Below, in pieces: positions 1 through 64,000 of a DNA stretch of 64,000 nt. Positions within the stretch are counted from its first letter, which is position 1, and every line of letters starts with the position of its first letter. The stretch is from Sulfurovum sp. NBC37-1 (GTDB taxonomy: Bacteria > Campylobacterota > Campylobacteria > Campylobacterales > Sulfurovaceae), in NCBI RefSeq assembly GCF_000010345.1, contig NC_009663.1, forward strand, positions 1,426,001 through 1,490,000, given 5' to 3'. The position numbers and the translations under genes were made by a program. Below the pieces are notes generated by a model that saw only the letters and a program-made list of their open reading frames with translations, had not been told where the DNA came from and made no database searches.

Positions 1-723
1 TGTTTTGATATATCGGTCTTCCAGGCGTTTCTGGAACCCTCTTCCTATACCTGGAAATGCTTTAATGGGCATATCTTCGATGTAGGCATCGATATCTTTT
101 ACTTCATAGACTCCGAAAGGCTTGGCCGATTCTGTAGCGAGCTTCGCGATCCATTTGGCTTTGGATATCCCGATGGATACCGGGATATCGAACCGTTCGA
201 TCATTTTGGCTTTCAGCTCCTGGGCAAAGGCGTATACGTTTTCATCTTCTATCCAGCCGCTGACATCGGCAAAGAACTCATCGATACTGAACTGCTCCAC
301 CTTGGGCATCTCTTTCATCATAAAGGCATGTATTTGATGAGAAAACCTGTGATAGCGCGGATAGTTGGAAGGGACCACCACCATTTGGGGACACAGCTGC
401 AACGCCTGTGCAATGGGCATCGCCGTCTTGACCCCATACGCCCGTGCCTCGTAACTGGCCGTAGTGATGATACCGCGTATCTTCTCTTTCCCCTCTACCC
501 TGTCTACGAAATAGGAGTCGAATGTCTTTTCCCTGTCACTGTAAAATACCGGTGTCACAAAGGCACCGCTGTTATCGTTCATCAGTCTGATATTGGTACG
601 TTTACGGTTGAATATCTCCAGATTGCTTCGGCTGCCCACAGCCATGGGTATGCCTTTGAGAGAGGAGTCTACCGTCCGTTCAGCTGAAGCAAAAAAACTA
701 TCGATATCGATATGCAGGAACAT
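1..723 (-). CDS. Y-family DNA polymerase (DinB/UmuC-like), 3' end off the left edge
   Basis: Translation from the ATG at 723 gives 241 codons that stay open to base 1, so the C-terminal part lies outside the window. The N-terminus MFLHIDIDSFFASAER carries the first metal-binding Asp of the Y-family palm. A second catalytic motif, SIDEFFADVSGW, sits near residue 145, and a helix-hairpin-helix-like stretch (FPGIGRGFQKRL) is near the break. The family performs error-prone translesion synthesis in the cytoplasm. The SIDEFF form, rather than the SIDEAF of typical DinB, resembles polymerases I associate with Campylobacterota. The gene lies downstream of the GGDEF-EAL gene on the same strand, 71 bp away, so cotranscription is possible. 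DinB and UmuC types cannot be separated without the C-terminus. Confidence 0.88.
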   Translation of the reverse strand, partial: MFLHIDIDSFFASAERTVDSSLKGIPMAVGSRSNLEIFNRKRTNIRLMNDNSGAFVTPVFYSDREKTFDSYFVDRVEGKEKIRGIITTASYEARAYGVKTAMPIAQALQLCPQMVVVPSNYPRYHRFSHQIHAFMMKEMPKVEQFSIDEFFADVSGWIEDENVYAFAQELKAKMIERFDIPVSIGISKAKWIAKLATESAKPFGVYEVKDIDAYIEDMPIKAFPGIGRGFQKRLEDRYIKT

Positions 724-794
724 AGATCTTCTTTTTTATTACTATAGCCAAAGAAAGAAGCAGAGAAAGAAAAATATGGCATATTGCCATTTTT

Positions 795-2906
795 TTATAA
801 AGGAGTTCGGGATGCACACTGTCTTTTTTGCAGAAAATGCTTCATCTGTTCTGATGCAATAGGTCTGCTGTAGTAATACCCCTGTATCTTGGTACAGCCG
901 TTCTCGACCAGAAAATCTTTCTGATCATCTGTTTCAACCCCTTCGGCAATGACATCAAGTTTTAGGCTGTTAGCCAGTGCAATGATCGCCTTGACAATAG
1001 CTACATCTTCTTCATTCGGAATAAATTCTATGAAAGACTTGTCGATCTTCAAACGGTTGATAGGCAGACGCTTAAGAAGGGAGAGCGATGAGTATCCTGT
1101 ACCGAAATCATCTATCGATATACCTATACCCATGACACTGAGTTCCTTAAGTCTCTCGATAGTCTCCGTATGGTTTTTCATCACTTGCCCTTCAGGGATC
1201 TCCAACTCCAGCCATTTGGGCTTGAAATCAAAATCATCAAGACATGCTGCAATCTCTTCCATAAAATTATGTCCTTCAAGCTGTTTGATGGAAATGTTCA
1301 ATGCGAGTACATCAGAGACCAATCCCTCCTGATGCCAGGTCGATACCTGCTTCATAGCTGTTCTCATAACCCATTTGTCAATGTCGACGATCAAACCTGT
1401 ATCTTCAGCCAAAGAAATGAATGCTTCAGGATGGAGCAGACCTCTTGTGGGGTGCTGCCATCTAACCAAGGCTTCAACACCGATAATGCACTCTGCCCTC
1501 GCATCAATCTGAGGCTGGTAATGGACACACAGTTCCTCTTTCTCTATTGCTTCCTTTAGACTTGTCTTCATCGCTATACGTTCAAGCGCGTATTCTGTCA
1601 TCTCGGGTGCATAAAACTCGAAGGTATTACGGCCATTCTCCTTGGCTTTATACATGGCTGTATCAGCATATTTCAGCAGACTCTCTGTATCCATGGCATC
1701 CTGCGGATAGAGACTGATACCGATACTCCCTGAAATATACAATGTATATTCGTCAATGTACATAGGCTTTTGCAGGACTAAGAGGATCTTCTCGGCCAAA
1801 ACAGAAGCATCTTCAGGATGCCCCAGATCTTCCATGATCACTGTAAATTCGTCACCACTCAAACGCGCGAGTGTGTCCTCCTGCCGAATGGTCTCTTTTA
1901 TGCGTTTTGCCGTAACTCTGAGAACCCTGTCGCCGATACTGTGTCCCAAAGAATCATTGATATGCTTGAATTTATCCAGGTCAATGAAGAAAAGTGCAAA
2001 GTCCTTTTCGGATCGCGCTGTCTTTCGAATGCTCTGCTCCAACCTGTCAAAAAAAAGTACGCGATTTGGAAGGCGTGTCAATGCATCGTGGTGTGCCTGG
2101 TAACGCAAAATGTTCTTTTGTTCCTGCAATACTGCTTCAGCCTTTTTCTGTTCCGTAATATCATGGATAAGGCTGACGACTTCCGTTGTCTCCCCATTCT
2201 GATTCTTTAAAAGCGAGAATGAAAATACGGCATAGAGAGGTTCTCCCGATTTCTTCTGCAAGAACATCTCTCCTTTGTACTCTCCATTCTCCTTTAGCTC
2301 GGATATCCATTTTTCATATGCGCTTGTGATATTGTCCGAAAATAGAATAGAGAAATTTTTACCGATTACCTCATCGGCCCGATACTCAAAAAGTATCTCT
2401 GAGCCCTTGTTCCAGCTTCTGATAAACCCGTCCATATCAAGCAATATTACCGCATCATGTATCTGTTCCAATACCTGTGCCTGTTGAGAGTACTTAAGCT
2501 GAAGTTCTTTCTCTTCGGTAATATCGGTATGCGTACCCACCATCCGTATCGGATTACCCGCTTCATCATAAATGATACGTGCTCTTCCAAGCACCCATAT
2601 CCAGTGTCCGTCCTTATGTCGCAGACGATGGTTGTTCTCAAATACTTTACGATGTTCCCTGATATGCTTTTTGAGTGACCTCATGACATTTACGATGTCT
2701 CGGGGATATGCCAGTTTTTTCCATGTGCTTTCGGCATTGGGCAGTTCATCCTCCCTGTAGCCCAACATCTCTTTCCAGCTTGGAGAAATATAGAGTGTAT
2801 GGTTCACCATATCCCAATCCAAAATGGATGTTTTACTGCCACAGAGCGCAAGTTCAAAACGCTCTTTGATTTTTTCATCCATCTCAGTTTTTTTTGTAGT
2901 TGTCAT
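795..2906 (-). CDS. PAS-PAS-GGDEF-EAL c-di-GMP turnover protein
   Basis: This 703-residue cytoplasmic protein has two PAS/PAC sensor modules (about 15-130 and 142-252), a GGDEF domain (about 270-425) and an EAL domain (about 445-690). The GGDEF signature reads SGDEF at 350-354, a variant compatible with diguanylate cyclase activity. The EAL signature is intact (VEALVRW near 478-480), with DDFGTGYSS and IQGYYYSRP later. Both cyclase and phosphodiesterase activity are therefore possible, and which dominates cannot be read from sequence. No membrane segment or signal peptide is visible, so the PAS domains probably sense an internal cue such as redox state or a ligand. The upstream region ends in a decayed insertion sequence, so its original promoter context may have changed. 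Confidence 0.93.
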   Translation of the reverse strand: MTTTKKTEMDEKIKERFELALCGSKTSILDWDMVNHTLYISPSWKEMLGYREDELPNAESTWKKLAYPRDIVNVMRSLKKHIREHRKVFENNHRLRHKDGHWIWVLGRARIIYDEAGNPIRMVGTHTDITEEKELQLKYSQQAQVLEQIHDAVILLDMDGFIRSWNKGSEILFEYRADEVIGKNFSILFSDNITSAYEKWISELKENGEYKGEMFLQKKSGEPLYAVFSFSLLKNQNGETTEVVSLIHDITEQKKAEAVLQEQKNILRYQAHHDALTRLPNRVLFFDRLEQSIRKTARSEKDFALFFIDLDKFKHINDSLGHSIGDRVLRVTAKRIKETIRQEDTLARLSGDEFTVIMEDLGHPEDASVLAEKILLVLQKPMYIDEYTLYISGSIGISLYPQDAMDTESLLKYADTAMYKAKENGRNTFEFYAPEMTEYALERIAMKTSLKEAIEKEELCVHYQPQIDARAECIIGVEALVRWQHPTRGLLHPEAFISLAEDTGLIVDIDKWVMRTAMKQVSTWHQEGLVSDVLALNISIKQLEGHNFMEEIAACLDDFDFKPKWLELEIPEGQVMKNHTETIERLKELSVMGIGISIDDFGTGYSSLSLLKRLPINRLKIDKSFIEFIPNEEDVAIVKAIIALANSLKLDVIAEGVETDDQKDFLVENGCTKIQGYYYSRPIASEQMKHFLQKRQCASRTPL

Positions 2907-2952
2907 ATCGCTCTTTTTCTATACGTTTATTGTTCAATTATTTTTATATAGA

Positions 2953-4394
2953 GCCACTTGCAAATTCAACCAATTACAAGTAGCCTGTAGCAAATTTCTA
3001 AGTTTAAAAAATATTGCAGGCTGCTATTTCATCAATTTTACTACACTTTTTTGATTTTTATCCTAAAAATCCTATTTCTAAGGCATATACCATGGATAGA
3101 AGTCAATTTTTTTGTTCCTGTTTTTATGACTTTCAAATCATCAGATCACAAGCTTCAATGATTGATGAATACAAATAGATAAAACACCAAAGGATAAAAC
3201 TGAAGCTACCTTTATAATAGCTCCTCTATAGTAAATCTTATCGTACCCATTTGAATTGTTATAGAGATTGAAAGATTTTAATATCTCTTTTTCACTTTTA
3301 GCTAAAGTTATCTGCGCTTTAAGTGCTTTGGAGTTTTTAGGATTGATATCAATAATGGGTCTGTGACCATTATTGACAGAGAATATTTTGATGACATTGC
3401 TATCATAAGCTGCATCCTGTAAATCATAGAGATAGTTTACTTTTGAACTGGTCTCGTTGATCATCGGCAGAACCAAAGAGCTATCATGTACCGATGCAGA
3501 TGAGTACATTGCTGTAAGGGGCATATCACCATCTATGATTGTCATATGAAGCTTCCCTCCTGTCCATTTGTATCTATATACCTTGTGCATTCTGCTTGAT
3601 ACCCACATCGCACTGTGTTGAGACAAGCGACAGCATCTCCTGTGTGGTTTGCATTTTTTCCTGTTTTTCTAAAATAGTCGGTTCTTTGGGTGGTGCAACT
3701 TCGCCTTTTTTTGGTCGTCCACGTTTACGTTTTGGCTTCGTATCTTTGCTCTTCTCTTTTTTAGCAGGTTTTTCTCTTAGTTCTATAGCTGTTGAATCGG
3801 TACTGCCATAAAAAAGAGTACATCACTGAGATATTTCTCTATAAACATATCCTGAGCTTTGCTGGCAATGCATTGCTTTGAGAATTCATCAAATACACGG
3901 CTGAATTTTGACTCACTGGGTAGCTTGGTATGATATCGCCATCCACACAGCATGCGTAGTGTCTTATCCACTTCGAGTCTCTCTATTAGAGCTCTGGTTG
4001 TTTGAAAGTTATAGACAGATTTAGCGACAAAGGCTCTTGCCATGCCCTGAAAGAAATGCCCTTGGGGTGCTCTTCTCTGTCTTTAGGAGAATTGGTAATC
4101 TGTACCGTAGATACAAATGTTTCTATTTCTGCAAAATCCAGGATCTTCATTAATTTTTCTTCTTTGGAACTCAATAGACCAAAAGTCTCTTGAAGTTGAG
4201 GAAAAAGGTTCTGTTCCAGATTAAGGACTTTAAGCCACATTTTTGATGTGGTAAAGGTATAATCTCTTTCATAGCTGACTCTTTTTTCTGTTAGATTTTT
4301 GTCGTAAAAAATTATAACTTCTTGAAATCAGAATCAGCTTTTTTACTGCGTTAAAACTTTAATAATCAGCTTTTTGTGGGAATCTGCAAGTGGC
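2953..4394. mobile_element. Decayed insertion sequence with near-perfect terminal inverted repeats
   Basis: The left end gccacttgcaaattc (2953-2967) and the right end gaatctgcaagtggc (4380-4394) are inverted repeats matching at 14 of 15 positions. They enclose 1442 bp holding one frameshifted transposase gene read leftward. No clear target duplication is visible in the A+T-rich flanks. The transposase style (N-terminal DUF772-like region, then a DDE domain) points to the IS4/IS5/IS1182 group, and the exact family is not certain. The element separates the GGDEF-EAL gene from the ars locus. Confidence 0.8.
3141..4240 (-). pseudogene. DDE transposase gene broken by at least three frameshifts
   Basis: The reading frame runs 4240 to about 4050 (MWLKVLNLEQNLFPQL...), then shifts. 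The next frame (about 4045-3800) encodes MARAFVAKSVYNFQTTRALIERL, typical of the N-terminal region of such transposases. It shifts again near 3800 to DSTAIELREKPAKKEK and a basic KRKRGRPKKGE linker, then once more near 3610 to the DDE core WTGGKLHMTIIDGDMP and SASVHDSS, ending at 3141. Each junction preserves family order, so this was one gene of about 360 codons that has decayed. It is unlikely to make an active enzyme. Confidence 0.85.
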
Positions 4395-4416
4395 TAATAT
4401 TTATTCTTTTTTATTT

Positions 4417-4830
4417 TTATTCACACAGTTCTTTTTTAATAATGGGAAGAAGCTTTTTTTCTATGAGCTCGTAGGTCTTAGCGTACTCCTCATCAGCTTT
4501 TCCGCTTGGGTCTTCAAAACCGACATGGATCGTTTTGACCGCTTTGGGGAACATCGGGCAGGTCTCTTTGGCTGCGTCGCATACGGTCACCACAAGATCG
4601 AACGGTGTATCGAGTACTGTCTCTATGACCTTGGAGTGGTACTCGTCTCTCCACTCTCCTTTGGACTCCAGAAGCGCTTTGGCATGGGGATTCACCTTCC
4701 CGCTTGCTTTGACACCCGAACTCTGTGCCTCAACACAATCACCGAGTTTTGCGTTGATCATCGCTTCAGCCATAATGGAACGGCAGCTGTTCCCTGTACA
4801 TAAGATCAGTACCTTTTTTTTATTGTTCAT
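4417..4830 (-). CDS. arsC: Arsenate reductase, low-molecular-weight phosphatase type
   Basis: This 137-residue cytoplasmic enzyme reduces arsenate to arsenite, which ArsB can export. The N-terminal P-loop LCTGNSCRS carries the catalytic Cys and the Arg of the LMW-PTPase fold. Further Cys residues lie in VTVCDAAKETCP, as in thioredoxin-coupled ArsC, which uses a Cys relay. HVGFEDPSGK matches the conserved DPS loop. The ATG overlaps the stop of arsR by four bases, so the two are cotranscribed and translationally coupled. The gene ends 23 bp from the inverted-repeat end of the decayed insertion sequence. Confidence 0.95.
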   Translation of the reverse strand: MNNKKKVLILCTGNSCRSIMAEAMINAKLGDCVEAQSSGVKASGKVNPHAKALLESKGEWRDEYHSKVIETVLDTPFDLVVTVCDAAKETCPMFPKAVKTIHVGFEDPSGKADEEYAKTYELIEKKLLPIIKKELCE

Positions 4831-5156
4831 ATTTTACATTCTCCTGTTTGTGATAGTTTTTTTAGTGGCGGCAGCTCTATGTCGAGATGACGAATCTCTT
4901 CAAGGGCTTCCAACCTGAACCTGTCAAGCGGTGAACGGATGGAATAATACGCCCACGTCCCCTTGCGATCCACACGTAAAAAGCCTGCCTCTTTTAAGAT
5001 TTTCAGATGTCGGGAGAGGCGTGACTGTATCATGTCAAGCGAGGCTTGAAGGTCACAGACACATAATTCTCCATAGGTATCAAAAAAACGCAACAGAAGC
5101 ACACGTGTTTCATCATTTAGAGCTGAAACCGTCTTTAAAAAATCTTCCATATCCAT
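4827..5156 (-). CDS. arsR: ArsR-family metalloid-responsive repressor
   Basis: This 109-residue winged-helix repressor carries the As(III)-binding motif ELCVCDL just before the recognition helix (SRLSRHLKILKEAG). The family releases operator DNA when trivalent arsenic binds the Cys pair. A longer reading frame opens at 5192, but the likely promoter (-10 TACACT at 5183-5188) puts transcription start near 5176. That makes the ATG at 5156 (MDMEDFLKTV), preceded by AAAAGG, the better start. It is divergent from arsB and overlaps arsC by four bases. Autoregulation is expected because the 16-bp palindrome at 5207-5222 covers the -35 region. Confidence 0.93.
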   Translation of the reverse strand: MDMEDFLKTVSALNDETRVLLLRFFDTYGELCVCDLQASLDMIQSRLSRHLKILKEAGFLRVDRKGTWAYYSIRSPLDRFRLEALEEIRHLDIELPPLKKLSQTGECKI

Positions 5157-5182
5157 ACTGCCTTTTTTACTTTTTATGCAGA

Positions 5183-5246
5183 AGTGTAGCATAATATTTC
5201 TAATATATCAAGATATCTTGATTTAATGCAATAATTCTGTTATACT
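5183..5246. promoter_or_regulatory. ArsR operator with divergent arsRC and arsB promoters
   Basis: A perfect 16-bp palindrome, ATCAAGATATCTTGAT, lies at 5207-5222. Rightward, TTGATT (5218-5223) is followed after 17 bp by TATACT (5241-5246), driving arsB. Leftward, TTGATA (5206-5211) is followed after 17 bp by TACACT (5183-5188), driving arsRC. The palindrome therefore supplies both -35 elements, so one bound repressor would block both promoters. The assignment to ArsR is inferred from position and symmetry. Confidence 0.85.
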
Positions 5247-5285
5247 TCACCAAAAATAATACTTATTCAAAATAAAAGGATATTC

Positions 5286-6548
5286 ATGATACTCGCAATG
5301 AGCCTCTTTCTGGTGACACTTCTCTTTGTCATCTGGCAACCCAGAGGACTTCAAATAGGAACAACTGCAGTGATCGGTGCTGTCGTGGCACTGCTGCTGG
5401 GTGTCGTCAGTTTCGATGACGTCATTATCGTAACCGACATCGTCTGGGATGCCACGCTTGCGTTCATCGGTATTATCATCCTCTCCCTGGTACTCGACGA
5501 GATCGGATTTTTTGAATGGGCAGCCATCAAGATGGCAAAGCTCAGCGGCGGAAGCGGGAACAAGATGTTCGTTTACATCCTTTTGCTCGGTGCCATCGTT
5601 GCAGCCTTCTTCGCCAACGACGGTGCGGCGCTCATCCTGACCCCCATCCTGCTGGCCAAGATGAAGTATCTCAAAATGAAGCCGCTGCCCATCTTCGCCT
5701 TTTTGATGGCGGGCGGGTTCATCGGTGACTCAGCGTCCAACCCGCTGGTCATCTCCAACCTTACCAACATCGTCACTGCCGGCTACTTCGACATCGGTTT
5801 CGTAGAGTATGCCAAGAACATGTTTCTGCCGAATCTCCTGAGTATTGTTGCCTCTATCGCTGTACTCTGGTTCTATTTCAGAAAAGATATTCCTTTAACA
5901 GTCGATGTCAATCAGCTCCCTGAAGCCTCTTCGGTCATCAAGAACCGGACCATGTTCAAGCTCAGTTGGTTCTTCCTTGCCTTCCTGATGGTTGGGTATT
6001 TCATCGGTGACCATTACCACCTGCCTGTCTCCGTCTTCGCCCTGGGCGGTGCACTTGTCTTTCTCACCATTGCAAACCACCATAAGGCGACCAAGCCCAT
6101 TATGACCATCAAAGCGGCACCATGGCAGGTGGTCTGGTTCAGTATCGGGCTCTATATCGTCGTGTATGGACTCAAAAATGCAGGCCTGACGGATGAAGTG
6201 GCTGCCTGGATAGAAATGCTAAGACATCAGGGAGAAACTACAGCGATCATCGGGACAGGTTTCCTCTCCGCAGTCATCTCTTCGATCATGAACAATATGC
6301 CGACCATCATGATCATGGACATCGCCATCGATAAGGTGGGATATGTGGGTAACGAAGCACTGGTCTACGCTAACATCCTCGGCTCCAACCTCGGACCTAA
6401 AATGACGCCTATCGGATCACTCGCCACCCTGCTCTGGCTACATGTACTGGCACAAAAAGGTGTCAAGATCGGCTGGGGAGAGTATATGAAAGTAGGACTG
6501 GTCATTACACCGCCTGTCCTTCTTGTGGCACTTTTGGGGTTACTGTAG
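5286..6548 (+). CDS. arsB: Arsenite efflux permease ArsB
   Basis: This 420-residue inner-membrane protein has about 11-12 hydrophobic segments and family motifs including FFANDGAALILTPI and GFIGDSASNPLVISNLTNI. A second repeat-like block reads SIMNNMPTIMIMDIA and NILGSNLGPKMTPIGSLATLLWLH. It exports As(III) or Sb(III) from the cytoplasm, driven by the proton-motive force or by an ArsA ATPase; no arsA is present here. It is divergent from arsRC and shares their operator. The gene is convergent with mgtE, leaving only 21 bp between stop codons and no strong terminator visible. Confidence 0.95.
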   Translation: MILAMSLFLVTLLFVIWQPRGLQIGTTAVIGAVVALLLGVVSFDDVIIVTDIVWDATLAFIGIIILSLVLDEIGFFEWAAIKMAKLSGGSGNKMFVYILLLGAIVAAFFANDGAALILTPILLAKMKYLKMKPLPIFAFLMAGGFIGDSASNPLVISNLTNIVTAGYFDIGFVEYAKNMFLPNLLSIVASIAVLWFYFRKDIPLTVDVNQLPEASSVIKNRTMFKLSWFFLAFLMVGYFIGDHYHLPVSVFALGGALVFLTIANHHKATKPIMTIKAAPWQVVWFSIGLYIVVYGLKNAGLTDEVAAWIEMLRHQGETTAIIGTGFLSAVISSIMNNMPTIMIMDIAIDKVGYVGNEALVYANILGSNLGPKMTPIGSLATLLWLHVLAQKGVKIGWGEYMKVGLVITPPVLLVALLGLL

Positions 6549-6569
6549 GGTACCTCTAAAGCATCTATT

Positions 6570-7913
6570 TTAAAATAACATTATCTTGGCAAGCCCCAAA
6601 AAGACAAAAAAACCGATCGCATCGGTCGCCGTTGTCAGCAGCAGGGGCGAGGCAATGGCAGGATCAATATCAAAATGTTTGAAAGTAAGCGGCAAAAGGG
6701 AACCAAGCAATCCTGCGATCGAAAGGTTGATAATGATTGCAAGTCCTATGACGACTCCCAGCATGGGAATCTGAAACCAGAAATAAGCTACTGTCCCCAC
6801 TATCAGACCGATAATAACACCGTTGATCACCCCAATGTAAATCTCTTTGGCAAGAATCTCTTTGGCATATTGCCATGACGTCTCTCCCAATGCCAGACGG
6901 CGTACGGTAACCGTAACAGCCTGGTTGCCCACATTGCCTCCCAGCGCCGCAATGACCGGCATCATTACGGCCAAAACCACGATCTGCTCGATGGTCTCCC
7001 TGAAAAAATTGACGACTGAAGCTGCAATGAGAATAGCTCCGAGGTTTATGAATATCCACTTCAGTCTGTGTCTTTGTGCACTCTGCAGACTCTCTTCTTC
7101 GGCTTCCTGCTTTGTACCGCTCATTTTAAACGCCTGCGCCTCTTCTTCTGCAAATATCAGATCGTAAATATCGTCAAAAACGATACATCCCTGTAATCTG
7201 TTTTCGCTATCGACCACTGCGACCATAGCCAGATCGAATTCCCGAAACAGCTTTGTTACTTCCGTAATGAGAGTATGATCCCGAACAGACAGAGGCTTGT
7301 GAGAGGGGAGTGCATCTATGACTTCTGCCAGGGTCTTCTCATCTTCAAAAAGCAGCAGATCACTGAAGTGGACGGTGGCGACCAAATGTCCTTCTTTGTC
7401 GGTAACAAAGAGTTTGATGAGAGGCATTTCCGCTTTATGTTTTTTGAAAACCCTGAGTTTCTCTTTGATCTCAGCAATATGTTCATCTGTGGTAGCCCAC
7501 AGCAGTTCAGTCTGCATGTAAGCACCTGCTTCATCCGAACGATATTGTGAAAGACGGCTTATCTGTTCCTGTTGATTTGGGTGTAAAAGAGGATAGATCG
7601 CCTCTTTGACCTGTGGTTCGACTCTCTCCAGTCTCTGTATAAAATCTGTCGCTTTATCACTTTCCAGATAGGAGATCACATCGGCCAGCTTTTTGTGCGG
7701 AAGCATACTGACCGCTTCTTTGAAAAGCGAGAGAGGAAGTGCCAGGATCACTTCTGCAAGGAGATCTTTTGGCACTTTGGAGAGATTGGTAAAGAAGAGA
7801 CCATAATCCTGATAGGCAAGCTCCAGAAGCATTCTGGCAAGGCTGTCCGATGCAACATGATTACTTTGCAAAAGTGTTTCAAATTGTTGAACTGCGGGTA
7901 TATTTTCCGACAT
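6570..7913 (-). CDS. mgtE: Magnesium transporter MgtE
   Basis: From the ATG at 7913 the product is 447 residues, close to the family norm. It has an N-terminal MgtE_N superhelical domain, a CBS pair (about 130-260) and five C-terminal membrane segments with MMPVIAALGGNVGNQA and TATDAIGFFVFLGLA lining the pore. The CBS/N domains sense cytosolic Mg2+ and gate the channel. An in-frame TTG at 7958 would add 15 residues, but the ATG at 7913 has a good AGGGA site six bases upstream. A TATACT box at 7940-7945 falls inside the longer version, so I prefer the shorter one. It is a single-gene unit with no riboswitch seen. Confidence 0.93.
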   Translation of the reverse strand: MSENIPAVQQFETLLQSNHVASDSLARMLLELAYQDYGLFFTNLSKVPKDLLAEVILALPLSLFKEAVSMLPHKKLADVISYLESDKATDFIQRLERVEPQVKEAIYPLLHPNQQEQISRLSQYRSDEAGAYMQTELLWATTDEHIAEIKEKLRVFKKHKAEMPLIKLFVTDKEGHLVATVHFSDLLLFEDEKTLAEVIDALPSHKPLSVRDHTLITEVTKLFREFDLAMVAVVDSENRLQGCIVFDDIYDLIFAEEEAQAFKMSGTKQEAEEESLQSAQRHRLKWIFINLGAILIAASVVNFFRETIEQIVVLAVMMPVIAALGGNVGNQAVTVTVRRLALGETSWQYAKEILAKEIYIGVINGVIIGLIVGTVAYFWFQIPMLGVVIGLAIIINLSIAGLLGSLLPLTFKHFDIDPAIASPLLLTTATDAIGFFVFLGLAKIMLF

Positions 7914-8010
7914 GAATGATCCCTTTACCTTGATGGGAAAGTATACCCTATTTTTCAATCACGTATAGTTTTTCGCTACATACTATCTATCTGATATTCG
8001 AAATGAACTA

Positions 8011-8096
8011 CCCCGCTGCAAGTAACGGGGAAATTTTTCAGATTATAACTTACTCCCAAAATTTAAATCAGCTTTTTGTAGAAATCTGCAAGTGGT
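8011..8096. repeat. Solo insertion-sequence end with adjacent hairpin
   Basis: Bases 8066-8096 match the right end of the element at 2953-4394 (aatcagctttttgt then gaaatctgcaagtgg) with only a few differences, yet no transposase body lies beside it. A small hairpin CCCCG...CGGGG at 8011-8030 precedes it. The rest of the mgtE upstream region (7959-8222) contains no gene I can support. It reads as the scar of a deleted or degraded copy. Confidence 0.65.
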
Positions 8097-8222
8097 TCTA
8101 TGGTAAACTTTTACAGCAAGAAGTGTAAAATGGCAAAAATCCTGAATGAGGGAGGATGTATAGTAAGTTTTTTATGTGCAAACTGAACAAGAAAATAATG
8201 ATAAATATATGAGAGACAGAAC

Positions 8223-9062
8223 TTGAAAGAACTTAATTATAATATTAAATTTATAGATAAAAAAAGATACTTACTAGCAAAAAAATCTTCAACAAAAACC
8301 ATACTCTTTCTCTATACAAAATATGGGTGGGACAAGGCTCTAAACAATAAAATCAAAGATTATGAAGCATTTTTTTACATCTTTGGCTCCATTGATCCAA
8401 AGTGCTTTGACTTTATTGTCCCTTTGACAATCGAGGCCGAGGAATACATTGCCACTCATAGAAATTTGTTTCCTAAGAAGTCATACTCAATACCTTCTAA
8501 ATTCTGTATTAATACTTGCAATAATAAAAGAAAATTTTATAATTATTTGGCAAAAAATGGCTTTGTAGAATATTTTCCAAAAATAAATAGTAATTTTGAT
8601 TATCCATATCTTCTCAGAAAAGAGATTGGGGTTAATGGTAAAAATATTTATATTATTGAAAATCAAAATATGGAAATGGCATATAAGGCTAAGTTTGCTT
8701 CAAAAAATTATTTTACTCAGGAATATATTCATGGGCAAGATGAGTATACAGCCCATATAATTTCTACCAATAATAAGATTATTTTTTTCAAAGTATTAAA
8801 ATTTACCTTTCAAGAAAAATATTTTATTAAAGGCAAAAAGTATTGTTTTAATTCCAAAAAAGAAATAAACCATAATGAATATAAACCAATTTTTGAAGAT
8901 ATTTTATCTACCATGAATTATGAAGGAATATGTTGTTTTAATTATAAAGTTATAAATAAGAGTATAAAAATTTTTGAGATCAATCCGAGACCCGGAAGAA
9001 CTCTTAAATATTTTATCAATGAAGCATTGGCTTCTTATGTTGATTCAATAGTAGAATATTAA
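8223..9062 (+). CDS. ATP-grasp-fold protein, A+T-rich, probably acquired
   Basis: This 279-residue protein has ATP-grasp features: YPYLLRKEIGVNGKNIYII (a lysine-bearing nucleotide strand, about 137-155), YFTQEYIHGQDEYTAHII (about 172-190) and IFEINPRPGRT near 260, the Mg-binding Glu/Asn pair. Such enzymes ligate a carboxylate to an amine or similar nucleophile, and the substrate is not predictable here. The start is a TTG at 8223 behind GAGAGA; no in-frame ATG lies nearby. Codon use is far more A+T-rich than its neighbours. It sits between IS remnants on both sides, which suggests transfer. It could be a lone piece of a capsule, peptide-modification or amino-acid ligase locus. Confidence 0.6.
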   Translation: MKELNYNIKFIDKKRYLLAKKSSTKTILFLYTKYGWDKALNNKIKDYEAFFYIFGSIDPKCFDFIVPLTIEAEEYIATHRNLFPKKSYSIPSKFCINTCNNKRKFYNYLAKNGFVEYFPKINSNFDYPYLLRKEIGVNGKNIYIIENQNMEMAYKAKFASKNYFTQEYIHGQDEYTAHIISTNNKIIFFKVLKFTFQEKYFIKGKKYCFNSKKEINHNEYKPIFEDILSTMNYEGICCFNYKVINKSIKIFEINPRPGRTLKYFINEALASYVDSIVEY

Positions 9063-9079
9063 CTCTAAAATTATACAAA

Positions 9080-9160
9080 GTCCCAAGCCTCCGACTCTGC
9101 CGAAGGCTTGGGACCAGGAGACATTCAAAGCGGTCTAACCGCCTAAGGGTGACACCTAAA
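9080..9160. repeat. Tandem hairpins at the right end of an IS200/IS605-type element
   Basis: An 11-bp perfect stem GTCCCAAGCCT/AGGCTTGGGAC (9080-9090 and 9104-9114) is followed by GCGGT-cta-ACCGC (9130-9142) and GGTG-a-CACC (about 9148-9156). Subterminal palindromes next to a Y1 transposase are the recognition structures of IS200/IS605 elements. The first hairpin could instead be a terminator for the ATP-grasp gene. Confidence 0.5.
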
Positions 9161-9193
9161 ACAGTGCTAATTTATCAATCTTTTGATCTTCCG

Positions 9194-9470
9194 TCATATG
9201 TACGCTCTAATCTTAGCTTCATCTCTTCTGACTTTTGAAACATGATAGCCTCTTGCCCAGAAGTTTTGTCCTGTAAAGTTTTTTCTTCTTCCTAATATAT
9301 ATTCGTGCTATCGTTATTACACTTTTTCCTTTAATGAATCTGACAGCTTGTGTTACAGAATATTTCGATGGTATCGAAATAAGTATATGCACGTGGTCGC
9401 TCACTAAGAATCTGCAGAACTCACCATTCTCAAACATAAATTTTGTTGTAATCTCAAAGATTATAGTAAT
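9194..9470 (-). pseudogene. IS200-type (Y1) transposase remnant
   Basis: The frame upstream of about 9290 encodes SDHVHILISIPSKYSV and RFIKGKS, the HuH region of TnpA_IS200. A frameshift near 9290 moves to the frame encoding NFTGQNFWARGYHVSKVRR, which ends at the TGA at 9194-9196. The N-terminal third of the usual 140-150 residues is missing, cut where the IS1182-like remnant begins. It is non-functional as it stands. Confidence 0.75.
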
Positions 9471-9479
9471 TGTAGGAAA

Positions 9480-10182
9480 GAAATTTTCACAAAAAATTGT
9501 CCGGATTTTTCAGGGAATTATCCACAAAGCAATCAATTATGCACACGCCAATAAATTGCAGGAACAACTTGAAGTTGAAGTAAAAATTCTGATGCAAAAA
9601 GCCAATGAAGAAGATAACACTGAAGAGAATGACGGCATGGATATTCCCGAAGAGATCTGCAGAAGAGAGTATCATATCTCTGTGATCAAAGAAGCCAAAA
9701 CAAAAATAGAGCAGCGAGCTAAAGCGTATTACAGGCGAGTATCTGGATAAGATGGAGAAACGTAAAGCCAAAGAGGAAAAAAACAAGTAAAAGACCAAGA
9801 GGCAAAACACCTAAACCTCCTACCAAAGATATCAAAGATAAAGATCACATCAATTTGACAGATAAAAAGTCCCGTATTATGAAAACTTCACGAGGAGGAT
9901 TTATATAGTGCTGCAATGCACAAACTTCAATCAAATACGAGTTAAGACTCATACTCCATCATCATGTCACTCAAAATACCAATGACTAATTAGAGATTGC
10001 TCCCACACTCCAATGGTTTGACAGATATCCTGGATTCATACCACCTTTGATTGTGACAGATGCAGGATATTTCAGTGAATCAAATATCACACTGTATGAA
10101 AAAAATAAGGTAACACCTTATATTTCATTTAGCAAAGAACAGCATAATCAGCCGCTTGAAGAGAGAAAAAGAAAAACAGAAT
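9480..10182 (+). pseudogene. IS1182-type transposase remnant, frameshifted and truncated
   Basis: Three pieces in order belong to one IS1182-like transposase. First, a frame to about 9745 contains IPEEICRREYHISVIKEAK, the conserved RRE linker. Second, a stretch near 9850-9900 reads LTDKKSRIMKTSRGGF. Third, a frame from about 10040 reads VTDAGYFSESNITLYEKNKV, the ADAGYFS core around the second acidic residue. Stops and shifts separate them, the N-terminus is absent and the C-terminus is cut at the feoB stop. The bases after 10185 only look open because they run antisense to feoB. Confidence 0.72.
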
Positions 10183-12300
10183 CTATAAAAACCTCAATCC
10201 AAACTGATAGACCAATACACTCACCGCATAGGCTACAAGTGGCAAAAGAGCAGTTTCAAATAGCATCCATCGCATCCCGAGCTCTGTTTTGATCGCTGCC
10301 ATCGTAGAGACACAGGGGATATAGAGCAAAATGAAGACCAGATAGCTGAATGCAGCCAGTGGAGAGGCAAACTGCTTCCGGAGTTTCTGCTGCAGTGTAC
10401 TGGGTTGTACATTGTTTAAACTTTCAATGTGAATATTGAACATGTGTAAAAAAGCATTTACAAAGGCTTCTTTCAAAGCTTTGAGCTGCATGATCGTATC
10501 TTCTTTGAACGTACTTCTGGTCATTTCATTTTTTATTTCCACACCGTAGATCGTCCCCAGTGAACTTATTACTACCTCTTTGGCAAGTGTCCCGGGGATC
10601 ATGGCAGCTACAGGTTCCCAATGTTCTCCGAACCCTGCCGGCTTAAAGACCGGTGTAACCAATTTAGCCGTTTGTGCCAGATATGAGTTATGAGGATCGG
10701 TCCCTACAGGAAGTTTGATGATACCCCACAAAATGATCGAAGCCATGACGATCACCGTCCCTGCCCGCACAATGAAATCTTTGAGTTTCGGCCACATCAG
10801 AACCCAGACAGCTTTCATATTTGGCATATGATAAGTCGGCAGTTCCAGAAAAAAAGGTTTGCCCTCTTCCGAAGGCAGAATGAGATTGGCGATCCAGCCC
10901 AAAAAGAGTGCAACAATGATCCCGAGAAGATAGAGTGACATAATCACCAACACCTGATGTGCCTGAAAAAAGATCGCCGTAAAAAGTGCATAGATCGGCA
11001 GTCTGGCACTGCAGCTCATCAGGGGGATCATCAGGATGGTCACGATGCGTTCCCGTTTCGTCGTAAGTGTACGTGTGGCATAAACGGCGGGTACATTGCA
11101 CCCAAAACCGATGATCATGGAGATAAAGGCATTGCCTTTGATACCCAGTGTCCTGCCTGCACGGTCAAGCAGGAAACTGACCCGTGCCATATAGCCGCTC
11201 TCTTCCAGCATTGCCATAAAAAAGTAGAGCAGGAACAGAAGCGGCAAAAAGGAAAGCACCAGCCCCACACCGCTCACGATACCGTCTGTGAGCAGTGACA
11301 CGACCCAGGGCGGCACTGAATCCTGAAGGCTCAGCGAAATGTATTTGTTCAGAAAGTCCTGAAAAAAGTTCGAAACCCATGTCACCAGAGAGCCGCTGCC
11401 GTCAAAGGTCAGTTTGAACATCAGCATCATAATGAGAAAGAACAAAGGGATCCCCAGCCACTTGTGTAAAAGAACGGCATCGATCTTTTCGCTTAGCAGT
11501 ACTTTGTCCAGGATCGGTTTTTTCAGAACGATCTCCAGCAAACGGTCTATAACCTCATATCTGGCACGCGTAATGATCGTTTTAACCGGAAGCTTCATGT
11601 GGGTTTCAAGCCTGCTTCTAGCCTTTGCCGCTTTCTCTATGAGTTCCTTGTCTTTTAAGGTCTCAGCCAAAGCATGGGCATAAGGATCGTCCGCGATCAG
11701 CTGTATCGCGAAAAACCGGGGTGACAGACCGGTCTGAGGCATTGCATGCATCAAAAAAGCGATCTCTTTTTCAATATGCTCCTGATAAGGCTGAATATGA
11801 GGAACAGTCTGTTCCTTCACTGCGGCAATGGCAGCATCGATCAGTTTTTGCGTACCCAGTCCTCTGGAGGCGATCGTCGGTATGGCCGGTATGCCCAGGA
11901 TCTCCTGTAATTTTTCGGTGTCGAGTTCATACCCCCGTTTGGTGAAATCATCGAACATATTGAGTGCCAGGACCATAGGTCTCTGCATATCGATCAGTTC
12001 GAGAGTGAGGTAGAGATTACGGCGGAGGTTGGTCGTATCGACGACATCGATGATGCCCTCATACCTCCCTTCTGCCAGCATATTCCTGCTGATCTTCTCT
12101 TCCAGTGAATAGGGGCTGAGCGTATAGGCTCCGGGGAGATCGACCAATACGACCTCCTCTCCCTCATAGGTAAATTTCGCTTCTTTCTTCTCTACGGTAA
12201 CTCCGGGCCAGTTGCCTACTTCAAGGTCACTCTTCGCCACCGCATTGATAAGGGCTGTTTTGCCGGTATTGGGATTGCCCACAAAGGGAATACGTATCAT
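10183..12300 (-). CDS. feoB: Ferrous iron transporter FeoB
   Basis: This 705-residue inner-membrane Fe2+ transporter begins with a cytosolic G domain: GNPNTGKTALINA (G1, about 7-19), GVTVEKK (G2), DLPGAYTLSP (G3), LNMFDDF (G4) and ASRGLGT (G5). The membrane half holds two Gate-type repeats with IIGFGCNVPAVYATR and PLMSCSARLPIYAL, each carrying the conserved Cys. It is the last gene of a four-gene unit whose members overlap by four bases. The stop directly abuts an IS1182-type remnant, so the original downstream sequence has been replaced. Confidence 0.96.
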   Translation of the reverse strand: MIRIPFVGNPNTGKTALINAVAKSDLEVGNWPGVTVEKKEAKFTYEGEEVVLVDLPGAYTLSPYSLEEKISRNMLAEGRYEGIIDVVDTTNLRRNLYLTLELIDMQRPMVLALNMFDDFTKRGYELDTEKLQEILGIPAIPTIASRGLGTQKLIDAAIAAVKEQTVPHIQPYQEHIEKEIAFLMHAMPQTGLSPRFFAIQLIADDPYAHALAETLKDKELIEKAAKARSRLETHMKLPVKTIITRARYEVIDRLLEIVLKKPILDKVLLSEKIDAVLLHKWLGIPLFFLIMMLMFKLTFDGSGSLVTWVSNFFQDFLNKYISLSLQDSVPPWVVSLLTDGIVSGVGLVLSFLPLLFLLYFFMAMLEESGYMARVSFLLDRAGRTLGIKGNAFISMIIGFGCNVPAVYATRTLTTKRERIVTILMIPLMSCSARLPIYALFTAIFFQAHQVLVIMSLYLLGIIVALFLGWIANLILPSEEGKPFFLELPTYHMPNMKAVWVLMWPKLKDFIVRAGTVIVMASIILWGIIKLPVGTDPHNSYLAQTAKLVTPVFKPAGFGEHWEPVAAMIPGTLAKEVVISSLGTIYGVEIKNEMTRSTFKEDTIMQLKALKEAFVNAFLHMFNIHIESLNNVQPSTLQQKLRKQFASPLAAFSYLVFILLYIPCVSTMAAIKTELGMRWMLFETALLPLVAYAVSVLVYQFGLRFL

Positions 12301-12557
12301 GAAAGTCCTTTTCTTTCACGCTTTCTCAGCTGGGATATAGCTTCAACTTCTATCTTTTGGGCATCCTCATCGCGCAGTGCCAGATGTTCATCTCCTACAC
12401 GTATCTCTATGGGGTCCCCCATAGGTGCGATCCGTACGACCTGAACAGGCTCACCACACAGTACACCCAGCTCCATCAAACGGTTTTTTAATTCTCCTAT
12501 ATCTCCGATAGATTTAATGATCGCCTTCTGCTTGGGACGGAGTTCACTGAGTTTCAC
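12297..12557 (-). CDS. feoA: FeoA-domain protein
   Basis: This 86-residue cytoplasmic protein has an SH3-like FeoA fold: LRPKQKAIIKSIGDI, RLMELGVLCGEPVQVV and MGDPIEIRVGDEHLALRDEDA. FeoA partners FeoB for ferrous iron uptake, probably by contacting its G domain. It overlaps feoB (ATGA) and the upstream half-permease gene, so translation is coupled. The basic tail RKRERKG is a mild extension. Confidence 0.93.
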   Translation of the reverse strand: MKLSELRPKQKAIIKSIGDIGELKNRLMELGVLCGEPVQVVRIAPMGDPIEIRVGDEHLALRDEDAQKIEVEAISQLRKRERKGLS

Positions 12558-13057
12558 TGATGCCCCTTTTTATCATCGAATCTGTCTGCGATGACCCCCT
12601 GCAGCCAGGCGCCCAACACTACATAGAAAGTGTAGACCAGCGTAAAGGCCCAGCCGAAGTAGCTTATCATAAGCGGGATCCACGGGATCTTGATGGCCCG
12701 GGCATAGACGAAGGCGACCACGAGACCGTCTCTTGCCCCCTGCTCTCTGAGGTTCTGAAGCAAGGGGTACCAGACGTAACCCGGCCCGTGGCTCAATATG
12801 CCTCCCACCAGTGCCAGCAGCCAGCCTTTGGCACCGCTCTCCTCTCCCAAATGTTTCGAAATGGCTTTTTCATCGATGAAGGTGCCCAGCAGCGCCATGA
12901 TAAAAAAGACGATCAGCAGAATGGGGATGATCATCTCCAGTACACCCAGGCTCTCACCGAGTGCATCCATGGTTTTGTCTGGCTTCAGAAAGAAGAGTAC
13001 AGCATACAGAATGACAACGATACCGAGCATGACCAGTCCGCTTTTGCTTTTTTTCAT
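12554..13057 (-). CDS. Half-size permease (COG0701/DUF318-like), second half
   Basis: This 167-residue protein has about five membrane segments with GGILSHGPGYVWYPLL and FVYARAIKIPWIPLMISYFG. The pattern resembles one repeat of YraQ/ArsP-type permeases, whose full-length forms have two such repeats. Here the repeats are two separate overlapping genes. It lies between the other half and feoA in one operon. The substrate is unknown; the setting suggests divalent metal or redox homeostasis. The family call rests on remembered sequence style and is moderate. Confidence 0.6.
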   Translation of the reverse strand: MKKSKSGLVMLGIVVILYAVLFFLKPDKTMDALGESLGVLEMIIPILLIVFFIMALLGTFIDEKAISKHLGEESGAKGWLLALVGGILSHGPGYVWYPLLQNLREQGARDGLVVAFVYARAIKIPWIPLMISYFGWAFTLVYTFYVVLGAWLQGVIADRFDDKKGHQ

Positions 13058-13482
13058 GACAGTACTCCCAGTGTAAATGCTATGGCCCAGGAGAGAAAAA
13101 AAGCGAACAGTAGGCTCAAAAGGTTTCTTATCAGGGTAAACCTGAGGCCGAAGATGGAAAATTCCATAGGCAGTTGCACCACTCCCAGTGTCACAAAAGC
13201 GAGGATGAACGCCGTCACCCCGTAAAAGGAGGCCCCTTCGTCCAGAAGTTCCCCGCCGATGATGTAGCTCAGGAACGGCTGCCCCACAGACACACCGCCC
13301 AATCCTACACCCACAAGCATATCGTGCAGCATGGATCCGTTAAAAAGGGTATGGAGCATTTCAGGAGTGATGAATGCCTTGAATACCCCTATAAGCCCGA
13401 TGATCGCAAGAAGCATGGGGGAGATCATTAAAAGTGTTTTGAGCGTCTGTTTCAGTGCAGTTTTTAGTTTTATCCGCATCAC
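13054..13482 (-). CDS. Half-size permease (COG0701/DUF318-like), first half
   Basis: This 142-residue protein has four membrane segments, with GVGLGGVSVGQPFLSYIIGGELLDEGASFYGV between segments two and three. Together with the overlapping downstream gene it would make a two-repeat permease. It is first in the feo operon, so it probably carries the promoter-proximal ribosome site. Its basic N-terminus (MRIKLKTALKQTLK) predicts a cytoplasmic start. Nothing in it identifies the cargo. Confidence 0.6.
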   Translation of the reverse strand: MMRIKLKTALKQTLKTLLMISPMLLAIIGLIGVFKAFITPEMLHTLFNGSMLHDMLVGVGLGGVSVGQPFLSYIIGGELLDEGASFYGVTAFILAFVTLGVVQLPMEFSIFGLRFTLIRNLLSLLFAFFLSWAIAFTLGVLS

Positions 13483-13600
13483 ACACCTTCAAAAAGTAGA
13501 TATGCTATTATTTCCCTAACTTGCTGATAGATGGTTGAAGCAATTGATATTTGGTTGATAATAAAAAGATATAATGCAGCAATACAGAAAAAGGTAAGCC
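13483..13600. promoter_or_regulatory. Divergent promoter region between feo operon and two-component system
   Basis: For the rightward gene a TATAAT box lies at 13570-13575 and AAAAAGG just before the ATG at 13601. TTGATA at 13544-13549 is 20 bp away, a poor -35 spacing. No Fur-like inverted repeat is clear on the feo side. Confidence 0.45.
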
Positions 13601-14269
13601 ATGCAAAGGAAAATACTGCTGCTTGAAGATGATCTTCAGCTGAACGATACAGTCAAACAGTTCCTTGAACACCACCAGTATACTGTTCTGCCTGCCTATG
13701 ACGGCCATCAGGCAAAAGATCTGCTTTATGAGACCGATGTCGACCTGATGCTGCTTGACATCAAAGTGCCGCAGCAAAGTGGATTTGACCTTCTCTCTGA
13801 TTTGCGAAAGGAAGGGAACGACACGCCCGCCATTTTCATTACCTCCCTTCACAGTATCGACGATGTCAGCAAAGGGTTCGACATAGGCTGTGACGACTAC
13901 ATTCGCAAGCCCTTTGCCCTGAAAGAACTCCTTGTCCGCATAGAAGCCCAACTCAGAAAGCGCTACGGTAGCAGAGACAACCATGTCGATCTGGGTAACG
14001 GTCTCAATTATTATCCCAAAGAGTTCAGACTGGCATTGGACGGCAATACTATTCCACTAAAACATAAAGAAGCCAAACTGCTTGCGCTCCTGCTCGAACA
14101 TCCCAATCAGCTTGTCGTCTATGACAAGATCCATGCCGCACTCTGGGAGTTCGATGAAGAACCAAGTGCCGGCTCACTGCGCACCTACATCAAAACACTG
14201 CGTTCTCATCTGGGAAAAGATCGTATTGAAACAGTCAAAAATATAGGATACCGCTTTGTATCGAAGTGA
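13601..14269 (+). CDS. OmpR/PhoB-type response regulator
   Basis: This 222-residue protein has a receiver domain (1-118) with acidic pocket LLEDDLQL, phospho-acceptor Asp in LMLLDIKVPQQSG, ITSLHS and the conserved Lys in YIRKPFA. A winged-helix DNA-binding domain (about 125-222) ends in VKNIGYRFVSK. The adjacent histidine kinase overlaps its 3' end by 14 bases, so the two form a pair. Targets are unknown, but the downstream cytochrome c and the divergent feo operon are candidates by position. Confidence 0.93.
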   Translation: MQRKILLLEDDLQLNDTVKQFLEHHQYTVLPAYDGHQAKDLLYETDVDLMLLDIKVPQQSGFDLLSDLRKEGNDTPAIFITSLHSIDDVSKGFDIGCDDYIRKPFALKELLVRIEAQLRKRYGSRDNHVDLGNGLNYYPKEFRLALDGNTIPLKHKEAKLLALLLEHPNQLVVYDKIHAALWEFDEEPSAGSLRTYIKTLRSHLGKDRIETVKNIGYRFVSK

Positions 14270-15419
14270 AAGAAGAAGCCTTTTTCGTTTTCTGGCGATC
14301 TATCTGCTCTCAACGCTGATACTCTTTACGATCGGAAGTGCCATTTTCTACACCCTCGAAAAACACCACCTTCTAGACAGGCAGCGAGAAGCGATGAAGC
14401 ATGAAGGAGAGAAAATACAGCATCAGCTTATCCGTCTTCACAAAAGCTTTGAAGCAAAACTTCCCATCCGCGTAAAAGAGCCCTACAAGATCGCACTGCT
14501 CGACAAAGATCATAACATTATTTTTTCCAACTTTACGCCTCCAAAGAATATTGATCTCAGGCAGGAGTATCACCTGGTCGACGGGCATATACTCTACATC
14601 AAACCCGTTGACCCCTATTATCTCGGTGCCGCCTACCTTCTGCTTTGGACACCGGTTGACAGAACAGCCATATCCCATCTGCAAAACATGATACTTCTTT
14701 TCATGCTGGGAGCAGGAGTATTTTTTCTGCTGCTGGGCTACTTTCTGGGACGGCTCTTCATAGCGCCCATGCGTGAATCCATTGAAACCATGAACCGCTT
14801 CATCCAGGATACGACCCATGAGCTCAACACCCCCGTCAGCACCATCCTGACCAATCTTGAGCTCATCCAGACCCTGCACAAATGCGATGCACAAGAGGAG
14901 ATGCAGCGTATCGAGATCGCATCAAAGACCCTGAGCCGCATCTACGATGACCTAACCTACCTGAAGCTCAACCATCAGTACCACCGCGATATACAGCCTA
15001 TCGATATCTCCAAACTCCTCAAAGAGAGGCTGTCCTACTTTTCTGTCGCCATCACGGCAAAGAAGCTCACTCTGCATACTGCCATAGAAGAGAGTGTTAT
15101 ACTTCATATCGACCAGGATGACGCCATCCGGCTCCTTGACAATCTTATTTCAAATGCCATCAAATACAACAGGACCGGCGGCAGTATGGAGATACGCTTA
15201 AACCCTGAATATCTCGTCATCAAAGACAGCGGTATCGGCATCGCCAAGAGAGAACTCACTACGATCCACAAACGCTTCAAACGTGCCGACAGCAGCGAAG
15301 GTGGCTTCGGTATTGGACTCGATATCGTCTATCAGGTAGTAAAGACTTATGGCTTCGATATAACGATAGATTCACAAAGAAACACAGGAACTGAGGTTAG
15401 CGTCAGATGGGAAAAATAG
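14256..15419 (+). CDS. Sensor histidine kinase
   Basis: This 387-residue inner-membrane kinase has a first membrane segment near 9-28, a short periplasmic sensor (about 29-135) and a second segment near 145-168. The HisKA domain has the phospho-acceptor His in FIQDTTHELNTPVSTI, followed by the N box NLISNAIKYN and the G boxes IKDSGIGIAK and GFGIGLDIV. The best in-frame start is TTG at 14256 within the regulator gene. The DTTHELNTP form of the H box is common in Campylobacterota kinases. It pairs with the upstream regulator. Confidence 0.92.
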   Translation: MYRSERRSLFRFLAIYLLSTLILFTIGSAIFYTLEKHHLLDRQREAMKHEGEKIQHQLIRLHKSFEAKLPIRVKEPYKIALLDKDHNIIFSNFTPPKNIDLRQEYHLVDGHILYIKPVDPYYLGAAYLLLWTPVDRTAISHLQNMILLFMLGAGVFFLLLGYFLGRLFIAPMRESIETMNRFIQDTTHELNTPVSTILTNLELIQTLHKCDAQEEMQRIEIASKTLSRIYDDLTYLKLNHQYHRDIQPIDISKLLKERLSYFSVAITAKKLTLHTAIEESVILHIDQDDAIRLLDNLISNAIKYNRTGGSMEIRLNPEYLVIKDSGIGIAKRELTTIHKRFKRADSSEGGFGIGLDIVYQVVKTYGFDITIDSQRNTGTEVSVRWEK

Positions 15420-15775
15420 TATGGATTTTTTTGGCAGTGTTTGTTGCACTGGGTGCCGGTGAGAACATAACGGACAAAGCACTGCACGAAGCGTGTCTTC
15501 AGTGTCATAGTAAGCAGAAGATCCCTTCCGAGATGATCTACCGCCGCTATCTGCTCACATACTCTTCCAAAACATTGATCAGGGAAAAAATATTTGCGTT
15601 TCTAAAAGCGCCTTCTACCGAAACATCGATCATGCCGGCTCCGTTTTTTAACAAGTTTTCTCTCAAGAAAGCATCAAAACTTGACGATGAAAGGTTGCAT
15701 CGCATGATCGACGATTACATCAAACATTTCGATGTTGACCAAAAGATCTACGTTGTGCCGGAGAAATCCAAATAA
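15407..15775 (+). CDS. Small secreted c-type cytochrome-like protein
   Basis: This 122-residue protein has a signal peptide (MGKIVWIFLAVFVALGAG) and one haem site CLQCH (Cys30, Cys33, His34). A possible distal Met lies in SIMPAPFFNKF. It overlaps the kinase gene by 13 bases, so it is the third gene of the two-component operon. It probably works in the periplasm as an electron carrier or as a redox sensor accessory. No closer family is recognised. Confidence 0.8.
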   Translation: MGKIVWIFLAVFVALGAGENITDKALHEACLQCHSKQKIPSEMIYRRYLLTYSSKTLIREKIFAFLKAPSTETSIMPAPFFNKFSLKKASKLDDERLHRMIDDYIKHFDVDQKIYVVPEKSK

Positions 15776-15837
15776 TTGATATCTGCTTCACATTCAATCT
15801 ATATACTTCTTCTATTACATATTTTAGGAGATATACC

Positions 15838-16530
15838 ATGAAATCCACTTCACTAACCCTATTGACACTCTTTACAGCATTTTTAATAGCCGGCTGCAAT
15901 GCGGATACAACTTCCGCAACAGAAGAATCACCAACAGCATCCCCGAGTGATACGCTTACTGAAGACCAGAAATATTCTCTGGCCTATATGTGGCATGAAG
16001 AGAAACTTGCCAAGGAGCTTTATCTTGAACTCAATAAAATAAACCCTGCCCAACAGTTGGAAAATATTGCACTGAACTCTGAAGTAAAACATATTGCAAA
16101 AGTGCAGGAAGTCGTAGCTTACTACGATATCAACATCACCAATCTTGCCGATTATGAGATCGAGTATTCAAAGGATGAGCTTGAAAATATGCCTGTAGGG
16201 TTTTTTGCCGTTCCGGAAATTCAGGATCTTTACAATATGCTCTATAACAAAGGGTTGGCATCGAAACAGTCAGCACTAGAAGTAGACTGCATGGTCGAAG
16301 TGGTTGACATCAATGACCTTGACAAGTTCCTGGTTACCGCAGACAATAACCAGTATCTCATTGATGCGTTCACCTTTTTGCATGACGGCAGCTATACGCA
16401 CTACTGGGCATTTGATAAAGGTTTGAAAAATATGGGTGTAACAGACGGGTGCTGCTCACTTGGTACTGACTACTGTCATCCGGAATATCCGCAAAATGAA
16501 AACGGCGGTGCAGGAAAAGGAAAACAGTAG
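15838..16530 (+). CDS. DUF2202 (ferritin-like) lipoprotein
   Basis: This 230-residue protein has a lipobox signal (LIAGCN, Cys19), so it should be anchored in a membrane facing the periplasm. The domain begins with LAYMWHEEKLAKELYLEL, typical of DUF2202, whose predicted fold is ferritin-like with Glu/His metal ligands. A Cys-rich end, GCCSLGTDYCHPEYP, precedes a glycine-lysine tail. It follows the cytochrome gene after 62 bp with its own AGGAG. Function is unproven in the family; iron binding or redox stress is a reasonable guess. Confidence 0.82.
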   Translation: MKSTSLTLLTLFTAFLIAGCNADTTSATEESPTASPSDTLTEDQKYSLAYMWHEEKLAKELYLELNKINPAQQLENIALNSEVKHIAKVQEVVAYYDINITNLADYEIEYSKDELENMPVGFFAVPEIQDLYNMLYNKGLASKQSALEVDCMVEVVDINDLDKFLVTADNNQYLIDAFTFLHDGSYTHYWAFDKGLKNMGVTDGCCSLGTDYCHPEYPQNENGGAGKGKQ

Positions 16531-16704
16531 TATTCAGGAGCCGATATCCGTTTTCGCTTCAGGAAACATTTCCATCATAGCACTGATAACCTGGGATAAT
16601 AAATACTTTGGAAAAATAAAACGTCTGAGATTTCCACATCCTCCAAGGATGACAGAGATGGTTTTGAATGAGTCTCCAAGTATGCTCTGAATATTTTCAA
16701 AAGT

Positions 16705-16829
16705 ATGGTCAATATCCTGTCACACAGCGGTAGCATCGCCTCATCGTGTGTAACCATAATGACCGCGACATTCTGATCTGTGGCGATCTTCTTGAGCATC
16801 TTGACGACATTGATCGGATTAAAATTTAG
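16705..16829 (-). pseudogene. Remnant of an ABC exporter ATPase gene
   Basis: Read leftward this encodes NVVKMLKKIATDQNVAVIMV, then THDEAMLPLCDRIL, which closely matches the end of the intact ATPase at 20958-21671. DNA identity is clearly below 100 percent by eye, so it is a diverged paralogue rather than a fresh duplication. Both ends are lost: the upstream side stops at the hybrid kinase stop codon and the downstream side runs into unrelated sequence. The surrounding 16531-16832 holds nothing else I can call. Confidence 0.75.
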
Positions 16830-16832
16830 CAG

Positions 16833-18770
16833 TTAATCTGTAAGAATTTCCCTGATACGACTGATTTCAATAGGTTTTGTGAGTATGCTATCAGCACCAG
16901 CTTCTATCATTTCTGCATGTACTTCACTCTCTGAGTCACCGGTCAAGCCATAAATAGTAACATCTTTGCCTTTAGGTAATTTACGAATCTCTTTAATGCT
17001 CTCTATGCCATCAAGCACAGGCATGTTCTTATCTATAAAAATAATATCGATATCATTGTTTTTAAACATCTCTATACCTTCTTTGCCATTCCTGGCGCTA
17101 AAAGATATCGCCCCCAAGCGTCTACTGACTTCTTCCATAAGCTTGAGATTAATGACACTGTCATCCACCAGTAGAACATGCTTTTTACTCATCTTCTTTT
17201 CTTCAAAAGGTTCGGGAGCCTTCTGTATGTTATCTATGGAGGTAAAGAGCTTTTCTGGAAAAATTGGCATATTCAAAATAGTCAAATCATCAGGAATGAG
17301 ACTGCTGTCTTCAAACATTTCTACTTGAAATAGAATAAATGATCTCTTGTATTTTTGCATGAGCGATAGTTCATTTTTATTGTTAAAGTCGAAACTGATA
17401 CCTAAGAATAGACTATTGTTTGTATTGATTTTACGTTTAACGAGTGCATCTGCTGTTATGACTTCGTAAGGTATATTCAACGTATCAAAATACCTGCTAT
17501 AGTTTTTGCTATAACGATGCTTGTTCTTGGAGCCTTCGACCATATACAGATATGGAATCTTCTCGGGGTCTAGTTCAATGCACTTTGGCGTACCGGGGAT
17601 AGAGTTGCAAGGAATCGTTAGCGTGAACGTTGTTCCTTCTCCCTCTTTGCTATCAAAGTGTAATTCTCCTTCCAGTAAGTCTGCCAATTTTTTGGAGATG
17701 CTCAGTCCCAATCCCGTACCGCCATATTTTCCTGCTATACTCTTGGAAGCCTGTTGAAAAGGATGGAAAATACTTTTTTGCGCCTCTTCCGGAATACCGA
17801 TTCCTGTATCTTTAACATTGACAATCAGCTCATCTGTATCTAGCTCATAGAGCATTTCTAAAGTGACCATACCTCCCTCAGGAGTAAACTTAATAGCATT
17901 ACTTATTAGATTATTAATAATTTGTTTGAGACGAATCGGGCCAGATTTAATCAGATATGGTATATTGGGATCTACATAAATAATAAAGTCTATACGTTTA
18001 CTCAAGGCATTATGATAAAAAAGCAGAGCTGTATTCTCAAGCTCTTTGACCGGAGAGAAATAATATAGGTCAATCTTAAGTTTTCCAGAACTGATTTTAT
18101 TGAAATCAAGAACATCATTAATAAGTGCTATAACCATTTCTGCACTCTTGTGTGCCGATTGAACATACTCCACCTGCTTTGGGTCCACCTCTTCTTTCAA
18201 TAGGTCAAGAAAGCCCAATACAGCATTCATAGGTGTCCTGATATCATGAATAACAGATGAAAAAAACTCGCTTTTACGGTCAGGATAAAGATCAAACTCT
18301 TGAAGTTTTATAGCATTATTTTTAATCGTATCTAAAATTTTTTTATCATTTTTAGTAAAATCTTCTATAAAATCCAATGCTTTTTCAATCTCTTCTTTTG
18401 TAAAAAATGTCTTTTTGTTAGACTTTTTTTGTTTAAAAATGGAGATTAAGCCGCTTATCCTATGCTTCCCCCTGTAAGTAATGGGAAGCAGTGCACACGA
18501 ATCATCTGGATGCCTAAAAGGATTATCAATTTTTGGATTGTAGAGAAAATCATCTTCCAAATGGTTAACAATAAAAGGTTTTTCTGTTCCCAAACATAAC
18601 TTTGAAATGCTATCTTCTTTCAAGGAAACAGAGATCTTCTTATAGGAGGCAGGATCAATAACCAGAAGACCGGAAGTATCTTTCTCAAGACATGATATAC
18701 ATATACGATCAGTTGGAAAAATCTGTTTAATTAGTTTGTATAATGTATCTATAAAAAATTTATTTTCCAT
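16833..18770 (-). CDS. Hybrid histidine kinase (GAF-HisKA-HATPase-REC)
   Basis: This soluble 645-residue protein has a GAF-like sensor (about 5-140, with CISCLEK and SCALLPITYRGK) and a HisKA domain with His175 in SSVIHDIRTPMNAVLGFLD. The ATPase domain follows (NNLISNAIKFTPEGG, DTGIGIPEEA, GGTGLGLSISKKLADLLEG). A degenerate receiver-like region near 420-510 precedes a C-terminal receiver (about 525-645) with VLLVDDS, FIDKNMPVLDG and ILTKPIE. It is the last gene of a unit with the Roadblock-like proteins. No output domain is attached, so phosphate probably passes to another protein or controls the cluster partners. Confidence 0.9.
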   Translation of the reverse strand: MENKFFIDTLYKLIKQIFPTDRICISCLEKDTSGLLVIDPASYKKISVSLKEDSISKLCLGTEKPFIVNHLEDDFLYNPKIDNPFRHPDDSCALLPITYRGKHRISGLISIFKQKKSNKKTFFTKEEIEKALDFIEDFTKNDKKILDTIKNNAIKLQEFDLYPDRKSEFFSSVIHDIRTPMNAVLGFLDLLKEEVDPKQVEYVQSAHKSAEMVIALINDVLDFNKISSGKLKIDLYYFSPVKELENTALLFYHNALSKRIDFIIYVDPNIPYLIKSGPIRLKQIINNLISNAIKFTPEGGMVTLEMLYELDTDELIVNVKDTGIGIPEEAQKSIFHPFQQASKSIAGKYGGTGLGLSISKKLADLLEGELHFDSKEGEGTTFTLTIPCNSIPGTPKCIELDPEKIPYLYMVEGSKNKHRYSKNYSRYFDTLNIPYEVITADALVKRKINTNNSLFLGISFDFNNKNELSLMQKYKRSFILFQVEMFEDSSLIPDDLTILNMPIFPEKLFTSIDNIQKAPEPFEEKKMSKKHVLLVDDSVINLKLMEEVSRRLGAISFSARNGKEGIEMFKNNDIDIIFIDKNMPVLDGIESIKEIRKLPKGKDVTIYGLTGDSESEVHAEMIEAGADSILTKPIEISRIREILTD

Positions 18771-18795
18771 TAAGTCTTAACTTTTTCCATTTTCA

Positions 18796-19485
18796 TTAGT
18801 AGAATTTTTTAATAAGTTTTTTTTGAAAAGGTTCCAACTCTTTATGACAGATACCAAGTGATCTGTTTTCTGTCATAACTACCAGGATGGCATCTTCATA
18901 TAAAGGATAAAAAAAACTGTAACCTTCTGGCCTTGATACAATGATATTATTAGGTTGACCAATTAGACTATCGACTCTGTTGCGATTAGATTCAATACTT
19001 TCATAAATAGAAAAAATATACTTATGTATCTCTTCCGGAATACCATCTATTCCGTAAGCATTGATTTTTGATCCCTGGATAAGAAAGGCAAATGCTGCAC
19101 ATGCTGGAAAAGTTTTTTGACAAAACTCTTTCCACTCCTCATCCATTGGATTTGCTAAGGTACCTTGATCCATTTTTATCGGTGCATCCATCTCTTTCGT
19201 TGTATTCTCATCATTATGAGAAGTGTCTTCAGAAAGAATTTCTTCCGGATGCTCTTGATTTTTGTTTAAAGCACCGAAAAGCTTTCCAAGCATTTTCTTG
19301 TGCAAAAATGATAGTTTCATATCAATATCCTTCGAGTTAATAGGTTCTGAAAGAGTGTTTAAAACCCTGCATAATTTTCCGTTCTCAGTATAAATAACAT
19401 TATAAATGGATTGACGATTAGAATAATACATGGTTTTTATATTAAAAACCTTATTGTTTATCTCTACTCTATCTTCCAACTCCAT
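18796..19485 (-). CDS. Uncharacterised protein, possible Roadblock/LC7-like C-terminal domain
   Basis: The 229-residue product is soluble. Residues 1-45 (DRVEINNKVFNIKTMYYSNRQ...) form a beta-rich segment, 75-115 an acidic, low-complexity linker (EDTSHNDENTTKEMD), and 130-229 an alpha/beta domain with CAAFAFLIQGSKINAYGIDG and ending NRSLGICHKELEPFQKKLI. The C-terminal domain has the length and strand-helix pattern of a Roadblock/LC7 module, though the match is weak. It lies 25 bp upstream of the hybrid kinase gene and 3 bp downstream of the next gene, so it is part of the same operon. Confidence 0.55.
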   Translation of the reverse strand: MELEDRVEINNKVFNIKTMYYSNRQSIYNVIYTENGKLCRVLNTLSEPINSKDIDMKLSFLHKKMLGKLFGALNKNQEHPEEILSEDTSHNDENTTKEMDAPIKMDQGTLANPMDEEWKEFCQKTFPACAAFAFLIQGSKINAYGIDGIPEEIHKYIFSIYESIESNRNRVDSLIGQPNNIIVSRPEGYSFFYPLYEDAILVVMTENRSLGICHKELEPFQKKLIKKFY

Positions 19486-19488
19486 TGC

Positions 19489-19860
19489 TTATCCTTCCAT
19501 AATTTTCATTAAAGCAAAAATCCTTCCAAGCCCAACCTCCTTATTGCTGGTTAGCATAAAAATAATGCCGTCTGAGCGTTTCTGAATAAAGATACGCTCA
19601 TCAAAATCACCCATGAGCATACTAAGATCTTCTTTGAAAAGTGGAGCTACTTTTTTTAAAACTTTAAAACTCTTTTTCATATTGTGCCGGTCGTCTAGTA
19701 TCTTATATACTTTTTTTTTATTTTTAGGATCAAAAAGATAGATAGAATAGACTCCGGTAATTGATTTGAACTGTTCATAATATTTTTGCAACAGTTCTGC
19801 CACCTCTTCCATCTCGCCTGATTTAGTCATTTTTTGTTTCCTTGCGATAAATTTATGCAT
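19489..19860 (-). CDS. Small Roadblock/LC7-like protein
   Basis: The product has 123 residues: a helix (EMEEVAELLQKYYEQF) then a strand-rich core, VYSIYLFDPKNKKKVYKIL, ending DGIIFMLTSNKEVGLGRIFALMKIM. The GIIFMLTSNKEVGLGRIFALM segment resembles the last strand and helix of Roadblock folds. The helix before the first strand fits MglB-type dimers. It is the middle gene of the set, 3 bp from the next. The family call is structural inference from pattern. Confidence 0.5.
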   Translation of the reverse strand: MHKFIARKQKMTKSGEMEEVAELLQKYYEQFKSITGVYSIYLFDPKNKKKVYKILDDRHNMKKSFKVLKKVAPLFKEDLSMLMGDFDERIFIQKRSDGIIFMLTSNKEVGLGRIFALMKIMEG

Positions 19861-19964
19861 ATTATATATTTTCTCCTGCTATATCGGTCTCATTATTTTA
19901 GACAAAAATCACCGCTTAGCTAGACAAAAAACAGTAAATTAACATCAAATAATCTTTACCTATA

Positions 19965-20034
19965 ACATCATAAAGAAAATATTTTATGATGTCCTATAGT
20001 TCAAATCTTTTAGTAGTAAAGATCTGAACTATAG
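19965..20034. repeat. Two tandem hairpins inside the Roadblock/kinase cluster
   Basis: A perfect 10-bp stem ACATCATAAA/TTTATGATGT (19965-19974, 19983-19992) is followed by a 17-bp stem starting CTATAGTTCA (19994-20010, 20018-20034) with one mismatch and a 7-base loop. They fill the 221-bp gap between the 67-residue gene and the 123-residue gene. They may act as a partial terminator or processing site setting different transcript levels. No T tract directly follows on either strand. Confidence 0.7.
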
Positions 20035-20045
20035 CCACACATAGG

Positions 20046-20079
20046 TTTTCTCCGTTACCCATCAGGGCCACGGAGAAAA
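20046..20079 (-). terminator. Hairpin after the 67-residue gene
   Basis: The arms TTTTCTCCGT (20046-20055) and ACGGAGAAAA (20070-20079) pair perfectly around a 14-base loop. It starts three bases past the stop of the leftward gene at 20082. No run of T follows, so a Rho-independent role is uncertain. Confidence 0.5.
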
Positions 20080-20081
20080 AT

Positions 20082-20285
20082 TTAGTTTTTGCTCATGTTT
20101 TTAATCAAACCATTTACAAAACCAAGTAGATGCGGAGTAACTCCCTGCAAGTCTTCATTGGTTACATCAAGATTAGCAAGGACAGCCATAAGTTTTTTGT
20201 AAAACTCTTTGGGTTCTACTGCACCACTTTTCATTTCGTCGATTGCTTGAGCTAGTTGGTCTTTTGCCATTTGTAAATCTCCCAT
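20082..20285 (-). CDS. Small helical protein of the Roadblock cluster
   Basis: The 67-residue product is predicted all-helical and lacks Cys, Trp or a signal peptide. Its sequence runs MAKDQLAQAIDEMKSGAVEP, then EFYKKLMAVLANLD, then GVTPHLLGFVNGLIKNMSKN. The AGGGAGAATAGGTAA leader gives a good ribosome site. Being the second gene after the canonical Roadblock protein, it may be a partner or adaptor for the LC7-type dimers. I recognise no family. Confidence 0.7.
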   Translation of the reverse strand: MGDLQMAKDQLAQAIDEMKSGAVEPKEFYKKLMAVLANLDVTNEDLQGVTPHLLGFVNGLIKNMSKN

Positions 20286-20399
20286 TTACCTATTCTCCCT
20301 TATTTATTTTTTTAATTATATACAAAGAAAACATAAAAATAACCTTTCAGAGGAAGCAAATCATCCTCCTTCAGGCGAGCTTGTAAATCATCTGTCTAA

Positions 20400-20777
20400 T
20401 TAAACGGCTTGAAGTTCTTTAAGAAAGACTTTCAATGCAACGATGAGACCGCCCATTTTGAATCCAGCTGGTGCAATAACACCCAATGCCACTTCTTCTC
20501 CAAGGTCTTTAACGGCGATAGCTCCGCCATCAGCATTAATAATCATTTCACTCAACGTTCCCGACTCTGTATTGCTCAGAACACTGCTTGTTGAAGCCAG
20601 CAAGGATGCGATATCCGCTGAGATAATATCAGAATCTTTGTCTGATTTGAAATAATGTGCCATTTCAAGACCCTCTGCTGTAGCAAGAAGCGCTCCATCA
20701 AGACCATTCTTCTTGACAAACGTCTCCAGTAATTTGTCACCCTTGCTTGTCAATGTGCTAATATCTAGACTACTCAT
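20400..20777 (-). CDS. Roadblock/LC7 (MglB-like) domain protein
   Basis: The 125-residue product is a single Roadblock/LC7 domain: FVKKNGLDGALLATAEGLEMAHYF is the characteristic first strand-turn-strand, followed by a long helix (ISADIASLLASTSSVLSNTE) and IINADGGAIAVKDLGEEVALGVIAP. Bacterial members such as MglB act as dimeric GAPs or scaffolds for small Ras-like GTPases that control polarity or motility. No such GTPase is encoded in this cluster. It is the first gene leftward, with AGGAG before the ATG, and its 5' region (20778-20957) is A+T-rich and carries the promoter. Confidence 0.85.
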   Translation of the reverse strand: MSSLDISTLTSKGDKLLETFVKKNGLDGALLATAEGLEMAHYFKSDKDSDIISADIASLLASTSSVLSNTESGTLSEMIINADGGAIAVKDLGEEVALGVIAPAGFKMGGLIVALKVFLKELQAV

Positions 20778-20957
20778 TTATTCTCCTATGTAATTAATTT
20801 GCAGATGCACTAAAGCATCCTGATGACAATTCTAGTAGTAACAACCTTTTGTGTAACTTAAATTTTGGATTGACAAAGTAATCTTATTTAAAACAAGGGA
20901 TTATATTTTATAGTATGGAAAATGAAAAGTGGAAGGGAGGACCAGGCGATACTGTTG

Positions 20958-21671
20958 CTACAATATCACTGCACTTTCAGGTACCTCTTCGGACACCACT
21001 TTTTTGTCCTCTATCTTCAGTATCCTGTCACACAACGGCAGCATCGCTTCATCGTGCGTGACCATAATGACGGCTACATCCTGCTCGACGGCGATTTTCT
21101 TGAGCATTTTTACAACATCGACGGAGCGTTTAGAGTCCAGCGCCGCGGTAGGTTCGTCTGCCAGGATGATCTGGGGCGTGTTGGCGAGCGCACGGGCGAT
21201 AGCCACACGCTGGTTCTGTCCACCGGAGAGCTGGGAGGGCATTGCTTTGGCCTTGTCAGCAATGTCGAAATACTCCAGCAGATCCATGGCTTTCTCGTTC
21301 GCCTCTTTTTCAGATACACCATTGGTCTGCGGAATGAGCGTAACGTTCTCTATGACATTAAGGAAGGGGATGAGATAGTGCGCCTGAAAGATGAATCCGA
21401 TCTTCTCACGGCGTATTTTTCTGGTCTCTTTGGTAAGCCACTTGTTGTCGTACACCTTTTCATTACCCAGCCAGACGGTACCGCTCGTAGGCTCTTCCAC
21501 ACAGCCTATCATCATTAGAAGCGTAGTCTTCCCTGCACCACTCGGTGCGACCAGCGCGACCAGCTCACCTTTGTCCACCTGAAAAGAGGCTCCCTCTATG
21601 ACCCGGACCAGACTGTCGCCCTTACCGAAATGTTTGACAATATTTTCAACTTTGATTGCCTGTTTTTCCAT
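20958..21671 (-). CDS. ABC exporter ATPase (LolD/MacB/DevA-like)
   Basis: This 237-residue cytoplasmic ATPase has Walker A (APSGAGKTTLL, about 39-49), signature LSGGQNQRVAIARAL, Walker B IILADEPTAAL and the switch His in VTHDEAML. It powers the FtsX-type permease encoded just upstream (4-bp gap). Full operon order is TolC-like, membrane fusion protein, permease, ATPase, a complete tripartite exporter. The substrate is unknown; DevBCA systems export glycolipids and MacAB systems export toxins or siderophores. A diverged remnant of a similar ATPase lies at 16705-16829. Confidence 0.92.
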   Translation of the reverse strand: MEKQAIKVENIVKHFGKGDSLVRVIEGASFQVDKGELVALVAPSGAGKTTLLMMIGCVEEPTSGTVWLGNEKVYDNKWLTKETRKIRREKIGFIFQAHYLIPFLNVIENVTLIPQTNGVSEKEANEKAMDLLEYFDIADKAKAMPSQLSGGQNQRVAIARALANTPQIILADEPTAALDSKRSVDVVKMLKKIAVEQDVAVIMVTHDEAMLPLCDRILKIEDKKVVSEEVPESAVIL

Positions 21672-21675
21672 ACCC

Positions 21676-22821
21676 TTAACCCCCTATGGCAGCTGCCGGG
21701 TCTGCCTTGATCACTTTTCGTATTCCCACCAGGGAAGCCAGGATCGAAGCGATAATGACGATGATGAACAACGTCCATGCATCAGGTATCTCCAGCACAA
21801 CCCGCTTGGGAAATTTGCTGTAGATCAGGTGGGAAAAGATATTACCGAAGATGAATGCCAGAAAACCAAGCAGCAACGTCTCCTGCACGATCATTTTGAT
21901 GACCATACTGTTGGGAATACCGATCAGCTTCATAATAGATATTTCCTTCATCTTCTCCAGGGTCATCGTATAAATGATCAGTGCGATGATGATCGTTGAG
22001 ACAATGACCAGTATGGCCGTGAACATCCCGATCTGCTTGGAGGCCTTTTCTATCAGGTTCTTGGTCAGAATGGTCTTCTGCTGGGCTGCGGTGTAAACGC
22101 TGTTATGTTTGAACCGTCTGATCTCACCGGCCACAGCATCAACGTCGTAACCCGATTTTACCCTTCCAACGATCGTATTGACCATGAAAGCATCCTTGTT
22201 TCTGTACCCTCTCGCCCTGTCACTTCTGATCCGGTTGTTCGTATAGGAAAACTGCAGATCCTGTGCATCTTTCAGTGAGACATAGACCAGAGGATCCCCT
22301 CCGGAAGATACGGTACCGTGCGTCACACCCACTACAGTGTAGTCGTTACGGACCAAATGGATCCTGTCACCCAGTTTGAAACCGGTCTTGTCTGAGACCA
22401 CGATTTCGTAGTGGTCCTTCTCGAGGGGGTGTCCCTCTATGATCCGCTCAGGATTGATGGGGTTGATCGTGCCAAAAGGGTCATATCCCACTGCTACCGC
22501 ACGTACCGGCTTTGGCTTTTTTGGAAGCTGAAGGTTCTGAAAGGTCAACGCTTCGGCAGTCTCCATGCCGTCAATGACACGCAGGGTATCTCTGAGATCT
22601 TCGTGAATACGCGATGCTTCGGCAAAGGGTCCCAGCGTTCCTTCCTGCACGACCCACAGGTCAGCCTTGATATCGCCTAGCAGCACTTCTGCATCGATCA
22701 TCATTCCTCTGTAGACACCGATCATAATAAGGACGATCCCCAGAAGCATCCCTACGCCCATAGCCGTTACAAGGAACTTGCCAAGAGTATGCTGGACGTC
22801 TTTTTGAGCCAGATTTATCAT
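21676..22821 (-). CDS. ABC exporter permease, FtsX/MacB type (DevC-like)
   Basis: The 381-residue protein has one N-terminal membrane segment (about 15-38), a large periplasmic domain (about 40-255) and three C-terminal segments, the layout of DevC/MacB permeases. EKMKEISIMKLIGIPNSMV is the cytoplasmic coupling loop that contacts the ATPase. It overlaps the membrane fusion protein gene by four bases. The periplasmic domain (MacB_PCD type) should dock to the fusion protein. Confidence 0.9.
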   Translation of the reverse strand: MINLAQKDVQHTLGKFLVTAMGVGMLLGIVLIMIGVYRGMMIDAEVLLGDIKADLWVVQEGTLGPFAEASRIHEDLRDTLRVIDGMETAEALTFQNLQLPKKPKPVRAVAVGYDPFGTINPINPERIIEGHPLEKDHYEIVVSDKTGFKLGDRIHLVRNDYTVVGVTHGTVSSGGDPLVYVSLKDAQDLQFSYTNNRIRSDRARGYRNKDAFMVNTIVGRVKSGYDVDAVAGEIRRFKHNSVYTAAQQKTILTKNLIEKASKQIGMFTAILVIVSTIIIALIIYTMTLEKMKEISIMKLIGIPNSMVIKMIVQETLLLGFLAFIFGNIFSHLIYSKFPKRVVLEIPDAWTLFIIVIIASILASLVGIRKVIKADPAAAIGG

Positions 22822-23960
22822 AAGTGTACCGACATCCCTTCTTTCAGCGCTTTTTTCTTCGGATCAGCCATCAGTATCACCGTTTTGGCATCGATCCCGG
22901 AGACAGCAACGGATTTATTGTCACGTGCCAGGACTTTTACTGTCATGAAATGCGCTTTGCCATCGTGGCTGGTCCATACACCTGGCGTCAACTTTTGATA
23001 TACAATGGCATTTGCAGGTACTTTCAGCACCTGTTTCAGTTGACTTGTCACAATGTTCACTTCAGCCTGCTCATTGATGTAAAAAGGCTTTGGCAGCGTT
23101 TTGAATGCCACATCGACCTCTTTTTCAAGCGTCACGGCATCCGTCTGAGGCTCGATACGCTTCACAACCCCTTCATAATTTCTGTACGCCTGTGAGCGCA
23201 GCACTATCTTCGCTTTTTGCTCAACTTTGACCGTTCCGCTGAGTCTCTCGTCTATATAGGTCTTTACCCAAACACTTTTGGGATCGACGATCTTGAGAAT
23301 GGGCTGTGTAGGAGCGACACTCTGCGCTACTTCTGCCTCCCTGTCGATCACATAACCATCCACCGGAGCATAGATGCTGAAACGTGCAAACTTCTCTTCC
23401 AGCGCTTCCACATTTTTTCCGGCACGATCTACCTCGATCTTCGCCGCATCTATGCGTGCATTCGTTGCCTTGATCTGCGCATCTATGACATCGAGGTCCG
23501 CTTTGGTCCTGTCGTATTCCGCTTTGGATGCGAACGCCTGCTTCTGCAGTCTTTCATAGCGTCTGAACGTGACCAGTGCCAATGCTTTTTGCGCCTTCAG
23601 ACTCTGCAATTCTTCTTTGGATGCCTCAAGCTCCAGAGTAGCCTTCTTCACGGAAATTTTTGCCTCTTCAAGCTGTTTCGGAAGGTCTACCGGGTCGATG
23701 CTTACCAGCATCTCGCCTTTTTTGACCCACTGCCCTTTGTCTGTTAGTATCTGCAGTATCTTTCCGCCGGTCTGTGCCGTGATAGCGTAGATATTGTTCG
23801 CCCCAATATTACCTACACCGAACACTTCAGTATACATGTCTCCGACTTTTGGCGTAACCGTTTCATAGGTCGTTTTGGGGATATAGACCTTCTTGTAAAA
23901 AAGTGAGGATCCCGCCGCTATTACAAGTACGATCAATCCATATTTTACGGATCTTGTCAT
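22818..23960 (-). CDS. Membrane fusion protein (HlyD/DevB/MacA-like)
   Basis: This 380-residue periplasmic adaptor is anchored by an N-terminal membrane segment (YGLIVLVIAAGSSLFYKKV). A lipoyl half-motif (GGKILQILTDKGQWVKKGEML), a long coiled-coil hairpin (about 100-200) and a second lipoyl half (FSIYAPVDGYVIDREAEVAQSV) follow, then a beta-barrel. It bridges the ABC permease and the outer-membrane channel. It overlaps the permease gene by four bases. A structured repeat (24001-24061) lies directly upstream, between it and the TolC-like gene. Confidence 0.9.
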   Translation of the reverse strand: MTRSVKYGLIVLVIAAGSSLFYKKVYIPKTTYETVTPKVGDMYTEVFGVGNIGANNIYAITAQTGGKILQILTDKGQWVKKGEMLVSIDPVDLPKQLEEAKISVKKATLELEASKEELQSLKAQKALALVTFRRYERLQKQAFASKAEYDRTKADLDVIDAQIKATNARIDAAKIEVDRAGKNVEALEEKFARFSIYAPVDGYVIDREAEVAQSVAPTQPILKIVDPKSVWVKTYIDERLSGTVKVEQKAKIVLRSQAYRNYEGVVKRIEPQTDAVTLEKEVDVAFKTLPKPFYINEQAEVNIVTSQLKQVLKVPANAIVYQKLTPGVWTSHDGKAHFMTVKVLARDNKSVAVSGIDAKTVILMADPKKKALKEGMSVHL

Positions 23961-24000
23961 TATATTTTTCCTTTTATATACAATATTCCCAAATATCTGG

Positions 24001-24061
24001 AGGTGGAGACTTTAGTCCCACAAAAATAAGAGAGTGAGAGTGAACGCTTCACTTCCGGCAT
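24001..24061. repeat. Structured intergenic repeat, copy 1
   Basis: The element has hairpin GTGGAGACTTTAGTCCCAC (one bulged A) followed by GTGAAcgcTTCAC and the tail ttccgg. A second copy lies at 25399-25458. The two copies flank the TolC-like gene of the ABC exporter operon. Strand of action is unknown. Confidence 0.7.
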
Positions 24062-24069
24062 TGATAACA

Positions 24070-25323
24070 TTATATTTTTCCTTTAAGGTATTCAATTCTA
24101 TCTATGGCAAGACTTCTCGAATAGTATGCTTCAAGCAGTCCGAGTTTCGCGTTCAATACCAGTGTGGTACTGTCGAGGAGTTCGATGTAGGTCGACAACC
24201 CTTCTTTGTAACGTGCTTCAAGCACCTGTCTCGTTTTTCGTGCCGATACAAGCTGTTCTTTTTTCGCCTTGATCGTCTTGTCGTAACGTCTGATATCGAT
24301 GATCAGTCCGCTCAACTCTTCTTTAAGTGCCAGTGCCGTAGACGCACGCTGCTCCTGCGCGATCTGATAGCCAATTTTGGCCTGCTGCTCCTGTGCGCTC
24401 AATCTGCCACCGTGATAGAGCGGTATGTTGTAGTTCACGCCTACGTAGTCCGAATTGTACGAATTGAGCGTGTCGAATCTTGTATGTGAAGCCACAAGGT
24501 CCACAGAACCGAAGTGTGCCGCTTCGCTTGCACGGTGAAGCGCTTTATTCTTGTCAACCATCCGTCTGTCCATCTGCATTCTGTAGTTGTTCGACAGAAC
24601 TTCACGCTCTATGGTTTTAACCGAAGCCATATGCTTTTTCAATGTACCTGACTGGAGTTTGAGATCGTTTTGCAGTGGTGTACCCATATAAAGGGAAAGG
24701 GAAACTTTTGCTTTCTCGAAAGAGGCTTTGGCAATAGCAAGATTGTTTTCAGCCACATAAACGGAAGAGAGGAACCTGCTGGCATCTGCATGGGTTTTCA
24801 GGCCCTGTTTTACCAACGCTTTGGACTGCGCGTAAAAAGCGCGTTTGCTTTCAAGGTCTTTCTGTCTGACTGCGATAGCCTCTTTCTGTACAACCAACAG
24901 TTCATACAGAGACTTTACCTTGTAGGCAAGCAGTGCCCTGACCTCTTCAAGGGAGAGCTTTGAGATATCTTCATCGATCTTCGATGCCTCTACCAGGGAG
25001 CTTGTCTTTGCAAAATCCCAAACCTTCTGGTGCAGCATTACACCCGCATTCCAGGCCTCTTTATCGACTGTATGAAAGAGACCGTTCTGCGGCAGTGCAA
25101 ATGTCTGCGTAGGCGCATAGGTCGCAGAAAGGTCTATCTGCGGAAGATAGTCGGCATAGGCGGCATTGTAACCCTGTTCCGCCTGCTGAATACGCAGCAT
25201 GAACGTTTTGACATCCGGATGGTGCGCCAGTGTTCTGTCTATAGCTGTTTTAAGTGTCAACATCTGTGCCGAGAGGTTTGTGGCAGCCAATAAGGTGACT
25301 ATCCATACCGACTGTTTCAACAT
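24070..25323 (-). CDS. TolC-family outer-membrane efflux protein
   Basis: From the ATG at 25323 the product is 417 residues with signal peptide MLKQSVWIVTLLAATNLSAQ. Two OEP repeats follow, with LALKEELSGLIIDIRRYDKTI and LEARYKEGLSTYIELLDSTT near the end, the usual TolC helix motifs. A longer frame opens at 25422, but it would run through the structured repeat at 25399-25458 and hide the signal peptide. ATG 25338 is a close alternative. It is the first gene of the exporter operon, separated from the fusion protein gene by 109 bp containing repeat copy 1. Confidence 0.85.
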   Translation of the reverse strand: MLKQSVWIVTLLAATNLSAQMLTLKTAIDRTLAHHPDVKTFMLRIQQAEQGYNAAYADYLPQIDLSATYAPTQTFALPQNGLFHTVDKEAWNAGVMLHQKVWDFAKTSSLVEASKIDEDISKLSLEEVRALLAYKVKSLYELLVVQKEAIAVRQKDLESKRAFYAQSKALVKQGLKTHADASRFLSSVYVAENNLAIAKASFEKAKVSLSLYMGTPLQNDLKLQSGTLKKHMASVKTIEREVLSNNYRMQMDRRMVDKNKALHRASEAAHFGSVDLVASHTRFDTLNSYNSDYVGVNYNIPLYHGGRLSAQEQQAKIGYQIAQEQRASTALALKEELSGLIIDIRRYDKTIKAKKEQLVSARKTRQVLEARYKEGLSTYIELLDSTTLVLNAKLGLLEAYYSRSLAIDRIEYLKGKI

Positions 25324-25398
25324 ATGTTTCAAACACATCCTTTTTTTACATATTATGGGCATCTCTAATACTATTGAGCTAAACATATATTTACCTGC

Positions 25399-25458
25399 TA
25401 GTGGAGACTTTAGTCCCACCAAACATAGAGGTGAGAGTAAAACTCTTCACTTCCGATA
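25399..25458. repeat. Structured intergenic repeat, copy 2
   Basis: This copy matches 24001-24061: GTGGAGACTTTAGTCCCAC, then GTGAgAGTaaaACTcTTCAC, then cttccgat. The second hairpin differs in sequence between copies while keeping base pairing, a sign of selection on structure. It lies upstream of the exporter operon. The remaining bases to 25562 hold no gene I can support. Confidence 0.7.
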
Positions 25459-25562
25459 ACCCTTAGCTTAATGGCATTGGAGGGCACCTTAAACAAAAGC
25501 CTCCGGCTCCCTACTCTTTTCACAACATACTACCACACTCATATGAATCATACGTGAATTGC

Positions 25563-26141
25563 CTATTTTCCTTTATTCTGATGCGCATAGATCACGATGG
25601 CGACAAAGACACCACCCTGCACCACACCGAGGATGACCTCGGAAATGACTGCCATCATCGCAGGAAGCGTCTGGGGTATCCAGTCACCTGATCCCAGCGT
25701 TGTAAAAGTAACAGTCGAAATGTACATGGAGGTGACAAAACTGTGGTCATGGATCATCTTCAGGTTCTCCGGAGGAAACTGTGAGTTGAGGTGAAAGAGC
25801 GAAAAAACATCGAACATATTGAAAAGTACTGCATAAAAAACGATGGTAATGACCGTGATCTCAAGGTAAAGCAGTACGATCTGAATGAGTGCCAGATGGA
25901 TATGGCTCTTCGATCGGCTGAAGATGTAAACCGCCGCATCGAGTACGGCAAAACGTGCCAGAACGATATAGAGGATATTGGAGATGAGAATCTCATCTTT
26001 ATACATATCGAACCACTGGGTGTATCTGCCGTGCAGAAATACTTCGAACATCAGCGGTATCAGTACGATCGGAAGGACGAGAAAAGCGACCCTCTCACTC
26101 TTGATAAAACGCTTCTCCCTTTGCAGAAATTTTGCCAGCAT
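25563..26141 (-). CDS. Two-pore-type small ion channel (K+ channel-like pore)
   Basis: From the ATG at 26141 the product is 192 residues. It has about four hydrophobic segments and a pore loop STVTFTTLGSGDWIPQ near 145-160, like the TxxTxGxGD filter of K+ channels but with Leu and Ser at filter positions. The start at 26141 follows the upstream gene by one base; a longer frame would overlap that gene heavily and has a non-natural Arg/Ser-rich N-terminus. It ends an operon with a cation efflux gene and two thioredoxin-fold genes. Selectivity for K+ is not assured given the altered filter. Confidence 0.78.
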   Translation of the reverse strand: MLAKFLQREKRFIKSERVAFLVLPIVLIPLMFEVFLHGRYTQWFDMYKDEILISNILYIVLARFAVLDAAVYIFSRSKSHIHLALIQIVLLYLEITVITIVFYAVLFNMFDVFSLFHLNSQFPPENLKMIHDHSFVTSMYISTVTFTTLGSGDWIPQTLPAMMAVISEVILGVVQGGVFVAIVIYAHQNKGK

Positions 26142-26142
26142 A

Positions 26143-26460
26143 CTACAGCACCTTCTTTTTGAGCTGTTCTTCAAAGGCCTGGGTGATCTCCTCCGCCTGT
26201 ACCAGTCCTTCGAAGAATATCTCTCCGTCAAGTACCAGTGTAGGGTCTTTAGTGACACCTTTTTCCACTGCTTTGAGCGTATCGTGCTCGTAGGTGAATT
26301 CCACACGCAGCGGCAGGTGTTTGATCGCACAGCTGAGGCGCTTGGAGAATTTTGCCGTGCTTATTTTATCTCCGTACAGTACAGCATGAAACAGAGGATA
26401 TTCCGTTTTATCCGCATTCAGTACTTCACCATGGTCCATGGTATGACAGGCTTCATTCAT
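26143..26460 (-). CDS. Thioredoxin-fold protein without CxxC
   Basis: This 105-residue protein has no signal peptide. PLFHAVLYGDKISTAKFSKRL provides a first strand and helix, and DPTLVLDGEIFFEGLVQAEEI is the cis-Pro and last strand of a thioredoxin/glutaredoxin-like fold (PTLVLDGE). The active-site CxxC is missing; the only Cys in that half is in RLSCAI. The family resembles small disulfide-type proteins found beside membrane transport genes. It is preceded by a secreted thioredoxin gene and followed at once by the channel gene. Confidence 0.6.
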   Translation of the reverse strand: MNEACHTMDHGEVLNADKTEYPLFHAVLYGDKISTAKFSKRLSCAIKHLPLRVEFTYEHDTLKAVEKGVTKDPTLVLDGEIFFEGLVQAEEITQAFEEQLKKKVL

Positions 26461-26482
26461 AATTATCCTTTGTTACGTTCTT

Positions 26483-26869
26483 TCAGTTTGCGATATACTG
26501 CTTAAGCAGCGCATCAAGTTCATCCATCTTCAGCACACCCACGTGTCTGTAGACCTCTTTACCGTTTCCATCGAGTATGATCTGTGTGGGGATCATCTGA
26601 ATTTTGAGTTTGTAGGCGGCTCCCCTCTCCTTTTTGACATTGACGAAAAATATCGGATACTCCGGGTGCTCCAGTTTGACCATATGGAGCCGTCTTCCCA
26701 TGACCTGACAGCTACGGCAGCTGTCTGAACCCACTTCAAGCATCACGTTCTTTCCTTTGCCTATCTGCTTTGAGACCTGAGCAAATGGCGTCTCCTGAAG
26801 CATTGGGACTTCCGCCCAAAGATATGTCGTCATTAACACTGTCAGCAATACCATTGTTTTTTTCATCAT
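26483..26869 (-). CDS. Periplasmic thioredoxin-like protein
   Basis: This 128-residue protein has a signal peptide (MKKTMVLLTVLMTTYLWAE) and active site CRSC (Cys51, Cys54) in LEVGSDSCRSCQVMGRRL. PTQIILDGNGKEVYRHVG holds the cis-Pro and final strands. It should act as a periplasmic thiol-disulfide oxidoreductase. It overlaps the upstream DUF4282-like gene by four bases and is part of the cation efflux operon. Confidence 0.88.
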   Translation of the reverse strand: MMKKTMVLLTVLMTTYLWAEVPMLQETPFAQVSKQIGKGKNVMLEVGSDSCRSCQVMGRRLHMVKLEHPEYPIFFVNVKKERGAAYKLKIQMIPTQIILDGNGKEVYRHVGVLKMDELDALLKQYIAN

Positions 26870-27198
26870 TTTTCTCCTCCTATTTTATTGGCAATTTTAT
26901 ACAGATAATCATGCATATCAAAATACCCTATCATCGCTTCGAACATCATCCGCCAGCACAATTCCATACAAAGGAATATGGTTATGAACATCATCCAGAA
27001 TACGATCTTTCGTTTGGAAGAGAAAGAACTGTAAAACATATATAATTTGTCATATATTGTTTTTACAAAAGAGATATTTTCGATCAGATAGTCCTTAAAA
27101 AAGTACAGAACCACCGGCATGAGCACTGCACCGACATAATAAAAAAACACTAAAATGTCTTGCGTTATGAAAGTGTTAAATGTAAGAATATCCTTCAT
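26866..27198 (-). CDS. Small membrane protein, DUF4282-like
   Basis: This 110-residue protein has two membrane segments (about 14-34 and 65-85) and a Cys pair in FLCMELCWRM. A basic loop (SSKRKIV) lies between them. It overlaps both neighbours, by one base with the efflux gene and four with the thioredoxin gene. The DUF4282 assignment is tentative. It could position the thioredoxin or the transporter in the membrane. Confidence 0.5.
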   Translation of the reverse strand: MKDILTFNTFITQDILVFFYYVGAVLMPVVLYFFKDYLIENISFVKTIYDKLYMFYSSFSSKRKIVFWMMFITIFLCMELCWRMMFEAMIGYFDMHDYLYKIANKIGGEK

Positions 27199-28091
27199 TA
27201 CACAATGACTTCTTTACTGTCATCTCTTCCGTATTCGCACTGAAATGTCGTATGTTCAACATCAAAACTATCATGTAGCTTTTTCTCCAGTCTCTCTATC
27301 ACTCTATTTGAAACGGATAACGGTAAATCTTCTTTAAAATCCAAATGCGCTTCAAGATGGATATGATTGTCATCGAGTTTCCAGACATGGATATGATGCA
27401 CATCCTCGATCTCCGGTTCTTCCTCTATGGCATGGACAACGGCATCGACATCGAGTCCCTTGGGGGTGAACTGCATCAAAATGGCACTGCTTTCCCGCAC
27501 AAGCCCGAACGAGGCCCAGATAAGATAAACCGCGATCAGCGCCGAGATGAGCGGGTCGATCCAGAAGATGCCAAAATAGTACATCAGTACTCCGCCGAGC
27601 ACAACGGCGATACTGGTCATCACATCGGTGAGAAGATGCAGATAGGCCGCCTTGACGTTCATGTTGTCGTGGGAATCATCTTTGATCAGAAGTACGGAGG
27701 CCGTATTGAGCACGATACTGAGTGCACCCAGTCCGATGACCCATACCGAATTGATCGCTTCGGGATGATAGAACTTGTGTGCGGCTTCGATGATCAGAAA
27801 TATCGCGATACCGATGAGCACGGAAGCATTGAACAGCGCCGCGAGAATCTCTGCACGTTTGTAGCCGAAAGTCTTCGTAACGTCGTTGGGACGTGCGGCC
27901 AGACGGTTCGCGGCATAGGCGATGAACAGTGCCAGTACATCACTGAAGTTGTGCATGGCATCACTCAGCAGTGCCAGAGAACCTGACATGATCCCGCCCA
28001 CGATCTGTGAGAGTGTGATGATGATATTGAGGACGATAGTTAGAAAGAGGTTCTTCCCGCTTACGTTATGATGGTGATGATGTTCACTCAT
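27198..28091 (-). CDS. Cation diffusion facilitator (Zn/Co/Cd efflux)
   Basis: This 297-residue protein has six membrane segments. The N-terminus MSEHHHHHNVSG is a natural His cluster, probably metal-binding. Site A residues appear in LLSDAMHNFSDVLALF and AYLHLLTDVMTSIAVV. A cytoplasmic domain (about 205-297) has HHIHVWKLDDNHIHLEAHLDF. The family exports Zn2+ and related ions by proton antiport. It is the first gene of the five-gene operon running to 25563. Confidence 0.92.
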   Translation of the reverse strand: MSEHHHHHNVSGKNLFLTIVLNIIITLSQIVGGIMSGSLALLSDAMHNFSDVLALFIAYAANRLAARPNDVTKTFGYKRAEILAALFNASVLIGIAIFLIIEAAHKFYHPEAINSVWVIGLGALSIVLNTASVLLIKDDSHDNMNVKAAYLHLLTDVMTSIAVVLGGVLMYYFGIFWIDPLISALIAVYLIWASFGLVRESSAILMQFTPKGLDVDAVVHAIEEEPEIEDVHHIHVWKLDDNHIHLEAHLDFKEDLPLSVSNRVIERLEKKLHDSFDVEHTTFQCEYGRDDSKEVIV

Positions 28092-28110
28092 GATCCGCTC
28101 CTATAGACTT

Positions 28111-28812
28111 CTAATTTCGTTCGTTCCCGAAAAACTCCAGCATCATAACAAAAAGGTTTATGAAATCGAGATAGAGTGCCAATGCACCAACGATCGCGAC
28201 ACGGCTTAAACTTTGTGCGTCATCACCGGCCATCGCTTCACCCATGGCTTTTATCTTCTGCGTATCATAGGCAGTCAGTCCGACGAAGATGATTACTCCG
28301 ATCACCGAGATCCACCATTCGAACATGGGGCTTTGAAGAAAAAAGTTCACTACCAAAGCAATGATGATCCCGATGAGACCGGCAAAAAGAAGGCTCCCCC
28401 ATGAACTCAGATCCGTGTCCGTGAAGTAGCCGTAAAGACTCATTACACCAAAGGTCGCGGCCGCTATGAAAAAGGTGGTTACAATAGACGCTTCCGTGTA
28501 TATGAGGAAAATACTTGCCAGCGTCATACCGTCTACGACGGAAAAAAGGATAAACAAAATCCTCGCAGTGGAAATATCCATCTTGTTGATACCCGCAGAG
28601 ATGGCGATGACCAAGCCCAGTTCTATAAGGAAAAGCACCCATATCATATACGGATTTCCGAAAAGCAGATGCAGCAGTGGCGCACTGTGTATGACCATAA
28701 ATGCACTCAGCCCGGAGATCAGCAGGCCTATCATCATCCAGTGATAGACCGAATTGAGCAGGACATTGCTGTCTGACCTGCTGAGATGTGTCGTAAAAGT
28801 ATTGTTTTGCAT
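28111..28812 (-). CDS. Bax inhibitor-1/YccA family membrane protein
   Basis: This 233-residue protein has seven membrane segments and family signatures: SVYHWMMIGLLISGL, TASIFLIYTEASIVTTFFIAAATFG, and a C-terminal AYDTQKIKAMGEAMAGDDAQ followed by LYLDFINLFVMMLEFFGNERN. The two Asp residues of the family's Ca2+/pH gate are in AYDTQ and LYLDF. YccA restrains the FtsH protease in E. coli, and other members are proton-sensitive Ca2+ leak channels. A TetR-type operator (28867-28892) directly follows its -10 box. Confidence 0.92.
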   Translation of the reverse strand: MQNNTFTTHLSRSDSNVLLNSVYHWMMIGLLISGLSAFMVIHSAPLLHLLFGNPYMIWVLFLIELGLVIAISAGINKMDISTARILFILFSVVDGMTLASIFLIYTEASIVTTFFIAAATFGVMSLYGYFTDTDLSSWGSLLFAGLIGIIIALVVNFFLQSPMFEWWISVIGVIIFVGLTAYDTQKIKAMGEAMAGDDAQSLSRVAIVGALALYLDFINLFVMMLEFFGNERN

Positions 28813-28866
28813 ATTTATTCCTTTGTAACTATATCGAAATTCAGGTTGTTTTATAAATGATTACAT

Positions 28867-28893
28867 AATTAACCAACTAGTTAGTTAATTATA
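28867..28893. promoter_or_regulatory. TetR-type operator and -10 box of the BI-1/YccA gene
   Basis: The core ttaaccaactagttagttaa (28869-28888) is a near-perfect 20-bp palindrome. On the minus strand TATAAT lies at 28888-28893, immediately upstream of it. The 26-bp region matches 23 of 26 positions of the region at 50775-50800 before tetR. Confidence 0.8.
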
Positions 28894-28961
28894 TTCTTCT
28901 TTATCTTAAACTATTATTAAAGATATAAGAGAATATGATCTCAATTCTCTTTCAGATGTAT

Positions 28962-29138
28962 CTACTGAGATACTACCTCGATATTCAGCGCTTCAAACAG
29001 TGTCAGTATGTCCTCATCGAGATCTGCCTCTCCCATCACGATCCTATCGGCGTGAATGATCACAAGGATGAATCCAACCGTACTCCATATCTCTTCGGGT
29101 GTCTCTATACCCGATTCAAGAAGACCGAATGGACGATC
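28962..29138 (-). pseudogene. Short coding remnant, no family recognised
   Basis: An in-frame stretch of 58 sense codons lies between a TGA at 29139-29141 and a TAG at 28962-28964. It reads protein-like (GLLESGIETPEEIWSTVGFI, then IIHADRIVMGEADLDED, then ILTLFEALNIEVVSQ) but has no start codon in a good place. It looks like the 3' end of a degraded gene of unknown family. A short true gene with an unusual start is possible. Confidence 0.35.
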
Positions 29139-29168
29139 TCATAAGATATGATATATCATATAAAACTT

Positions 29169-29555
29169 TTAGTGGTTTGTGTCACAGCTTTTTATTTGCT
29201 CAGGATGTCTAAAGTTCTCATATAACCATACAGAGATCACATCAAGCTCTTCTTGGGTCAAAGATTTCCCTACAGGTGGCATTGTGCCAAGGTTCTTAAA
29301 TGCTTTCTCGCTGCAGTGACCCTTTTCCTCTGAAGGATTCTGTATATAGTCTTTTACAAACGCAATAAATTTCTCTTTTGAGTGTATATCTCGTTGTAAG
29401 CGTTTGGAAACAGCAGGCATAGGCGGTGCCAACAAACCGCTTTTTGGCTTCACCATTTTATGGCACACTGCACAATGTTTTGTATAAACTGCTTCACCAT
29501 TTAAAGCAAACAGAGAACTGCCAATGAGCAGTGAACCAAATATTATTTTTTTCAT
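29169..29555 (-). CDS. Secreted monohaem cytochrome c
   Basis: This 128-residue protein has a signal peptide (MKKIIFGSLLIGSSLFALN) and haem site CAVCH (Cys28, Cys31, His32). The distal Met is probably in LGTMPPVGKSLTQEELDVIS. The domain size fits a class I cytochrome c of the respiratory chain. It stands alone: 356 bp separate it from the BI-1 gene on the left and 184 bp from the next on the right. An additional Cys pair near the ends (KGHCSEK, IKSCDT) is unusual. Confidence 0.9.
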   Translation of the reverse strand: MKKIIFGSLLIGSSLFALNGEAVYTKHCAVCHKMVKPKSGLLAPPMPAVSKRLQRDIHSKEKFIAFVKDYIQNPSEEKGHCSEKAFKNLGTMPPVGKSLTQEELDVISVWLYENFRHPEQIKSCDTNH

Positions 29556-29674
29556 CTCTTTCCTTCGTCTTTATTGCAATATTTCAGTAGTTAGAGTATA
29601 TCAAAAATATCTTGATCGTGATGGAGGTAGATGTTATGCGGTTGTAGATTTATTGCCAAAACGTTTAGTTTTAC

Positions 29675-29706
29675 AAAACCTTATAAAATTATATGTTATA
29701 AGGTTT
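29675..29706. terminator. 12-bp perfect stem near the DUF1254 gene 3' end
   Basis: AAAACCTTATAA (29675-29686) pairs with TTATAAGGTTTT (29695-29706) around an 8-base loop. For the leftward DUF1254 gene ending at 29740 it gives a stem with flanking T-rich sequence. Similar ccttataa sequences recur near 33711 and 36560-36586. Confidence 0.55.
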
Positions 29707-29739
29707 TCAATTAGCAACTCCGAGGCAAATCTTGGAGTT

Positions 29740-30822
29740 TTACTTAGAAAATTCTTTTTGCATTTTAGCAGTTAAGTTGTCTGCATAAGCAAAGGTTTCA
29801 TCTTTGTTTACCGGATAATAACATCTGAGTATGCCTGTCCAGTATTTACCTCTTGGCGTGACGATAATATTTTGCAAGTCACCTTTAGGTTCACCAGATG
29901 CTAAAAAGTTCACAGTATATGAGCCATCTTTGTTGGCTACCATGTCATCGGAGTTCAGAGCATACTTCATCGTTGCGATGTAGCCGTTCTCGTTATAAAC
30001 AGTAAAAGAGAAGAAACCTTTTTTGTCATAGCGCAGATTCGGTTTTTTGAATGTATAGGAAAATCTCTCGCCTGAAGCCGTAAAGGAAGAGTAGACTGCA
30101 CTTTTCCCGGACAAGCCGCCCCAGCCGATGGCAATGACGACTTTGGCAGCTTCGGGATCTCTGCTTTTGAGCGTTCCAAATCCCCTTTTGATCACATCTT
30201 TCTGTGGATGTTTCGCAAAGTTTTCCAGGATTTTATATTTGACTTTATCGAGTGTCGAGAGGTCAAAATCGACTGCCGGGACATACGGTTCCGAAGAGTG
30301 GTAGGTGACGGAGATGTTGTCCTGCGCTTTATAGGCTTTGTCGTACATCTCTTTTTCAGGAAGCTTTCTGAGCAGTCCCGTTCTGATGATGATATAGGCG
30401 TGATGCCCTTCGGTAAGCATGGATTCGTCAAGCTTAACGGTGCCTGCTCCCGTCAATGTTGCGATCTCACTGTGGTTCGGGTCCAACACCAGAATGTTCT
30501 GATAACCCTCATACGGCTTTGTAGTGACCGTTGCTCCGCCTTTAACATCAAGAATGGTCCGGGTGTAAAGCGTGTCGGCATTCATCCTGATGACATCCTG
30601 ATTGTCGGTATTGGCAAGTTCTCTCATGGGCCGGAGGACATTGACCTTCCCGTCGGTTTTCGCCAACTCTTTCAGGTAGGCTCTTATGGAGTCCGCATGA
30701 ATGAAGTTCTCATCAGTGACGACAACACCCCTGTTCTGTGTATCTTTTGCATAAAGATGCGTAAGCCCCAGTAAGGCAAAGAGGATGATTCCTAGTAATG
30801 ATTTTTTTAGCGTATTGATTAT
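29740..30822 (-). CDS. Secreted DUF1254/DUF1214-type protein with non-standard start
   Basis: The coding frame extends upstream to a clear signal peptide, LKKSLLGIILFALLGLTHLYA, giving about 360 residues. No ATG, GTG or TTG precedes it in frame after the TAG near 30865. AGGAG sits 5-8 bases before in-frame ATA (30820-30822) and ATC (30817-30819), so one of these may start translation. An internal TTG (30666) would drop the signal peptide. The body (MNADTLYTRTILDVKGGATV, VLDPNHSEIATL, YSFFSFTVYNENGY-like C-half) matches DUF1254 then DUF1214, with unknown function. It is divergent from the AraC regulator gene. Confidence 0.7.
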   Translation of the reverse strand: MINTLKKSLLGIILFALLGLTHLYAKDTQNRGVVVTDENFIHADSIRAYLKELAKTDGKVNVLRPMRELANTDNQDVIRMNADTLYTRTILDVKGGATVTTKPYEGYQNILVLDPNHSEIATLTGAGTVKLDESMLTEGHHAYIIIRTGLLRKLPEKEMYDKAYKAQDNISVTYHSSEPYVPAVDFDLSTLDKVKYKILENFAKHPQKDVIKRGFGTLKSRDPEAAKVVIAIGWGGLSGKSAVYSSFTASGERFSYTFKKPNLRYDKKGFFSFTVYNENGYIATMKYALNSDDMVANKDGSYTVNFLASGEPKGDLQNIIVTPRGKYWTGILRCYYPVNKDETFAYADNLTAKMQKEFSK

Positions 30823-30986
30823 TACTGCTCCTGTGTTAATTTTGTACGTACAATGCTCCCACTATAGCTGAATGTTCTTAAGCCCAGAGCTTGAAAGTAT
30901 CAATTTAGAGGAGAGATTAGACCAGCATTTCATATTAAGAAAAGTAAATGCTATAATTAGCAATTAAATGGAGTAAGGAAATACTA

Positions 30987-31928
30987 TTGTATCAAGAACT
31001 GTTTTCCCCTGGTTTATCGGTAGATCTTCCCAGCCTAAATCTTGAAGTGGTACTCCACTATCTACAACAATGGAACCTGGAAGCAGAGCAGATGCAAAAA
31101 GGCCGGTTTTCTGCTACCATATCTTCTGTGCATACACCACGCATTCAGCTAAATGATACGATTTATTCACATGGCTTTATGACACGAGGTGAATTTCCTG
31201 GAAACAGCATTATGATCGGCTATGTCAAGACAAATGCCAAAGTTGTTTTTCAAAACAGGGTTCTTGAAATAAATGAGCTGGTTATATCAACAAAAGGTGA
31301 TGAAGTAGATTATATTTCAAGCGCTGAAAATGAAGTGTTTACCATTACCGTTGAAAAGAAACTTTTTATGCAGGCATTTCTTGATTATTTCGGTGAACCT
31401 TTTGAGATACATCAAGACAAAAGACGTTTTTTCATTAAACCACATAGGTTACAGTTTTTTCTTGAGAGCATCAATAGCTGGATGACTTTCCTCAAAGCCA
31501 ACCATCATTTACTTCTCTCGGAAAATAAATATGACATGGCAGAATCGGAGATACTGAGAGATATCTTCTCTTGTTTACTGATTGATCAAGTTTTGAAAGA
31601 AAGATCCGGATTCAAGGCAGAAGAAGCCCGGGATCTTCTCCATGCCAATGTCCATGAGAGATTTGACTCTGTGACACTGGCAAAAGAGTTAGGTATAAGC
31701 CAACGCCAGTTGCAACGTGTATTCAAAGAAACCTATGGTATCTCACCCAAAAGGTATCTGCTCAATCTGCGTATCAATGCGGTAAGAAAAGAGCTTCTTA
31801 TGGCTGATCCAAGAACTGCTACCATTTCCAGCATTGCCTTGAAATATGATTTTTTTGATCTCAACCATTTCTCAAAAATATATAAAACACTTTTTAACGA
31901 ACTTCCTTCCAAAACACTTCATAAATAA
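30987..31928 (+). CDS. AraC-family transcription regulator
   Basis: The 313-residue protein has an N-terminal sensor-like region (about 1-205) and a C-terminal double helix-turn-helix (about 210-310). Its HTH motifs include VTLAKELGISQRQLQRVFKETYGISPKRYLLNLRI and IALKYDFFDLNHFSKIYKTLFNELPS. The start is TTG at 30987, with TAAGGAAA before it. The size and sensor style resemble regulators of ethanolamine (EutR-like). It probably controls the divergent DUF1254 gene and the sulfatase that follows it. Confidence 0.88.
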   Translation: MYQELFSPGLSVDLPSLNLEVVLHYLQQWNLEAEQMQKGRFSATISSVHTPRIQLNDTIYSHGFMTRGEFPGNSIMIGYVKTNAKVVFQNRVLEINELVISTKGDEVDYISSAENEVFTITVEKKLFMQAFLDYFGEPFEIHQDKRRFFIKPHRLQFFLESINSWMTFLKANHHLLLSENKYDMAESEILRDIFSCLLIDQVLKERSGFKAEEARDLLHANVHERFDSVTLAKELGISQRQLQRVFKETYGISPKRYLLNLRINAVRKELLMADPRTATISSIALKYDFFDLNHFSKIYKTLFNELPSKTLHK

Positions 31929-31959
31929 CCCTAAAATCATAAAAGTGTCGGTTTTATAC

Positions 31960-32011
31960 TAATATCAATATAACTTTTTATGATATTATGTAGATAGTTA
32001 GTTAGTATCTA
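31960..32011. promoter_or_regulatory. Inverted repeats upstream of the sulfatase gene
   Basis: TAATATCA (31960-31967) and TGATATTA (31981-31988) form an 8-bp inverted repeat. A second pair, TAGATA/TATCTA (31991-31996, 32006-32011), surrounds gttagttag. Both lie within 80 bp of the sulfatase ATG and are plausible operator sites for the upstream AraC protein. This is inference from position. Confidence 0.45.
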
Positions 32012-32039
32012 CTCTGACAACTTTATTAAGGAAAAATCT

Positions 32040-33626
32040 ATGAAAAAGAAAAGTACAAAATTACTTTTAGCGTTAAGTCTTGGTTTGGCAACGGTTGTTG
32101 TGCCAACTCAGCTTATGGCTAAAAAACCGAATATCCTGGTCATCTGGGGTGATGATATCGGTTGGCAGAACGTTTCTGCTTACGGTATGGGAACCATGGG
32201 GTACACCACGCCGAACATTGACAGTATCGGTATGGAGGGTATTCGTTTTACAGACCATTATGCTCAGCCATCGTGTACAGCAGGACGTGCATCGTTCATT
32301 ACGGGACAGTACCCGATCCGCTCAGGCATGACAACGGTTGGACAACCGGGTGATCCACTTGGTCTTAAACCTGAGTCTCCCTGTCTGGCTGAAGTGATGA
32401 AAGAGCAAGGCTATACAACAGGACAGTTTGGTAAAAACCACTTGGGCGATAACAATATGCACTTGCCAACAGTACACGGTTTTGATGAGTTCTACGGAAA
32501 CCTTTATCACTTGAACACGCAAGAAGAAGCAGAGCAGCGTGACTATCAGCGTTTTGCAAAAGCATATTCCGGAAGTGTTGAAGCGTATGAGAAGAAATTT
32601 GGTACAAGAGGGGTGATCCACTCTTTTGCTACAGACAAAGATGACCCGACGGTAGACCCAAGATTTGGTAAGGTAGGAAAACAAATCATTGAAGATACCG
32701 GTCCTCTTACACAAGAGCGTATGAAAGAGTTCGATGAAAAAGAAGTGATCCCCAGAGCGTTTGACTTTATGATTAGAGCAAAAAAAGAGGGGAAACCTTT
32801 CTTCGTATGGTTAAATACTACACGCATGCACCTCTACACAAGACTGAATGACAAGTGGCGATATGCAGCTGAAAAATTTACATCAGAAGTAGATGTCCAC
32901 GGTTCTGGTATGCTTCAGCATGATCATGACATCGGTTTGGTATTGGACTTCCTGAAAAAGAACGATCTTGAAAAAGATACGATCGTATGGTACTCCACAG
33001 ACAATGGTCCGGAGCACTCTGCATGGCCACATGGTGCAACAACACCGTTCAAAAGTGAAAAGATGACTACCTGGGAAGGTGGTGTGCGAGTTATCTCTAT
33101 GATCAAATGGCCCGGACACATCAAAAAAGGGCAGATCCTCAATGGTATCCAGAGTCATATGGATATGTTTACCACGCTTGCCGCAGCAGCAGGCGTAGAC
33201 AACGTGGCTGAAAAAATGATGAAAGAGAAAAAACAATATATTGATGGTCTTAACAACCTTGATTACTGGACTGGTAAATCGAAGAAGTCTGCTCGTAACT
33301 CTATTTTCTACTACTATGAAAGTAAGTTGTCTGCGGTTCGTATGGGGCCATGGAAATTCCTCTTCTCTACGAAAAAGGATTACTACGGTAACTTAGTACC
33401 GCGTACCGTGCCAATTGTCGTGAACTTGAGAATGGATCCGTTTGAGAGTTATACAGACAAAGAATCATATGGTCACCTGCTTCAAAAAGTTTCCTGGTTG
33501 ATGAGCCCAATGGGTGAGATGATGGCTGCACACCTTAAAACACTTGCGGATTATCCGCCAGTACAGGGTGGTAAATCTTTCGATATGTCAAATGTTGTTG
33601 CTGACTTCATGAAGGGTCAGCCGTAA
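32040..33626 (+). CDS. Secreted sulfatase (type I, Cys motif)
   Basis: The 528-residue protein has a signal peptide (about 1-27, [19 protein letters not shown]...). The metal site begins at [14 protein letters not shown] (Asp38, Asp39). The formylglycine motif is CTAGR with Cys79 ([12 protein letters not shown]), the Ala variant of C-x-P/A-x-R. A later metal motif is YSTDNGPEH. The family hydrolyses sulfate esters in the periplasm after Cys is oxidised to formylglycine. No formylglycine-generating enzyme is encoded nearby. It is followed by an amidohydrolase gene. Confidence 0.9.
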
Positions 33627-33648
33627 ACACTATCAAGTAACGTTACAC

Positions 33649-33674
33649 TTTTTCGGAGACTTCTCTCCGAAAAA
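33649..33674. other. 11-bp hairpin between sulfatase and amidohydrolase
   Basis: TTTTTCGGAGA (33649-33659) and TCTCCGAAAAA (33664-33674) pair perfectly around the tetraloop CTTC. T precedes and A follows on both strands, so it lacks the usual terminator T tract. It could set transcript levels between the two genes or act as a processing site. Confidence 0.5.
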
Positions 33675-33748
33675 ACAATCATCTCATACTCTTACTGAAA
33701 ATCAAAACCTTATAAACTTGATATTGGAATTTTATACGAAGGAAAAAA

Positions 33749-35500
33749 ATGTTTAATATTAAAAGATTACTGTTGCCATTATTGGTGGCAATGGTAGGTC
33801 AATCATTGTCTGCAAATACAGCCTCTACACTTTATTATGGTGGTGATATTGTAACTATGGAGGGCAATAAACCTCAGTATGTCGAATCAATCGTTACCAA
33901 AAATGGGAAAATAGCATTTGTAGGAAAACTTGCAGAAGCACAAGAGAAGTTTAAAGATGCAGCAAAGAAAGATTTGCATGGGAAAACAATGTTCCCAGGT
34001 TTTGTTGATGCTCATGCACACTTTTATGCTTTTGGTGTACAAGCCATAGGTGCCAACCTTTTAGCCGCGCCAGATGGTAAAATAAAAAATATTGATGATA
34101 TTGTCTCAACACTTAAAGAGTGGGCAAAAGGTGATGACCTTAACCGAACTGGCTGGATCTTTGGTCTTGGGTATGATGATGCTATGCTTGAAGAAGGCAG
34201 ACACCCAACCAAAGAGGAACTTGACAAAGTTTCCAAGGAGATCCCTGTCATGGTCACACATATCTCGGGACATTTTTGTGTACTGAACTCTGCGGGATTG
34301 AAAAAAGCAGGTATCACGGAAGAGAGCAAAGACCCAAAAGGCGGGAAGATAAGACGCATAAAAGGTTCTCAAGAGCCAAATGGAGTACTCGAAGAGTTGG
34401 CAGCCATTCCTCTCATGATGAAAAGTATCTACCCCCATAGTAAAGAGAATGTCAAATACTTTCTTAAAAAGTCTGAAGAGACAGCGATGAAATATGGTAT
34501 CACTACGGCTCAGGAAGGTCGAGCTATGGGTAACCATGAAGATATGATGATGTATGCAGAGGAAGAAGGCTTCAAGATAGATGTCATCTCTTATCTGGAT
34601 TATTCAATGAAAAACAATGTGAAGGGTATGACCTGTGCAGGTATATACAAACATGAAAAAACAGGTGAAGATTACAGTAGGATGAAAACACCTTGGGTAG
34701 GTCAAACTTATACAAATGGCTATCGTGTCGGTGGTATGAAAATAACACTTGATGGTTCCCCGCAAGGTAGAACAGCTTGGAGGACAAAAGTATATATTTT
34801 ACCTCCGGATGGACAGAAACAGGGATACAAAGGATATCCTGCGTTTGATAATGACAAAGAGTTGCAGGACCTTTATGAGCTGGCATTTAAAAATAACTGG
34901 CAAGTGCTCACGCATATAAATGGTGATGCAGCTGTAGATCAGTTCATAAGAACAATGGGTAAAGCAGCGAAAAAATACGGTAACAAAGACAGAAGATCTG
35001 TCCTCATTCATGGTCAGCTTATACGAAGAGATCAAATTGCCGACTTGAAGAGACTCAAGGTTATTCCTTCTATGTACACCATGCATACTTTCTACTGGGG
35101 AGACTGGTATAAAAAGATCATAGGTGAAAAAGAAGCACAACTCATCTCTCCTGCTAAAACATTTATAGATGAAGGCTTTACACTGACTGTGCATACGGAT
35201 GCACCTGTAGCACTGCCAAACCAAATGACCATCATAGATGCTTCTGTTAACCGTACATCCCGTTCTGGTACAGTGATGGGTCCAGACGAGCGTATCACAC
35301 CATACCAGGCAATGCAGGCTATTACTATTAACTCTGCCTACCAGAGTTTTGAAGAGAACAAAAAAGGGTCTCTTAAAGTTGGAAAGATCGCTGATTTGGT
35401 AGTTTTAACAGACAACCCTCTTAAATGTGATCCTGCAAAAATCAAATATATTCAAGTGCTTGAGACAATCAAAGATGGCAAAACAATCTATAAGAAATAA
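33749..35500 (+). CDS. Secreted amidohydrolase (YtcJ/amidohydrolase 3 type)
   Basis: The 583-residue protein has a signal peptide (FNIKRLLLPLLVAMVGQSLSA) and metal ligands in FPGFVDAHAHFYAFG (HxH). Further motifs are VMVTHISGHFCVLNS, QVLTHINGDAAVDQF, SVLIHGQLIRRDQ and LTVHTDAPVALPNQ. The family hydrolyses amide or related bonds with one or two metals, and YtcJ-type members act on N-acyl substrates. It is 122 bp after the sulfatase on the same strand. The pair suggests use of sulfated, acylated external compounds, which is an inference. Confidence 0.88.
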   Translation: MFNIKRLLLPLLVAMVGQSLSANTASTLYYGGDIVTMEGNKPQYVESIVTKNGKIAFVGKLAEAQEKFKDAAKKDLHGKTMFPGFVDAHAHFYAFGVQAIGANLLAAPDGKIKNIDDIVSTLKEWAKGDDLNRTGWIFGLGYDDAMLEEGRHPTKEELDKVSKEIPVMVTHISGHFCVLNSAGLKKAGITEESKDPKGGKIRRIKGSQEPNGVLEELAAIPLMMKSIYPHSKENVKYFLKKSEETAMKYGITTAQEGRAMGNHEDMMMYAEEEGFKIDVISYLDYSMKNNVKGMTCAGIYKHEKTGEDYSRMKTPWVGQTYTNGYRVGGMKITLDGSPQGRTAWRTKVYILPPDGQKQGYKGYPAFDNDKELQDLYELAFKNNWQVLTHINGDAAVDQFIRTMGKAAKKYGNKDRRSVLIHGQLIRRDQIADLKRLKVIPSMYTMHTFYWGDWYKKIIGEKEAQLISPAKTFIDEGFTLTVHTDAPVALPNQMTIIDASVNRTSRSGTVMGPDERITPYQAMQAITINSAYQSFEENKKGSLKVGKIADLVVLTDNPLKCDPAKIKYIQVLETIKDGKTIYKK

Positions 35501-35681
35501 GAGAAGAAAAGTTCAGGCTAAAAGGACATTATCCAATGTTAATAGAAATACGAAATACTATAAAAATATATAAATTCAATCTCTTTTCGTAAATAACGAG
35601 ACATATTAGATATACTATTAATACTGAAATATCGTAATAGCAGGACAAACTGTTCTGTTAATAAATAGTTAGGTGCTAATT

Positions 35682-36464
35682 ATGCATGAACCGAGTACAA
35701 AAGAAACAGCATTTGATTGTCCGCATTGCGGTGCGTATACAACGCAATATTGGCACAATACTTATGTAAAATTCATAAGAGGTGAATCAGGGACGCCTGT
35801 AATCCCATCACCTGATTTTGAAGATAAGATTAAAGAGATAGCAGATATTGATAAAGAGCAAAAACAGAAACTAATTGAACACTTCCGAAGAATTCGATCA
35901 AAAGTGCTTTTTACAGATGAAACAACTGATTACGGTGATAAGCCGCAACTTCACAATCTATTTGTAAGCCAATGCTACAACTGTAAGAAATGGGCAGTAT
36001 GGGTAAATGAGGATATTATTTACCCTCCTAAGAAATTTGGTGTTCAACCTAATCAGGATTTGCCAGAGGCGATTTTATCGGTTGTCGAAGAAGCAAGAAG
36101 TATTCTCGATGCATCACCAAAAGGTGCGGCTGCTTTGTTGAGATTGGCCATTCAGATGCTTTGCAAGCATCTTGGAGAATCAGGTGAGAATTTAAATGAA
36201 GATATTGCAGCCCTTGTTTCTGCAGGTCTTAATCCAATAGTCCAAAAATCACTAGATGTAGTTCGCGTCATCGGAAATGAATCCGTTCACCCTGGTTCTA
36301 TAGACCTAAATGACGACAAAAATACAGCAGTTAGACTTTTTGACTTGGTAAACATTATTGCGGACCAAATGATTACTCAACCAAAGCACGTAGAAGAGTT
36401 ATACGAAAAATTGCCTGAATCAAAAAGAAAGGCCATAGATAGGCGTGATAGAAAAGGCACCTAA
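35682..36464 (+). CDS. DUF4145-domain zinc-ribbon protein, cassette-borne
   Basis: From the ATG at 35682 the product is 260 residues (a GTG at 35673 would add three). A split zinc ribbon has CPHC (FDCPHCGAYT) and CYNC (SQCYNCKKWAVW). The C-terminal half (about 130-245) is helical with AILSVVEEARSILDASPKGA, AALLRLAIQMLCKHLGE and IGNESVHPGSID, typical of DUF4145. Some DUF4145 proteins occur as parts of restriction or phage-defence genes. The exact function here is unknown. It is the only gene of the cassette and its TAA lies within the attC site. Confidence 0.82.
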   Translation: MHEPSTKETAFDCPHCGAYTTQYWHNTYVKFIRGESGTPVIPSPDFEDKIKEIADIDKEQKQKLIEHFRRIRSKVLFTDETTDYGDKPQLHNLFVSQCYNCKKWAVWVNEDIIYPPKKFGVQPNQDLPEAILSVVEEARSILDASPKGAAALLRLAIQMLCKHLGESGENLNEDIAALVSAGLNPIVQKSLDVVRVIGNESVHPGSIDLNDDKNTAVRLFDLVNIIADQMITQPKHVEELYEKLPESKRKAIDRRDRKGT

Positions 36465-36527
36465 CAATCGGCTCAACGCAGACTGTCAACTCCGCTGCAC
36501 TCTGTTGCCAGCCGGTTAGCCGAGGCG
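36459..36527 (+). other. attC recombination site of the gene cassette
   Basis: R'' is ACCTAAC (36459-36465). L'' CGGCTCAAC (36470-36478) faces L' GTTAGCCG (36515-36522); the two are complementary apart from one extra C, the extrahelical base typical of attC bottom-strand hairpins. The site ends at GCG with the cleavage G at 36527. The R' partner GTTAGGT now lies at 35668-35674 because of insertion. Confidence 0.75.
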
Positions 36528-36559
36528 TTACGAACTTCTAATTTTCTCCAAATTCAAAA

Positions 36560-36586
36560 CCTTATAATCTAATATATTTTATAAGG
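36560..36586. repeat. ccttataa inverted repeat
   Basis: CCTTATAA (36560-36567) and TTATAAGG (36579-36586) form an 8-bp stem with an 11-base loop. The preceding ttcaaaa resembles the same element at 29675 and near 33708. The rest of 36528-36661 contains no gene. Confidence 0.5.
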
Positions 36587-36661
36587 AAAAGTAAGTTGTC
36601 TACATAGGATCAGAGAAATATTATTATCAAAGAAAATAACCGTACAAACTAAAGGGAACCT

Positions 36662-37372
36662 CTAAAGCTGCAAATAGGCTTCATAGAAAAAGTAGAGGCC
36701 AAAACCCAGCAGAAGCAGCGCAAATCCTTTGTTGATCCAGTCGGATATCTTTGCCATTGTACTGCTCGAAGTGATACTCTGAGCAAAGCCTACAGAGACA
36801 CCGGCGATCAGCAGCAACAGGGAGTGCCCCAGCGCAAAAGTAAGAATGAGCCCGTAGGCCTGCAGATACCCGCTGCTTCCAGCCAAAGACATAATAGCAA
36901 AAAGCGGTGCAGAGGCACAGGGTGTACTGACAAGTCCGAAGATCAAACCGATGAGAAAACCGCCAAAAAGACGGTAGTGTATCAGCCGGTGTATGATGGC
37001 CGATTTGTCTACCTCTCCAAGCATACCAAACGCATAGAGCGCGATAAGGATGCTCACTATCCCTGCGACCAGGTAGGCCCACATCGGCGCTACGGAGAAG
37101 AAACCGCCGAACTTGGCGACTATGAAGCCCAAAATGGAGAAACTCAGTGCCACACCCAATGCAAAGAGTGTGGTGAAAAGGTAAGTGTAGAGCACCTTTT
37201 TTCTGCCCTCAAGGTCTTTGTTCAGTGCTACGGCACTGCCCACAAGTAGCGGGACGGCCACCAGTGAACAGGGAGCTGCTGCGGTGATGCTGCCTGAAAG
37301 GAAAGCACCCGCATAGGCAAGCAGAGAGTTCGACTCTAGAAGATGGGTAATGAAGGGCTGCAGTTCACCCAT
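36662..37372 (-). CDS. ccdA: CcdA-type membrane thiol transporter
   Basis: This 236-residue protein has six membrane segments. Conserved Cys residues lie in TAAAPCSLVAVPL (Cys35) and STPCASAPLFAI (near 150), the reductant-relay pair of CcdA/DsbD. The family passes electrons from cytoplasmic thioredoxin to periplasmic thiols. It is last in the operon with the permease, the redox-active disulfide protein and the secreted FmdE-domain protein, so it probably keeps those Cys groups reduced. Confidence 0.88.
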   Translation of the reverse strand: MGELQPFITHLLESNSLLAYAGAFLSGSITAAAPCSLVAVPLLVGSAVALNKDLEGRKKVLYTYLFTTLFALGVALSFSILGFIVAKFGGFFSVAPMWAYLVAGIVSILIALYAFGMLGEVDKSAIIHRLIHYRLFGGFLIGLIFGLVSTPCASAPLFAIMSLAGSSGYLQAYGLILTFALGHSLLLLIAGVSVGFAQSITSSSTMAKISDWINKGFALLLLGFGLYFFYEAYLQL

Positions 37373-37374
37373 GT

Positions 37375-38094
37375 TTACCTGCTGACATTTTTATTGATGA
37401 CATCACTTCGCGAACCGATATCGTCTATCTTGAATTCGTACTGATAGTCCTTCAGTTTCGTGATCTTCAAAAGCTTCCCTGGGTCAGTGTTGAGCATATA
37501 TGTCATTGCTTCAAAAGCAAGTGCTTCCACTTCATCGATATCTTTGGGAGTGATCTTTTCACCCTTTTTCTGCTTTGTTCTGATCTCTTTTTCTTTGTTC
37601 TTGAGCGCTTTAATGAAACCCGTATCGGCAAGCTCTACCTTGTAAGTCTCACCCGTAGAGATCTTCTGTACGATGAAACTGCCTCCAAGAGAATTGTCCA
37701 GCGAGAGTGTCCTGTGGTTGATACGTGCACCGCTCATCAGGCCCGAAGTATCGACCAGGCAGGGACTGTTCTTTGCTACCACACGCAGATCTGTCCTGTC
37801 TATGACGCCGTCAGCAAAAAGCTTTGGCAGAGTGTTGGAAAGTTCCACGTACGCCAGTACCAGCCCGTCGCAGAGATGCCCGTGTGCGCGTGCAAGGGTC
37901 TTGATGTCGAGCTTCTTTGGGTAGAGGTTGTAGCGTCCAAGTGCACCGTCAGTGTCTTTGACCAGCACCGGTTTTGCATTGGGTGCATTTTTGACAGACT
38001 TTTCGTAAAAAGTGTCATCGATGTTCAAATGTGCCGCTTCACCTGCCCATGTAGCTACTCCGGCAAGTGTCAGAAACAGTGCCCTTTTAAGCAT
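37375..38094 (-). CDS. Secreted FmdE-domain protein
   Basis: The 239-residue protein has a signal peptide (LKRALFLTLAGVATWAGEA). The FmdE-type domain (about 65-160) has AHGHLCDGLVLAYVEL (His71, His73, Cys75, Asp76) and NSPCLVDTSGLM as metal-binding Cys/His motifs. FmdE domains usually occur with molybdo-enzymes or as metal-binding modules in the cytoplasm, so export is unusual. Its start overlaps the preceding redox protein gene by eight bases. A lysine-rich helix (KNKEKEIRTKQKKGEK) follows the domain. The substrate is unknown; trivalent arsenic or another soft metal is a candidate. Confidence 0.75.
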   Translation of the reverse strand: MLKRALFLTLAGVATWAGEAAHLNIDDTFYEKSVKNAPNAKPVLVKDTDGALGRYNLYPKKLDIKTLARAHGHLCDGLVLAYVELSNTLPKLFADGVIDRTDLRVVAKNSPCLVDTSGLMSGARINHRTLSLDNSLGGSFIVQKISTGETYKVELADTGFIKALKNKEKEIRTKQKKGEKITPKDIDEVEALAFEAMTYMLNTDPGKLLKITKLKDYQYEFKIDDIGSRSDVINKNVSR

Positions 38095-38335
38095 TCTTTT
38101 GTGCTTCTTCTATGAGCTTTACCACTTCATCGACACTCAACAGTTTTCCCGTGGACTTCACTTCACCATCGATGACAAGCCCCGGTGTACTGACCACATT
38201 GTACTTCATGATCTCCATGATATCATCTACTTTTTCCACCTGATGGAAACCACCCACTTTGGCAAGCGCTTCCTGAACGACTTTCTCAAGTGCCACACAT
38301 TTGGCACATCCTGTTCCGAGTATTTCTATTTTCAT
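38087..38335 (-). CDS. Redox-active disulfide protein (thioredoxin_3)
   Basis: The 82-residue cytoplasmic protein has active site CAKC (Cys10, Cys13) in EILGTGCAKCVALEK and a cis-Pro strand STPGLVIDGE. This family (MTH895-like) often follows ArsP/YraQ-type permease genes, as here. It probably reduces or shuttles electrons to the permease or its cargo. It lies 11 bp after the permease gene and overlaps the FmdE gene. Confidence 0.9.
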   Translation of the reverse strand: MKIEILGTGCAKCVALEKVVQEALAKVGGFHQVEKVDDIMEIMKYNVVSTPGLVIDGEVKSTGKLLSVDEVVKLIEEAQKNA

Positions 38336-38346
38336 TGTTTTGCTCC

Positions 38347-39294
38347 TTAGTTTAAAATAAAATTGAAAAGATAGCCGATAGCGATAATACCGACCCCTAC
38401 TATACCAAAAAAGATCGCGATCAGTTTCGTATGAAGGATCTTTTTGAGGATCATCGCTTCAGGCAGACTCAGTGCGGTAATGGACATCATAAAGCTCAGC
38501 GCCGTTCCAAGCAGCATTCCCTTGTTCGTCAGTACTTCTACAAGCGGCATCACACCCGCAGCGTTGGAGTACATCGGGATACCCAGGATCGTCGCTAACG
38601 GTACACCGTACCAGTTGTCACCGCCTGCATATTTGGCAATGAAGTCTGCCGGAACATAGCCATGGATGAAGGCACCGACACCGACACCGATGAGTACATA
38701 GAGCCAGATCTTTTTAACGATGTCCCAGGTATAGTCCCACGCTTCCTGGGCCCGCTGTTTCGCGGTCAGTTTTATCTCGACCTCTCCCAGTTCACCTTCC
38801 ATCGGCGTGACAGGAATAAGAATATATTTTTCCATCCCCAGCTTCCCGATGACATAGCCACCCACTATCGCGACAAAGAGCCCGAAACCGATGTAGATCG
38901 CCGTGATCTTCCAGCCAAAGAGTGTAAAGAGCATCGCTATGGCGATCTCGTTGTTCATCGGTGCAGAGATCAGGTAGGAAAAGGTCACCCCCAGCGGGAT
39001 GCGTGCCTGAATGAAACCCAGAAAGAGCGGAATGGCAGAACAGGAACAGAACGGAGTGATGATCCCGAACAGTGCCGCGAGCACGTTACCGTAGAGCTCG
39101 GACTTGCCCTGTAGGTGTGCCCGGACATACTCCGTATTGAAGTGCGTCCGCAGATAGGAGACAATAAAGATGATGACGACCAGCAAAAAGAGGATCTTTA
39201 CCGTATCGTAGATAAAAAAATTGACCGTGTCGTTGACCCTTCCGGTCAGGCCGAGAAGGTCAACAGTCAAATGGTCTACTGTTTCTTTCCACAT
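38347..39294 (-). CDS. ArsP/YraQ-type permease (COG0701)
   Basis: The 315-residue protein has eight predicted membrane segments in two repeats. The first repeat carries GIITPFCSCSAIPLFLGFI, a Cys pair characteristic of the ArsP-like permeases that export trivalent organoarsenicals. The second repeat has GIPMYSNAAGVMPLVEVL. The promoter at 39362-39401 has the same operator as the ars locus, so its expression is probably controlled by ArsR. It is the first gene of a four-gene unit. Confidence 0.85.
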   Translation of the reverse strand: MWKETVDHLTVDLLGLTGRVNDTVNFFIYDTVKILFLLVVIIFIVSYLRTHFNTEYVRAHLQGKSELYGNVLAALFGIITPFCSCSAIPLFLGFIQARIPLGVTFSYLISAPMNNEIAIAMLFTLFGWKITAIYIGFGLFVAIVGGYVIGKLGMEKYILIPVTPMEGELGEVEIKLTAKQRAQEAWDYTWDIVKKIWLYVLIGVGVGAFIHGYVPADFIAKYAGGDNWYGVPLATILGIPMYSNAAGVMPLVEVLTNKGMLLGTALSFMMSITALSLPEAMILKKILHTKLIAIFFGIVGVGIIAIGYLFNFILN

Positions 39295-39361
39295 TTTCTA
39301 TCCTTCTATTAATACTGTGAACGTAATGATATAAATCAAGATTACTTCTAACAATTGAAGT

Positions 39362-39401
39362 ATTATATCCAAAACGAAACAAAACATCAAGATATATTGA
39401 T
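39362..39401. promoter_or_regulatory. ArsR-like operator and promoter of the permease operon
   Basis: ATCAAGATATATTGAT (39386-39401) differs from the ars operator (5207-5222) by one base. On the minus strand TTGATG (39385-39390) and TATAAT (39362-39367) are separated by 17 bp, placing the operator over the -35 as in the ars promoters. Confidence 0.8.
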
Positions 39402-39439
39402 ATATTATTAGAATTCTTTCAAAACACAACTCTCACTCA

Positions 39440-39454
39440 TTTACATTTGTTAAC
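39440..39454. promoter_or_regulatory. Possible CpxR-like box before the Spy/CpxP-like gene
   Basis: TTTAC-ATTTG-TTAAC at 39440-39454 resembles the inverted form of the CpxR consensus (two GTAAA half-sites with 5-bp spacing), with one mismatch; another TTTAC lies at 39461-39465. A TATAAT box is at 39487-39492. This is a weak, position-based call. Confidence 0.35.
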
Positions 39455-39542
39455 ATAAAATTTACACGCAATTGACATAAAGCTTTTATAATTCTCGTAT
39501 CCCAGGAAGTTATCCGGGAAAGAAAAACACGAAGGATTCAAA

Positions 39543-40097
39543 ATGAAAAAAAACAGATTTATCGCAACATTGGCAGCATTGGGTATGGTGACTGCAGTCT
39601 ATGCCGGAAATGGTATGGATTGTGGAGGTTGCAAACACCAAGGCTATGGCGAAGAAATGCAGCAGCAAAATGTAAATGTAATGATATACACAGGAAACAA
39701 TTGTGGTAAACAGGGCCATAATAGAATGGGCAGTGGTGCCAAGAGCAACATGCATGGCAGAGGAATGAAACACAACGGTATGATGAAGCAGATCATATCC
39801 CAGCTCAACCTGAGTGATGCACAAAAACAGAAGATCAGAGAGATAAAACGTGAAAGCCGCCAGGCTATGAAACAGAAACACATGAAGCCAAAAATGGATT
39901 TTACTCAATTTATGAACAAGGACCATTTCGATAAAGAAGCGTTTCAAAAAACTATGGAGCAAAAGTGGGAGACAAAAGATAAAGTACGACAAGAAAAAAG
40001 AGAAGCCAAGTTGGTAATGATGAGTGATCGTATGGCAAGAATCTTCGAGGTTCTAACACCAGAGCAAAGAGAAAAACTGATAGAATTAAAAAAATAA
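39543..40097 (+). CDS. Spy/CpxP-like periplasmic protein
   Basis: The 184-residue protein has a signal peptide (KKNRFIATLAALGMVTAVYAG) and a Met/His/Cys-rich segment (MDCGGCKHQGYGEE, NNCGKQGHNRMGSG, NMHGRGMKHNGMMK), likely metal-binding. The helical part has LTXXQ-like repeats: LNLSDAQKQKIREI and LTPEQREKLIEL. Such proteins act as periplasmic chaperones or metal sensors and feed back on CpxA-like kinases. It is directly followed by a regulator-kinase pair. Confidence 0.85.
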   Translation: MKKNRFIATLAALGMVTAVYAGNGMDCGGCKHQGYGEEMQQQNVNVMIYTGNNCGKQGHNRMGSGAKSNMHGRGMKHNGMMKQIISQLNLSDAQKQKIREIKRESRQAMKQKHMKPKMDFTQFMNKDHFDKEAFQKTMEQKWETKDKVRQEKREAKLVMMSDRMARIFEVLTPEQREKLIELKK

Positions 40098-40139
40098 TCA
40101 GGTTTGCACAAGAGTTGTAAAACTGGAAATGGAGTGTCG

Positions 40140-40814
40140 ATGATCAAAGTCCTGATGGTGGAAGACGACCCCGATATCACTGAATTGCTGGAAGAATACC
40201 TGGGTCGTTATGGTATCGAAGTGTTCAGTGTCAGTTCTCCAAGTGTAGGTCTTGAAAAACTTCAGCTGGAGCGTTATGACCTGATGCTGATCGACCTGGG
40301 CCTGCCTGAAATGGACGGTTTGGATCTTTGCAGGATCGTTAAAGAGCGCTATCCTGAACTCCCCATTATCGTTTCGACTGCACGGATCGATGTGAGCGAT
40401 AAAGTCGCTGCTTTCGAGATCGGCGCAGATGATTATGTGGCCAAACCGTATGAACCCAGGGAGTTGGTCGCACGCATTCAAGTACTGGTCAAACAGTACA
40501 GCCGTATTGTCTCACCGACAGGATCTTCCACCTTTTCGGTAGACAGAGTTAAAATGCAGGTTTTCCATGAAGGGCAGGCTCTTGACTTGACCCAGGCGGA
40601 ATATGAGATATTCGCTCTTCTTCTGGAGAAAAAGGGCGAGGTAGTCAGCCGTGAATATATAGCAAACTCTACAGACTCCCTGCGTTGGGACAGCAGTGAC
40701 CGCAGCATTGATGTGATCGTCGGCCGAATACGACAGAAGATCGGCGATGACTCCCGGCACCCCCACTATATTAAATCGGTCCGTGGTGTCGGCTACAAAT
40801 ATATAGGCTCCTGA
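40140..40814 (+). CDS. CpxR/OmpR-type response regulator
   Basis: From the ATG at 40140 (GGAG five bases upstream) the product is 224 residues. The receiver has LMVEDDPDI, DLMLIDLGLPEMDG, VSTARIDV and YVAKPYE. The C-terminal winged helix has SREYIANSTDSLRWDSSDRSIDVIVGRIR and ends RGVGYKYIGS. An upstream in-frame start at 40104 would add 12 unlikely residues. The downstream kinase starts three bases after its stop. Its target is probably the adjacent Spy/CpxP-like gene. Confidence 0.92.
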   Translation: MIKVLMVEDDPDITELLEEYLGRYGIEVFSVSSPSVGLEKLQLERYDLMLIDLGLPEMDGLDLCRIVKERYPELPIIVSTARIDVSDKVAAFEIGADDYVAKPYEPRELVARIQVLVKQYSRIVSPTGSSTFSVDRVKMQVFHEGQALDLTQAEYEIFALLLEKKGEVVSREYIANSTDSLRWDSSDRSIDVIVGRIRQKIGDDSRHPHYIKSVRGVGYKYIGS

Positions 40815-40817
40815 CCC

Positions 40818-42059
40818 ATGAACCGCCACTCCATATTTTTCAAGCTGAATCTTTTTTTCGCGATAGCCATTATCGTGACGCTCATTGCCGGTTTACTTGT
40901 AGCTCTCCAGCTGCACAGAAAGGAACGCACCTCACTTTTGCTCAAAAGTAAAATTGTGATGCAGGAGTATCGCCAAAACAGCAATATATCGCCAGAGCTT
41001 CTGAAAAGTCTTGATCTTGAACCGGCTTCCGAAGCTGTTAGCGATGAAATAGTGCAGAAAAAAGAACATTTTTTAAAACAGATGAAGCGTCATGGACAGA
41101 GAATGCACTTGAAAAAAAGAGTTATCATCAGAGGAGGTGAAGTCTACCTGCTTCTAAAAACCCCTCGGAAGGTGTTGCTTTTCCACTCCAGTCACAACAG
41201 GTTTCAGCAATATATTTTTCCATTCCTGATTTTTCTTACGATCTTTATCCTGCTCAGCCTGATCTACTGGGCACTCAGGCGTTCTCTGTTACCGCTTAAG
41301 AAACTGGAAGAGGATATACGGCGATACGGAAAAGGAGAAAGAGTAGAGGCCGATGCACAGATCATCAGTGGTGATGATGAAGTCTCCAGAATATCTGAAG
41401 CGTTTTACAGTTCCACTAGGCAGGTACAGCGTCTAAGCGATACCAGAGAGCTTTTTATAAAGAACCTCCTTCATGAGCTCAATACCCCGGTTACAAAAGG
41501 AAAACTACTGGCTGAGTTGAGTGAGGAGCCGCGTACGAAGAAGATGCTGGGTGAGATCTTCAACCGCCTGTCCCAATTGTTAAAAGAGCTGGTCAAGATC
41601 GAAGCAATAAGTTCAGCGACCTCCGTTCCGGAAGAAAAAGAGAAAGTCTCTTTGCGAAGTATCTTGAAAGAGGCTTGTGAACGACTTTTCTGCAAAGATA
41701 TCACAACAGAAAATCTTCCTGATCTTCTCCTCTATACAGAGAAGGAAGCCATGATAATCGTTGTAAAAAACCTTCTGGACAACGCCATAAAATATGGGGA
41801 AGATCCCAATATTGCAGTACAGGAGGAGAGTCTTGTCATTTCCAGCATTGGGGAAGCGCTCCCCTATCCTCTGGAGCACTACACCGAACCTTTCCGACAG
41901 GAATATGGGCGGGGTAAAAAAGAAGGCTTCGGACTGGGACTCTATATCGTGAATGAAATTCTGGTACAATGCAATATGGAACTGCATTACATCCATAAAA
42001 ACGACCGAAACCTATTCATCATTTCGGACCTGCCACTGGTTAGTACATCCCAAGCTTAG
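40818..42059 (+). CDS. CpxA-like sensor histidine kinase
   Basis: The 413-residue inner-membrane protein has membrane segments near 9-32 and 135-155 flanking a periplasmic domain, then a HAMP-like linker. HisKA has ELFIKNLLHELNTPVTKGKLL with the phospho-acceptor His; the ATPase domain has VVKNLLDNAIKYGED and GFGLGLYIVNEIL. The D box is short (LVISSIGEALPY), without the typical DxGxG. It pairs with the upstream regulator and probably monitors envelope or metal stress through the Spy-like protein. Confidence 0.9.
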   Translation: MNRHSIFFKLNLFFAIAIIVTLIAGLLVALQLHRKERTSLLLKSKIVMQEYRQNSNISPELLKSLDLEPASEAVSDEIVQKKEHFLKQMKRHGQRMHLKKRVIIRGGEVYLLLKTPRKVLLFHSSHNRFQQYIFPFLIFLTIFILLSLIYWALRRSLLPLKKLEEDIRRYGKGERVEADAQIISGDDEVSRISEAFYSSTRQVQRLSDTRELFIKNLLHELNTPVTKGKLLAELSEEPRTKKMLGEIFNRLSQLLKELVKIEAISSATSVPEEKEKVSLRSILKEACERLFCKDITTENLPDLLLYTEKEAMIIVVKNLLDNAIKYGEDPNIAVQEESLVISSIGEALPYPLEHYTEPFRQEYGRGKKEGFGLGLYIVNEILVQCNMELHYIHKNDRNLFIISDLPLVSTSQA

Positions 42060-42104
42060 AAACAGTGGCTTCTCTACCTCACTTGGTTTTATCTTCTGCG
42101 TCCA

Positions 42105-43469
42105 TTAGAGCAAACACAGTATCAGATAGCTCACCGGCAATAATGCCAACCACCAAAAAGCCAATCTTTTGACATCATATTCTTTTCCTTCACTGACAAG
42201 ATCGATCCTGCGGGAGAGAAGAAGAAGTGTCCACCCTACGGCGATAAAGTCAAAAATACCGAACAGCTGAAGCCAGCCGGTATCCTGAGAAACCAGCGGC
42301 TCAAGGAAATGGAACGGCAGGTGAAAAGCTTCAATGAACCCGTTGACGACGTTATGGAAATAGCGTGTAAAAAAACTGGTAAAAGCAACTCCAATGGAGG
42401 AGACAAGTGCCAGCGGTGCATAGGCATACCCTACTTCGGTAAAAAGTGTTTTTTTGTCTATACCCAGTTTCTCCTCAGCTTTCTTAAAACCTATATAGAC
42501 CACATAGAGCGTAAAAGAAACAGAGACAAGCAATGTCAGTACTGCTTCAAAATTTAGAGGGCTATGAGGAAACAACCCTTTGAGTCCGTTGGAGATCCAC
42601 ATCCACGGTAGCCAGGCAGCGAAGTCGCTGTGGTTGAAGTTGGTCGTCAGTTTCATGGTCAGGGTCATAAAGGCAAAGAGCAGAAGATAGGTCCACACAT
42701 CCACCGCTCTGGCACGACGGATAGGCTGGGAAAGTGAAAAACCGAATCCTTTGGACTTGTAGCTGATCGCCGCACAGGCGTTGGCACAGTCCATGCAGAG
42801 CGTACAGTCGCCCATACTGTTATTTTTGTCGAAATTGAACGGAGACTGCCCGAACTCACACATCTTGGCACACTCGAAAGTCGTGCAGGTCTCACAGGCA
42901 CTGCGGTAGCTTCCCAGCCACATGAAAGAGATGCGGGAGAATGCGTTGCGTATGGCGCTGATGGGGCAGATATGCGCACAGTAGCTCATATCTTTGAAAA
43001 GAAAGTAAAAGAGAAAGGCCAGCAGTGTAAAAAACGTGTAGAAAAACGCTACAGCGACCGGTTTGGCAAAAACGGCAGGGAAAGCATAAAAAAGTCCCCA
43101 GTAAACGCCCAGGACAACTCCAAGACTAATGTAGGGATTTTTCAATACTTTGGGCATTTTAAAGGCTTTACCTTTACGCTTGATGATCTTCTTACCAACG
43201 AATGCCAGAGGGCAGACGGAGCAGAAGTAGGCTCCAAGTGTCGGCAGGGAAAGGAACATAAAGAAAGGCCAGAAGAACGACCAGAAGATCGCTGTGGTAA
43301 AATGGTTCTCCGATGCTTCAGGATGGATGAAACCGTAAACAAGCGCATAGACGAACACACCCAGTACCATACTTCGCACGGCAAAAAGCGTTTTCGGGTT
43401 CTTAAAGAAACGCTCTCCCCATTTATAGGCAAAAAGATCATTCCTGTCTCGTTCTATTGTTTCGACCAT
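42105..43469 (-). CDS. Membrane polyferredoxin (NapH/CcoG-like 4Fe-4S protein)
   Basis: The 454-residue protein has about ten membrane segments and four Cys clusters: YFCSVCPLAFVGKK, MSYCAHICPISAIRN, CETCTTFECAKMCEFGQSP and MGDCTLCMDCANACAAI. The last two resemble bacterial 4Fe-4S ferredoxin motifs. Such proteins move electrons between quinol or ferredoxin pools and periplasmic redox enzymes. It ends the RND operon, after the CMD and DUF4395 genes. Its role beside an efflux pump is unclear. Confidence 0.82.
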   Translation of the reverse strand: MVETIERDRNDLFAYKWGERFFKNPKTLFAVRSMVLGVFVYALVYGFIHPEASENHFTTAIFWSFFWPFFMFLSLPTLGAYFCSVCPLAFVGKKIIKRKGKAFKMPKVLKNPYISLGVVLGVYWGLFYAFPAVFAKPVAVAFFYTFFTLLAFLFYFLFKDMSYCAHICPISAIRNAFSRISFMWLGSYRSACETCTTFECAKMCEFGQSPFNFDKNNSMGDCTLCMDCANACAAISYKSKGFGFSLSQPIRRARAVDVWTYLLLFAFMTLTMKLTTNFNHSDFAAWLPWMWISNGLKGLFPHSPLNFEAVLTLLVSVSFTLYVVYIGFKKAEEKLGIDKKTLFTEVGYAYAPLALVSSIGVAFTSFFTRYFHNVVNGFIEAFHLPFHFLEPLVSQDTGWLQLFGIFDFIAVGWTLLLLSRRIDLVSEGKEYDVKRLAFWWLALLPVSYLILCLL

Positions 43470-43490
43470 TCTCCGTTCCTTTTTTGTTCT

Positions 43491-43853
43491 TTAGCTTTCG
43501 AAGGTATCAAAAGCTGTTTTTGCATTACCCATGACGGCACTTGAGTGGGCATGTTTTACGATCTTGACCAGAAATGCCATCTCTTCTTTGCTTATACCCA
43601 TTTTTTTGAGCATTCTAGTCTGTTCCATGATGCACTCTTCACTTCCCAATGTGATGGAAGCGGCCAGCATGATCATCATGGATGTCTTGGGATCAAAAGG
43701 ATTCTTCTCATCCTGTACGCTGAACTTACTGCTCATCGCCTGCTCGACCAGAAATCTCGGATCGATCGCCTTTGCGCTGTTCAAACTTTGGGGCAGTGAC
43801 CCCATTTTCTCTATCATCATTGCTTCTACTTGTTCAGGTGTTGGTGCCTGCAT
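43491..43853 (-). CDS. Carboxymuconolactone decarboxylase (AhpD-like) family protein
   Basis: The 120-residue cytoplasmic protein has the CMD helix pattern DPKTSMMIMLAASITLGSEECIMEQTRMLKKMGISKEEM. The single Cys (EECI) and a later His (KHAHSSA) are near the usual AhpD active positions, but the CxxC form is not present. The family includes alkylhydroperoxidase-type redox proteins. It lies between the DUF4395 and polyferredoxin genes. Confidence 0.75.
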   Translation of the reverse strand: MQAPTPEQVEAMMIEKMGSLPQSLNSAKAIDPRFLVEQAMSSKFSVQDEKNPFDPKTSMMIMLAASITLGSEECIMEQTRMLKKMGISKEEMAFLVKIVKHAHSSAVMGNAKTAFDTFES

Positions 43854-43942
43854 AGTTATTCCTTTCTATTGTTGTATTACAGATAAAACGTTGTTTTATC
43901 TTCAAAACACTCCGACAGAGAGTGCTTCAAAAAGAAAACAGA

Positions 43943-44707
43943 TTAAAAGTCCTCATCGTCATCGCTAAAGAAAGCATCTACTTCAGCTTGTTCTTTTGCC
44001 TTTTTAATGGCATCGCGTTCCGCCTTCATAGCATCTAATTCCTCCTGACTCATCATAAGAGTCTTCATCTTTTTGACAAAGATCGTTTTATCCGGCAACT
44101 TTGTAAAATAGGCGAAGATTCCGTATCCCATAACCAGTATGGTAAAAACAAGGATGATCTTCTGTGCCAGGGAAAAACGTTGTATAGGCTCTTTGATCTG
44201 CATTTCACAGACACCGCCCGGACAGTATTTGGGGTCATTCTTTTTAACCCATTCGAAGATCTTGCATCCCAAACAGATGGAAAATGCCGCTTCGAAAAAG
44301 AGAAGCGCCATACAGATAAGACAGACCAGGACTTTCAACGGATTTGGCTGCAAATCGATGACCAGATAGTAGAACATCGGCCATGCCAGGATAAACCCAA
44401 GTGACCAGGCAAAACGTTTCTGTACCGCACCAACATACTCGGGTTTCTGATTCTGCACAAAAAATCGCCCCAGCATCAGACTCGGAGCATAACGCGGCTG
44501 AACGACCCTCATGGTAAAATCGATCGCAAAAAATGTCACAAAATATTGGGAAAAGACAGGCGTACCTAGCATCACACCGTTCATCAACCCCAAAAAAGCA
44601 CCGACGAACAGAATGGCTGCCGCAGCACGCGCTTCTCTTTCATTGAGGACACGCACTTCGTAACCGGGTACCTTTTCACCGTATAGAAAAAATTCTTTCC
44701 AATTCAT
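43943..44707 (-). CDS. DUF4395 membrane protein
   Basis: The 254-residue protein has four or five membrane segments and the DUF4395 pattern VLNEREARAAAAILFVGAFLG with QPRYAPSLMLGRFFV. A Cys-rich loop (FSICLGCKIFEWVKKNDPKYCPGGVCEM) suggests metal or disulfide chemistry. A charged C-terminal tail (FFSDDDEDF) ends it. It is 9 bp after the RND transporter gene, so cotranscription is likely. Function of the family is unknown. Confidence 0.8.
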   Translation of the reverse strand: MNWKEFFLYGEKVPGYEVRVLNEREARAAAAILFVGAFLGLMNGVMLGTPVFSQYFVTFFAIDFTMRVVQPRYAPSLMLGRFFVQNQKPEYVGAVQKRFAWSLGFILAWPMFYYLVIDLQPNPLKVLVCLICMALLFFEAAFSICLGCKIFEWVKKNDPKYCPGGVCEMQIKEPIQRFSLAQKIILVFTILVMGYGIFAYFTKLPDKTIFVKKMKTLMMSQEELDAMKAERDAIKKAKEQAEVDAFFSDDDEDF

Positions 44708-44716
44708 TATATATCT

Positions 44717-47700
44717 TTATGATTCGATAAGCTCTTCCACTTTTTCAAGCGGATTCGTTTTTTTATTGCCACTATCAAATATGTACGCATACATCGGTAC
44801 ATATACCAGTGTCAGTAGCGTACCGACGAGCAGACCGCCGATGGCAACATCCGCCAGAGGAGAAAGACGCTCCAGTCCGACCGCCTGTTCCAGAGCGATA
44901 GGGATCATACCGGCAATGGTACCGAACGCCGTCATCATGACCGGTCGGAAACGCACCCGTACCGCTTCTTGAGCACTTTCGAATGGACTCTCGCCTTTTT
45001 CCCTGTAGTCCTGATAAAAATCTATGAGCAGGACGGCATTCTTGATGATGATACCAAAGAGCAGCAGTATCCCAAGCAAACTTGGCATACAGCTTGGTTT
45101 ATCGAATAGCAGCATCCCCCACGCCGCACCAATAAGCGAGAGCGGTAGTACAAGAATCATAATAAATGCAAGTCTGACCGATCGGTAGATCGCGATCAAC
45201 GTCATGAGCAGAATGATCACACCCAGTCCGATGGCTTTGAGCATACGCTTGAAGCTGTCGTTTATCTGGGCGATATCCCCTGTCTGGTCGATCTGAATAT
45301 CACTGATATTGGCATTTTTGAGTGCCGCTATCGTATCGTCAGTCAGATGCGTGACCGGACGTTTCGCACGGTAACCGTTGACATCGACACTGTAGAGCAT
45401 TTTGTCACGCTCTATTTTGGCAAAGGTCAAGTGGCGTTTCAGCGTCGCGATCTGGCTGAGCGGTATCTCTCCATTAGGTGTCGTGATCGGCAGCAGCCTG
45501 AGCGTCTCGATATTCTGCGAGAACTTTCCTTTCAGATAGAGCCGGACAACCTGCGTGTTCATCGACTGGAAGTTCGCATTGAGCCCGACAACCTGTCCCT
45601 TGATAGGCAGCTGCATAGCGATCTGGTACGGTGTAATGCCGTAGCTGAGCGCTTTGTTCTCATCGATGTCAAGTTCAACTTCCATGAAATCCTTGTCCCA
45701 GCTGGTACTGATGGAAGTCAGTCCTTTGACATCTTCAATGGCTTTGGAAACCTCATGTGACGCATTCGGAAGTCCGTCAACATAAGGGGAACTCAGCCGT
45801 ACATCGACCGTCGCTTTAATGGACGAAAGTGCCGTCGCACCGAAATCGAATACATCATTACGTTTAAGCCCGTCTATATGGGAGAGCTTTTCACGAATGA
45901 CATCTTCAAGTTCCCACATACTCTGTTTTCTTTCAAAACGGTTCACTGCATTGATGGTAATGGTTGCTTCGGCAGGCAGGTTACCCGACCCCAGGCTGAG
46001 AACACCCGGTTCCGTTCCGAACGCGACTGAACTCATTTTGATCCATTTCTGTTTATCAAGCCAGTTCAGGAACGGCTGTGTCTTTCGCTCGGCACTCTCT
46101 ACTGTATCATTGGAACTGAAAGCGATCTGTGCTTTGATGATACCGGTATCCATTGGCGGCATCGCATCCTTACCGATGGTCGGCATAATGTTCTTCATAC
46201 TCATAAGCAGGATCATGATAACACCAATAGTAAGCATCATACGTCTGAAGAACCAGAATTTACCGTTTGAAAAACGGATGATCCCGACATAAGGCCCGAC
46301 CAGACGCCCGATGGTATTTTGGTAGAACCATTCAAAACCGTTCTCGATCTTCGTTTTGCCCACACCGTTTTTGTAAAGCCACTTTGAAAGTAACGGAATG
46401 AAGGTAATGGAAAGGAACCAGCTCACCAGCAGCGCAATGATCAGTGTTTCGATAAGAGGCTTGAATATCTTCTCAGGAAATCCGCCGATGAACATCAGCG
46501 GGAAGAGGATGGCAATGGTCGCAACGGTACCGGCAAAGACCGGACTGAGTACCTCTTTGGTCCCCTTAACAATGGCCTCTTCAAGATTCTCATGCCCCTC
46601 TGTCAGGTGCCGTTCGACATTCTCAAGCACCACGACCGCATCGTCGGTCAGCATTCCCAGTGCCAGGATAATCGCCGTGTAGATGACGATGTTCAGCTCG
46701 CCGCCCGTCAGCCAGATGATGGCCATGGTTGAGAAGAACACCATCGGAATGGAGAGACCCGCTGCCACAATAGCACGGAAATTCCCGAGAAAGATCATAA
46801 TGACAAGCAGTGTATAGATGATAGCATCACGCAGCGCTTCAAGCATATTGTCGTTCGCCTGTTCGATCAGGTCACGCTGTGTATCGGAGATCTGAAAACG
46901 GATATTGGGGTATTTCACTTCAAGATCTTTCATTTCAGCCCGTGCTGCTTTGGAAACATCCAGTACAGAGCCGCCGGGTGCACGCTGAACAGCCAGGGCA
47001 ACGGCATCTTTACCGTTGCCGATGTAGCCGCTGGTACGTTTCTGATAGCTCCATGAAACCTTCGCGATATCTCCCAAACGTACATTGGGCATGATCTGGA
47101 GCTGTTTCAGACGTTGGATGTTATCCTTTTCACCATAAAAAGTCACTGTATAAAAATCGTTCTTCCCTTTGATGAAACCGATGGGCATATCGCGGTTAAG
47201 CGTACCAATAGCTTTGGCAATGGTCTCGAAGTTCACATGGTACTTCTTCGCCTTGAAGGGGTCGACCTCGATGTTGATCGCGCTCTCATAGCCACCGAAT
47301 ACCTCTACATTACCAATGGTTTTATTGCTGAGCAGTGCCGGTTTGATAAAGCTGTCTGCTATCTTACGGATATCTGCAAGCGTAACCGAATCATTCTTCG
47401 GACTCATGGCAATGACATCAACAGGCAGGGTGAAATCTCCTGCCGTATAAATGGCAGGGTTCGTACCCTTGGGCAGTTTGGCCTTGACGATGCTCAGTGC
47501 GTTGGCCACGTCGACTGCTGCGGCATTAAGCCCTTTTTTGTAACCAAACTCTGCTTTGACAATAGAGTAGTTCGCCACATTTACGGAACTGACATCGGTC
47601 ACAAGCCCCAAACGGGAGATCTCCTGTTCAATAGGCTTGGAAACTGTCGAAGCCGCTACCTGTGCCGTTGCACCGGGCACGTTTGTAATGACGATGACCT

Positions 47701-47824
47701 GCGGCGGGTTCGCATCGGGGAAAAGGTTCTTGGGCAATGTTACCAGCGCGATGATCCCCATGATGAAAAAGGCGGCGATCACCGAATAGAGCAGATAAGG
47801 CCGTTTATAGAAAAACTCGAACAT
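44717..47824 (-). CDS. RND-family efflux transporter
   Basis: The 1035-residue inner-membrane pump has 12 expected membrane segments and two large periplasmic loops. Signature parts are VVIVTNVPGATAQVAASTVSKPIEQEI (N-terminal), ALGMLTDDAVVVLENVERHL with the DD proton-relay pair in the fourth segment, and FGTIAGMIPIALEQAVGLERLSPLA near the end. It resembles HAE1/AcrB and CzcA-like pumps; the DD form favours organic or drug-type cargo over heavy metals. It works with the adaptor and TolC-like genes upstream in a TetR-controlled operon. Confidence 0.93.
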   Translation of the reverse strand: MFEFFYKRPYLLYSVIAAFFIMGIIALVTLPKNLFPDANPPQVIVITNVPGATAQVAASTVSKPIEQEISRLGLVTDVSSVNVANYSIVKAEFGYKKGLNAAAVDVANALSIVKAKLPKGTNPAIYTAGDFTLPVDVIAMSPKNDSVTLADIRKIADSFIKPALLSNKTIGNVEVFGGYESAINIEVDPFKAKKYHVNFETIAKAIGTLNRDMPIGFIKGKNDFYTVTFYGEKDNIQRLKQLQIMPNVRLGDIAKVSWSYQKRTSGYIGNGKDAVALAVQRAPGGSVLDVSKAARAEMKDLEVKYPNIRFQISDTQRDLIEQANDNMLEALRDAIIYTLLVIMIFLGNFRAIVAAGLSIPMVFFSTMAIIWLTGGELNIVIYTAIILALGMLTDDAVVVLENVERHLTEGHENLEEAIVKGTKEVLSPVFAGTVATIAILFPLMFIGGFPEKIFKPLIETLIIALLVSWFLSITFIPLLSKWLYKNGVGKTKIENGFEWFYQNTIGRLVGPYVGIIRFSNGKFWFFRRMMLTIGVIMILLMSMKNIMPTIGKDAMPPMDTGIIKAQIAFSSNDTVESAERKTQPFLNWLDKQKWIKMSSVAFGTEPGVLSLGSGNLPAEATITINAVNRFERKQSMWELEDVIREKLSHIDGLKRNDVFDFGATALSSIKATVDVRLSSPYVDGLPNASHEVSKAIEDVKGLTSISTSWDKDFMEVELDIDENKALSYGITPYQIAMQLPIKGQVVGLNANFQSMNTQVVRLYLKGKFSQNIETLRLLPITTPNGEIPLSQIATLKRHLTFAKIERDKMLYSVDVNGYRAKRPVTHLTDDTIAALKNANISDIQIDQTGDIAQINDSFKRMLKAIGLGVIILLMTLIAIYRSVRLAFIMILVLPLSLIGAAWGMLLFDKPSCMPSLLGILLLFGIIIKNAVLLIDFYQDYREKGESPFESAQEAVRVRFRPVMMTAFGTIAGMIPIALEQAVGLERLSPLADVAIGGLLVGTLLTLVYVPMYAYIFDSGNKKTNPLEKVEELIES

Positions 47825-47827
47825 CCG

Positions 47828-48838
47828 CTACTCCTTTACTTTGAGCGCATATCCGCTGGTCAGTTTCAGGAGTATGTCCGGTTTGGCCACGACGATCTTT
47901 TTGCCTGTGATATCATCCGAGACGATCACTCCCTGCTCTGCACTCTGAACAATATGCACCTCTTTTGCAGTGGCACGATTCTTGTCAACAAGAAGTACAT
48001 AGCTTTTCCCTTCGCGGTTAAGAATGGCATCGAAAGGAAGTTCGATCCCTTTACCCTCGAAGATCACGACGTTGACCTCTACACGTTCACCGGAGCTGAG
48101 CCCTTTGCTGTCGCTGATATAGGCTTTGTACTCTTTCAGTCCGCGGAGCGTACTTCCCAGACCGTGCAAAGTATACTCTTTACCGTTGAACAGAACAGAT
48201 TTTGGACTGATATCCTGCGGTGTACGCACCAGTAGACTGAAACCAGTCTCCGCACTGATCTGTACCAGCGGTTTCCCCGGCATAGTCACATCCCCGACAG
48301 CAGCCATTGTCTTGGCAACAATGCCGTCTATAGGAGCAGTGATGGTCGCATAGCTCAGCTGGTTCTCTGCCGATTTAAGTTTGGCTTTGATCGACGCGAT
48401 CTGGGACTGCTCTTTCTGCAGCTGCTCGATGGAAGCACCTTTGACCCGGTAAAGCGCCTTGGTACGTTTATGACTTTTGAGCAGATTGTCAAGTGAGATC
48501 TTCAGTGCATTGATGTTCGCAGTAAGATCCGTTGTATCGAGTGTGGCAACGATCTCCCCCTTTTTCACTTCACTGCCGCTCTTGACGATCTGTTCGACAC
48601 GCGATGCGATACGCGAGGAGAGTGTGACATCCGTCTCATTGAGTGTCTCTGCAAGATACGGCAGTGTCAGTTTAACCTGTGCAACCTTGGGTATCATGGC
48701 CTTTGCAACGATCGGATAAATCTTTGCAGGAGGAGTGGATGCTTCTTTTGCACGTTTATCATGGATCAATTTTGCACCCAATACTGCCAATGCAATAATC
48801 ACAACCAAAAACAATAATATTTTTAACACTTTTTTCAT
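47828..48838 (-). CDS. RND periplasmic adaptor (membrane fusion protein)
   Basis: The 336-residue protein has an N-terminal anchor (KILLFLVVIIALAVLGAKL), a lipoyl domain (SRVEQIVKSGSEVKKGEIVATL), a coiled-coil hairpin near 110-155, then YATITAPIDGIVAKTMAAVGDVTMPG. The beta-barrel part (FSLLVRTPQDISPKSVLF...) closes the domain set. It connects the RND pump with the TolC-like channel. It overlaps the TolC-like gene by four bases and lies 3 bp from the RND gene. Confidence 0.92.
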   Translation of the reverse strand: MKKVLKILLFLVVIIALAVLGAKLIHDKRAKEASTPPAKIYPIVAKAMIPKVAQVKLTLPYLAETLNETDVTLSSRIASRVEQIVKSGSEVKKGEIVATLDTTDLTANINALKISLDNLLKSHKRTKALYRVKGASIEQLQKEQSQIASIKAKLKSAENQLSYATITAPIDGIVAKTMAAVGDVTMPGKPLVQISAETGFSLLVRTPQDISPKSVLFNGKEYTLHGLGSTLRGLKEYKAYISDSKGLSSGERVEVNVVIFEGKGIELPFDAILNREGKSYVLLVDKNRATAKEVHIVQSAEQGVIVSDDITGKKIVVAKPDILLKLTSGYALKVKE

Positions 48839-50112
48839 TTTACAATCCTTCTTAAATCATTTCCGTAAATTACCGCAAGCTGCGCTGTATCCTGCCATTC
48901 CTTGGCTTCCGCCTTGTAGAGTGCCGCTTTGGCATCCGCAAGGGCATCTTCATAGCGTAGATACTCTTCCTGCGTTATCGTCCCGTTTGAAAATGAGACT
49001 TTGGCGATCTTCAGCAGCCGTTTCTGTTCGGCAACACTTTTTCTTGCCAACACTACAGACTTTTTCAACAGCCGGATCTCATGTTCCAGCTGTTTCGCCT
49101 GTACCGTGAGTGCATGTTCTGTCTGGTCCAAGGTCGTCTTCTCTTTGAGGTAGTCCACTTTTGCCTGCTGTGATGCCGTTCCTTTGGAGGAATCAAAAAG
49201 CGGCATAGAAAGATACAGACCGGCTGTTCCGAAATTCTCATGCAGTGATTTACCGTTATTGTAGGCATCTGCCTGAGAAAGCGTATAGTTTCCTTTGGTT
49301 ACAATACTGGGAATGTAGGCTTCATCAGCTGCTTTCATTCCCTTTTTGCCAGCTTCCACTTTGCTGCGAAGCGGTCTGAGCGCAAAGATCTCACCCCTGT
49401 TTACCGATGCCTTGGCACGCATGGGGACACTCTGTTTCAAGTGGATCCCTGTCAGTGTTTCGATCTTTGAGCTCAGAAGGTTGATACTCTGGTCAATATT
49501 GTTCATGGCAATATCAAGTTCGTTGATGTGGCTGTTGAGAACGAAAATAGCACTTTGGGGTGCCCGCCCCTCTTTGACTTTCACTCTAATGGTGACCTGT
49601 GTCTGCAGGATGGAACGTTTTTTTGCCTTTAACGCATTTTTCAGTGCTTCAAGGTAACGCAATTGCGCCACAGAACCGACCACCACGGCTTCTCTCTGTA
49701 TGAGATTGAGTTTCTTCTTTTCTTTAGCCGCCAGATTGAGCAGTTCGGCTTTCTCTTTGAGCGTATAGATGGACTTGACGAACAGAGGCCAGGTAAAATT
49801 AACTCCCTCACGCATGATCTGCTTACTGAAAGGCTGTGGTATGCTCTGGTCTTTCACCATTCCTATCATCGTATTTGGCGGTACCGGCAACATACTGTTG
49901 GGAGAATTGGATATTTCATATCCCGCATACAGACCGACTGTCGGCATCAGCTTGTCACTTAACGCCTGTTTGCCCAATGCACTCTTTTCCACATCCAGCA
50001 TATCGAGTCTGTGTTCTGGCCGTTTCTCAAGTGAATTGAGTAGCGAGGTGATGGATGTAGCCTGAAGCTGCAATGTTGCAGCCAGACCAACCAGCCATAG
50101 TTTATGTTTCAT
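48835..50112 (-). CDS. TolC-family outer-membrane channel
   Basis: The 425-residue protein has a signal peptide (KHKLWLVGLAATLQLQATS). OEP repeats include LRYLEALKNALKAKKRSILQTQVTIRVKVKEGRAP and the matching C-terminal LLKIAKVSFSNGTITQEEYLRYEDALADAKAALYKAE. It forms the exit duct for the RND pump. The gene overlaps tetR by four bases, so repressor and pump are expressed together. Confidence 0.92.
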   Translation of the reverse strand: MKHKLWLVGLAATLQLQATSITSLLNSLEKRPEHRLDMLDVEKSALGKQALSDKLMPTVGLYAGYEISNSPNSMLPVPPNTMIGMVKDQSIPQPFSKQIMREGVNFTWPLFVKSIYTLKEKAELLNLAAKEKKKLNLIQREAVVVGSVAQLRYLEALKNALKAKKRSILQTQVTIRVKVKEGRAPQSAIFVLNSHINELDIAMNNIDQSINLLSSKIETLTGIHLKQSVPMRAKASVNRGEIFALRPLRSKVEAGKKGMKAADEAYIPSIVTKGNYTLSQADAYNNGKSLHENFGTAGLYLSMPLFDSSKGTASQQAKVDYLKEKTTLDQTEHALTVQAKQLEHEIRLLKKSVVLARKSVAEQKRLLKIAKVSFSNGTITQEEYLRYEDALADAKAALYKAEAKEWQDTAQLAVIYGNDLRRIVK

Positions 50113-50765
50113 AGTAAATCTCCTTGTTTTGTTGCATCCAGCATACGGAATATTTTTTCCACCACATAGTCGGTAATCTCATCAATATCACAGGAAGCGC
50201 AGGTATCCACATCTATATCCTCAAGTTGTGACGCTTTGATACGCAGTGGTTTGGTCGTTACCATCAAATTAAGCGTACCGAGAACCATAAAGTAAAGTAT
50301 CATCGGTATGGCATTGGTAAAGCAACCCTTCTCCTCACCGCGTTTGAGAATATCACTGAAGAGCGCAAAAAGCTGACGCATGGATGCAAAGAGCATCTCT
50401 GGTACAATCGCACCGCTGTCACTGAGCTCTTTGAGCAGCAAAGATGGCATATAGGGATGCTCGCAGGCAAATTTCGCGTAAGTACGGATGAACCCTTCAA
50501 GTTCGTCCTTTGGCCTGCTGTGCTGCTTGTTCTCGTCAATGATCGTTTGCTGTATCTCGACGAGCACTTCACGCATAACTGCTTCGTAAAGCCCTTTTTT
50601 GTTCTTGAAGTAGTAAAAGACCATCGCCTTGTTCAGTCCACAGCGTTCCGCCAGTTCATCCATAGAAGCCGATCCATAGCCTTTTTGGGAAAAAAGTTCT
50701 ATAGCATGGGTAATGATGAGCTGTTTGGAAGCTTCCGCATCACGTTTTTGTATTTTTTTAGACAT
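50109..50765 (-). CDS. TetR-family repressor of the efflux operon
   Basis: The 218-residue protein has an N-terminal HTH: IITHAIELFSQKGYGSASMDELAERCGLNKAMVFYYFKNKKGLYEAVM. The ligand domain (about 65-215) includes a Cys pair in DVDTCASCDID, possibly redox- or metal-sensing. It heads the operon, with AGGA five bases before its ATG. It should repress its own operon from the palindrome at 50775-50800, and the same sequence occurs before the BI-1/YccA gene at 28812. Confidence 0.92.
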   Translation of the reverse strand: MSKKIQKRDAEASKQLIITHAIELFSQKGYGSASMDELAERCGLNKAMVFYYFKNKKGLYEAVMREVLVEIQQTIIDENKQHSRPKDELEGFIRTYAKFACEHPYMPSLLLKELSDSGAIVPEMLFASMRQLFALFSDILKRGEEKGCFTNAIPMILYFMVLGTLNLMVTTKPLRIKASQLEDIDVDTCASCDIDEITDYVVEKIFRMLDATKQGDLL

Positions 50766-50774
50766 AAGTATCCT

Positions 50775-50801
50775 AATTAATTAACTGGTTAGTTAATTAT
50801 A
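50775..50801. promoter_or_regulatory. TetR operator and -10 box of the efflux operon
   Basis: The palindromic core ttaattaactggttagttaa spans about 50777-50796. On the minus strand TATAAT lies at 50796-50801, immediately upstream. The 26-bp region at 50775-50800 matches that at 28867-28892 at 23 positions. The -35 (near 50819-50824) is poor. Confidence 0.8.
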
Positions 50802-50852
50802 GAGCAAAATACTTTAAATGAAAATTAAATATATGGCTGACATAGGGAAAAG

Positions 50853-50969
50853 ATGAATATAATAACAAAAGTTATAGCCGTTTTCCTGCTATTCATTCTT
50901 CCTGTATACATCAAAGCGAAAAGTGAAGAGTCCAAGACCGGGACAATCGGAACAATCGATACAAAATAG
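50853..50969 (+). CDS. 38-residue putative secreted peptide
   Basis: The reading frame encodes MNIITKVIAVFLLFILPVYI followed by KAKSEESKTGTIGTIDTK. The first 22 residues form a signal peptide or membrane helix, and the tail is small and polar. GGGAAAAG precedes the ATG. It lies between tetR (divergent) and the DUF302-like gene, 54 bp upstream of the latter on the same strand. It may be a real small gene or chance; coding quality cannot be tested here. Confidence 0.4.
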   Translation: MNIITKVIAVFLLFILPVYIKAKSEESKTGTIGTIDTK

Positions 50970-51023
50970 TAAAAATAAGTTTGTTGCAGTAGAATACTTA
51001 TATATTAATTTAAAGGGATAACA

Positions 51024-51959
51024 ATGAAAAAGATTTCAATCGTTTTTGCAGGCTTGTTTTTAATCATGGGAGTGAGTTTCGCAAGTACGGCGAACAACCA
51101 GATATTCAGCGTCGACAATGCAAATGGCAAAATCAATGCCAAAAGCGTAGAAAAAGCATTCAATGAAAACGGTATGCATGTAGATGTGAACAATGACATG
51201 AATTCGATTTTTAAAAAAAGATATAAAAAAGTTCACCATAAATCATACAATCTGGCAATATTTCGCAACAATAAATCAGTCGCAAAACTGATCAAAAAAT
51301 ATCCAAGCATCGGATTGATCACGCCACTCTCTATGTCGATCTATTCTGATGACGAAAAAAACACGATCAATATTTCCACGCTCTCATTGAAGGGGATGGC
51401 CAGAATCACTAAGATACCCAAGACAGATCCAGACCTGGTCGCCTATGCAAAACTTCTTGATGCCGCTCTTCACAAAGCACTGCCAAACGGCAGTTACCTC
51501 AAAAAAAGCGACAGTGCAAAATCTTCAGATAAAGCGTTAACAACTGATTTTACAACAGAATTTGAACTTGAGGATGGTATGACATATACAGATGCAAAAG
51601 AGTCATTTGAAGAGGAGTTCGAAGGCGAGATAGGTCCGGTAGGTTTCCTGGTACCCAAAAAGTATGATCTCCAGAAAGAAGTGCTGAAAGGAAAAGGCGA
51701 CTATGATTTCTACGATACCTATTCTATCATCCGATTCAATGTTATATTCCCTGTCTCTAAAAACCACCCGGATGCAGGCTCCTATGCACCTTTTTCATTG
51801 GCTATCTACAAAAAGAAGAGTGAGGGTACGGTACACATAAGCTATCCTTCCATTGATAACTGGATCGATGATCTTGGTATTACTGACAAAGACGCTATTA
51901 CGGAAGTTAAAAAAACACAGAAGATGCTTTCAGAGATACTTACGGAGCTAACGGAATAG
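51024..51959 (+). CDS. Secreted protein with two DUF302-like regions
   Basis: The 311-residue protein has a signal peptide (KKISIVFAGLFLIMGVSFAS). Residues about 35-125 show the DUF302 pattern: KSVEKAFNENGMHVDVN, KSYNLAIFRNNKSVAKLI, and IGLITPLSMSIYSDDEKN. A second, weaker copy spans about 190-290 (SIIRFNVIFPVSKNHPD, YAPFSLAIYKKKSEGTVHI). The family's role is unknown; secreted members are often linked to redox or metal stress. It follows the small secreted ORF. Confidence 0.65.
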   Translation: MKKISIVFAGLFLIMGVSFASTANNQIFSVDNANGKINAKSVEKAFNENGMHVDVNNDMNSIFKKRYKKVHHKSYNLAIFRNNKSVAKLIKKYPSIGLITPLSMSIYSDDEKNTINISTLSLKGMARITKIPKTDPDLVAYAKLLDAALHKALPNGSYLKKSDSAKSSDKALTTDFTTEFELEDGMTYTDAKESFEEEFEGEIGPVGFLVPKKYDLQKEVLKGKGDYDFYDTYSIIRFNVIFPVSKNHPDAGSYAPFSLAIYKKKSEGTVHISYPSIDNWIDDLGITDKDAITEVKKTQKMLSEILTELTE

Positions 51960-52000
51960 GTTTAACTGATCCGGAGAGGTGGCCACAACACTTTCTTTTC

Positions 52001-52108
52001 TTGTTCCCATGCTGAGCGTGGGAATATATACTTGAGATTGCCAATAGAATTGGCGTTGTATTATTTATGTTGGAGTATGCATTTCCACGTACAACGCGGG
52101 AACGACAA
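52001..52108. repeat. Palindromic repeat element (REP/MITE-like)
   Basis: Left arm TTGTTCCCATGCTGAGCGTG (52001-52020) and right arm tttccacgtacaacgcggga (52082-52101) with flanks are imperfect inverted repeats; outer ends read TTGTTCCC and GGGAACGACAA. An inner hairpin GCCAAT-aga-ATTGGC lies near 52040-52054. It sits between convergent genes and has no coding capacity. It resembles GTTCCCACGC-type repetitive palindromes that are moved by Y1 transposases. Confidence 0.6.
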
Positions 52109-52159
52109 AACTGTACGAAAACAGAGAGTAGCCTTCTCTCCCCGAGAAGGAAAGAATCT

Positions 52160-53749
52160 TTAGAGCTGCGGGCCTGCTGAAGCGAAGTTAAACTCCCCGC
52201 CATTCCCGTCATAGCGGTGGAAGTTCTTCTGGAACATACCGGCAAGTTTTGCCAGCATTGCATCGTATTCTACTTTGTCTTCCCAGGTATTTCTCGGGTT
52301 AAGTACTTCCGTATCGACACCTTCAAGCGTTTTGGGGATAGCAAGGTTAAATGTATCCAGGGTATCAAATTCGGTATTCAGGATGTCACCACTCAGAATA
52401 CCGTTGATACAGGCTCTTGTATTTTTGATACTCATTCGTTTACCTGTACCGTATGGACCGCCTGTCCAGCCTGTATTGACAAGGTAGACATTCACACCAT
52501 GCTCATCGATCTTCTCTCCAAGCAGCTTAGCATAAACTGTCGGATGCAGTGGAAGGAATGCTTCACCGAAACAGGCAGAGAAAGTAGCGACCGGCTCTGT
52601 GATCCCTCTTTCAGTTCCTGCTACTTTTGCGGTGTATCCGCTCAGGAAGTAGTACATTGCCTGCTCTTTCGTCAGTTTTGAAACAGGAGGCAGTACACCG
52701 AATGCATCTGCAGAGAGGAAGATGATATTTTTCGGATGGCCTGCCTGAAGGTTATCTTTGTGATTTACTATGTGCTCTATAGGGTAGGAAACACGTGTGT
52801 TCTCCGTTTTTGAATCGTCCGAGTAGTCCACATTACCCGTTGAATCAGCCACGACATTCTCAAGCAGTGCATCCTTGATAATAGCACCATGGATCTCAGG
52901 TTCACTCTTGGGGTCAAGGTTGATCACTTTGGCATAACATCCGCCTTCAAAGTTGAAGACACCGTTGTCATCCCAGCCATGTTCATCATCACCGATCAGT
53001 GCACGGTTGGGGTCAGTTGAAAGTGTGGTCTTACCCGTACCGGAAAGTCCGAAGAAAAGGCAGACGTCATTGTCTTTTCCAACATTGGCAGAACAGTGCA
53101 TAGAGAGTTTGCCCTCAAGAGGCAGCCAGTAGTTCATCATCGAGAAAATACCCTTCTTCATCTCACCGCCGTACCATGTTCCTCCGATGATGGAGATATT
53201 GTCTTCTATGTTGAACACAACATATACATCCGAGTTGAGACCGTGTTCTTTGTAGTTTTCATCCACCGCTTTGCATGCGTTATACACTGTAAAGTCAGGT
53301 TCAAATGTTTCCAGTTCTTCTTCTGTAGGACGGATGAACATGTTTTTGACAAAGTGTGCCTGCCATGCCACTTCGGTAATGAAGCGGATAGACCTTCTGC
53401 TTGTCGGACTTGCACCGGCATAGACATCGGTAATATAGATATTCTTGCCTGAGAGTTGATCCAAGGTGATATCCAGGAGTTCGTCATAGATCTCTTTTTT
53501 GATAGGCCTGTTCACATCACCCCAGGCAATGTTCTTGTTTGAAGGCTCCTGGTCGACGAAGTATTTGTCTTTAGGACTTCTTCCCGTAAAGATTCCCGTA
53601 TCACACATAGCTGTACCCGTGGTAGAGATCTTGCACTCTCCCTGGTTTATTTCATGCGCTTGCAACTCGTCATAACTCAAATTATAATAGACCTCTCCGA
53701 TGTTTTTCAATCCGAGTTTGTCAAGTCCGTTGGGCGTTCTGGTACTCAT
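52160..53749 (-). CDS. pckA: Phosphoenolpyruvate carboxykinase (ATP)
   Basis: The 529-residue cytoplasmic enzyme interconverts oxaloacetate plus ATP with PEP, CO2 and ADP. It has [18 protein letters not shown] (Walker A), [11 protein letters not shown] (metal site) and the substrate region [12 protein letters not shown] with [15 protein letters not shown]. Length is normal. It lies downstream of oadGAB on the same strand but past a strong terminator, so it is probably its own unit. Together with OadGAB it links PEP, oxaloacetate and pyruvate. Confidence 0.96.
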
Positions 53750-53808
53750 AGTATCCTCTTTGTATGGTTTTGTAAGGCAACATGGACATAGTCCACTGCA
53801 TGTCTCAA

Positions 53809-53873
53809 ATAAAAACTTTTTCTAAAGTTTTTATCAGAAACAGCTGACCGGAACGCTTTGGTAAGCGTTCCGG
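53809..53873 (-). terminator. Terminator between oadB and pckA
   Basis: CCGGAACGCT (53848-53857) pairs with AGCGTTCCGG (53864-53873) around 6 bases. A second stem ATAAAAACTTT/AAAGTTTTTAT (53809-53819, 53824-53834) follows in the leftward direction. The first is G+C-rich and closely follows the oadB stop at 53884. Confidence 0.75.
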
Positions 53874-53883
53874 ATCACTTATC

Positions 53884-55224
53884 CTATTTGAATATGGACA
53901 GCAGAACACCTGCTGCAACCGCTGAACCGATAACACCGGCAACATTGGGCCCCATGGCGTGCATGAGCAGAATATTACCCGGTTTTTCTTCTGAACCGAC
54001 TTTGGAGACGACCCTTGCAGCCATCGGTACTGCAGAAACACCTGCCGCTCCGATAAGCGGGTTGATCTGCTCTTTGGAGAACCTGTTCATCAGTCTCCCC
54101 ATAAGCACACCTGCCGCGGTTCCTGCAGAGAATGCCAAAAGACCGATGACCATGATCCCCAGGGACTCTGCTACAAGGAAAGTATCGGACTGCAGTTTTG
54201 AACCGACACCCAGACCAAGGAAGATCGTGACGATATTGATGAGAGAGTTCTGCATCTCGTTAGAAAGTCTGTCGACCACACCGGACTCTTTGGCAAAGTT
54301 ACCCAAAGCGAAGGCACCCATCAAAGGTGCAGCATCAGGAAGGATCAATGCGATCATCATAATGACCACAAGCGGGAAGATCAGCTTTTCAAGCGGATTG
54401 ACCTTCCTTGTCGTTTTCATAACGATCTTACGCTCTTCGGGATTGGTCAGTGCTCTCATTATCGGAGGCTGAATGACCGGGACCAGCGCCATATAGGAAT
54501 ATGCCGCGACGGCGATCGCTCCAAGAAGCTCAGGTGCCAACGCAGACGCGATAAAGATAGATGTCGGACCATCGGCACCACCGATGATGGAGATCGCTGC
54601 TGACTGCTTGAGTGTAAAGTCAACGATACCTGTATACTGGGAAAGTGCTGCTGCACCGACCAGTGATCCGAAGATACCGAACTGTGCCGCACCGCCGAGC
54701 AGTGCTGTTTTCGGGTTGGAGAGCAGCGGACCGAAATCGGTCATCGCGCCTACCCCCATAAAGATGAGCAACGGGAAGAACTCATTGGCGATACCCATGT
54801 TGTAAATGATACCCAGCATCCCGTGAGGCCCCGTCATATTGGCGATCGGAATATTGGCCAGTAGTCCTCCAAACGCGATGGGGAGCAGCAGCAAAGGCTC
54901 GAAACCTTTCGCAATAGCGAGGTAGAAGAGCAGAAAGATGATAGCGAACATAATGACACGTCCCCAGCTCTGTGCAAAGAGGGAGATCTCTTCACCTGCA
55001 CCGTTCTTTACACCTTCCTTGGGATTAACGATCGCGTTAAGTCCCGTAGTCTGGAAGAAACTTACGATCAAACCACCAATCGATTTTTCTTCATAGACCT
55101 TTTCCGCTTCCTGTGTCTGTGCAGCAGGCGCAGCAGCAGCTTCGTGCCCCCCGCTTGCCTGCACTGTCGTTGTGAGTGCCCCAAAGGCAAACAACAATGA
55201 GAGTATTAGATGTTTGAGCTTCAT
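53884..55224 (-). CDS. oadB: Oxaloacetate decarboxylase sodium-pump beta subunit
   Basis: The 446-residue inner-membrane protein has about 11-13 membrane segments. Family motifs include [38 protein letters not shown] and [40 protein letters not shown]. It couples decarboxylation of carboxybiotin to Na+ export. The N-terminus (about 1-45) has a signal-like helix then an Ala-rich linker, an extension seen in some members. It follows oadA by 2 bp. Confidence 0.95.
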
Positions 55225-55226
55225 GC

Positions 55227-57014
55227 TTACTCCATTGTGGCCAAAAGTTGCCCGTCCGCTACTGCATCATTGACATTGACATTGATCGATGCGATTTTTC
55301 CTGCCTGAGGAGCCGTAATATCGATCTCCATCTTCATCGCTTCCAGGATCATGATCACATCACCTTCTGCGACAGAATCGCCCGGGTTTTTAAGGATCTT
55401 CCATACATTACCCGGTGTCTGAGAGTGAATTTCCACTGCACCTACACCATTTGACGGAGCTGGAGCTGCCGCTGCGGGTGTTGAAGCCGGTGCTGCTTCA
55501 GAGATCTGGATATCCGCATCACCTTCTGCAACCTGAACACTGTATTTCTTACCATCTACCACTACTGTATAATTTCCTGCCATTTCTGCTTCTCCACTAT
55601 TGTTTTCTTTACCTTTTCTCACCATGAGAGGACTTTCGCCTTTCAGGAACGCAATACCTTTTTGATCACATGCACCTGCAATAAATACATTTTCTTCTGT
55701 AGCCTCGAGGCCTTCCTCTTCAAGTACTTTTTCCCAGTGTGCTATTGATTTTGTTTCATCCCTGTCTGCAATATCGAGAGGATTTTCCGTCGTCGGATCA
55801 AGCTTGAGCTTCTGTGCTGCCAGCTCCATGATCTCTTTGTCCGGCTCTACCGGCGTCTTACCAAAGTATCCGAGGACCATACGGCCGTAACCGGGAGCAA
55901 TCTGTTTCCATGGACCGAACATTACGTTCGCATATGCCTGCTGCCAGTAGAACTGGCTTACCGGCGTTACGGATGTTCCGTAACCGCCGCGTTCGACAAC
56001 TTCTTTCATTGCTTTGATAACGTCATCGAACTTATCAAGGTCACCGTTGTCTCTCATCATCTGTGTATTGGCTGTCAACGCACCGCCCGGCATTGGAGAG
56101 AATGGGATAAGAGGAGAGACCTGAGTCGCTTCAGGCGGGATCATATAGTCTGCAAGACACTCTTTGAGTCTCTCTTCATATTTAAGTACATCTTGAAGCT
56201 TGAGGTCACCAAGGTTGTAGTTCGTTCCCTTGGTCGCATGCAGCATCGTAAGGATATCCGGCTGTGCAGTACCGCCGCTGACCGGTGATGCCGCCATATC
56301 GATACCGTTGGCACCTGCTTCAAGCGCTGCAAGATAGGAAGCAACGGACACACCTGCTGTTTCATGTGTGTGCAATCTGAGGTGTACACTGTCACCAAGC
56401 AGTTTTCTTGCCATAGCAATCGTTTCATAGACTTTATGCGGATTGGCTGTCCCTGAAGCATCTTTGAAACAGACAGAATCAAAGTCGATACCGCTGTCAA
56501 GAATGTTTCTCAAGGTTTTTTCATAGAAAGGTACATCATGCGCTCCTTTACATCCCGGAGGCAGGTCCATCATAGTCACAACGACTTCATGGTTCATACC
56601 GTGTTTTTTAATACACTGTGCAGAATACTCAAGATTGTTCACATCATTAAGTGCATCGAAGTTCCTTACCGTTGATGTTCCGTGTTTTGCGAACATTTTG
56701 GCAAATAGATCAATCATTTCACGGCTTCCCGTATCGAGCATCACTGTGTTGATACCACGTGAAAGTACCTGAAGGTTCGCATCGGGACCGACGATCTCTC
56801 TGAAACCGTCCATCATCTTGAATGCATCTTCCTGAAGATAGAAATAGAGTGACTGGAAACGTGCTCCGCCACCGAATTCAAAGTGTGTTATACCCGCTTT
56901 TTTTGCCGCTTCAACCGCCGGGAAAAAGTCATCCATAAGTACACGACCCCCAAAGACGGACTGAAAACCGTCTCTGAAAGTTGTATCCATTACATCTATA
57001 TATTTTTTAGCCAT
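55227..57014 (-). CDS. oadA: Oxaloacetate decarboxylase alpha subunit with biotin domain
   Basis: The 595-residue protein has a carboxyltransferase TIM barrel ([34 protein letters not shown]; metal-binding HTHE), a PYC_OADA domain and an Ala/Pro linker ([15 protein letters not shown]). The C-terminal biotinyl domain carries the biotin Lys in [11 protein letters not shown] near residue 561. It transfers CO2 from oxaloacetate to biotin for OadB to release. It could also act in a pyruvate carboxylase pair, but the oadB/oadG neighbours favour a Na+ pump. Confidence 0.93.
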
Positions 57015-57049
57015 TTAAACTACCTTGCTATATGATTGTCATCATTGAT

Positions 57050-57286
57050 TTATTTTTTACGAAACTCTGTCACAGCTGCGATGATAGCTGCTGTCCGACG
57101 TGACTCTTCATCACTGTCCTGTGTGGGGGTCGGAGCTGGTGCTGCCGGTTCCTTTTCAGGAAAGTATTTGTTGATGATCTTCGCTTGAAGCTTCATAAGC
57201 TCTACAAGGATGATCAGGAATGTAAATACGATCAACATACCCAGGATCATGAATTTGATACTTTCGCCTACCAAGTGAATTTCCAT
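57050..57286 (-). CDS. oadG: Oxaloacetate decarboxylase gamma subunit
   Basis: The 78-residue protein has one membrane segment (FMILGMLIVFTFLIILVELM) near 13-32 and a short soluble tail with a Pro/Ala linker (EKEPAAPAPTPTQD). OadG assembles the alpha and beta subunits. It is first of the oadGAB unit, 35 bp before oadA. The 287-bp and following upstream region to 57425 holds the promoter; no operator is obvious. Confidence 0.9.
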   Translation of the reverse strand: MEIHLVGESIKFMILGMLIVFTFLIILVELMKLQAKIINKYFPEKEPAAPAPTPTQDSDEESRRTAAIIAAVTEFRKK

Positions 57287-57425
57287 ATGGACACCTTTCT
57301 AACTGTAGATTACAAATTTTAAAATAGTTTTGCTTGCTGTTTGTTAAAAAAACCGTATATTCTTCGGTTTATTTTATTATTGAACCTTCTCTATGACATA
57401 AGTACACAAAATCGTTCAAATAGTT

Positions 57426-58808
57426 TTATCTTCTCTTTCGTCTGCGGTTATTGTTTTTTGTCGTTTTCTTCTCGGAACTATATTCCTGCATCATGGAGTC
57501 CACAGTGTTCTGGTCAAATCCGATCTGTGAACCGATATTGTGCTGTTCTTTTTCAACAAAACAGGAGATCAGTTTCTCCAGTAACAGTTCTTTGTCTATA
57601 TCTCCAAGGTATTCTATCAAGCGTTTTGCTTCCTTGTGAACAGGCATATCACGGATCTGCTCTGCAAGGTATTCGAGGCTTGACTCATCCAGTCCTTCCC
57701 CGCCCTGCAGTGTCGCAAGATGCATATCGGCACCCACTTCTTTCTGAATGCGCTGCAGCTCCCTGAACTCTTCCGTGGTCACCAACGTGATCGCCTGGCC
57801 GCTTTTGCCCGCGCGTCCAGTTCGTCCGATACGGTGGACATAAGACTGCGGATCGAAAGGAATATGGTAATTAAATACATGCGTAACATCTTTGACATCC
57901 AGCCCACGCGCCGCCACATCGGTAGCGACCATGATCTTCGTCTCGCCTCTTCTGTAAGCTTTAATGACCACTTCCCTGTCCTGCTGTTCAAGGTCTCCAT
58001 GCAGCCCAGACGCGTTGAATCCCTGAGCCTGAAGATACTCGGTCAATCTGTCGACCTCTCTTTTCATACGGCAGAAGATGATGCATTTGTTCGTATCTTC
58101 CGTCTCCAGGAGCTTGACGATCGCTTCATCCCTCTGGTTCTCGTTGATCACGTAGTAGCGCTGTTCGATGATATTGTTCGTTGTCTCTTCATCTCCCACA
58201 ACTGAAATAAATTCAGGCTGATAAAGAATATGATTTGCCAACTCTTTAATGGGTTCCGGCATCGTCGCTGAAAAAAGTAGTGTCTGTCTGTTCTGTGGAA
58301 TATATTCGAAGATCTCTTTGATCTCGTCAAGGAAGCCCATATCGAGCATCTCGTCCGCTTCATCGAGCACGACGATCTCAGGGTTGAGCACATCGATCTT
58401 CCCCTTTCGGTAAAGGTCTTTGAGTCTGCCCGGCGTGGCTACGACAATCTGAACCCCTTTGTGGATCAGCGCGATCTGACGACCATATCCCACTCCACCA
58501 TACACGGTCAGTGTTCTGATGCCTGCAAAACGTCCCAGATGATAGAGTTCATCCGCCACCTGCGTCGCCAGTTCTCTGGTCGGCGTAATGACCAGAGCAC
58601 GCTCGATCTCACCTTTGGCGAGTTTATCCATCATCGGCAAACCGAAGGCAGCTGTTTTACCTGTACCCGTATGTGCCTGCCCTACCAGGTCCTTCCCTCC
58701 CTCAATGATCGGTATCGCCATCTTCTGAATAGGACTTGGCTCCCTAAATCCTGCTATTTTCACCCCTTTTGCCAGATCACGGTGAAAATTAAATTGATTG
58801 AAATTCAT
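57426..58808 (-). CDS. DEAD-box RNA helicase
   Basis: The 460-residue protein has the Q motif (FREPSPIQKMAIPI), motif I AHTGTGKTAAFG, Ia PTRELATQV, motif II LDEADEMLDMGF, motif III FSATMP, motif V DVAARGLDV and motif VI HRIGRTGRAG. A C-terminal region (about 375-450) ends in the basic stretch KKTTKNNNRRRKRR, likely for RNA binding. It probably assists ribosome assembly or mRNA decay, as DeaD/RhlE-type enzymes do. A GGCC hairpin (58823-58838) lies just upstream. Confidence 0.95.
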   Translation of the reverse strand: MNFNQFNFHRDLAKGVKIAGFREPSPIQKMAIPIIEGGKDLVGQAHTGTGKTAAFGLPMMDKLAKGEIERALVITPTRELATQVADELYHLGRFAGIRTLTVYGGVGYGRQIALIHKGVQIVVATPGRLKDLYRKGKIDVLNPEIVVLDEADEMLDMGFLDEIKEIFEYIPQNRQTLLFSATMPEPIKELANHILYQPEFISVVGDEETTNNIIEQRYYVINENQRDEAIVKLLETEDTNKCIIFCRMKREVDRLTEYLQAQGFNASGLHGDLEQQDREVVIKAYRRGETKIMVATDVAARGLDVKDVTHVFNYHIPFDPQSYVHRIGRTGRAGKSGQAITLVTTEEFRELQRIQKEVGADMHLATLQGGEGLDESSLEYLAEQIRDMPVHKEAKRLIEYLGDIDKELLLEKLISCFVEKEQHNIGSQIGFDQNTVDSMMQEYSSEKKTTKNNNRRRKRR

Positions 58809-58975
58809 TTTTTTCCTTCATTATGGCCTGTCGGCCATCAGCAGATACAGTGCCTGCTTTACATAAAATTTGTCCAAAATATTTTTTTGAACTTAATGGA
58901 GGCTCCCAGGGAGAGGCTCTATAAATCCAATTTTGTTTTGGCAGAAGATAAATTTACCCTTCAGAATACGCGTAG

Positions 58976-58991
58976 GGTGGGTTCACCCACC
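58976..58991. repeat. Short palindrome GGTGGGttcaCCCACC
   Basis: The 6-bp stem with a ttca loop sits 7 bp past the UppP stop and follows cgtag. It resembles REP-type palindromes found widely in bacterial intergenic DNA. No T tract follows. Other bases of 58809-58997 hold a GGCC hairpin and no gene. Confidence 0.5.
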
Positions 58992-58997
58992 ATTCTC

Positions 58998-59762
58998 CTA
59001 TAAGATCATCAGCAGAAAGATCCCGAAAATGATCCGATAGATACCGAATGCCACGAAGGTGAAACGCTGGAGGAAAACCAGAAAGAGTTTGATCGTCGCA
59101 TACGCCACTATGAATGCAACAATAAAGCCTATGAGGAAGGCTCCCCAGTTCGCATCTGCAAAGTCCTGATAGTGTTTGAGCAGGTCATACCCGCTGACCA
59201 CTGCCATAACAGGGATGGCAAGGAGAAAGGAGAACTCGGCAGAAGTTTTCCTGTCAAGTCCCGCCAGTAAACCACCGATGATCGTCGCCCCCGCGCGGCT
59301 CGTACCGGGGATAAGAGAAAAGATCTGCGCAAAACCGACCCACCATGCCTGTGTCCAGCTCACCTTCTCGACATCTTTGACATGCCATGCCTGCTCTTTG
59401 TAATAATATTCAACGATGAGGAAAATAATACCCCCGATAATAAACATCCAGGCCACAACCTGTACATTAAAGAGTGCTTTAACCTGGTCTTTGAAGATAA
59501 AACCGACAATGGCAAGGGGAAGAAAAGCGAACAGGAGTTTCATCCACAGATCGATCTTCTTGAAAGTGATCTTCTCTCTGTAGATAAGCATCACCGCCAA
59601 AATGGCTGCAAACTGAATGATGACTTCATACGCTTTGGTCAGATCTGTCTCCGCAACACCAAGAAATTTCGATGCTACGATCATATGCCCTGTTGAGGAG
59701 ATGGGCAGGAACTCCGTAAAACCTTCGATAATCCCGATGATTATCGCCTGAATAATATCCAA
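58998..59762 (-). CDS. uppP: Undecaprenyl-diphosphate phosphatase
   Basis: The 254-residue membrane protein has the family motifs EGFTEFLPISSTGHMIV (about 14-30) and SLIPGTSRAGATIIGGLLAGLDRKTSAEFSFLLAIP (about 150-185), with the catalytic Glu, His and Arg. It recycles the undecaprenyl carrier for peptidoglycan and glycan synthesis. It lies 9 bp after the ABC transporter gene on the same strand. Confidence 0.95.
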   Translation of the reverse strand: MDIIQAIIIGIIEGFTEFLPISSTGHMIVASKFLGVAETDLTKAYEVIIQFAAILAVMLIYREKITFKKIDLWMKLLFAFLPLAIVGFIFKDQVKALFNVQVVAWMFIIGGIIFLIVEYYYKEQAWHVKDVEKVSWTQAWWVGFAQIFSLIPGTSRAGATIIGGLLAGLDRKTSAEFSFLLAIPVMAVVSGYDLLKHYQDFADANWGAFLIGFIVAFIVAYATIKLFLVFLQRFTFVAFGIYRIIFGIFLLMIL

Positions 59763-59771
59763 ATCAATTCC

Positions 59772-61541
59772 TTAAATCATGGAGCTGAAATAACTTCCGT
59801 CTTTTTCCAGCAACTCATGTGGTGTACCGCGATCTGCGACATGACCATCTTCAAGCACATAGATATACTCTGCACTTTTGATCGTACTGAGTCTGTGTGC
59901 GATCGTGATGACCGTCTTGTTTTTCAAAAAATCCTGCAGTGCTTCAAAGAGTCTTGCCTCAGTGTGCACATCAAGTGCCGACGTGGATTCGTCGAAAATG
60001 ACCACACGCGGGTCACTCAGGATCATCCTTGCTATGGCTACCCGCTGGCGTTGTCCGCCACTCAGCTTGATACCGTCTTTACCGACAAGCGTATCCAGCC
60101 CTGAATCCAAATTCTCTATGACATCACAAAGTTGTGCGATCTGCAATGCCTTTTGCACCGCTTCATCACTGTAGATCTTGCCAAGAGTCAGATTAAACAA
60201 CATTGTATCATTAAAGAGTTTAGGATGTTGCAATATAAGGTGAATATTTTCACGGATAGTGGAAAGTTTCAATTCCCGGTTCGAGACACCCCCGTAAAAG
60301 ATCTCTCCTTCATCCAGAGGATAGAATCCGACAATTATATTGGAAAGTGTCGTCTTTCCACTCCCGCTGGCACCGATGATGGCCACCTTTGAGCCAGACT
60401 TGATATGGAGATTAATATTTTCTAATATAGGTTTGTCTTTAATGCAGGCGAAGGAGAGGTTCCTGACCTCTATACCGATGGTCTCAACACCTATAAAGGG
60501 GTTTACCTTCTCCTCTATCAGTGGTTCCTGTTCCATCTCGAACACGGTATTGATACGTTTGCAGGCAGCTTTTGCCGTAGCCAGGACATACTGGAAATTA
60601 ATAATATCCTGAATAGGCGAGACCATGACCCAGAGGTAGGAAAATATCGCCAGCATCAGCCCTACACTCAAATCGCTGTAGGCCACCGCCAGAATGCTCA
60701 CTCCCCTGAAAATCTCATAGCCAGAAAGAAAGACCAGATAGGAGAATTTTACCGCAGCATCGCTTTTGTAGCCGTAATTGACAGAGTGTTCCTTCAGCTC
60801 TCTGGCTTTGGCCTCACTCTGTCCGAAGAAGTACTCCTCTTTGTTCGCCGCACGTATCTGATGAAAAAGTTCCAGCGTCTCTGTCAGGGCAGACTGAAAA
60901 AGTTCGATCGCCCTGTTCTCCTCTTTTTTCAGTTTTCCGATATTCCGGGAGAGTTTCACGGTAAAGAGTACTACAATAGGATTGGTCACCAGGATGAAAA
61001 GTGCCAGCTGCCAGTGGATCCAGAGCAACACAATGGCTGAGAAGAAGAGGATCAGCACGGCAATGATCATTTTGGAGATCGTACTGCTCACAAAACCGTC
61101 TATGGTCTCTACATCCGTAACGAGCTTTGAGGTCACTGCCCCCACACGGATCATCTCGTATTCTTTGAGTGAAACACGTTTGAGATGATGCAGCATAGCC
61201 TCTCGGAGTCTGTAGGTAATATTTTTTGATATGGAAACGAATATCTTTGTCTGGAGTATCGACAGGAGCGTACTCAGAACACGCAGGAAGAGGATAAGCA
61301 CCAGAATGAAAAGTACATAACCTTTGGTATCTGACGTAAAGATGTGCGTCGAGATGAAAGTGATAAATCCATGGTCTTTATGTAAAAGCAGTTCATCTAC
61401 GATAATAGGAATAAAAAGAGGGATGACCACGACCAGCAGCGTGGCGAAGGTCGCGATAATATTTCCAAATATTAGTTCTCTTCTGTGCGCTAAAAGGTTA
61501 TTGACAATGCCTTTGATACTGCACTTTTTTTTGTAGTTCAC
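59772..61541 (-). CDS. MsbA-type ABC exporter (fused membrane and ATPase)
   Basis: The 589-residue protein has six membrane segments (about 25-305) followed by an ATPase domain: IGASGSGKTTLSNIIVG (Walker A), LSGGQRQRVAIARMI (signature), VVIFDESTSALD (Walker B) and IAHRLSTI (switch His). It works as a homodimer flipping lipid or lipid-linked glycan from the inner membrane. The next gene, uppP, also handles a polyprenyl lipid, suggesting envelope biogenesis. No upstream gene is on this strand within 360 bp. Confidence 0.93.
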   Translation of the reverse strand: MNYKKKCSIKGIVNNLLAHRRELIFGNIIATFATLLVVVIPLFIPIIVDELLLHKDHGFITFISTHIFTSDTKGYVLFILVLILFLRVLSTLLSILQTKIFVSISKNITYRLREAMLHHLKRVSLKEYEMIRVGAVTSKLVTDVETIDGFVSSTISKMIIAVLILFFSAIVLLWIHWQLALFILVTNPIVVLFTVKLSRNIGKLKKEENRAIELFQSALTETLELFHQIRAANKEEYFFGQSEAKARELKEHSVNYGYKSDAAVKFSYLVFLSGYEIFRGVSILAVAYSDLSVGLMLAIFSYLWVMVSPIQDIINFQYVLATAKAACKRINTVFEMEQEPLIEEKVNPFIGVETIGIEVRNLSFACIKDKPILENINLHIKSGSKVAIIGASGSGKTTLSNIIVGFYPLDEGEIFYGGVSNRELKLSTIRENIHLILQHPKLFNDTMLFNLTLGKIYSDEAVQKALQIAQLCDVIENLDSGLDTLVGKDGIKLSGGQRQRVAIARMILSDPRVVIFDESTSALDVHTEARLFEALQDFLKNKTVITIAHRLSTIKSAEYIYVLEDGHVADRGTPHELLEKDGSYFSSMI

Positions 61542-61844
61542 ACCCTGCCTTCATTTTATTTTGTGCATTATAACACACTTCCCTACAATGGTATGGAAAC
61601 TCTTTTCTACATCTATTACTTCAATTAAGCCCATAAAAAAGGTGCTGGTTGAGGTCTTAAAACTTAAAAACTAGTAAACTATCCAACTACAAGCAATGAA
61701 TATCTCGTTATTCTAAATTTATTATCGAAATGAAATCCTAGATAAATTACTCCTAACAGACTCTAACTGATACATACATTGAGGAAATTTTTCATAAGCT
61801 TGTACACAATAATGATATTTTTTTAATTTTTTTTCAAAAACATC
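61542..61844. other. Intergenic region without recognised gene
   Basis: This A+T-rich stretch precedes the tRNA promoter. Short open frames on the minus strand here overlap the tRNA-Gln gene and lack family features. I see no operator or RNA structure I can support. Confidence 0.7.
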
Positions 61845-61873
61845 TTGACAAGAGAAACATTTGGTGCTATAAT
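61845..61873 (+). promoter_or_regulatory. Consensus promoter of tRNA-Gln
   Basis: TTGACA (61845-61850) and TATAAT (61868-61873) are separated by exactly 17 bp, an ideal housekeeping promoter. The tRNA begins at 61906, about 25 bases past the expected start of transcription. Many Campylobacterota promoters lack a recognisable -35, so this complete form is notable. Confidence 0.9.
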
Positions 61874-61905
61874 GCCGTCCACATAAGCAATAAAGCTTAT
61901 TTAAT

Positions 61906-61980
61906 TGGGGTATCGCCAAGCGGTAAGGCACCAGTTTTTGGTACTGGCATTCGGGGGTTCGAATCCCTCTACCCCATCCA
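61906..61980 (+). tRNA. tRNA-Gln (anticodon TTG)
   Basis: The acceptor arms TGGGGTA and TACCCCA pair, the anticodon stem CCAGT/ACTGG encloses TTTTGGT with anticodon TTG, and GGTTCGAATCC forms the T arm. The genome encodes the terminal CCA. The D loop contains AAGCGGTAAGG. All parts are in order and the promoter is directly upstream. Confidence 0.95.
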
Positions 61981-62038
61981 TAAGAAGATTTAAGTTTGAA
62001 TATATTTATTCAAGCTATAATCTCACTCTCATAACTGT

Positions 62039-62115
<77 letters not shown>

Positions 62116-62160
62116 ATTCAAACCCCCTAAATACCATTGTTTGAGACGATTGCAAGAAAC

Positions 62161-63261
62161 TTAAACTTTTCTGATGTCACCACGAGTGTCACCACGCATG
62201 TCACCATCAAAAAATGGATTAAATGAACTCCTTATTTTCAAATGTTCACCTTTGATAAATCGTGCATAATTTTCAAGTATCATTTTAGAGTTGGTATGCC
62301 CTACTATCTGTGCAATTTCCAATACACTCAATTCACCTGATTTTAACATCGCTGTAATGAACGTATGTCTGGTATTGTAGATTTTCCTATATGGTATCTC
62401 CAGATCAGACAAAAGTTTTGCCCACACTCCGTAAGGTTTTTTACCCCGAATTGTATCCACACTGTAAAGATGCCTTCCTTCATTGGAAAAAAGGTAGACA
62501 CTCTTTAGCTTCCTTGCAGTTTGTACCTGTTCATTCAAATAAGGTCTAAGCACATCAAAAAGCGGTACTTCACGTATGCTTTTAACCGTTTTGGGTGTGG
62601 AAATCACTCCTCTGGATATGCTGCGCTTGACAGTGATCCTTTTATCGTAAATATCCGAAAGCTGCAATCCAAGAATTTCTCCTGATCTCATACCCGTATA
62701 AAACCCGATTGCCAGAAAGTTCTTCAATGGTCTGGGTGCATGTTCCAAGATGGTTTGCACTTCTTGTGAGGTAAAAGGTATGACCTCTTCACTCTCTTTA
62801 CCGTTTTTGACAACTTTTATATGGACAAATGGATTTTTGGAAAGTATCTCTTCTTCCAGGGCGACCTGGAAGATACCCTTGCAATCGACCACATAACTTT
62901 TCAGTGTTTTGGTTGCAACATCAAAGCTGCTAAGCCAGGCTCTAAGTTCTGATACCTTGATCTCTCTTATGTCACGTTTGTTAAAGAACTCGACTATCTT
63001 CTCTACCCTGCGGTGAATCTCCCAATAGGTTTTGAGATTTTCTTTTTTCAGCAGATATAGCCGCGCATATTTCTCGATAGGCTCTTTTTCTTCTTTTTGA
63101 GCTTTTTGTGCCAGATGTTCTTCAAGTGCAGGAAGCAGTTCTCTAATGATCGTCTTCCTGTTCTTTGGTGTATCTTTCAGCCCTGTGCTCTTTTGTTTCC
63201 AGCCTTCATCGGTTTTGTATTTGACCTGCAAAATTCCTTTGCGTGAATAGATGCTTGCCAT
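62161..63261 (-). CDS. Tyrosine recombinase / phage-type integrase
   Basis: The 366-residue protein has an Arm-DNA-binding-like N-terminus, a core-binding SAM-like domain (about 60-150) and a catalytic domain (about 165-345). Catalytic residues are in GFYTGMRSGEILGL (Arg), NTRHTFITAMLK (His-x-x-Arg equivalent: R-H), IVGHTNSKMILENYARF (His and Tyr). It should integrate and excise an element at the neighbouring tRNA. It points toward the initiator tRNA, and its partner genes lie to the right. Confidence 0.92.
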   Translation of the reverse strand: MASIYSRKGILQVKYKTDEGWKQKSTGLKDTPKNRKTIIRELLPALEEHLAQKAQKEEKEPIEKYARLYLLKKENLKTYWEIHRRVEKIVEFFNKRDIREIKVSELRAWLSSFDVATKTLKSYVVDCKGIFQVALEEEILSKNPFVHIKVVKNGKESEEVIPFTSQEVQTILEHAPRPLKNFLAIGFYTGMRSGEILGLQLSDIYDKRITVKRSISRGVISTPKTVKSIREVPLFDVLRPYLNEQVQTARKLKSVYLFSNEGRHLYSVDTIRGKKPYGVWAKLLSDLEIPYRKIYNTRHTFITAMLKSGELSVLEIAQIVGHTNSKMILENYARFIKGEHLKIRSSFNPFFDGDMRGDTRGDIRKV

Positions 63262-63305
63262 TGTATTGACTCCTTTGAGTCACCACAAACCATACTTATT
63301 TTAGC

Positions 63306-63530
63306 TTACCACTCCTTGAGTAATTCTTTCATATGCTTTGCAGTTGTACTCTCTACATCCTGAAGCAGCCATTTTTCAAGTGCTTCAAGGTTAAATAATG
63401 TATGACCGATATGAGGGTTTTTCACATAGTGTATGCCCTCTTCCAACAGATCATCATGAATCAGTTGCCTGATCTTCTGTTCTGACAATGAGATGTAGTT
63501 AGTCACTTGACCTATTTTGACCCATTTCAT
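63306..63530 (-). CDS. Small HTH protein, excisionase/AlpA-like
   Basis: The 74-residue protein has a MerR/AlpA-like winged-helix pattern: VKIGQVTNYISLSEQKIRQLI, LLEEGIHYVKNPHIGHTLFNLEALEKWL. Such proteins direct excision or regulate an adjacent integrase. Its start overlaps the upstream gene by 32 bases, and it is 44 bp before the integrase gene. It is probably part of the same element. Confidence 0.75.
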   Translation of the reverse strand: MKWVKIGQVTNYISLSEQKIRQLIHDDLLEEGIHYVKNPHIGHTLFNLEALEKWLLQDVESTTAKHMKELLKEW

Positions 63531-64000
63531 TCTTCTTCTCGTTATAATATTTTTCTATCAATGCCATAGTAACCGGCAGCGAATAGATATAGGCACGCTT
63601 TATCAGTGCTTTAAACTCTTCTTCAAATGCTTCGAGTTCATAGCTGTATTGCTTACGTTTGAGTTTTTCAAGCAGTGTACCGTTCTGTATGAAATTCTCT
63701 ATCGTATAGTCACCTCGTATCTTTTCCCAGATGGGGTGCGTAGCCGCTCTGTATCGATTTGTCATTGTAACGGTATCATTGTCTATCAGCCTAATGGCAT
63801 TGATGCACTCATCAAAAAGTTTGACCGCATTTTCCAACAGATCATCTACACTATCTATCTTGTAGGTTCTCAAAAACTGTCTGTGCAGTTCAAACTCCAC
63901 GTTGAAGATCGGTTTGTCGTACCGGAAACCTTTGTCCTGAAAGTAAAATTTCATCAACTTCTCTTTGTAGCTGTTCTTCAACTCATCCTTTTTATTGTAT
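63499..64000 (-). CDS. Uncharacterised protein of the integrated element, 5' end off the right edge
   Basis: The frame stays open to the window edge (YNKKDELKNSYKEKLMKFYF...), so the start is beyond 64000; an in-frame TTG at 63981 is not needed. At least 166 residues are visible. They are helical, with FELHRQFLRTYKIDSVDDLL and IWEKIRGDYTIENFIQ and no membrane segment. I recognise no family. It precedes the HTH and integrase genes and probably belongs to the same element. Confidence 0.7.
   Translation of the reverse strand, partial: YNKKDELKNSYKEKLMKFYFQDKGFRYDKPIFNVEFELHRQFLRTYKIDSVDDLLENAVKLFDECINAIRLIDNDTVTMTNRYRAATHPIWEKIRGDYTIENFIQNGTLLEKLKRKQYSYELEAFEEEFKALIKRAYIYSLPVTMALIEKYYNEKKNEMGQNRSSD

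Follow-up and report, generated by a model that had tools for sequence, protein, structure and literature searches.

What do Roadblock/LC7 proteins do when they are encoded beside a hybrid histidine kinase and apart from any Ras-like GTPase gene? The question is raised by a cassette of Sulfurovum sp. NBC37-1, found in the 64,000-nucleotide stretch of the genome analyzed here (the window). All five predicted open reading frames, including that of a 67-residue protein, were confirmed on the minus strand where the original prediction had placed them, in the order LC7, p67, p123, p229, and HK, and a Shine-Dalgarno-like sequence precedes most of them. The cassette and its borders are laid out as follows:

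20958..21671, minus strand: ABC-transporter ATPase gene (PF00005, E = 1.6e-33), the upstream border, outside the module
20400..20777, minus strand: LC7, Roadblock/LC7 protein of 125 aa (PF03259), slow-evolving
20082..20285, minus strand: p67, 67 aa, probably all-helical as judged from sequence, slow-evolving
19861..20081, minus strand: p67-p123 spacer with three consecutive stem-loops
19489..19860, minus strand: p123, 123 aa, second Roadblock-fold protein, fast-evolving
18796..19485, minus strand: p229, 229 aa, with an N-terminal domain, a linker, and a C-terminal Roadblock domain, fast-evolving
19300..19302, minus strand: codon of p229 H62, a histidine that is almost invariant and lies in the N-terminal domain helix
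16833..18770, minus strand: HK, soluble hybrid kinase of 645 aa
16704..16813, minus strand: decayed fragment from within the ABC ATPase gene, the downstream border of the cassette

None of the five proteins contains a long hydrophobic segment, so all are probably cytosolic. Adjoining the cassette on the opposite strand (15838-16530) is a gene whose product belongs to DUF2202 (PF09968) and bears a putative lipoprotein signal.

Three Proteins with a Roadblock Fold

How many of these proteins belong to the Roadblock superfamily? The 2.56-Mb single-contig genome holds exactly one match to PF03259, and it is LC7 (E = 3.9e-12; 46.2 bits against a Pfam cut-off of 23), which had been called a clear Roadblock/LC7 protein from its sequence. 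For p123 and p229, a Pfam search gives no convincing match, and PF03259 does not match p123. We compared family alignments built from relatives using hhalign, taking as background the maximum of 60 column-shuffled comparisons. Against the LC7 profile, p123 scores 30.0 (shuffled maximum 16.5), and the C-terminal part of p229 scores 20.7 (shuffled maximum 14.8); the latter reaches 26.8 against the p123 profile (shuffled maximum 16.8). Profile scores of p67 and of the p229 N-terminal domain, both tried as additional Roadblock domains, fell inside the shuffled range.

AlphaFold2 predicts the element order α-β-β-α-β-β-β-α for p123 (pLDDT 75), whose best Foldseek matches in the PDB are Roadblock proteins (VIA Z up to 12.3). 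The p229 model, built with three sequences and of modest confidence (overall pLDDT 60), consists of a β4-α N-terminal domain (residues 1-75), a linker, and a domain (residues 113-229) with the Roadblock element order, less confidently predicted than in p123. Foldseek matches p229 to Roadblock structures (E = 3.5e-4, TMt about 0.65), with VIA Z of 10-13 for residues 105-229. Among the best PDB matches of p123 and p229 are LAMTOR subunits, MglB, MglC, CvnB5, and Asgard Roadblocks, joined for p229 by the Roadblock domains at the C termini of Rag/Gtr proteins. By predicted structure combined with profile comparison, p123 and the C-terminal domain of p229 are Roadblock folds; because both lines of evidence place them there, we count three Roadblock proteins in the cassette. 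Thus the original prediction that two further proteins are Roadblock-like, for which Pfam alone was insufficient, passed the profile and structure tests, and the outcome named as its refutation, that only the 125-residue protein is LC7, did not materialize by profile or by fold.

These results also bear on the plainest account of the locus, in which an ordinary two-component operon sits beside unrelated small genes and the 125-aa protein is the sole Roadblock member. Pfam on its own backs a single Roadblock protein, but the profile and fold tests contradict this, as does the conserved co-occurrence of the genes across differing contexts described below; on the present data, such an account is hardly credible.

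Distribution and Origin of the Cassette

Is the gene order a peculiarity of one genome? PF03259 was found in 10 of 398 genomes of the order, in single copy each. Of the 150 family genomes, 14 carry the cassette or its LC7. About a dozen genomes of Campylobacterales share the five-gene order, and the co-occurrence that the original prediction staked itself on was borne out when gene order was compared. The full order LC7-p67-p123-p229-HK is present in the window and at loci L006, L007, L011, L022, L023, L024, L070, L072, and L074, while L010, L025, and L073 start in the same way and are cut by a contig end or frameshifted. The flanking housekeeping genes differ among loci (TatC, a GroEL-type chaperonin, TonB/aminotransferase, a Na/H exchanger, or rpsO). 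Strong matches to p67 and to p229 are confined to cassette genomes, and no clear p229 was found outside them. At the level of sequence, this establishes that three Roadblock-fold proteins are co-inherited with a small conserved protein and with a kinase that retains all catalytic residues.

Variants also occur. In a second family of the order (L012, L026, and L027), p123 is absent from two genomes, p67 is doubled in two, and the kinase is on the opposite strand in two; L026 has no linked kinase. The L075:5032-11224 variant carries two nearly identical LC7 genes and encodes a GAF protein separately; p123 and p229 are replaced by one protein of 560 aa that matched no family. A scan of 84,980 species genomes, which detects close relatives only, returned four loci, so the cassette may occur in other phyla as well.

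How did the cassette reach this genome? Its GC content is 35%, compared with 44% for the window and 51% for the upstream ABC ATPase gene. Across the cassette, positions 16704-16813 are 82% identical to positions 21012-21121 inside that gene, and this repeated ABC ATPase fragment is a trace of cassette insertion. Given the low GC content, the flanking ABC gene and fragment, the sporadic presence, and the differing contexts, the cassette was probably acquired horizontally. No plasmid yielded a relative of LC7, and no viral contig a relative of LC7 or p67. PADLOC, searched for defense systems, shows no match except a weak ATPase match of HK.

Two Halves with Different Evolutionary Rates

The five genes fall into distinct rate classes. 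Mean pairwise identity is 58% for LC7 (over 18 relatives) and 61% for p67, as against 37% for HK, 25% for p123, and 22% for p229. Pairwise distances are correlated between LC7 and p67 (r = 0.86) and between p123 and p229 (r = 0.94), values that come from few loci, some of them closely related, and that are lower by Spearman (0.57 for p123-p229). All five genes are under purifying selection, as dN/dS is below 0.45 in three closely related pairs; in the distant comparison of the window with L006, p123 and p229 give 0.34-0.56. With the order recurring in other genomes and dN/dS low, sequence comparison excludes a chance layout.

A structured spacer separates the two halves. In the window, the p67-p123 spacer forms stem-loops at about 20046-20079, 19994-20034, and 19965-19992 (dG -73.2, z -8.2), and over 14 loci its mean z is -4.4 vs. 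-0.65 for the LC7-p67 spacer. Such stem-loops occur at almost every locus, conserved in position and not shared in sequence. No intrinsic terminator pattern was found in the spacer of the window, and the stem-loops may serve in RNA processing or in protein binding. Together, the two rate classes and the structured spacer between them suggest that the cassette is expressed as two units, LC7-p67 forming the conserved half and p123, p229, and the kinase the variable one.

Within the conserved half, p67 adjoins LC7 in every cassette not interrupted by a contig end, and its residues K19, F28, L36, L46, G48, N58, and N63 are invariant. Searches against solved structures gave only chance-like matches to LRR, DARPin, and Sin3 proteins. 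We considered p67 as an HPt protein and rejected the idea for want of a conserved histidine: H52 of the window protein is Q, M, Y, or another residue in most relatives.

The Hybrid Kinase and a Candidate Phospho-Acceptor

HK comprises a GAF-like domain, HisKA (H175), HATPase_c, a variable region, and REC (D580). HisKA, HATPase_c, and REC score far over their Pfam cut-offs, and H175, N287, N291, D536, D537, D580, and K632 are invariant in all nine aligned members (9/9). With its HisKA histidine, ATP-binding motifs, and REC aspartate and lysine, HK is by its sequence motifs a hybrid histidine kinase. The original prediction of a soluble GAF-HisKA-REC kinase therefore holds for HisKA, REC, and solubility, whereas the N-terminal GAF assignment stays below the Pfam cut-off (16.9 vs. 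22.4 bits). In the L075 variant, the separate cassette protein (211 aa) matches GAF_2 (E = 6e-6). Kinases of this type are not exclusive to the cassette, since similar stand-alone hybrid kinases occur without it (L077:1763-3757 and L078:7231-9333).

Which residue might receive a phosphoryl group from HK? Hybrid kinases usually require a histidine acceptor after REC, and the cassette encodes no HPt. Although mean identity in p229 is 22%, 13 of the 14 sequences aligned have H62, as does the frameshifted L073 copy, which marks this residue as a candidate phospho-acceptor. A full four-step phosphorelay would run from H175 to D580 to p229 H62, with the N-terminal domain as a nonstandard phosphotransfer domain and the Roadblock parts as a dimerization base. 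Such a relay would supply the missing acceptor, and H62 is helical and one of very few near-invariant p229 residues; however, the domain is predicted, with low confidence, as β4-α and not as a four-helix bundle, L026 has a tyrosine at this position, and a conserved histidine may be structural. We consider the relay improbable. An apparent link between loss of H62 and loss of the kinase in L026 was weakened by an unlinked kinase of HK type in that genome.

Is a Small GTPase the Missing Partner?

The usual targets of Roadblock proteins are small GTPases (PMC4316618). Neither in the window nor in the cassettes of its relatives does a Ras-like GTPase gene adjoin the cassette. When the whole genome was searched with the Roc profile, in answer to the proposal to look for an MglA-like gene elsewhere, one stand-alone GTPase was found, a 158-aa Ras-like protein at 849 kb, 0.6 Mb from the cassette. 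The original observation that no MglA-like GTPase is encoded here holds for the neighborhood and is qualified by this Ras-like GTPase elsewhere in the genome. The operon of this GTPase (L050:6929-11121) also encodes coiled-coil, OmpA, and GGDEF proteins, the layout of Rup group 1 of Wuichet and Sogaard-Andersen (PMC4316618). The OmpA protein looked partly Roadblock-like by eye, which a profile of two sequences only did not confirm.

Could the cassette, in the manner of a conservon, regulate an unlinked Ras-like GTPase (here that of Rup), with LC7 as a kinase-controlled GAP or exchange platform? Besides the typical targets of Roadblock proteins and the Rup operon in the window genome, co-occurrence above expectation speaks for it: in the family sample, Rup is present in 8/14 cassette genomes vs. 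21/136 others (Fisher P = 0.001, uncorrected for shared ancestry), and in the genus subset in 5/5 vs. 4/18 (P = 0.004, likewise ignoring shared ancestry). Against it, the Rup of the window genome was unmatched in eight other cassette genomes, of which one is rated 100% and two 99% complete, and Rup operons have conserved partners of their own (PMC4316618). Roc-profile matches in those eight are mostly long frames typical of translation or tRNA GTPases, in a frame reading that left out a 663-aa (G055) and a 162-aa (G639) frame; an MglA of unusual sequence could have been missed by the profile. Because several cassette genomes, one rated 100% complete, lack a match, the Rup GTPase appears from these searches not to be obligatory for the cassette, and we judge such regulation of an unlinked GTPase unlikely, though far from negligible.

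How does the cassette compare with known Roadblock systems? In layout it resembles the conservons (CvnA-D; actinobacterial G protein systems), operons that combine a histidine kinase with a Roadblock protein of the MglB type and another small protein, and in some cases with a GAF accessory protein, CvnF (PMC13343842). The LC7 profile matches CvnB5 (3leq; E = 2.4e-6), and here, too, Roadblock and histidine kinase genes share one operon. The conservon kinase, however, is membrane-bound, whereas HK is a soluble hybrid with REC; the conservon has one Roadblock protein, and the cassette, in a different phylum, has three. Neither the window nor its relatives have a linked CvnD, and because this GTPase defines conservons, we do not class the cassette as one. 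There is precedent for an operon with Roadblock and kinase genes but no GTPase gene, since some actinobacterial conservons have lost theirs (PMC4316618). What sets the cassette apart is that it has three Roadblock proteins, p67, and a hybrid kinase that is soluble.

The MglA/MglB polarity module of Myxococcus and Thermus, with MglC and RomR, likewise ties Roadblock/LC7 proteins to response-regulator signaling, but in the cassette the kinase sits in the operon and no MglA-type GTPase is coupled within four genes. The Rup group 1 operon of the same genome also links to signaling output modules (PMC4316618), yet it lies apart from the cassette, has coiled-coil, OmpA, and GGDEF proteins as partners of its own, and lacks a PF03259 protein. 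Eukaryotic Ragulator/EGO similarly unites several different Roadblock proteins and a helical partner in one assembly, and in fold p123 and the C-terminal domain of p229 match the Roadblock domains of LAMTOR and Rag/Gtr proteins; there is no Rag-type GTPase here, and the likeness is one of fold only, with no sign of descent or equal function.

Proposed Mechanism and Implications

What, then, might the cassette do? Our preferred reading, to which we give an even chance, is a horizontally acquired, self-contained cytosolic cassette in which a heteromeric Roadblock/LC7 assembly reads out a GAF hybrid kinase without a dedicated linked GTPase or DNA-binding regulator. A ligand of the GAF domain would set the phosphorylation of the kinase. 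The p123 and p229 proteins would make up a Roadblock pair matched to the kinase of their own cassette, and this would account for their fast, in-step change; they would bind the kinase and relay its state, shifting conformation or assembly upon phosphorylation of D580 or p229 H62. The conserved half, LC7 and p67, would provide the output, probably as an LC7 dimer with p67 as its cap, and would bind a conserved target in the cell; the stem-loops after p67 would allow this half to be made in an amount different from that of the kinase half. A role for the LC7 proteins as scaffold or output of the kinase, as first proposed, is plausible. We hold more tentatively, as possible but doubtful, the specific form in which a heteromeric Roadblock platform is the two-component output without a small GTPase and p229 is a phospho-acceptor fused to a Roadblock domain.

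A partner may have been missed, as Roadblock proteins elsewhere mostly regulate NTPases. The cassette's Roadblock proteins could regulate another NTPase, an ATPase or motor common to these bacteria, with the kinase as the switch. The superfamily is described as NTPase regulators (Koonin and Aravind, as cited in PMC4316618), and LC7 and p67 are conserved as though fitted to a conserved partner, but the kinase is the only linked NTPase and a candidate was not found. We think such a target rather improbable.

Returning to the cassette itself, such an arrangement in Campylobacterota is undescribed in the open literature searched, in keeping with its prediction as a previously undescribed module, although accounts elsewhere are possible. 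A 2014 survey counted 328 MglB homologs uncoupled to a GTPase, none studied experimentally (PMC4316618). The cassette is compact: its kinase provides a defined input, its three Roadblock proteins all differ, and its hosts have small genomes, in some of which searches detected no Ras-like GTPase; the role of Roadblock proteins without a small GTPase thereby becomes directly testable. It bears as well on the origin of heteromeric Roadblock platforms, such as Ragulator, from simpler signaling units. If the more tentative form without any small GTPase and with p229 as phospho-acceptor is true, this would be a prokaryotic Roadblock signaling module independent of G proteins. A cassette inherited as a block in scattered Sulfurovum-type bacteria, without a Ras-like switch of its own, suggests that the ancient Roadblock scaffold fold can couple directly to bacterial two-component signaling.

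Follow-up and report, generated by a model that had tools for sequence, protein, structure and literature searches.

The 64,000-nucleotide window analyzed here, from Sulfurovum sp. NBC37-1, very probably carries a foreign PD-T7-4-like gene cassette that was captured at an integron attachment site (attI) whose integrase gene (intI) is gone, and platforms of the same kind are repeated across this genome and the genus. The evidence comprises the anatomy of the cassette, the homology of its flank to attI regions, the absence of intI, an intI remnant elsewhere and other loaded attI sites, together with different cassettes at an orthologous solo attI and a 7.4-kb stretch that a relative does not have.

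The gene cassette and its attC site

The integrated cassette spans 35669–36527 on the forward strand, as delimited by its core boundaries and box complementarity. The left edge is G35668|TTAGGT, and the right edge is formed by ACCTAAC (36459–36465) and G36527|TTACGA. R'' (ACCTAAC) and the left junction GTTAGGT are reverse complements at all seven bases (7/7), so that a circular cassette would restore a perfect core. L'' (TCGGCTCAAC) and L' (GTTAGCCGA) are complementary save for one extra C, and the TAA stop codon of the cassette open reading frame (ORF) falls inside R''. An earlier note on this DNA had described these edges, the paired boxes, the stop codon within R'' and the core-restoring circle, all of which are present in the sequence; its proposal that an IntI-type integrase integrated the cassette also holds.

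The attC site (36459–36533, forward strand) is GC-rich and departs from the genus's own attC type. The bottom strand of 36466–36528 folds into the expected attC hairpin with extrahelical or bulged bases (−12.0 kcal/mol), as the earlier note had anticipated, although a 101-nt fold at the site was not stabler than shuffled sequences (z −0.46); because the folding energy is not significant, the attC call rests on box symmetry. A strict search for R and L boxes with a hairpin recovered the window attC and made one call in 83 kb of background. The detector was loosened for native sites, and some of the loose calls outside units are false. The window site was matched neither in an Rfam search nor, with E values as high as 10 allowed, by a covariance model built from 23 native attC sites. 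It is therefore not of the native type, which points to a foreign cassette from another lineage; a search of plasmids for the source of this attC gave no match. The site thus combines complementary R and L boxes, an extrahelical base, a gene just upstream and precise G|TT edges, as in an integron cassette, and the cassette stands alone, its attC unaccompanied by intI as in a CALIN or single-attC element.

The cassette gene (35682–36464, forward strand) encodes a protein of 260 amino acids (MHEP...). Its ATG at 35682 lies 13 bp inside the cassette, where AGGTG from the core is a plausible ribosome-binding site. The protein matches Pfam PF13643 (DUF4145) with an E value of 4.4e-16, which confirms the earlier description of a DUF4145 gene, and has two N-terminal CxxC motifs that would fit the zinc ribbon named there. 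DUF4145 is a HEPN-clan family tied to conflict systems (PMC3710099). The PADLOC profile for PD-T7-4 is matched with an E value of 1.9e-77, residues 86–258 corresponding to positions 37–209 of 211, and a solved DUF4145 protein (PDB 9y9c) scored 171 bits. The gene is thus probably an anti-phage defense gene. Most of the PD-T7-4 profile is covered, but the window protein differs in its extended N-terminal part with the two CxxC motifs and in being cassette-borne, and its activity is a prediction. The closest relatives found were encoded in metagenome-assembled genomes of Sedimentisphaerales (74% identity) and Nitrospirota (69%), and a scan around these two genes detected no attC.

The flanking attI region and its copies elsewhere

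A BLAST search with 34400–37300 against 78 genomes of the genus showed that the noncoding stretch 35509–35674 recurs at C1:1252720 (93%) and C1:2424338 (77%) of the same genome and in ~30 other genomes. The copies in congeners are 74–84% identical, and their matches stop at the cassette junction; the attI copies finish at AATAAATAG|TT, and the cassettes beyond that point are unrelated. The flank aligns at 79.5% over 88 bp with the attI of genome G023 and at 76% over 80 bp with that of G045, in both of which attI lies between a divergent, intact intI and the first cassette, 190–270 bp from intI. Longer copies that stand without an integrase follow the intI–attI intergenic sequence almost to the intI start codon. 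We therefore annotate 35509–35668 (forward strand) as an attI region, that is, a former intI–attI intergenic region with a truncated left end, and the long homology together with the lack of intI defines the site as a solo attI (an attI and promoter block without an integrase). Relative to a complete integron, the attI is present and an adjacent intI is absent.

The attI core, GGACAAACTGTTCTGTTAATAAATAG|TT (35643–35670, forward strand), places the crossover after G35668. When searched as GGACAnnnTGTTCnnnnAATAAATAG|TT with up to three mismatches, it was found at ~110 sites in 45 of the 78 genomes, seven of them in Sulfurovum sp. NBC37-1, against a handful of hits for the reversed pattern. Perfect matches numbered ~34, of which four were within 1 kb of intI, and with up to two mismatches the core was present in 7 of the 11 genera of the family. 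Just upstream lies AGACATATTAGATATACTATTAATACTGAAATATCGTAATA (35599–35639, forward strand), a candidate cassette promoter (Pc). This block is conserved in the attI copies although it matches the sigma-70 consensus weakly, and because of that poor match we infer its promoter function rather than assert it. On the other side of the cassette, 36528–36559 (forward strand; TTACGAACTTCTAATTTTCTCC...) forms the right half of the attI unit, and homologous sequence starts as |TTA[CT]... after the last attC elsewhere. The earlier note had taken the target for a non-integron secondary site and the cassette for a lone one outside any integron. Neither reading holds up: the ~160-bp left flank is the genus's intI–attI intergenic region, it recurs both linked to intI and solo in many genomes, and a recurring module makes up the right flank.

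Further attC sites, which the earlier note had suggested looking for in the rest of the genome, were found at its attI units at 1252, 1492 and 2424 kb. There, two or three cassettes with native attC sites of a homogeneous type come after attI, and each unit finishes in a palindrome module. At C1:1190660, the attI holds one cassette. Its ortholog in the close relative G002 (C1:1148295), with flanks that are 90–92% identical, contains different cassettes, bounded in both genomes by AATAAATAG| and |TTACTsTATT. Different cassettes between common edges at orthologous solo attI sites show that such sites are reloaded. The comparison indicates that, after the species split, cassettes were exchanged at an attI without an integrase, either through IntI acting in trans or through an intI since lost. 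With at least seven docking sites scattered through this chromosome, the data indicate that such sites can increase in number and take up new cassettes independently of the recombinase gene.

The attI sites also vary in other ways. Those at L121 13945, L122 3688, L117 3531 (minus strand) and L066 begin with an ORF-less hairpin cassette (GTTGCACGC...GCGTGCAACGGGCGYGCTGATCACTGAACG...). At L119 (G001:C1:971–975 kb), two solo attI sites lie 3.6 kb apart, each after one and the same ~330-bp sequence, which does not resemble other attI regions, in what looks like a tandem duplication of an attI-bearing unit. The repeat TTCTCGTTCCCACGCTNAGCGTGGGAACGAGAAA is inserted at or near attI or attC sites in L116, L127 and L132, in L116 where intI is missing; perhaps it is a REP-like element that broke integrons.

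The 7.4-kb segment and palindromic ends

Alignment to G002 revealed that a 7.4-kb segment of the window (29161–36587) is absent from this close relative. In order, the segment contains a small c-type cytochrome-like ORF, a DUF1254/1214 gene, an AraC regulator, a sulfatase, an amidohydrolase and the solo-attI unit, the gene contents being those recognized with Pfam. G002 matches window positions 28868–29160 (97%) and 36588–38349 (92.7%) with 7 bp between them. As it joins the 29160 side to the 36588 side, 29161–36587 is either extra here or was lost in G002. The right edge of the gap is a palindrome, and no clear target-site duplication was seen at the G002 empty site. The earlier note had suggested looking for an empty locus in close relatives, but the uninterrupted junction 35668|36528 was found in none of the 78 genomes, which yielded a single hit with three mismatches, and what G002 does not have is the whole segment rather than the cassette alone. 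The cassette may therefore have arrived inside a loaded unit. Near the left end of the segment, 29572–29704 (minus strand) carries an inverted copy of the promoter-like block (29572–29612) and a palindrome (29678–29704), recognized from repeats I1, D2 and I22 and the sequence itself; within 29161–29707, the small c-type cytochrome-like ORF reads leftward from the reversed block, beside the palindrome.

These data bear on the strongest alternative, in which the 7.4-kb composite entered in one piece, attI and cassette included, without any cassette ever inserting in this lineage. We consider this nearly an even prospect. In its favor, the block is absent from G002, the edges of the gap are nearly precise and the right edge falls at a palindrome; the foreign attC speaks for it as well. 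However, acquisition as a block is compatible with the solo-attI reading, and the 93% attI copy of this genome carries native cassettes, which makes it plausible that loading occurred within the genus.

The palindrome CCTTATAATCTAATATATTTTATAAGG (36560–36586) is 27 bp long and forms the right end of both the unit and the 7.4-kb insert, G002 homology resuming at 36588. The genome has ten such palindromes, which are imperfect, and a longer right-end module is present in 36 of the 78 genomes, often in at least ten copies. Many solo attI units start near a palindrome like AAAACCTTATAAAGTTATATATTTTATAAGGTTTT and finish with CCTTATAATCTAACATATTTTATAAGG plus ~95 bp. Repeated short ends of the sort that mark MITEs and integron mobilization units are thus present, except that the window unit, truncated on its left, has the right palindrome and is missing the usual left one. 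A search for palindromes near intI-bearing loci, which would have suggested a mobile autonomous parent, found none. Taken together, the attI sites might themselves be mobile, as palindrome-bounded, integrase-less attI–promoter modules ('satellite integrons') that spread across chromosomes in the genus and are loaded by IntI in trans, foreign defense genes included; we put this forward tentatively, as a proposal that falls a little short of even odds.

A somewhat less probable alternative holds that the palindrome units serve another recombinase or transposase as modules for exchanging genes, attI being passive cargo in some of them. Two units of the same genome, G000:C1:231060–232330 (L070) and 482820–484600 (L071), have the palindromic ends of attI units but other genes and no attI, and orthologous sites in relatives have different cargo, both of which favor this view. 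Against it, the cargo of attI-bearing units has attC sites and edges at attI, which indicates that IntI acted at those units. At the first of the two sites, the cargo differs in the orthologous sites of G002, G023 and G045; at the second, the G002 ortholog differs and contains an AAA-ATPase and an IS element. Palindrome-bounded variable loci thus look like a wider phenomenon in the genus.

To the right of the window (L072 4262–6160; genome 1492–1494 kb), another attI unit contains two cassettes. Its final attC abuts G|TTATTCGCTGTAGCGACG within the right-end module, a junction that could have arisen by IntI recombining at a second G|TT site there, with loss of the first palindrome. The window also contains genes for tRNA-Gln and tRNA-Met and, after them, an ORF resembling a tyrosine integrase (61906–62115 and 62503–63033), and a tRNA-like 3' end recurs ~6.3 kb into the right flank of the L072 unit. 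This arrangement suggests that an integrated element extends beyond the end of the window.

The missing integrase and comparison with known systems

The genome is a single contig of 2.56 Mb and is 100% complete. No intI lies near the cassette, and a genome-wide search with the IntI model, of the kind suggested in the earlier note, found none; the best matches were Xer-like proteins with ~30% identity to IntI, which scored 60 bits against a cut-off of 265. Among the 78 congeneric genomes, 32 had IntI matches, 20 of them above the cut-off. Remnants of intI are preserved elsewhere. At C1:1051468, attI is fused to the final codons of intI (...EMNKGRVASPLD); the attI at 690 kb neighbors rpiB, a position at which G019 and G045 carry an intact intI; and in G002, a 39-aa intI tail that is 95% identical to the G023 IntI adjoins attI. 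The 690-kb and 1051-kb loci, and the 1346-kb locus of G002, are clearly relics of ordinary integrons in which intI decayed. The decayed integrons and the G002 tail together indicate that the lineage once had IntI and lost it.

These relics give some weight to simple decay, according to which an ordinary intI–attI–array integron lost intI and its other cassettes by deletion in place, and the truncated left end of the window unit fits as well. We nevertheless regard this as improbable: no intI remnant was seen within the window, many genomes and several further loci show the intI-less, palindrome-ended layout, palindromes are absent from intact intI loci, and G002 is without the whole 7.4-kb segment. 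The reading at greatest odds with the data, and almost certainly wrong, is off-target insertion, in which IntI used a chance G|TT secondary (attG-like) site; such insertions are known (Loot et al. 2024, as cited in PMC12444791 and PMC11023631), and the G|TT junction, the single cassette and the want of a nearby intI are in keeping with one, but ~160 bp of the left flank shows homology to attI regions, the sequence on the right side is likewise found repeatedly, and many genomes share the attI core precisely up to the junction. Secondary-site insertion, which presupposes a target unrelated to attI, was accordingly rejected on flank homology.

On the preferred reading, capture at a solo attI, the genus's own IntI would have acted in trans, on the site itself or before the module arrived. 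Recombination between the folded bottom strand of attC and the double-stranded attI would have taken place after G35668. The upstream block would read into the cassette and probably drive its expression, and later loss of intI from the genome would have frozen the cassette in place. Multi-copy solo attI sites would constitute a further route to CALINs and would equip a cell with several expressed docking sites rather than a single one; one such docking site here holds the presumed phage-defense gene.

CALINs occur roughly as often as integrons and have been attributed to off-target insertion, intI loss and rearrangement (PMC8618304, PMC9024848). The window site resembles CALINs and single-attC elements as defined by IntegronFinder (PMC9024848) in having an attC cassette with no intI nearby or in the genome, but it differs in its recognizable attI and promoter block, itself repeated in the genome, and this platform sets it apart from such elements as usually pictured. 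IntegronFinder does not search for attI outside class 1 (PMC9024848), so solo attI sites would be filed as CALINs or missed. With attG secondary-site insertion (Loot et al. 2024), the site shares a cassette away from an intI-bearing platform, whereas its target is a conserved attI with long homology and not a degenerate genomic site. Integron mobilization units and MITE-flanked class 1 integrons likewise carry integron parts between short palindromic repeated ends and may be non-autonomous; the unit here, by contrast, has attI without intI, its ends are imperfect 27-bp palindromes, and neither a transposase nor a target duplication turned up. Decayed sedentary chromosomal integrons of Xanthomonas, with intI lost and cassettes frozen (PMC12444791), have counterparts in the 690-kb and 1051-kb loci, but intI in Xanthomonas belongs to one platform, at ilvD (PMC12444791), compared with at least seven attI sites in this one genome. 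A search of open-access papers for orphan or multiple attI sites returned nothing on point, and dispersed, palindrome-bounded solo attI sites appear to be undescribed. The cassette, attI, intI loss and defense cargo each have precedents; the apparent novelty is that attI forms a repeated, integrase-less unit, present several times per genome, in some cases palindrome-bounded, and loaded with native and foreign cassettes.
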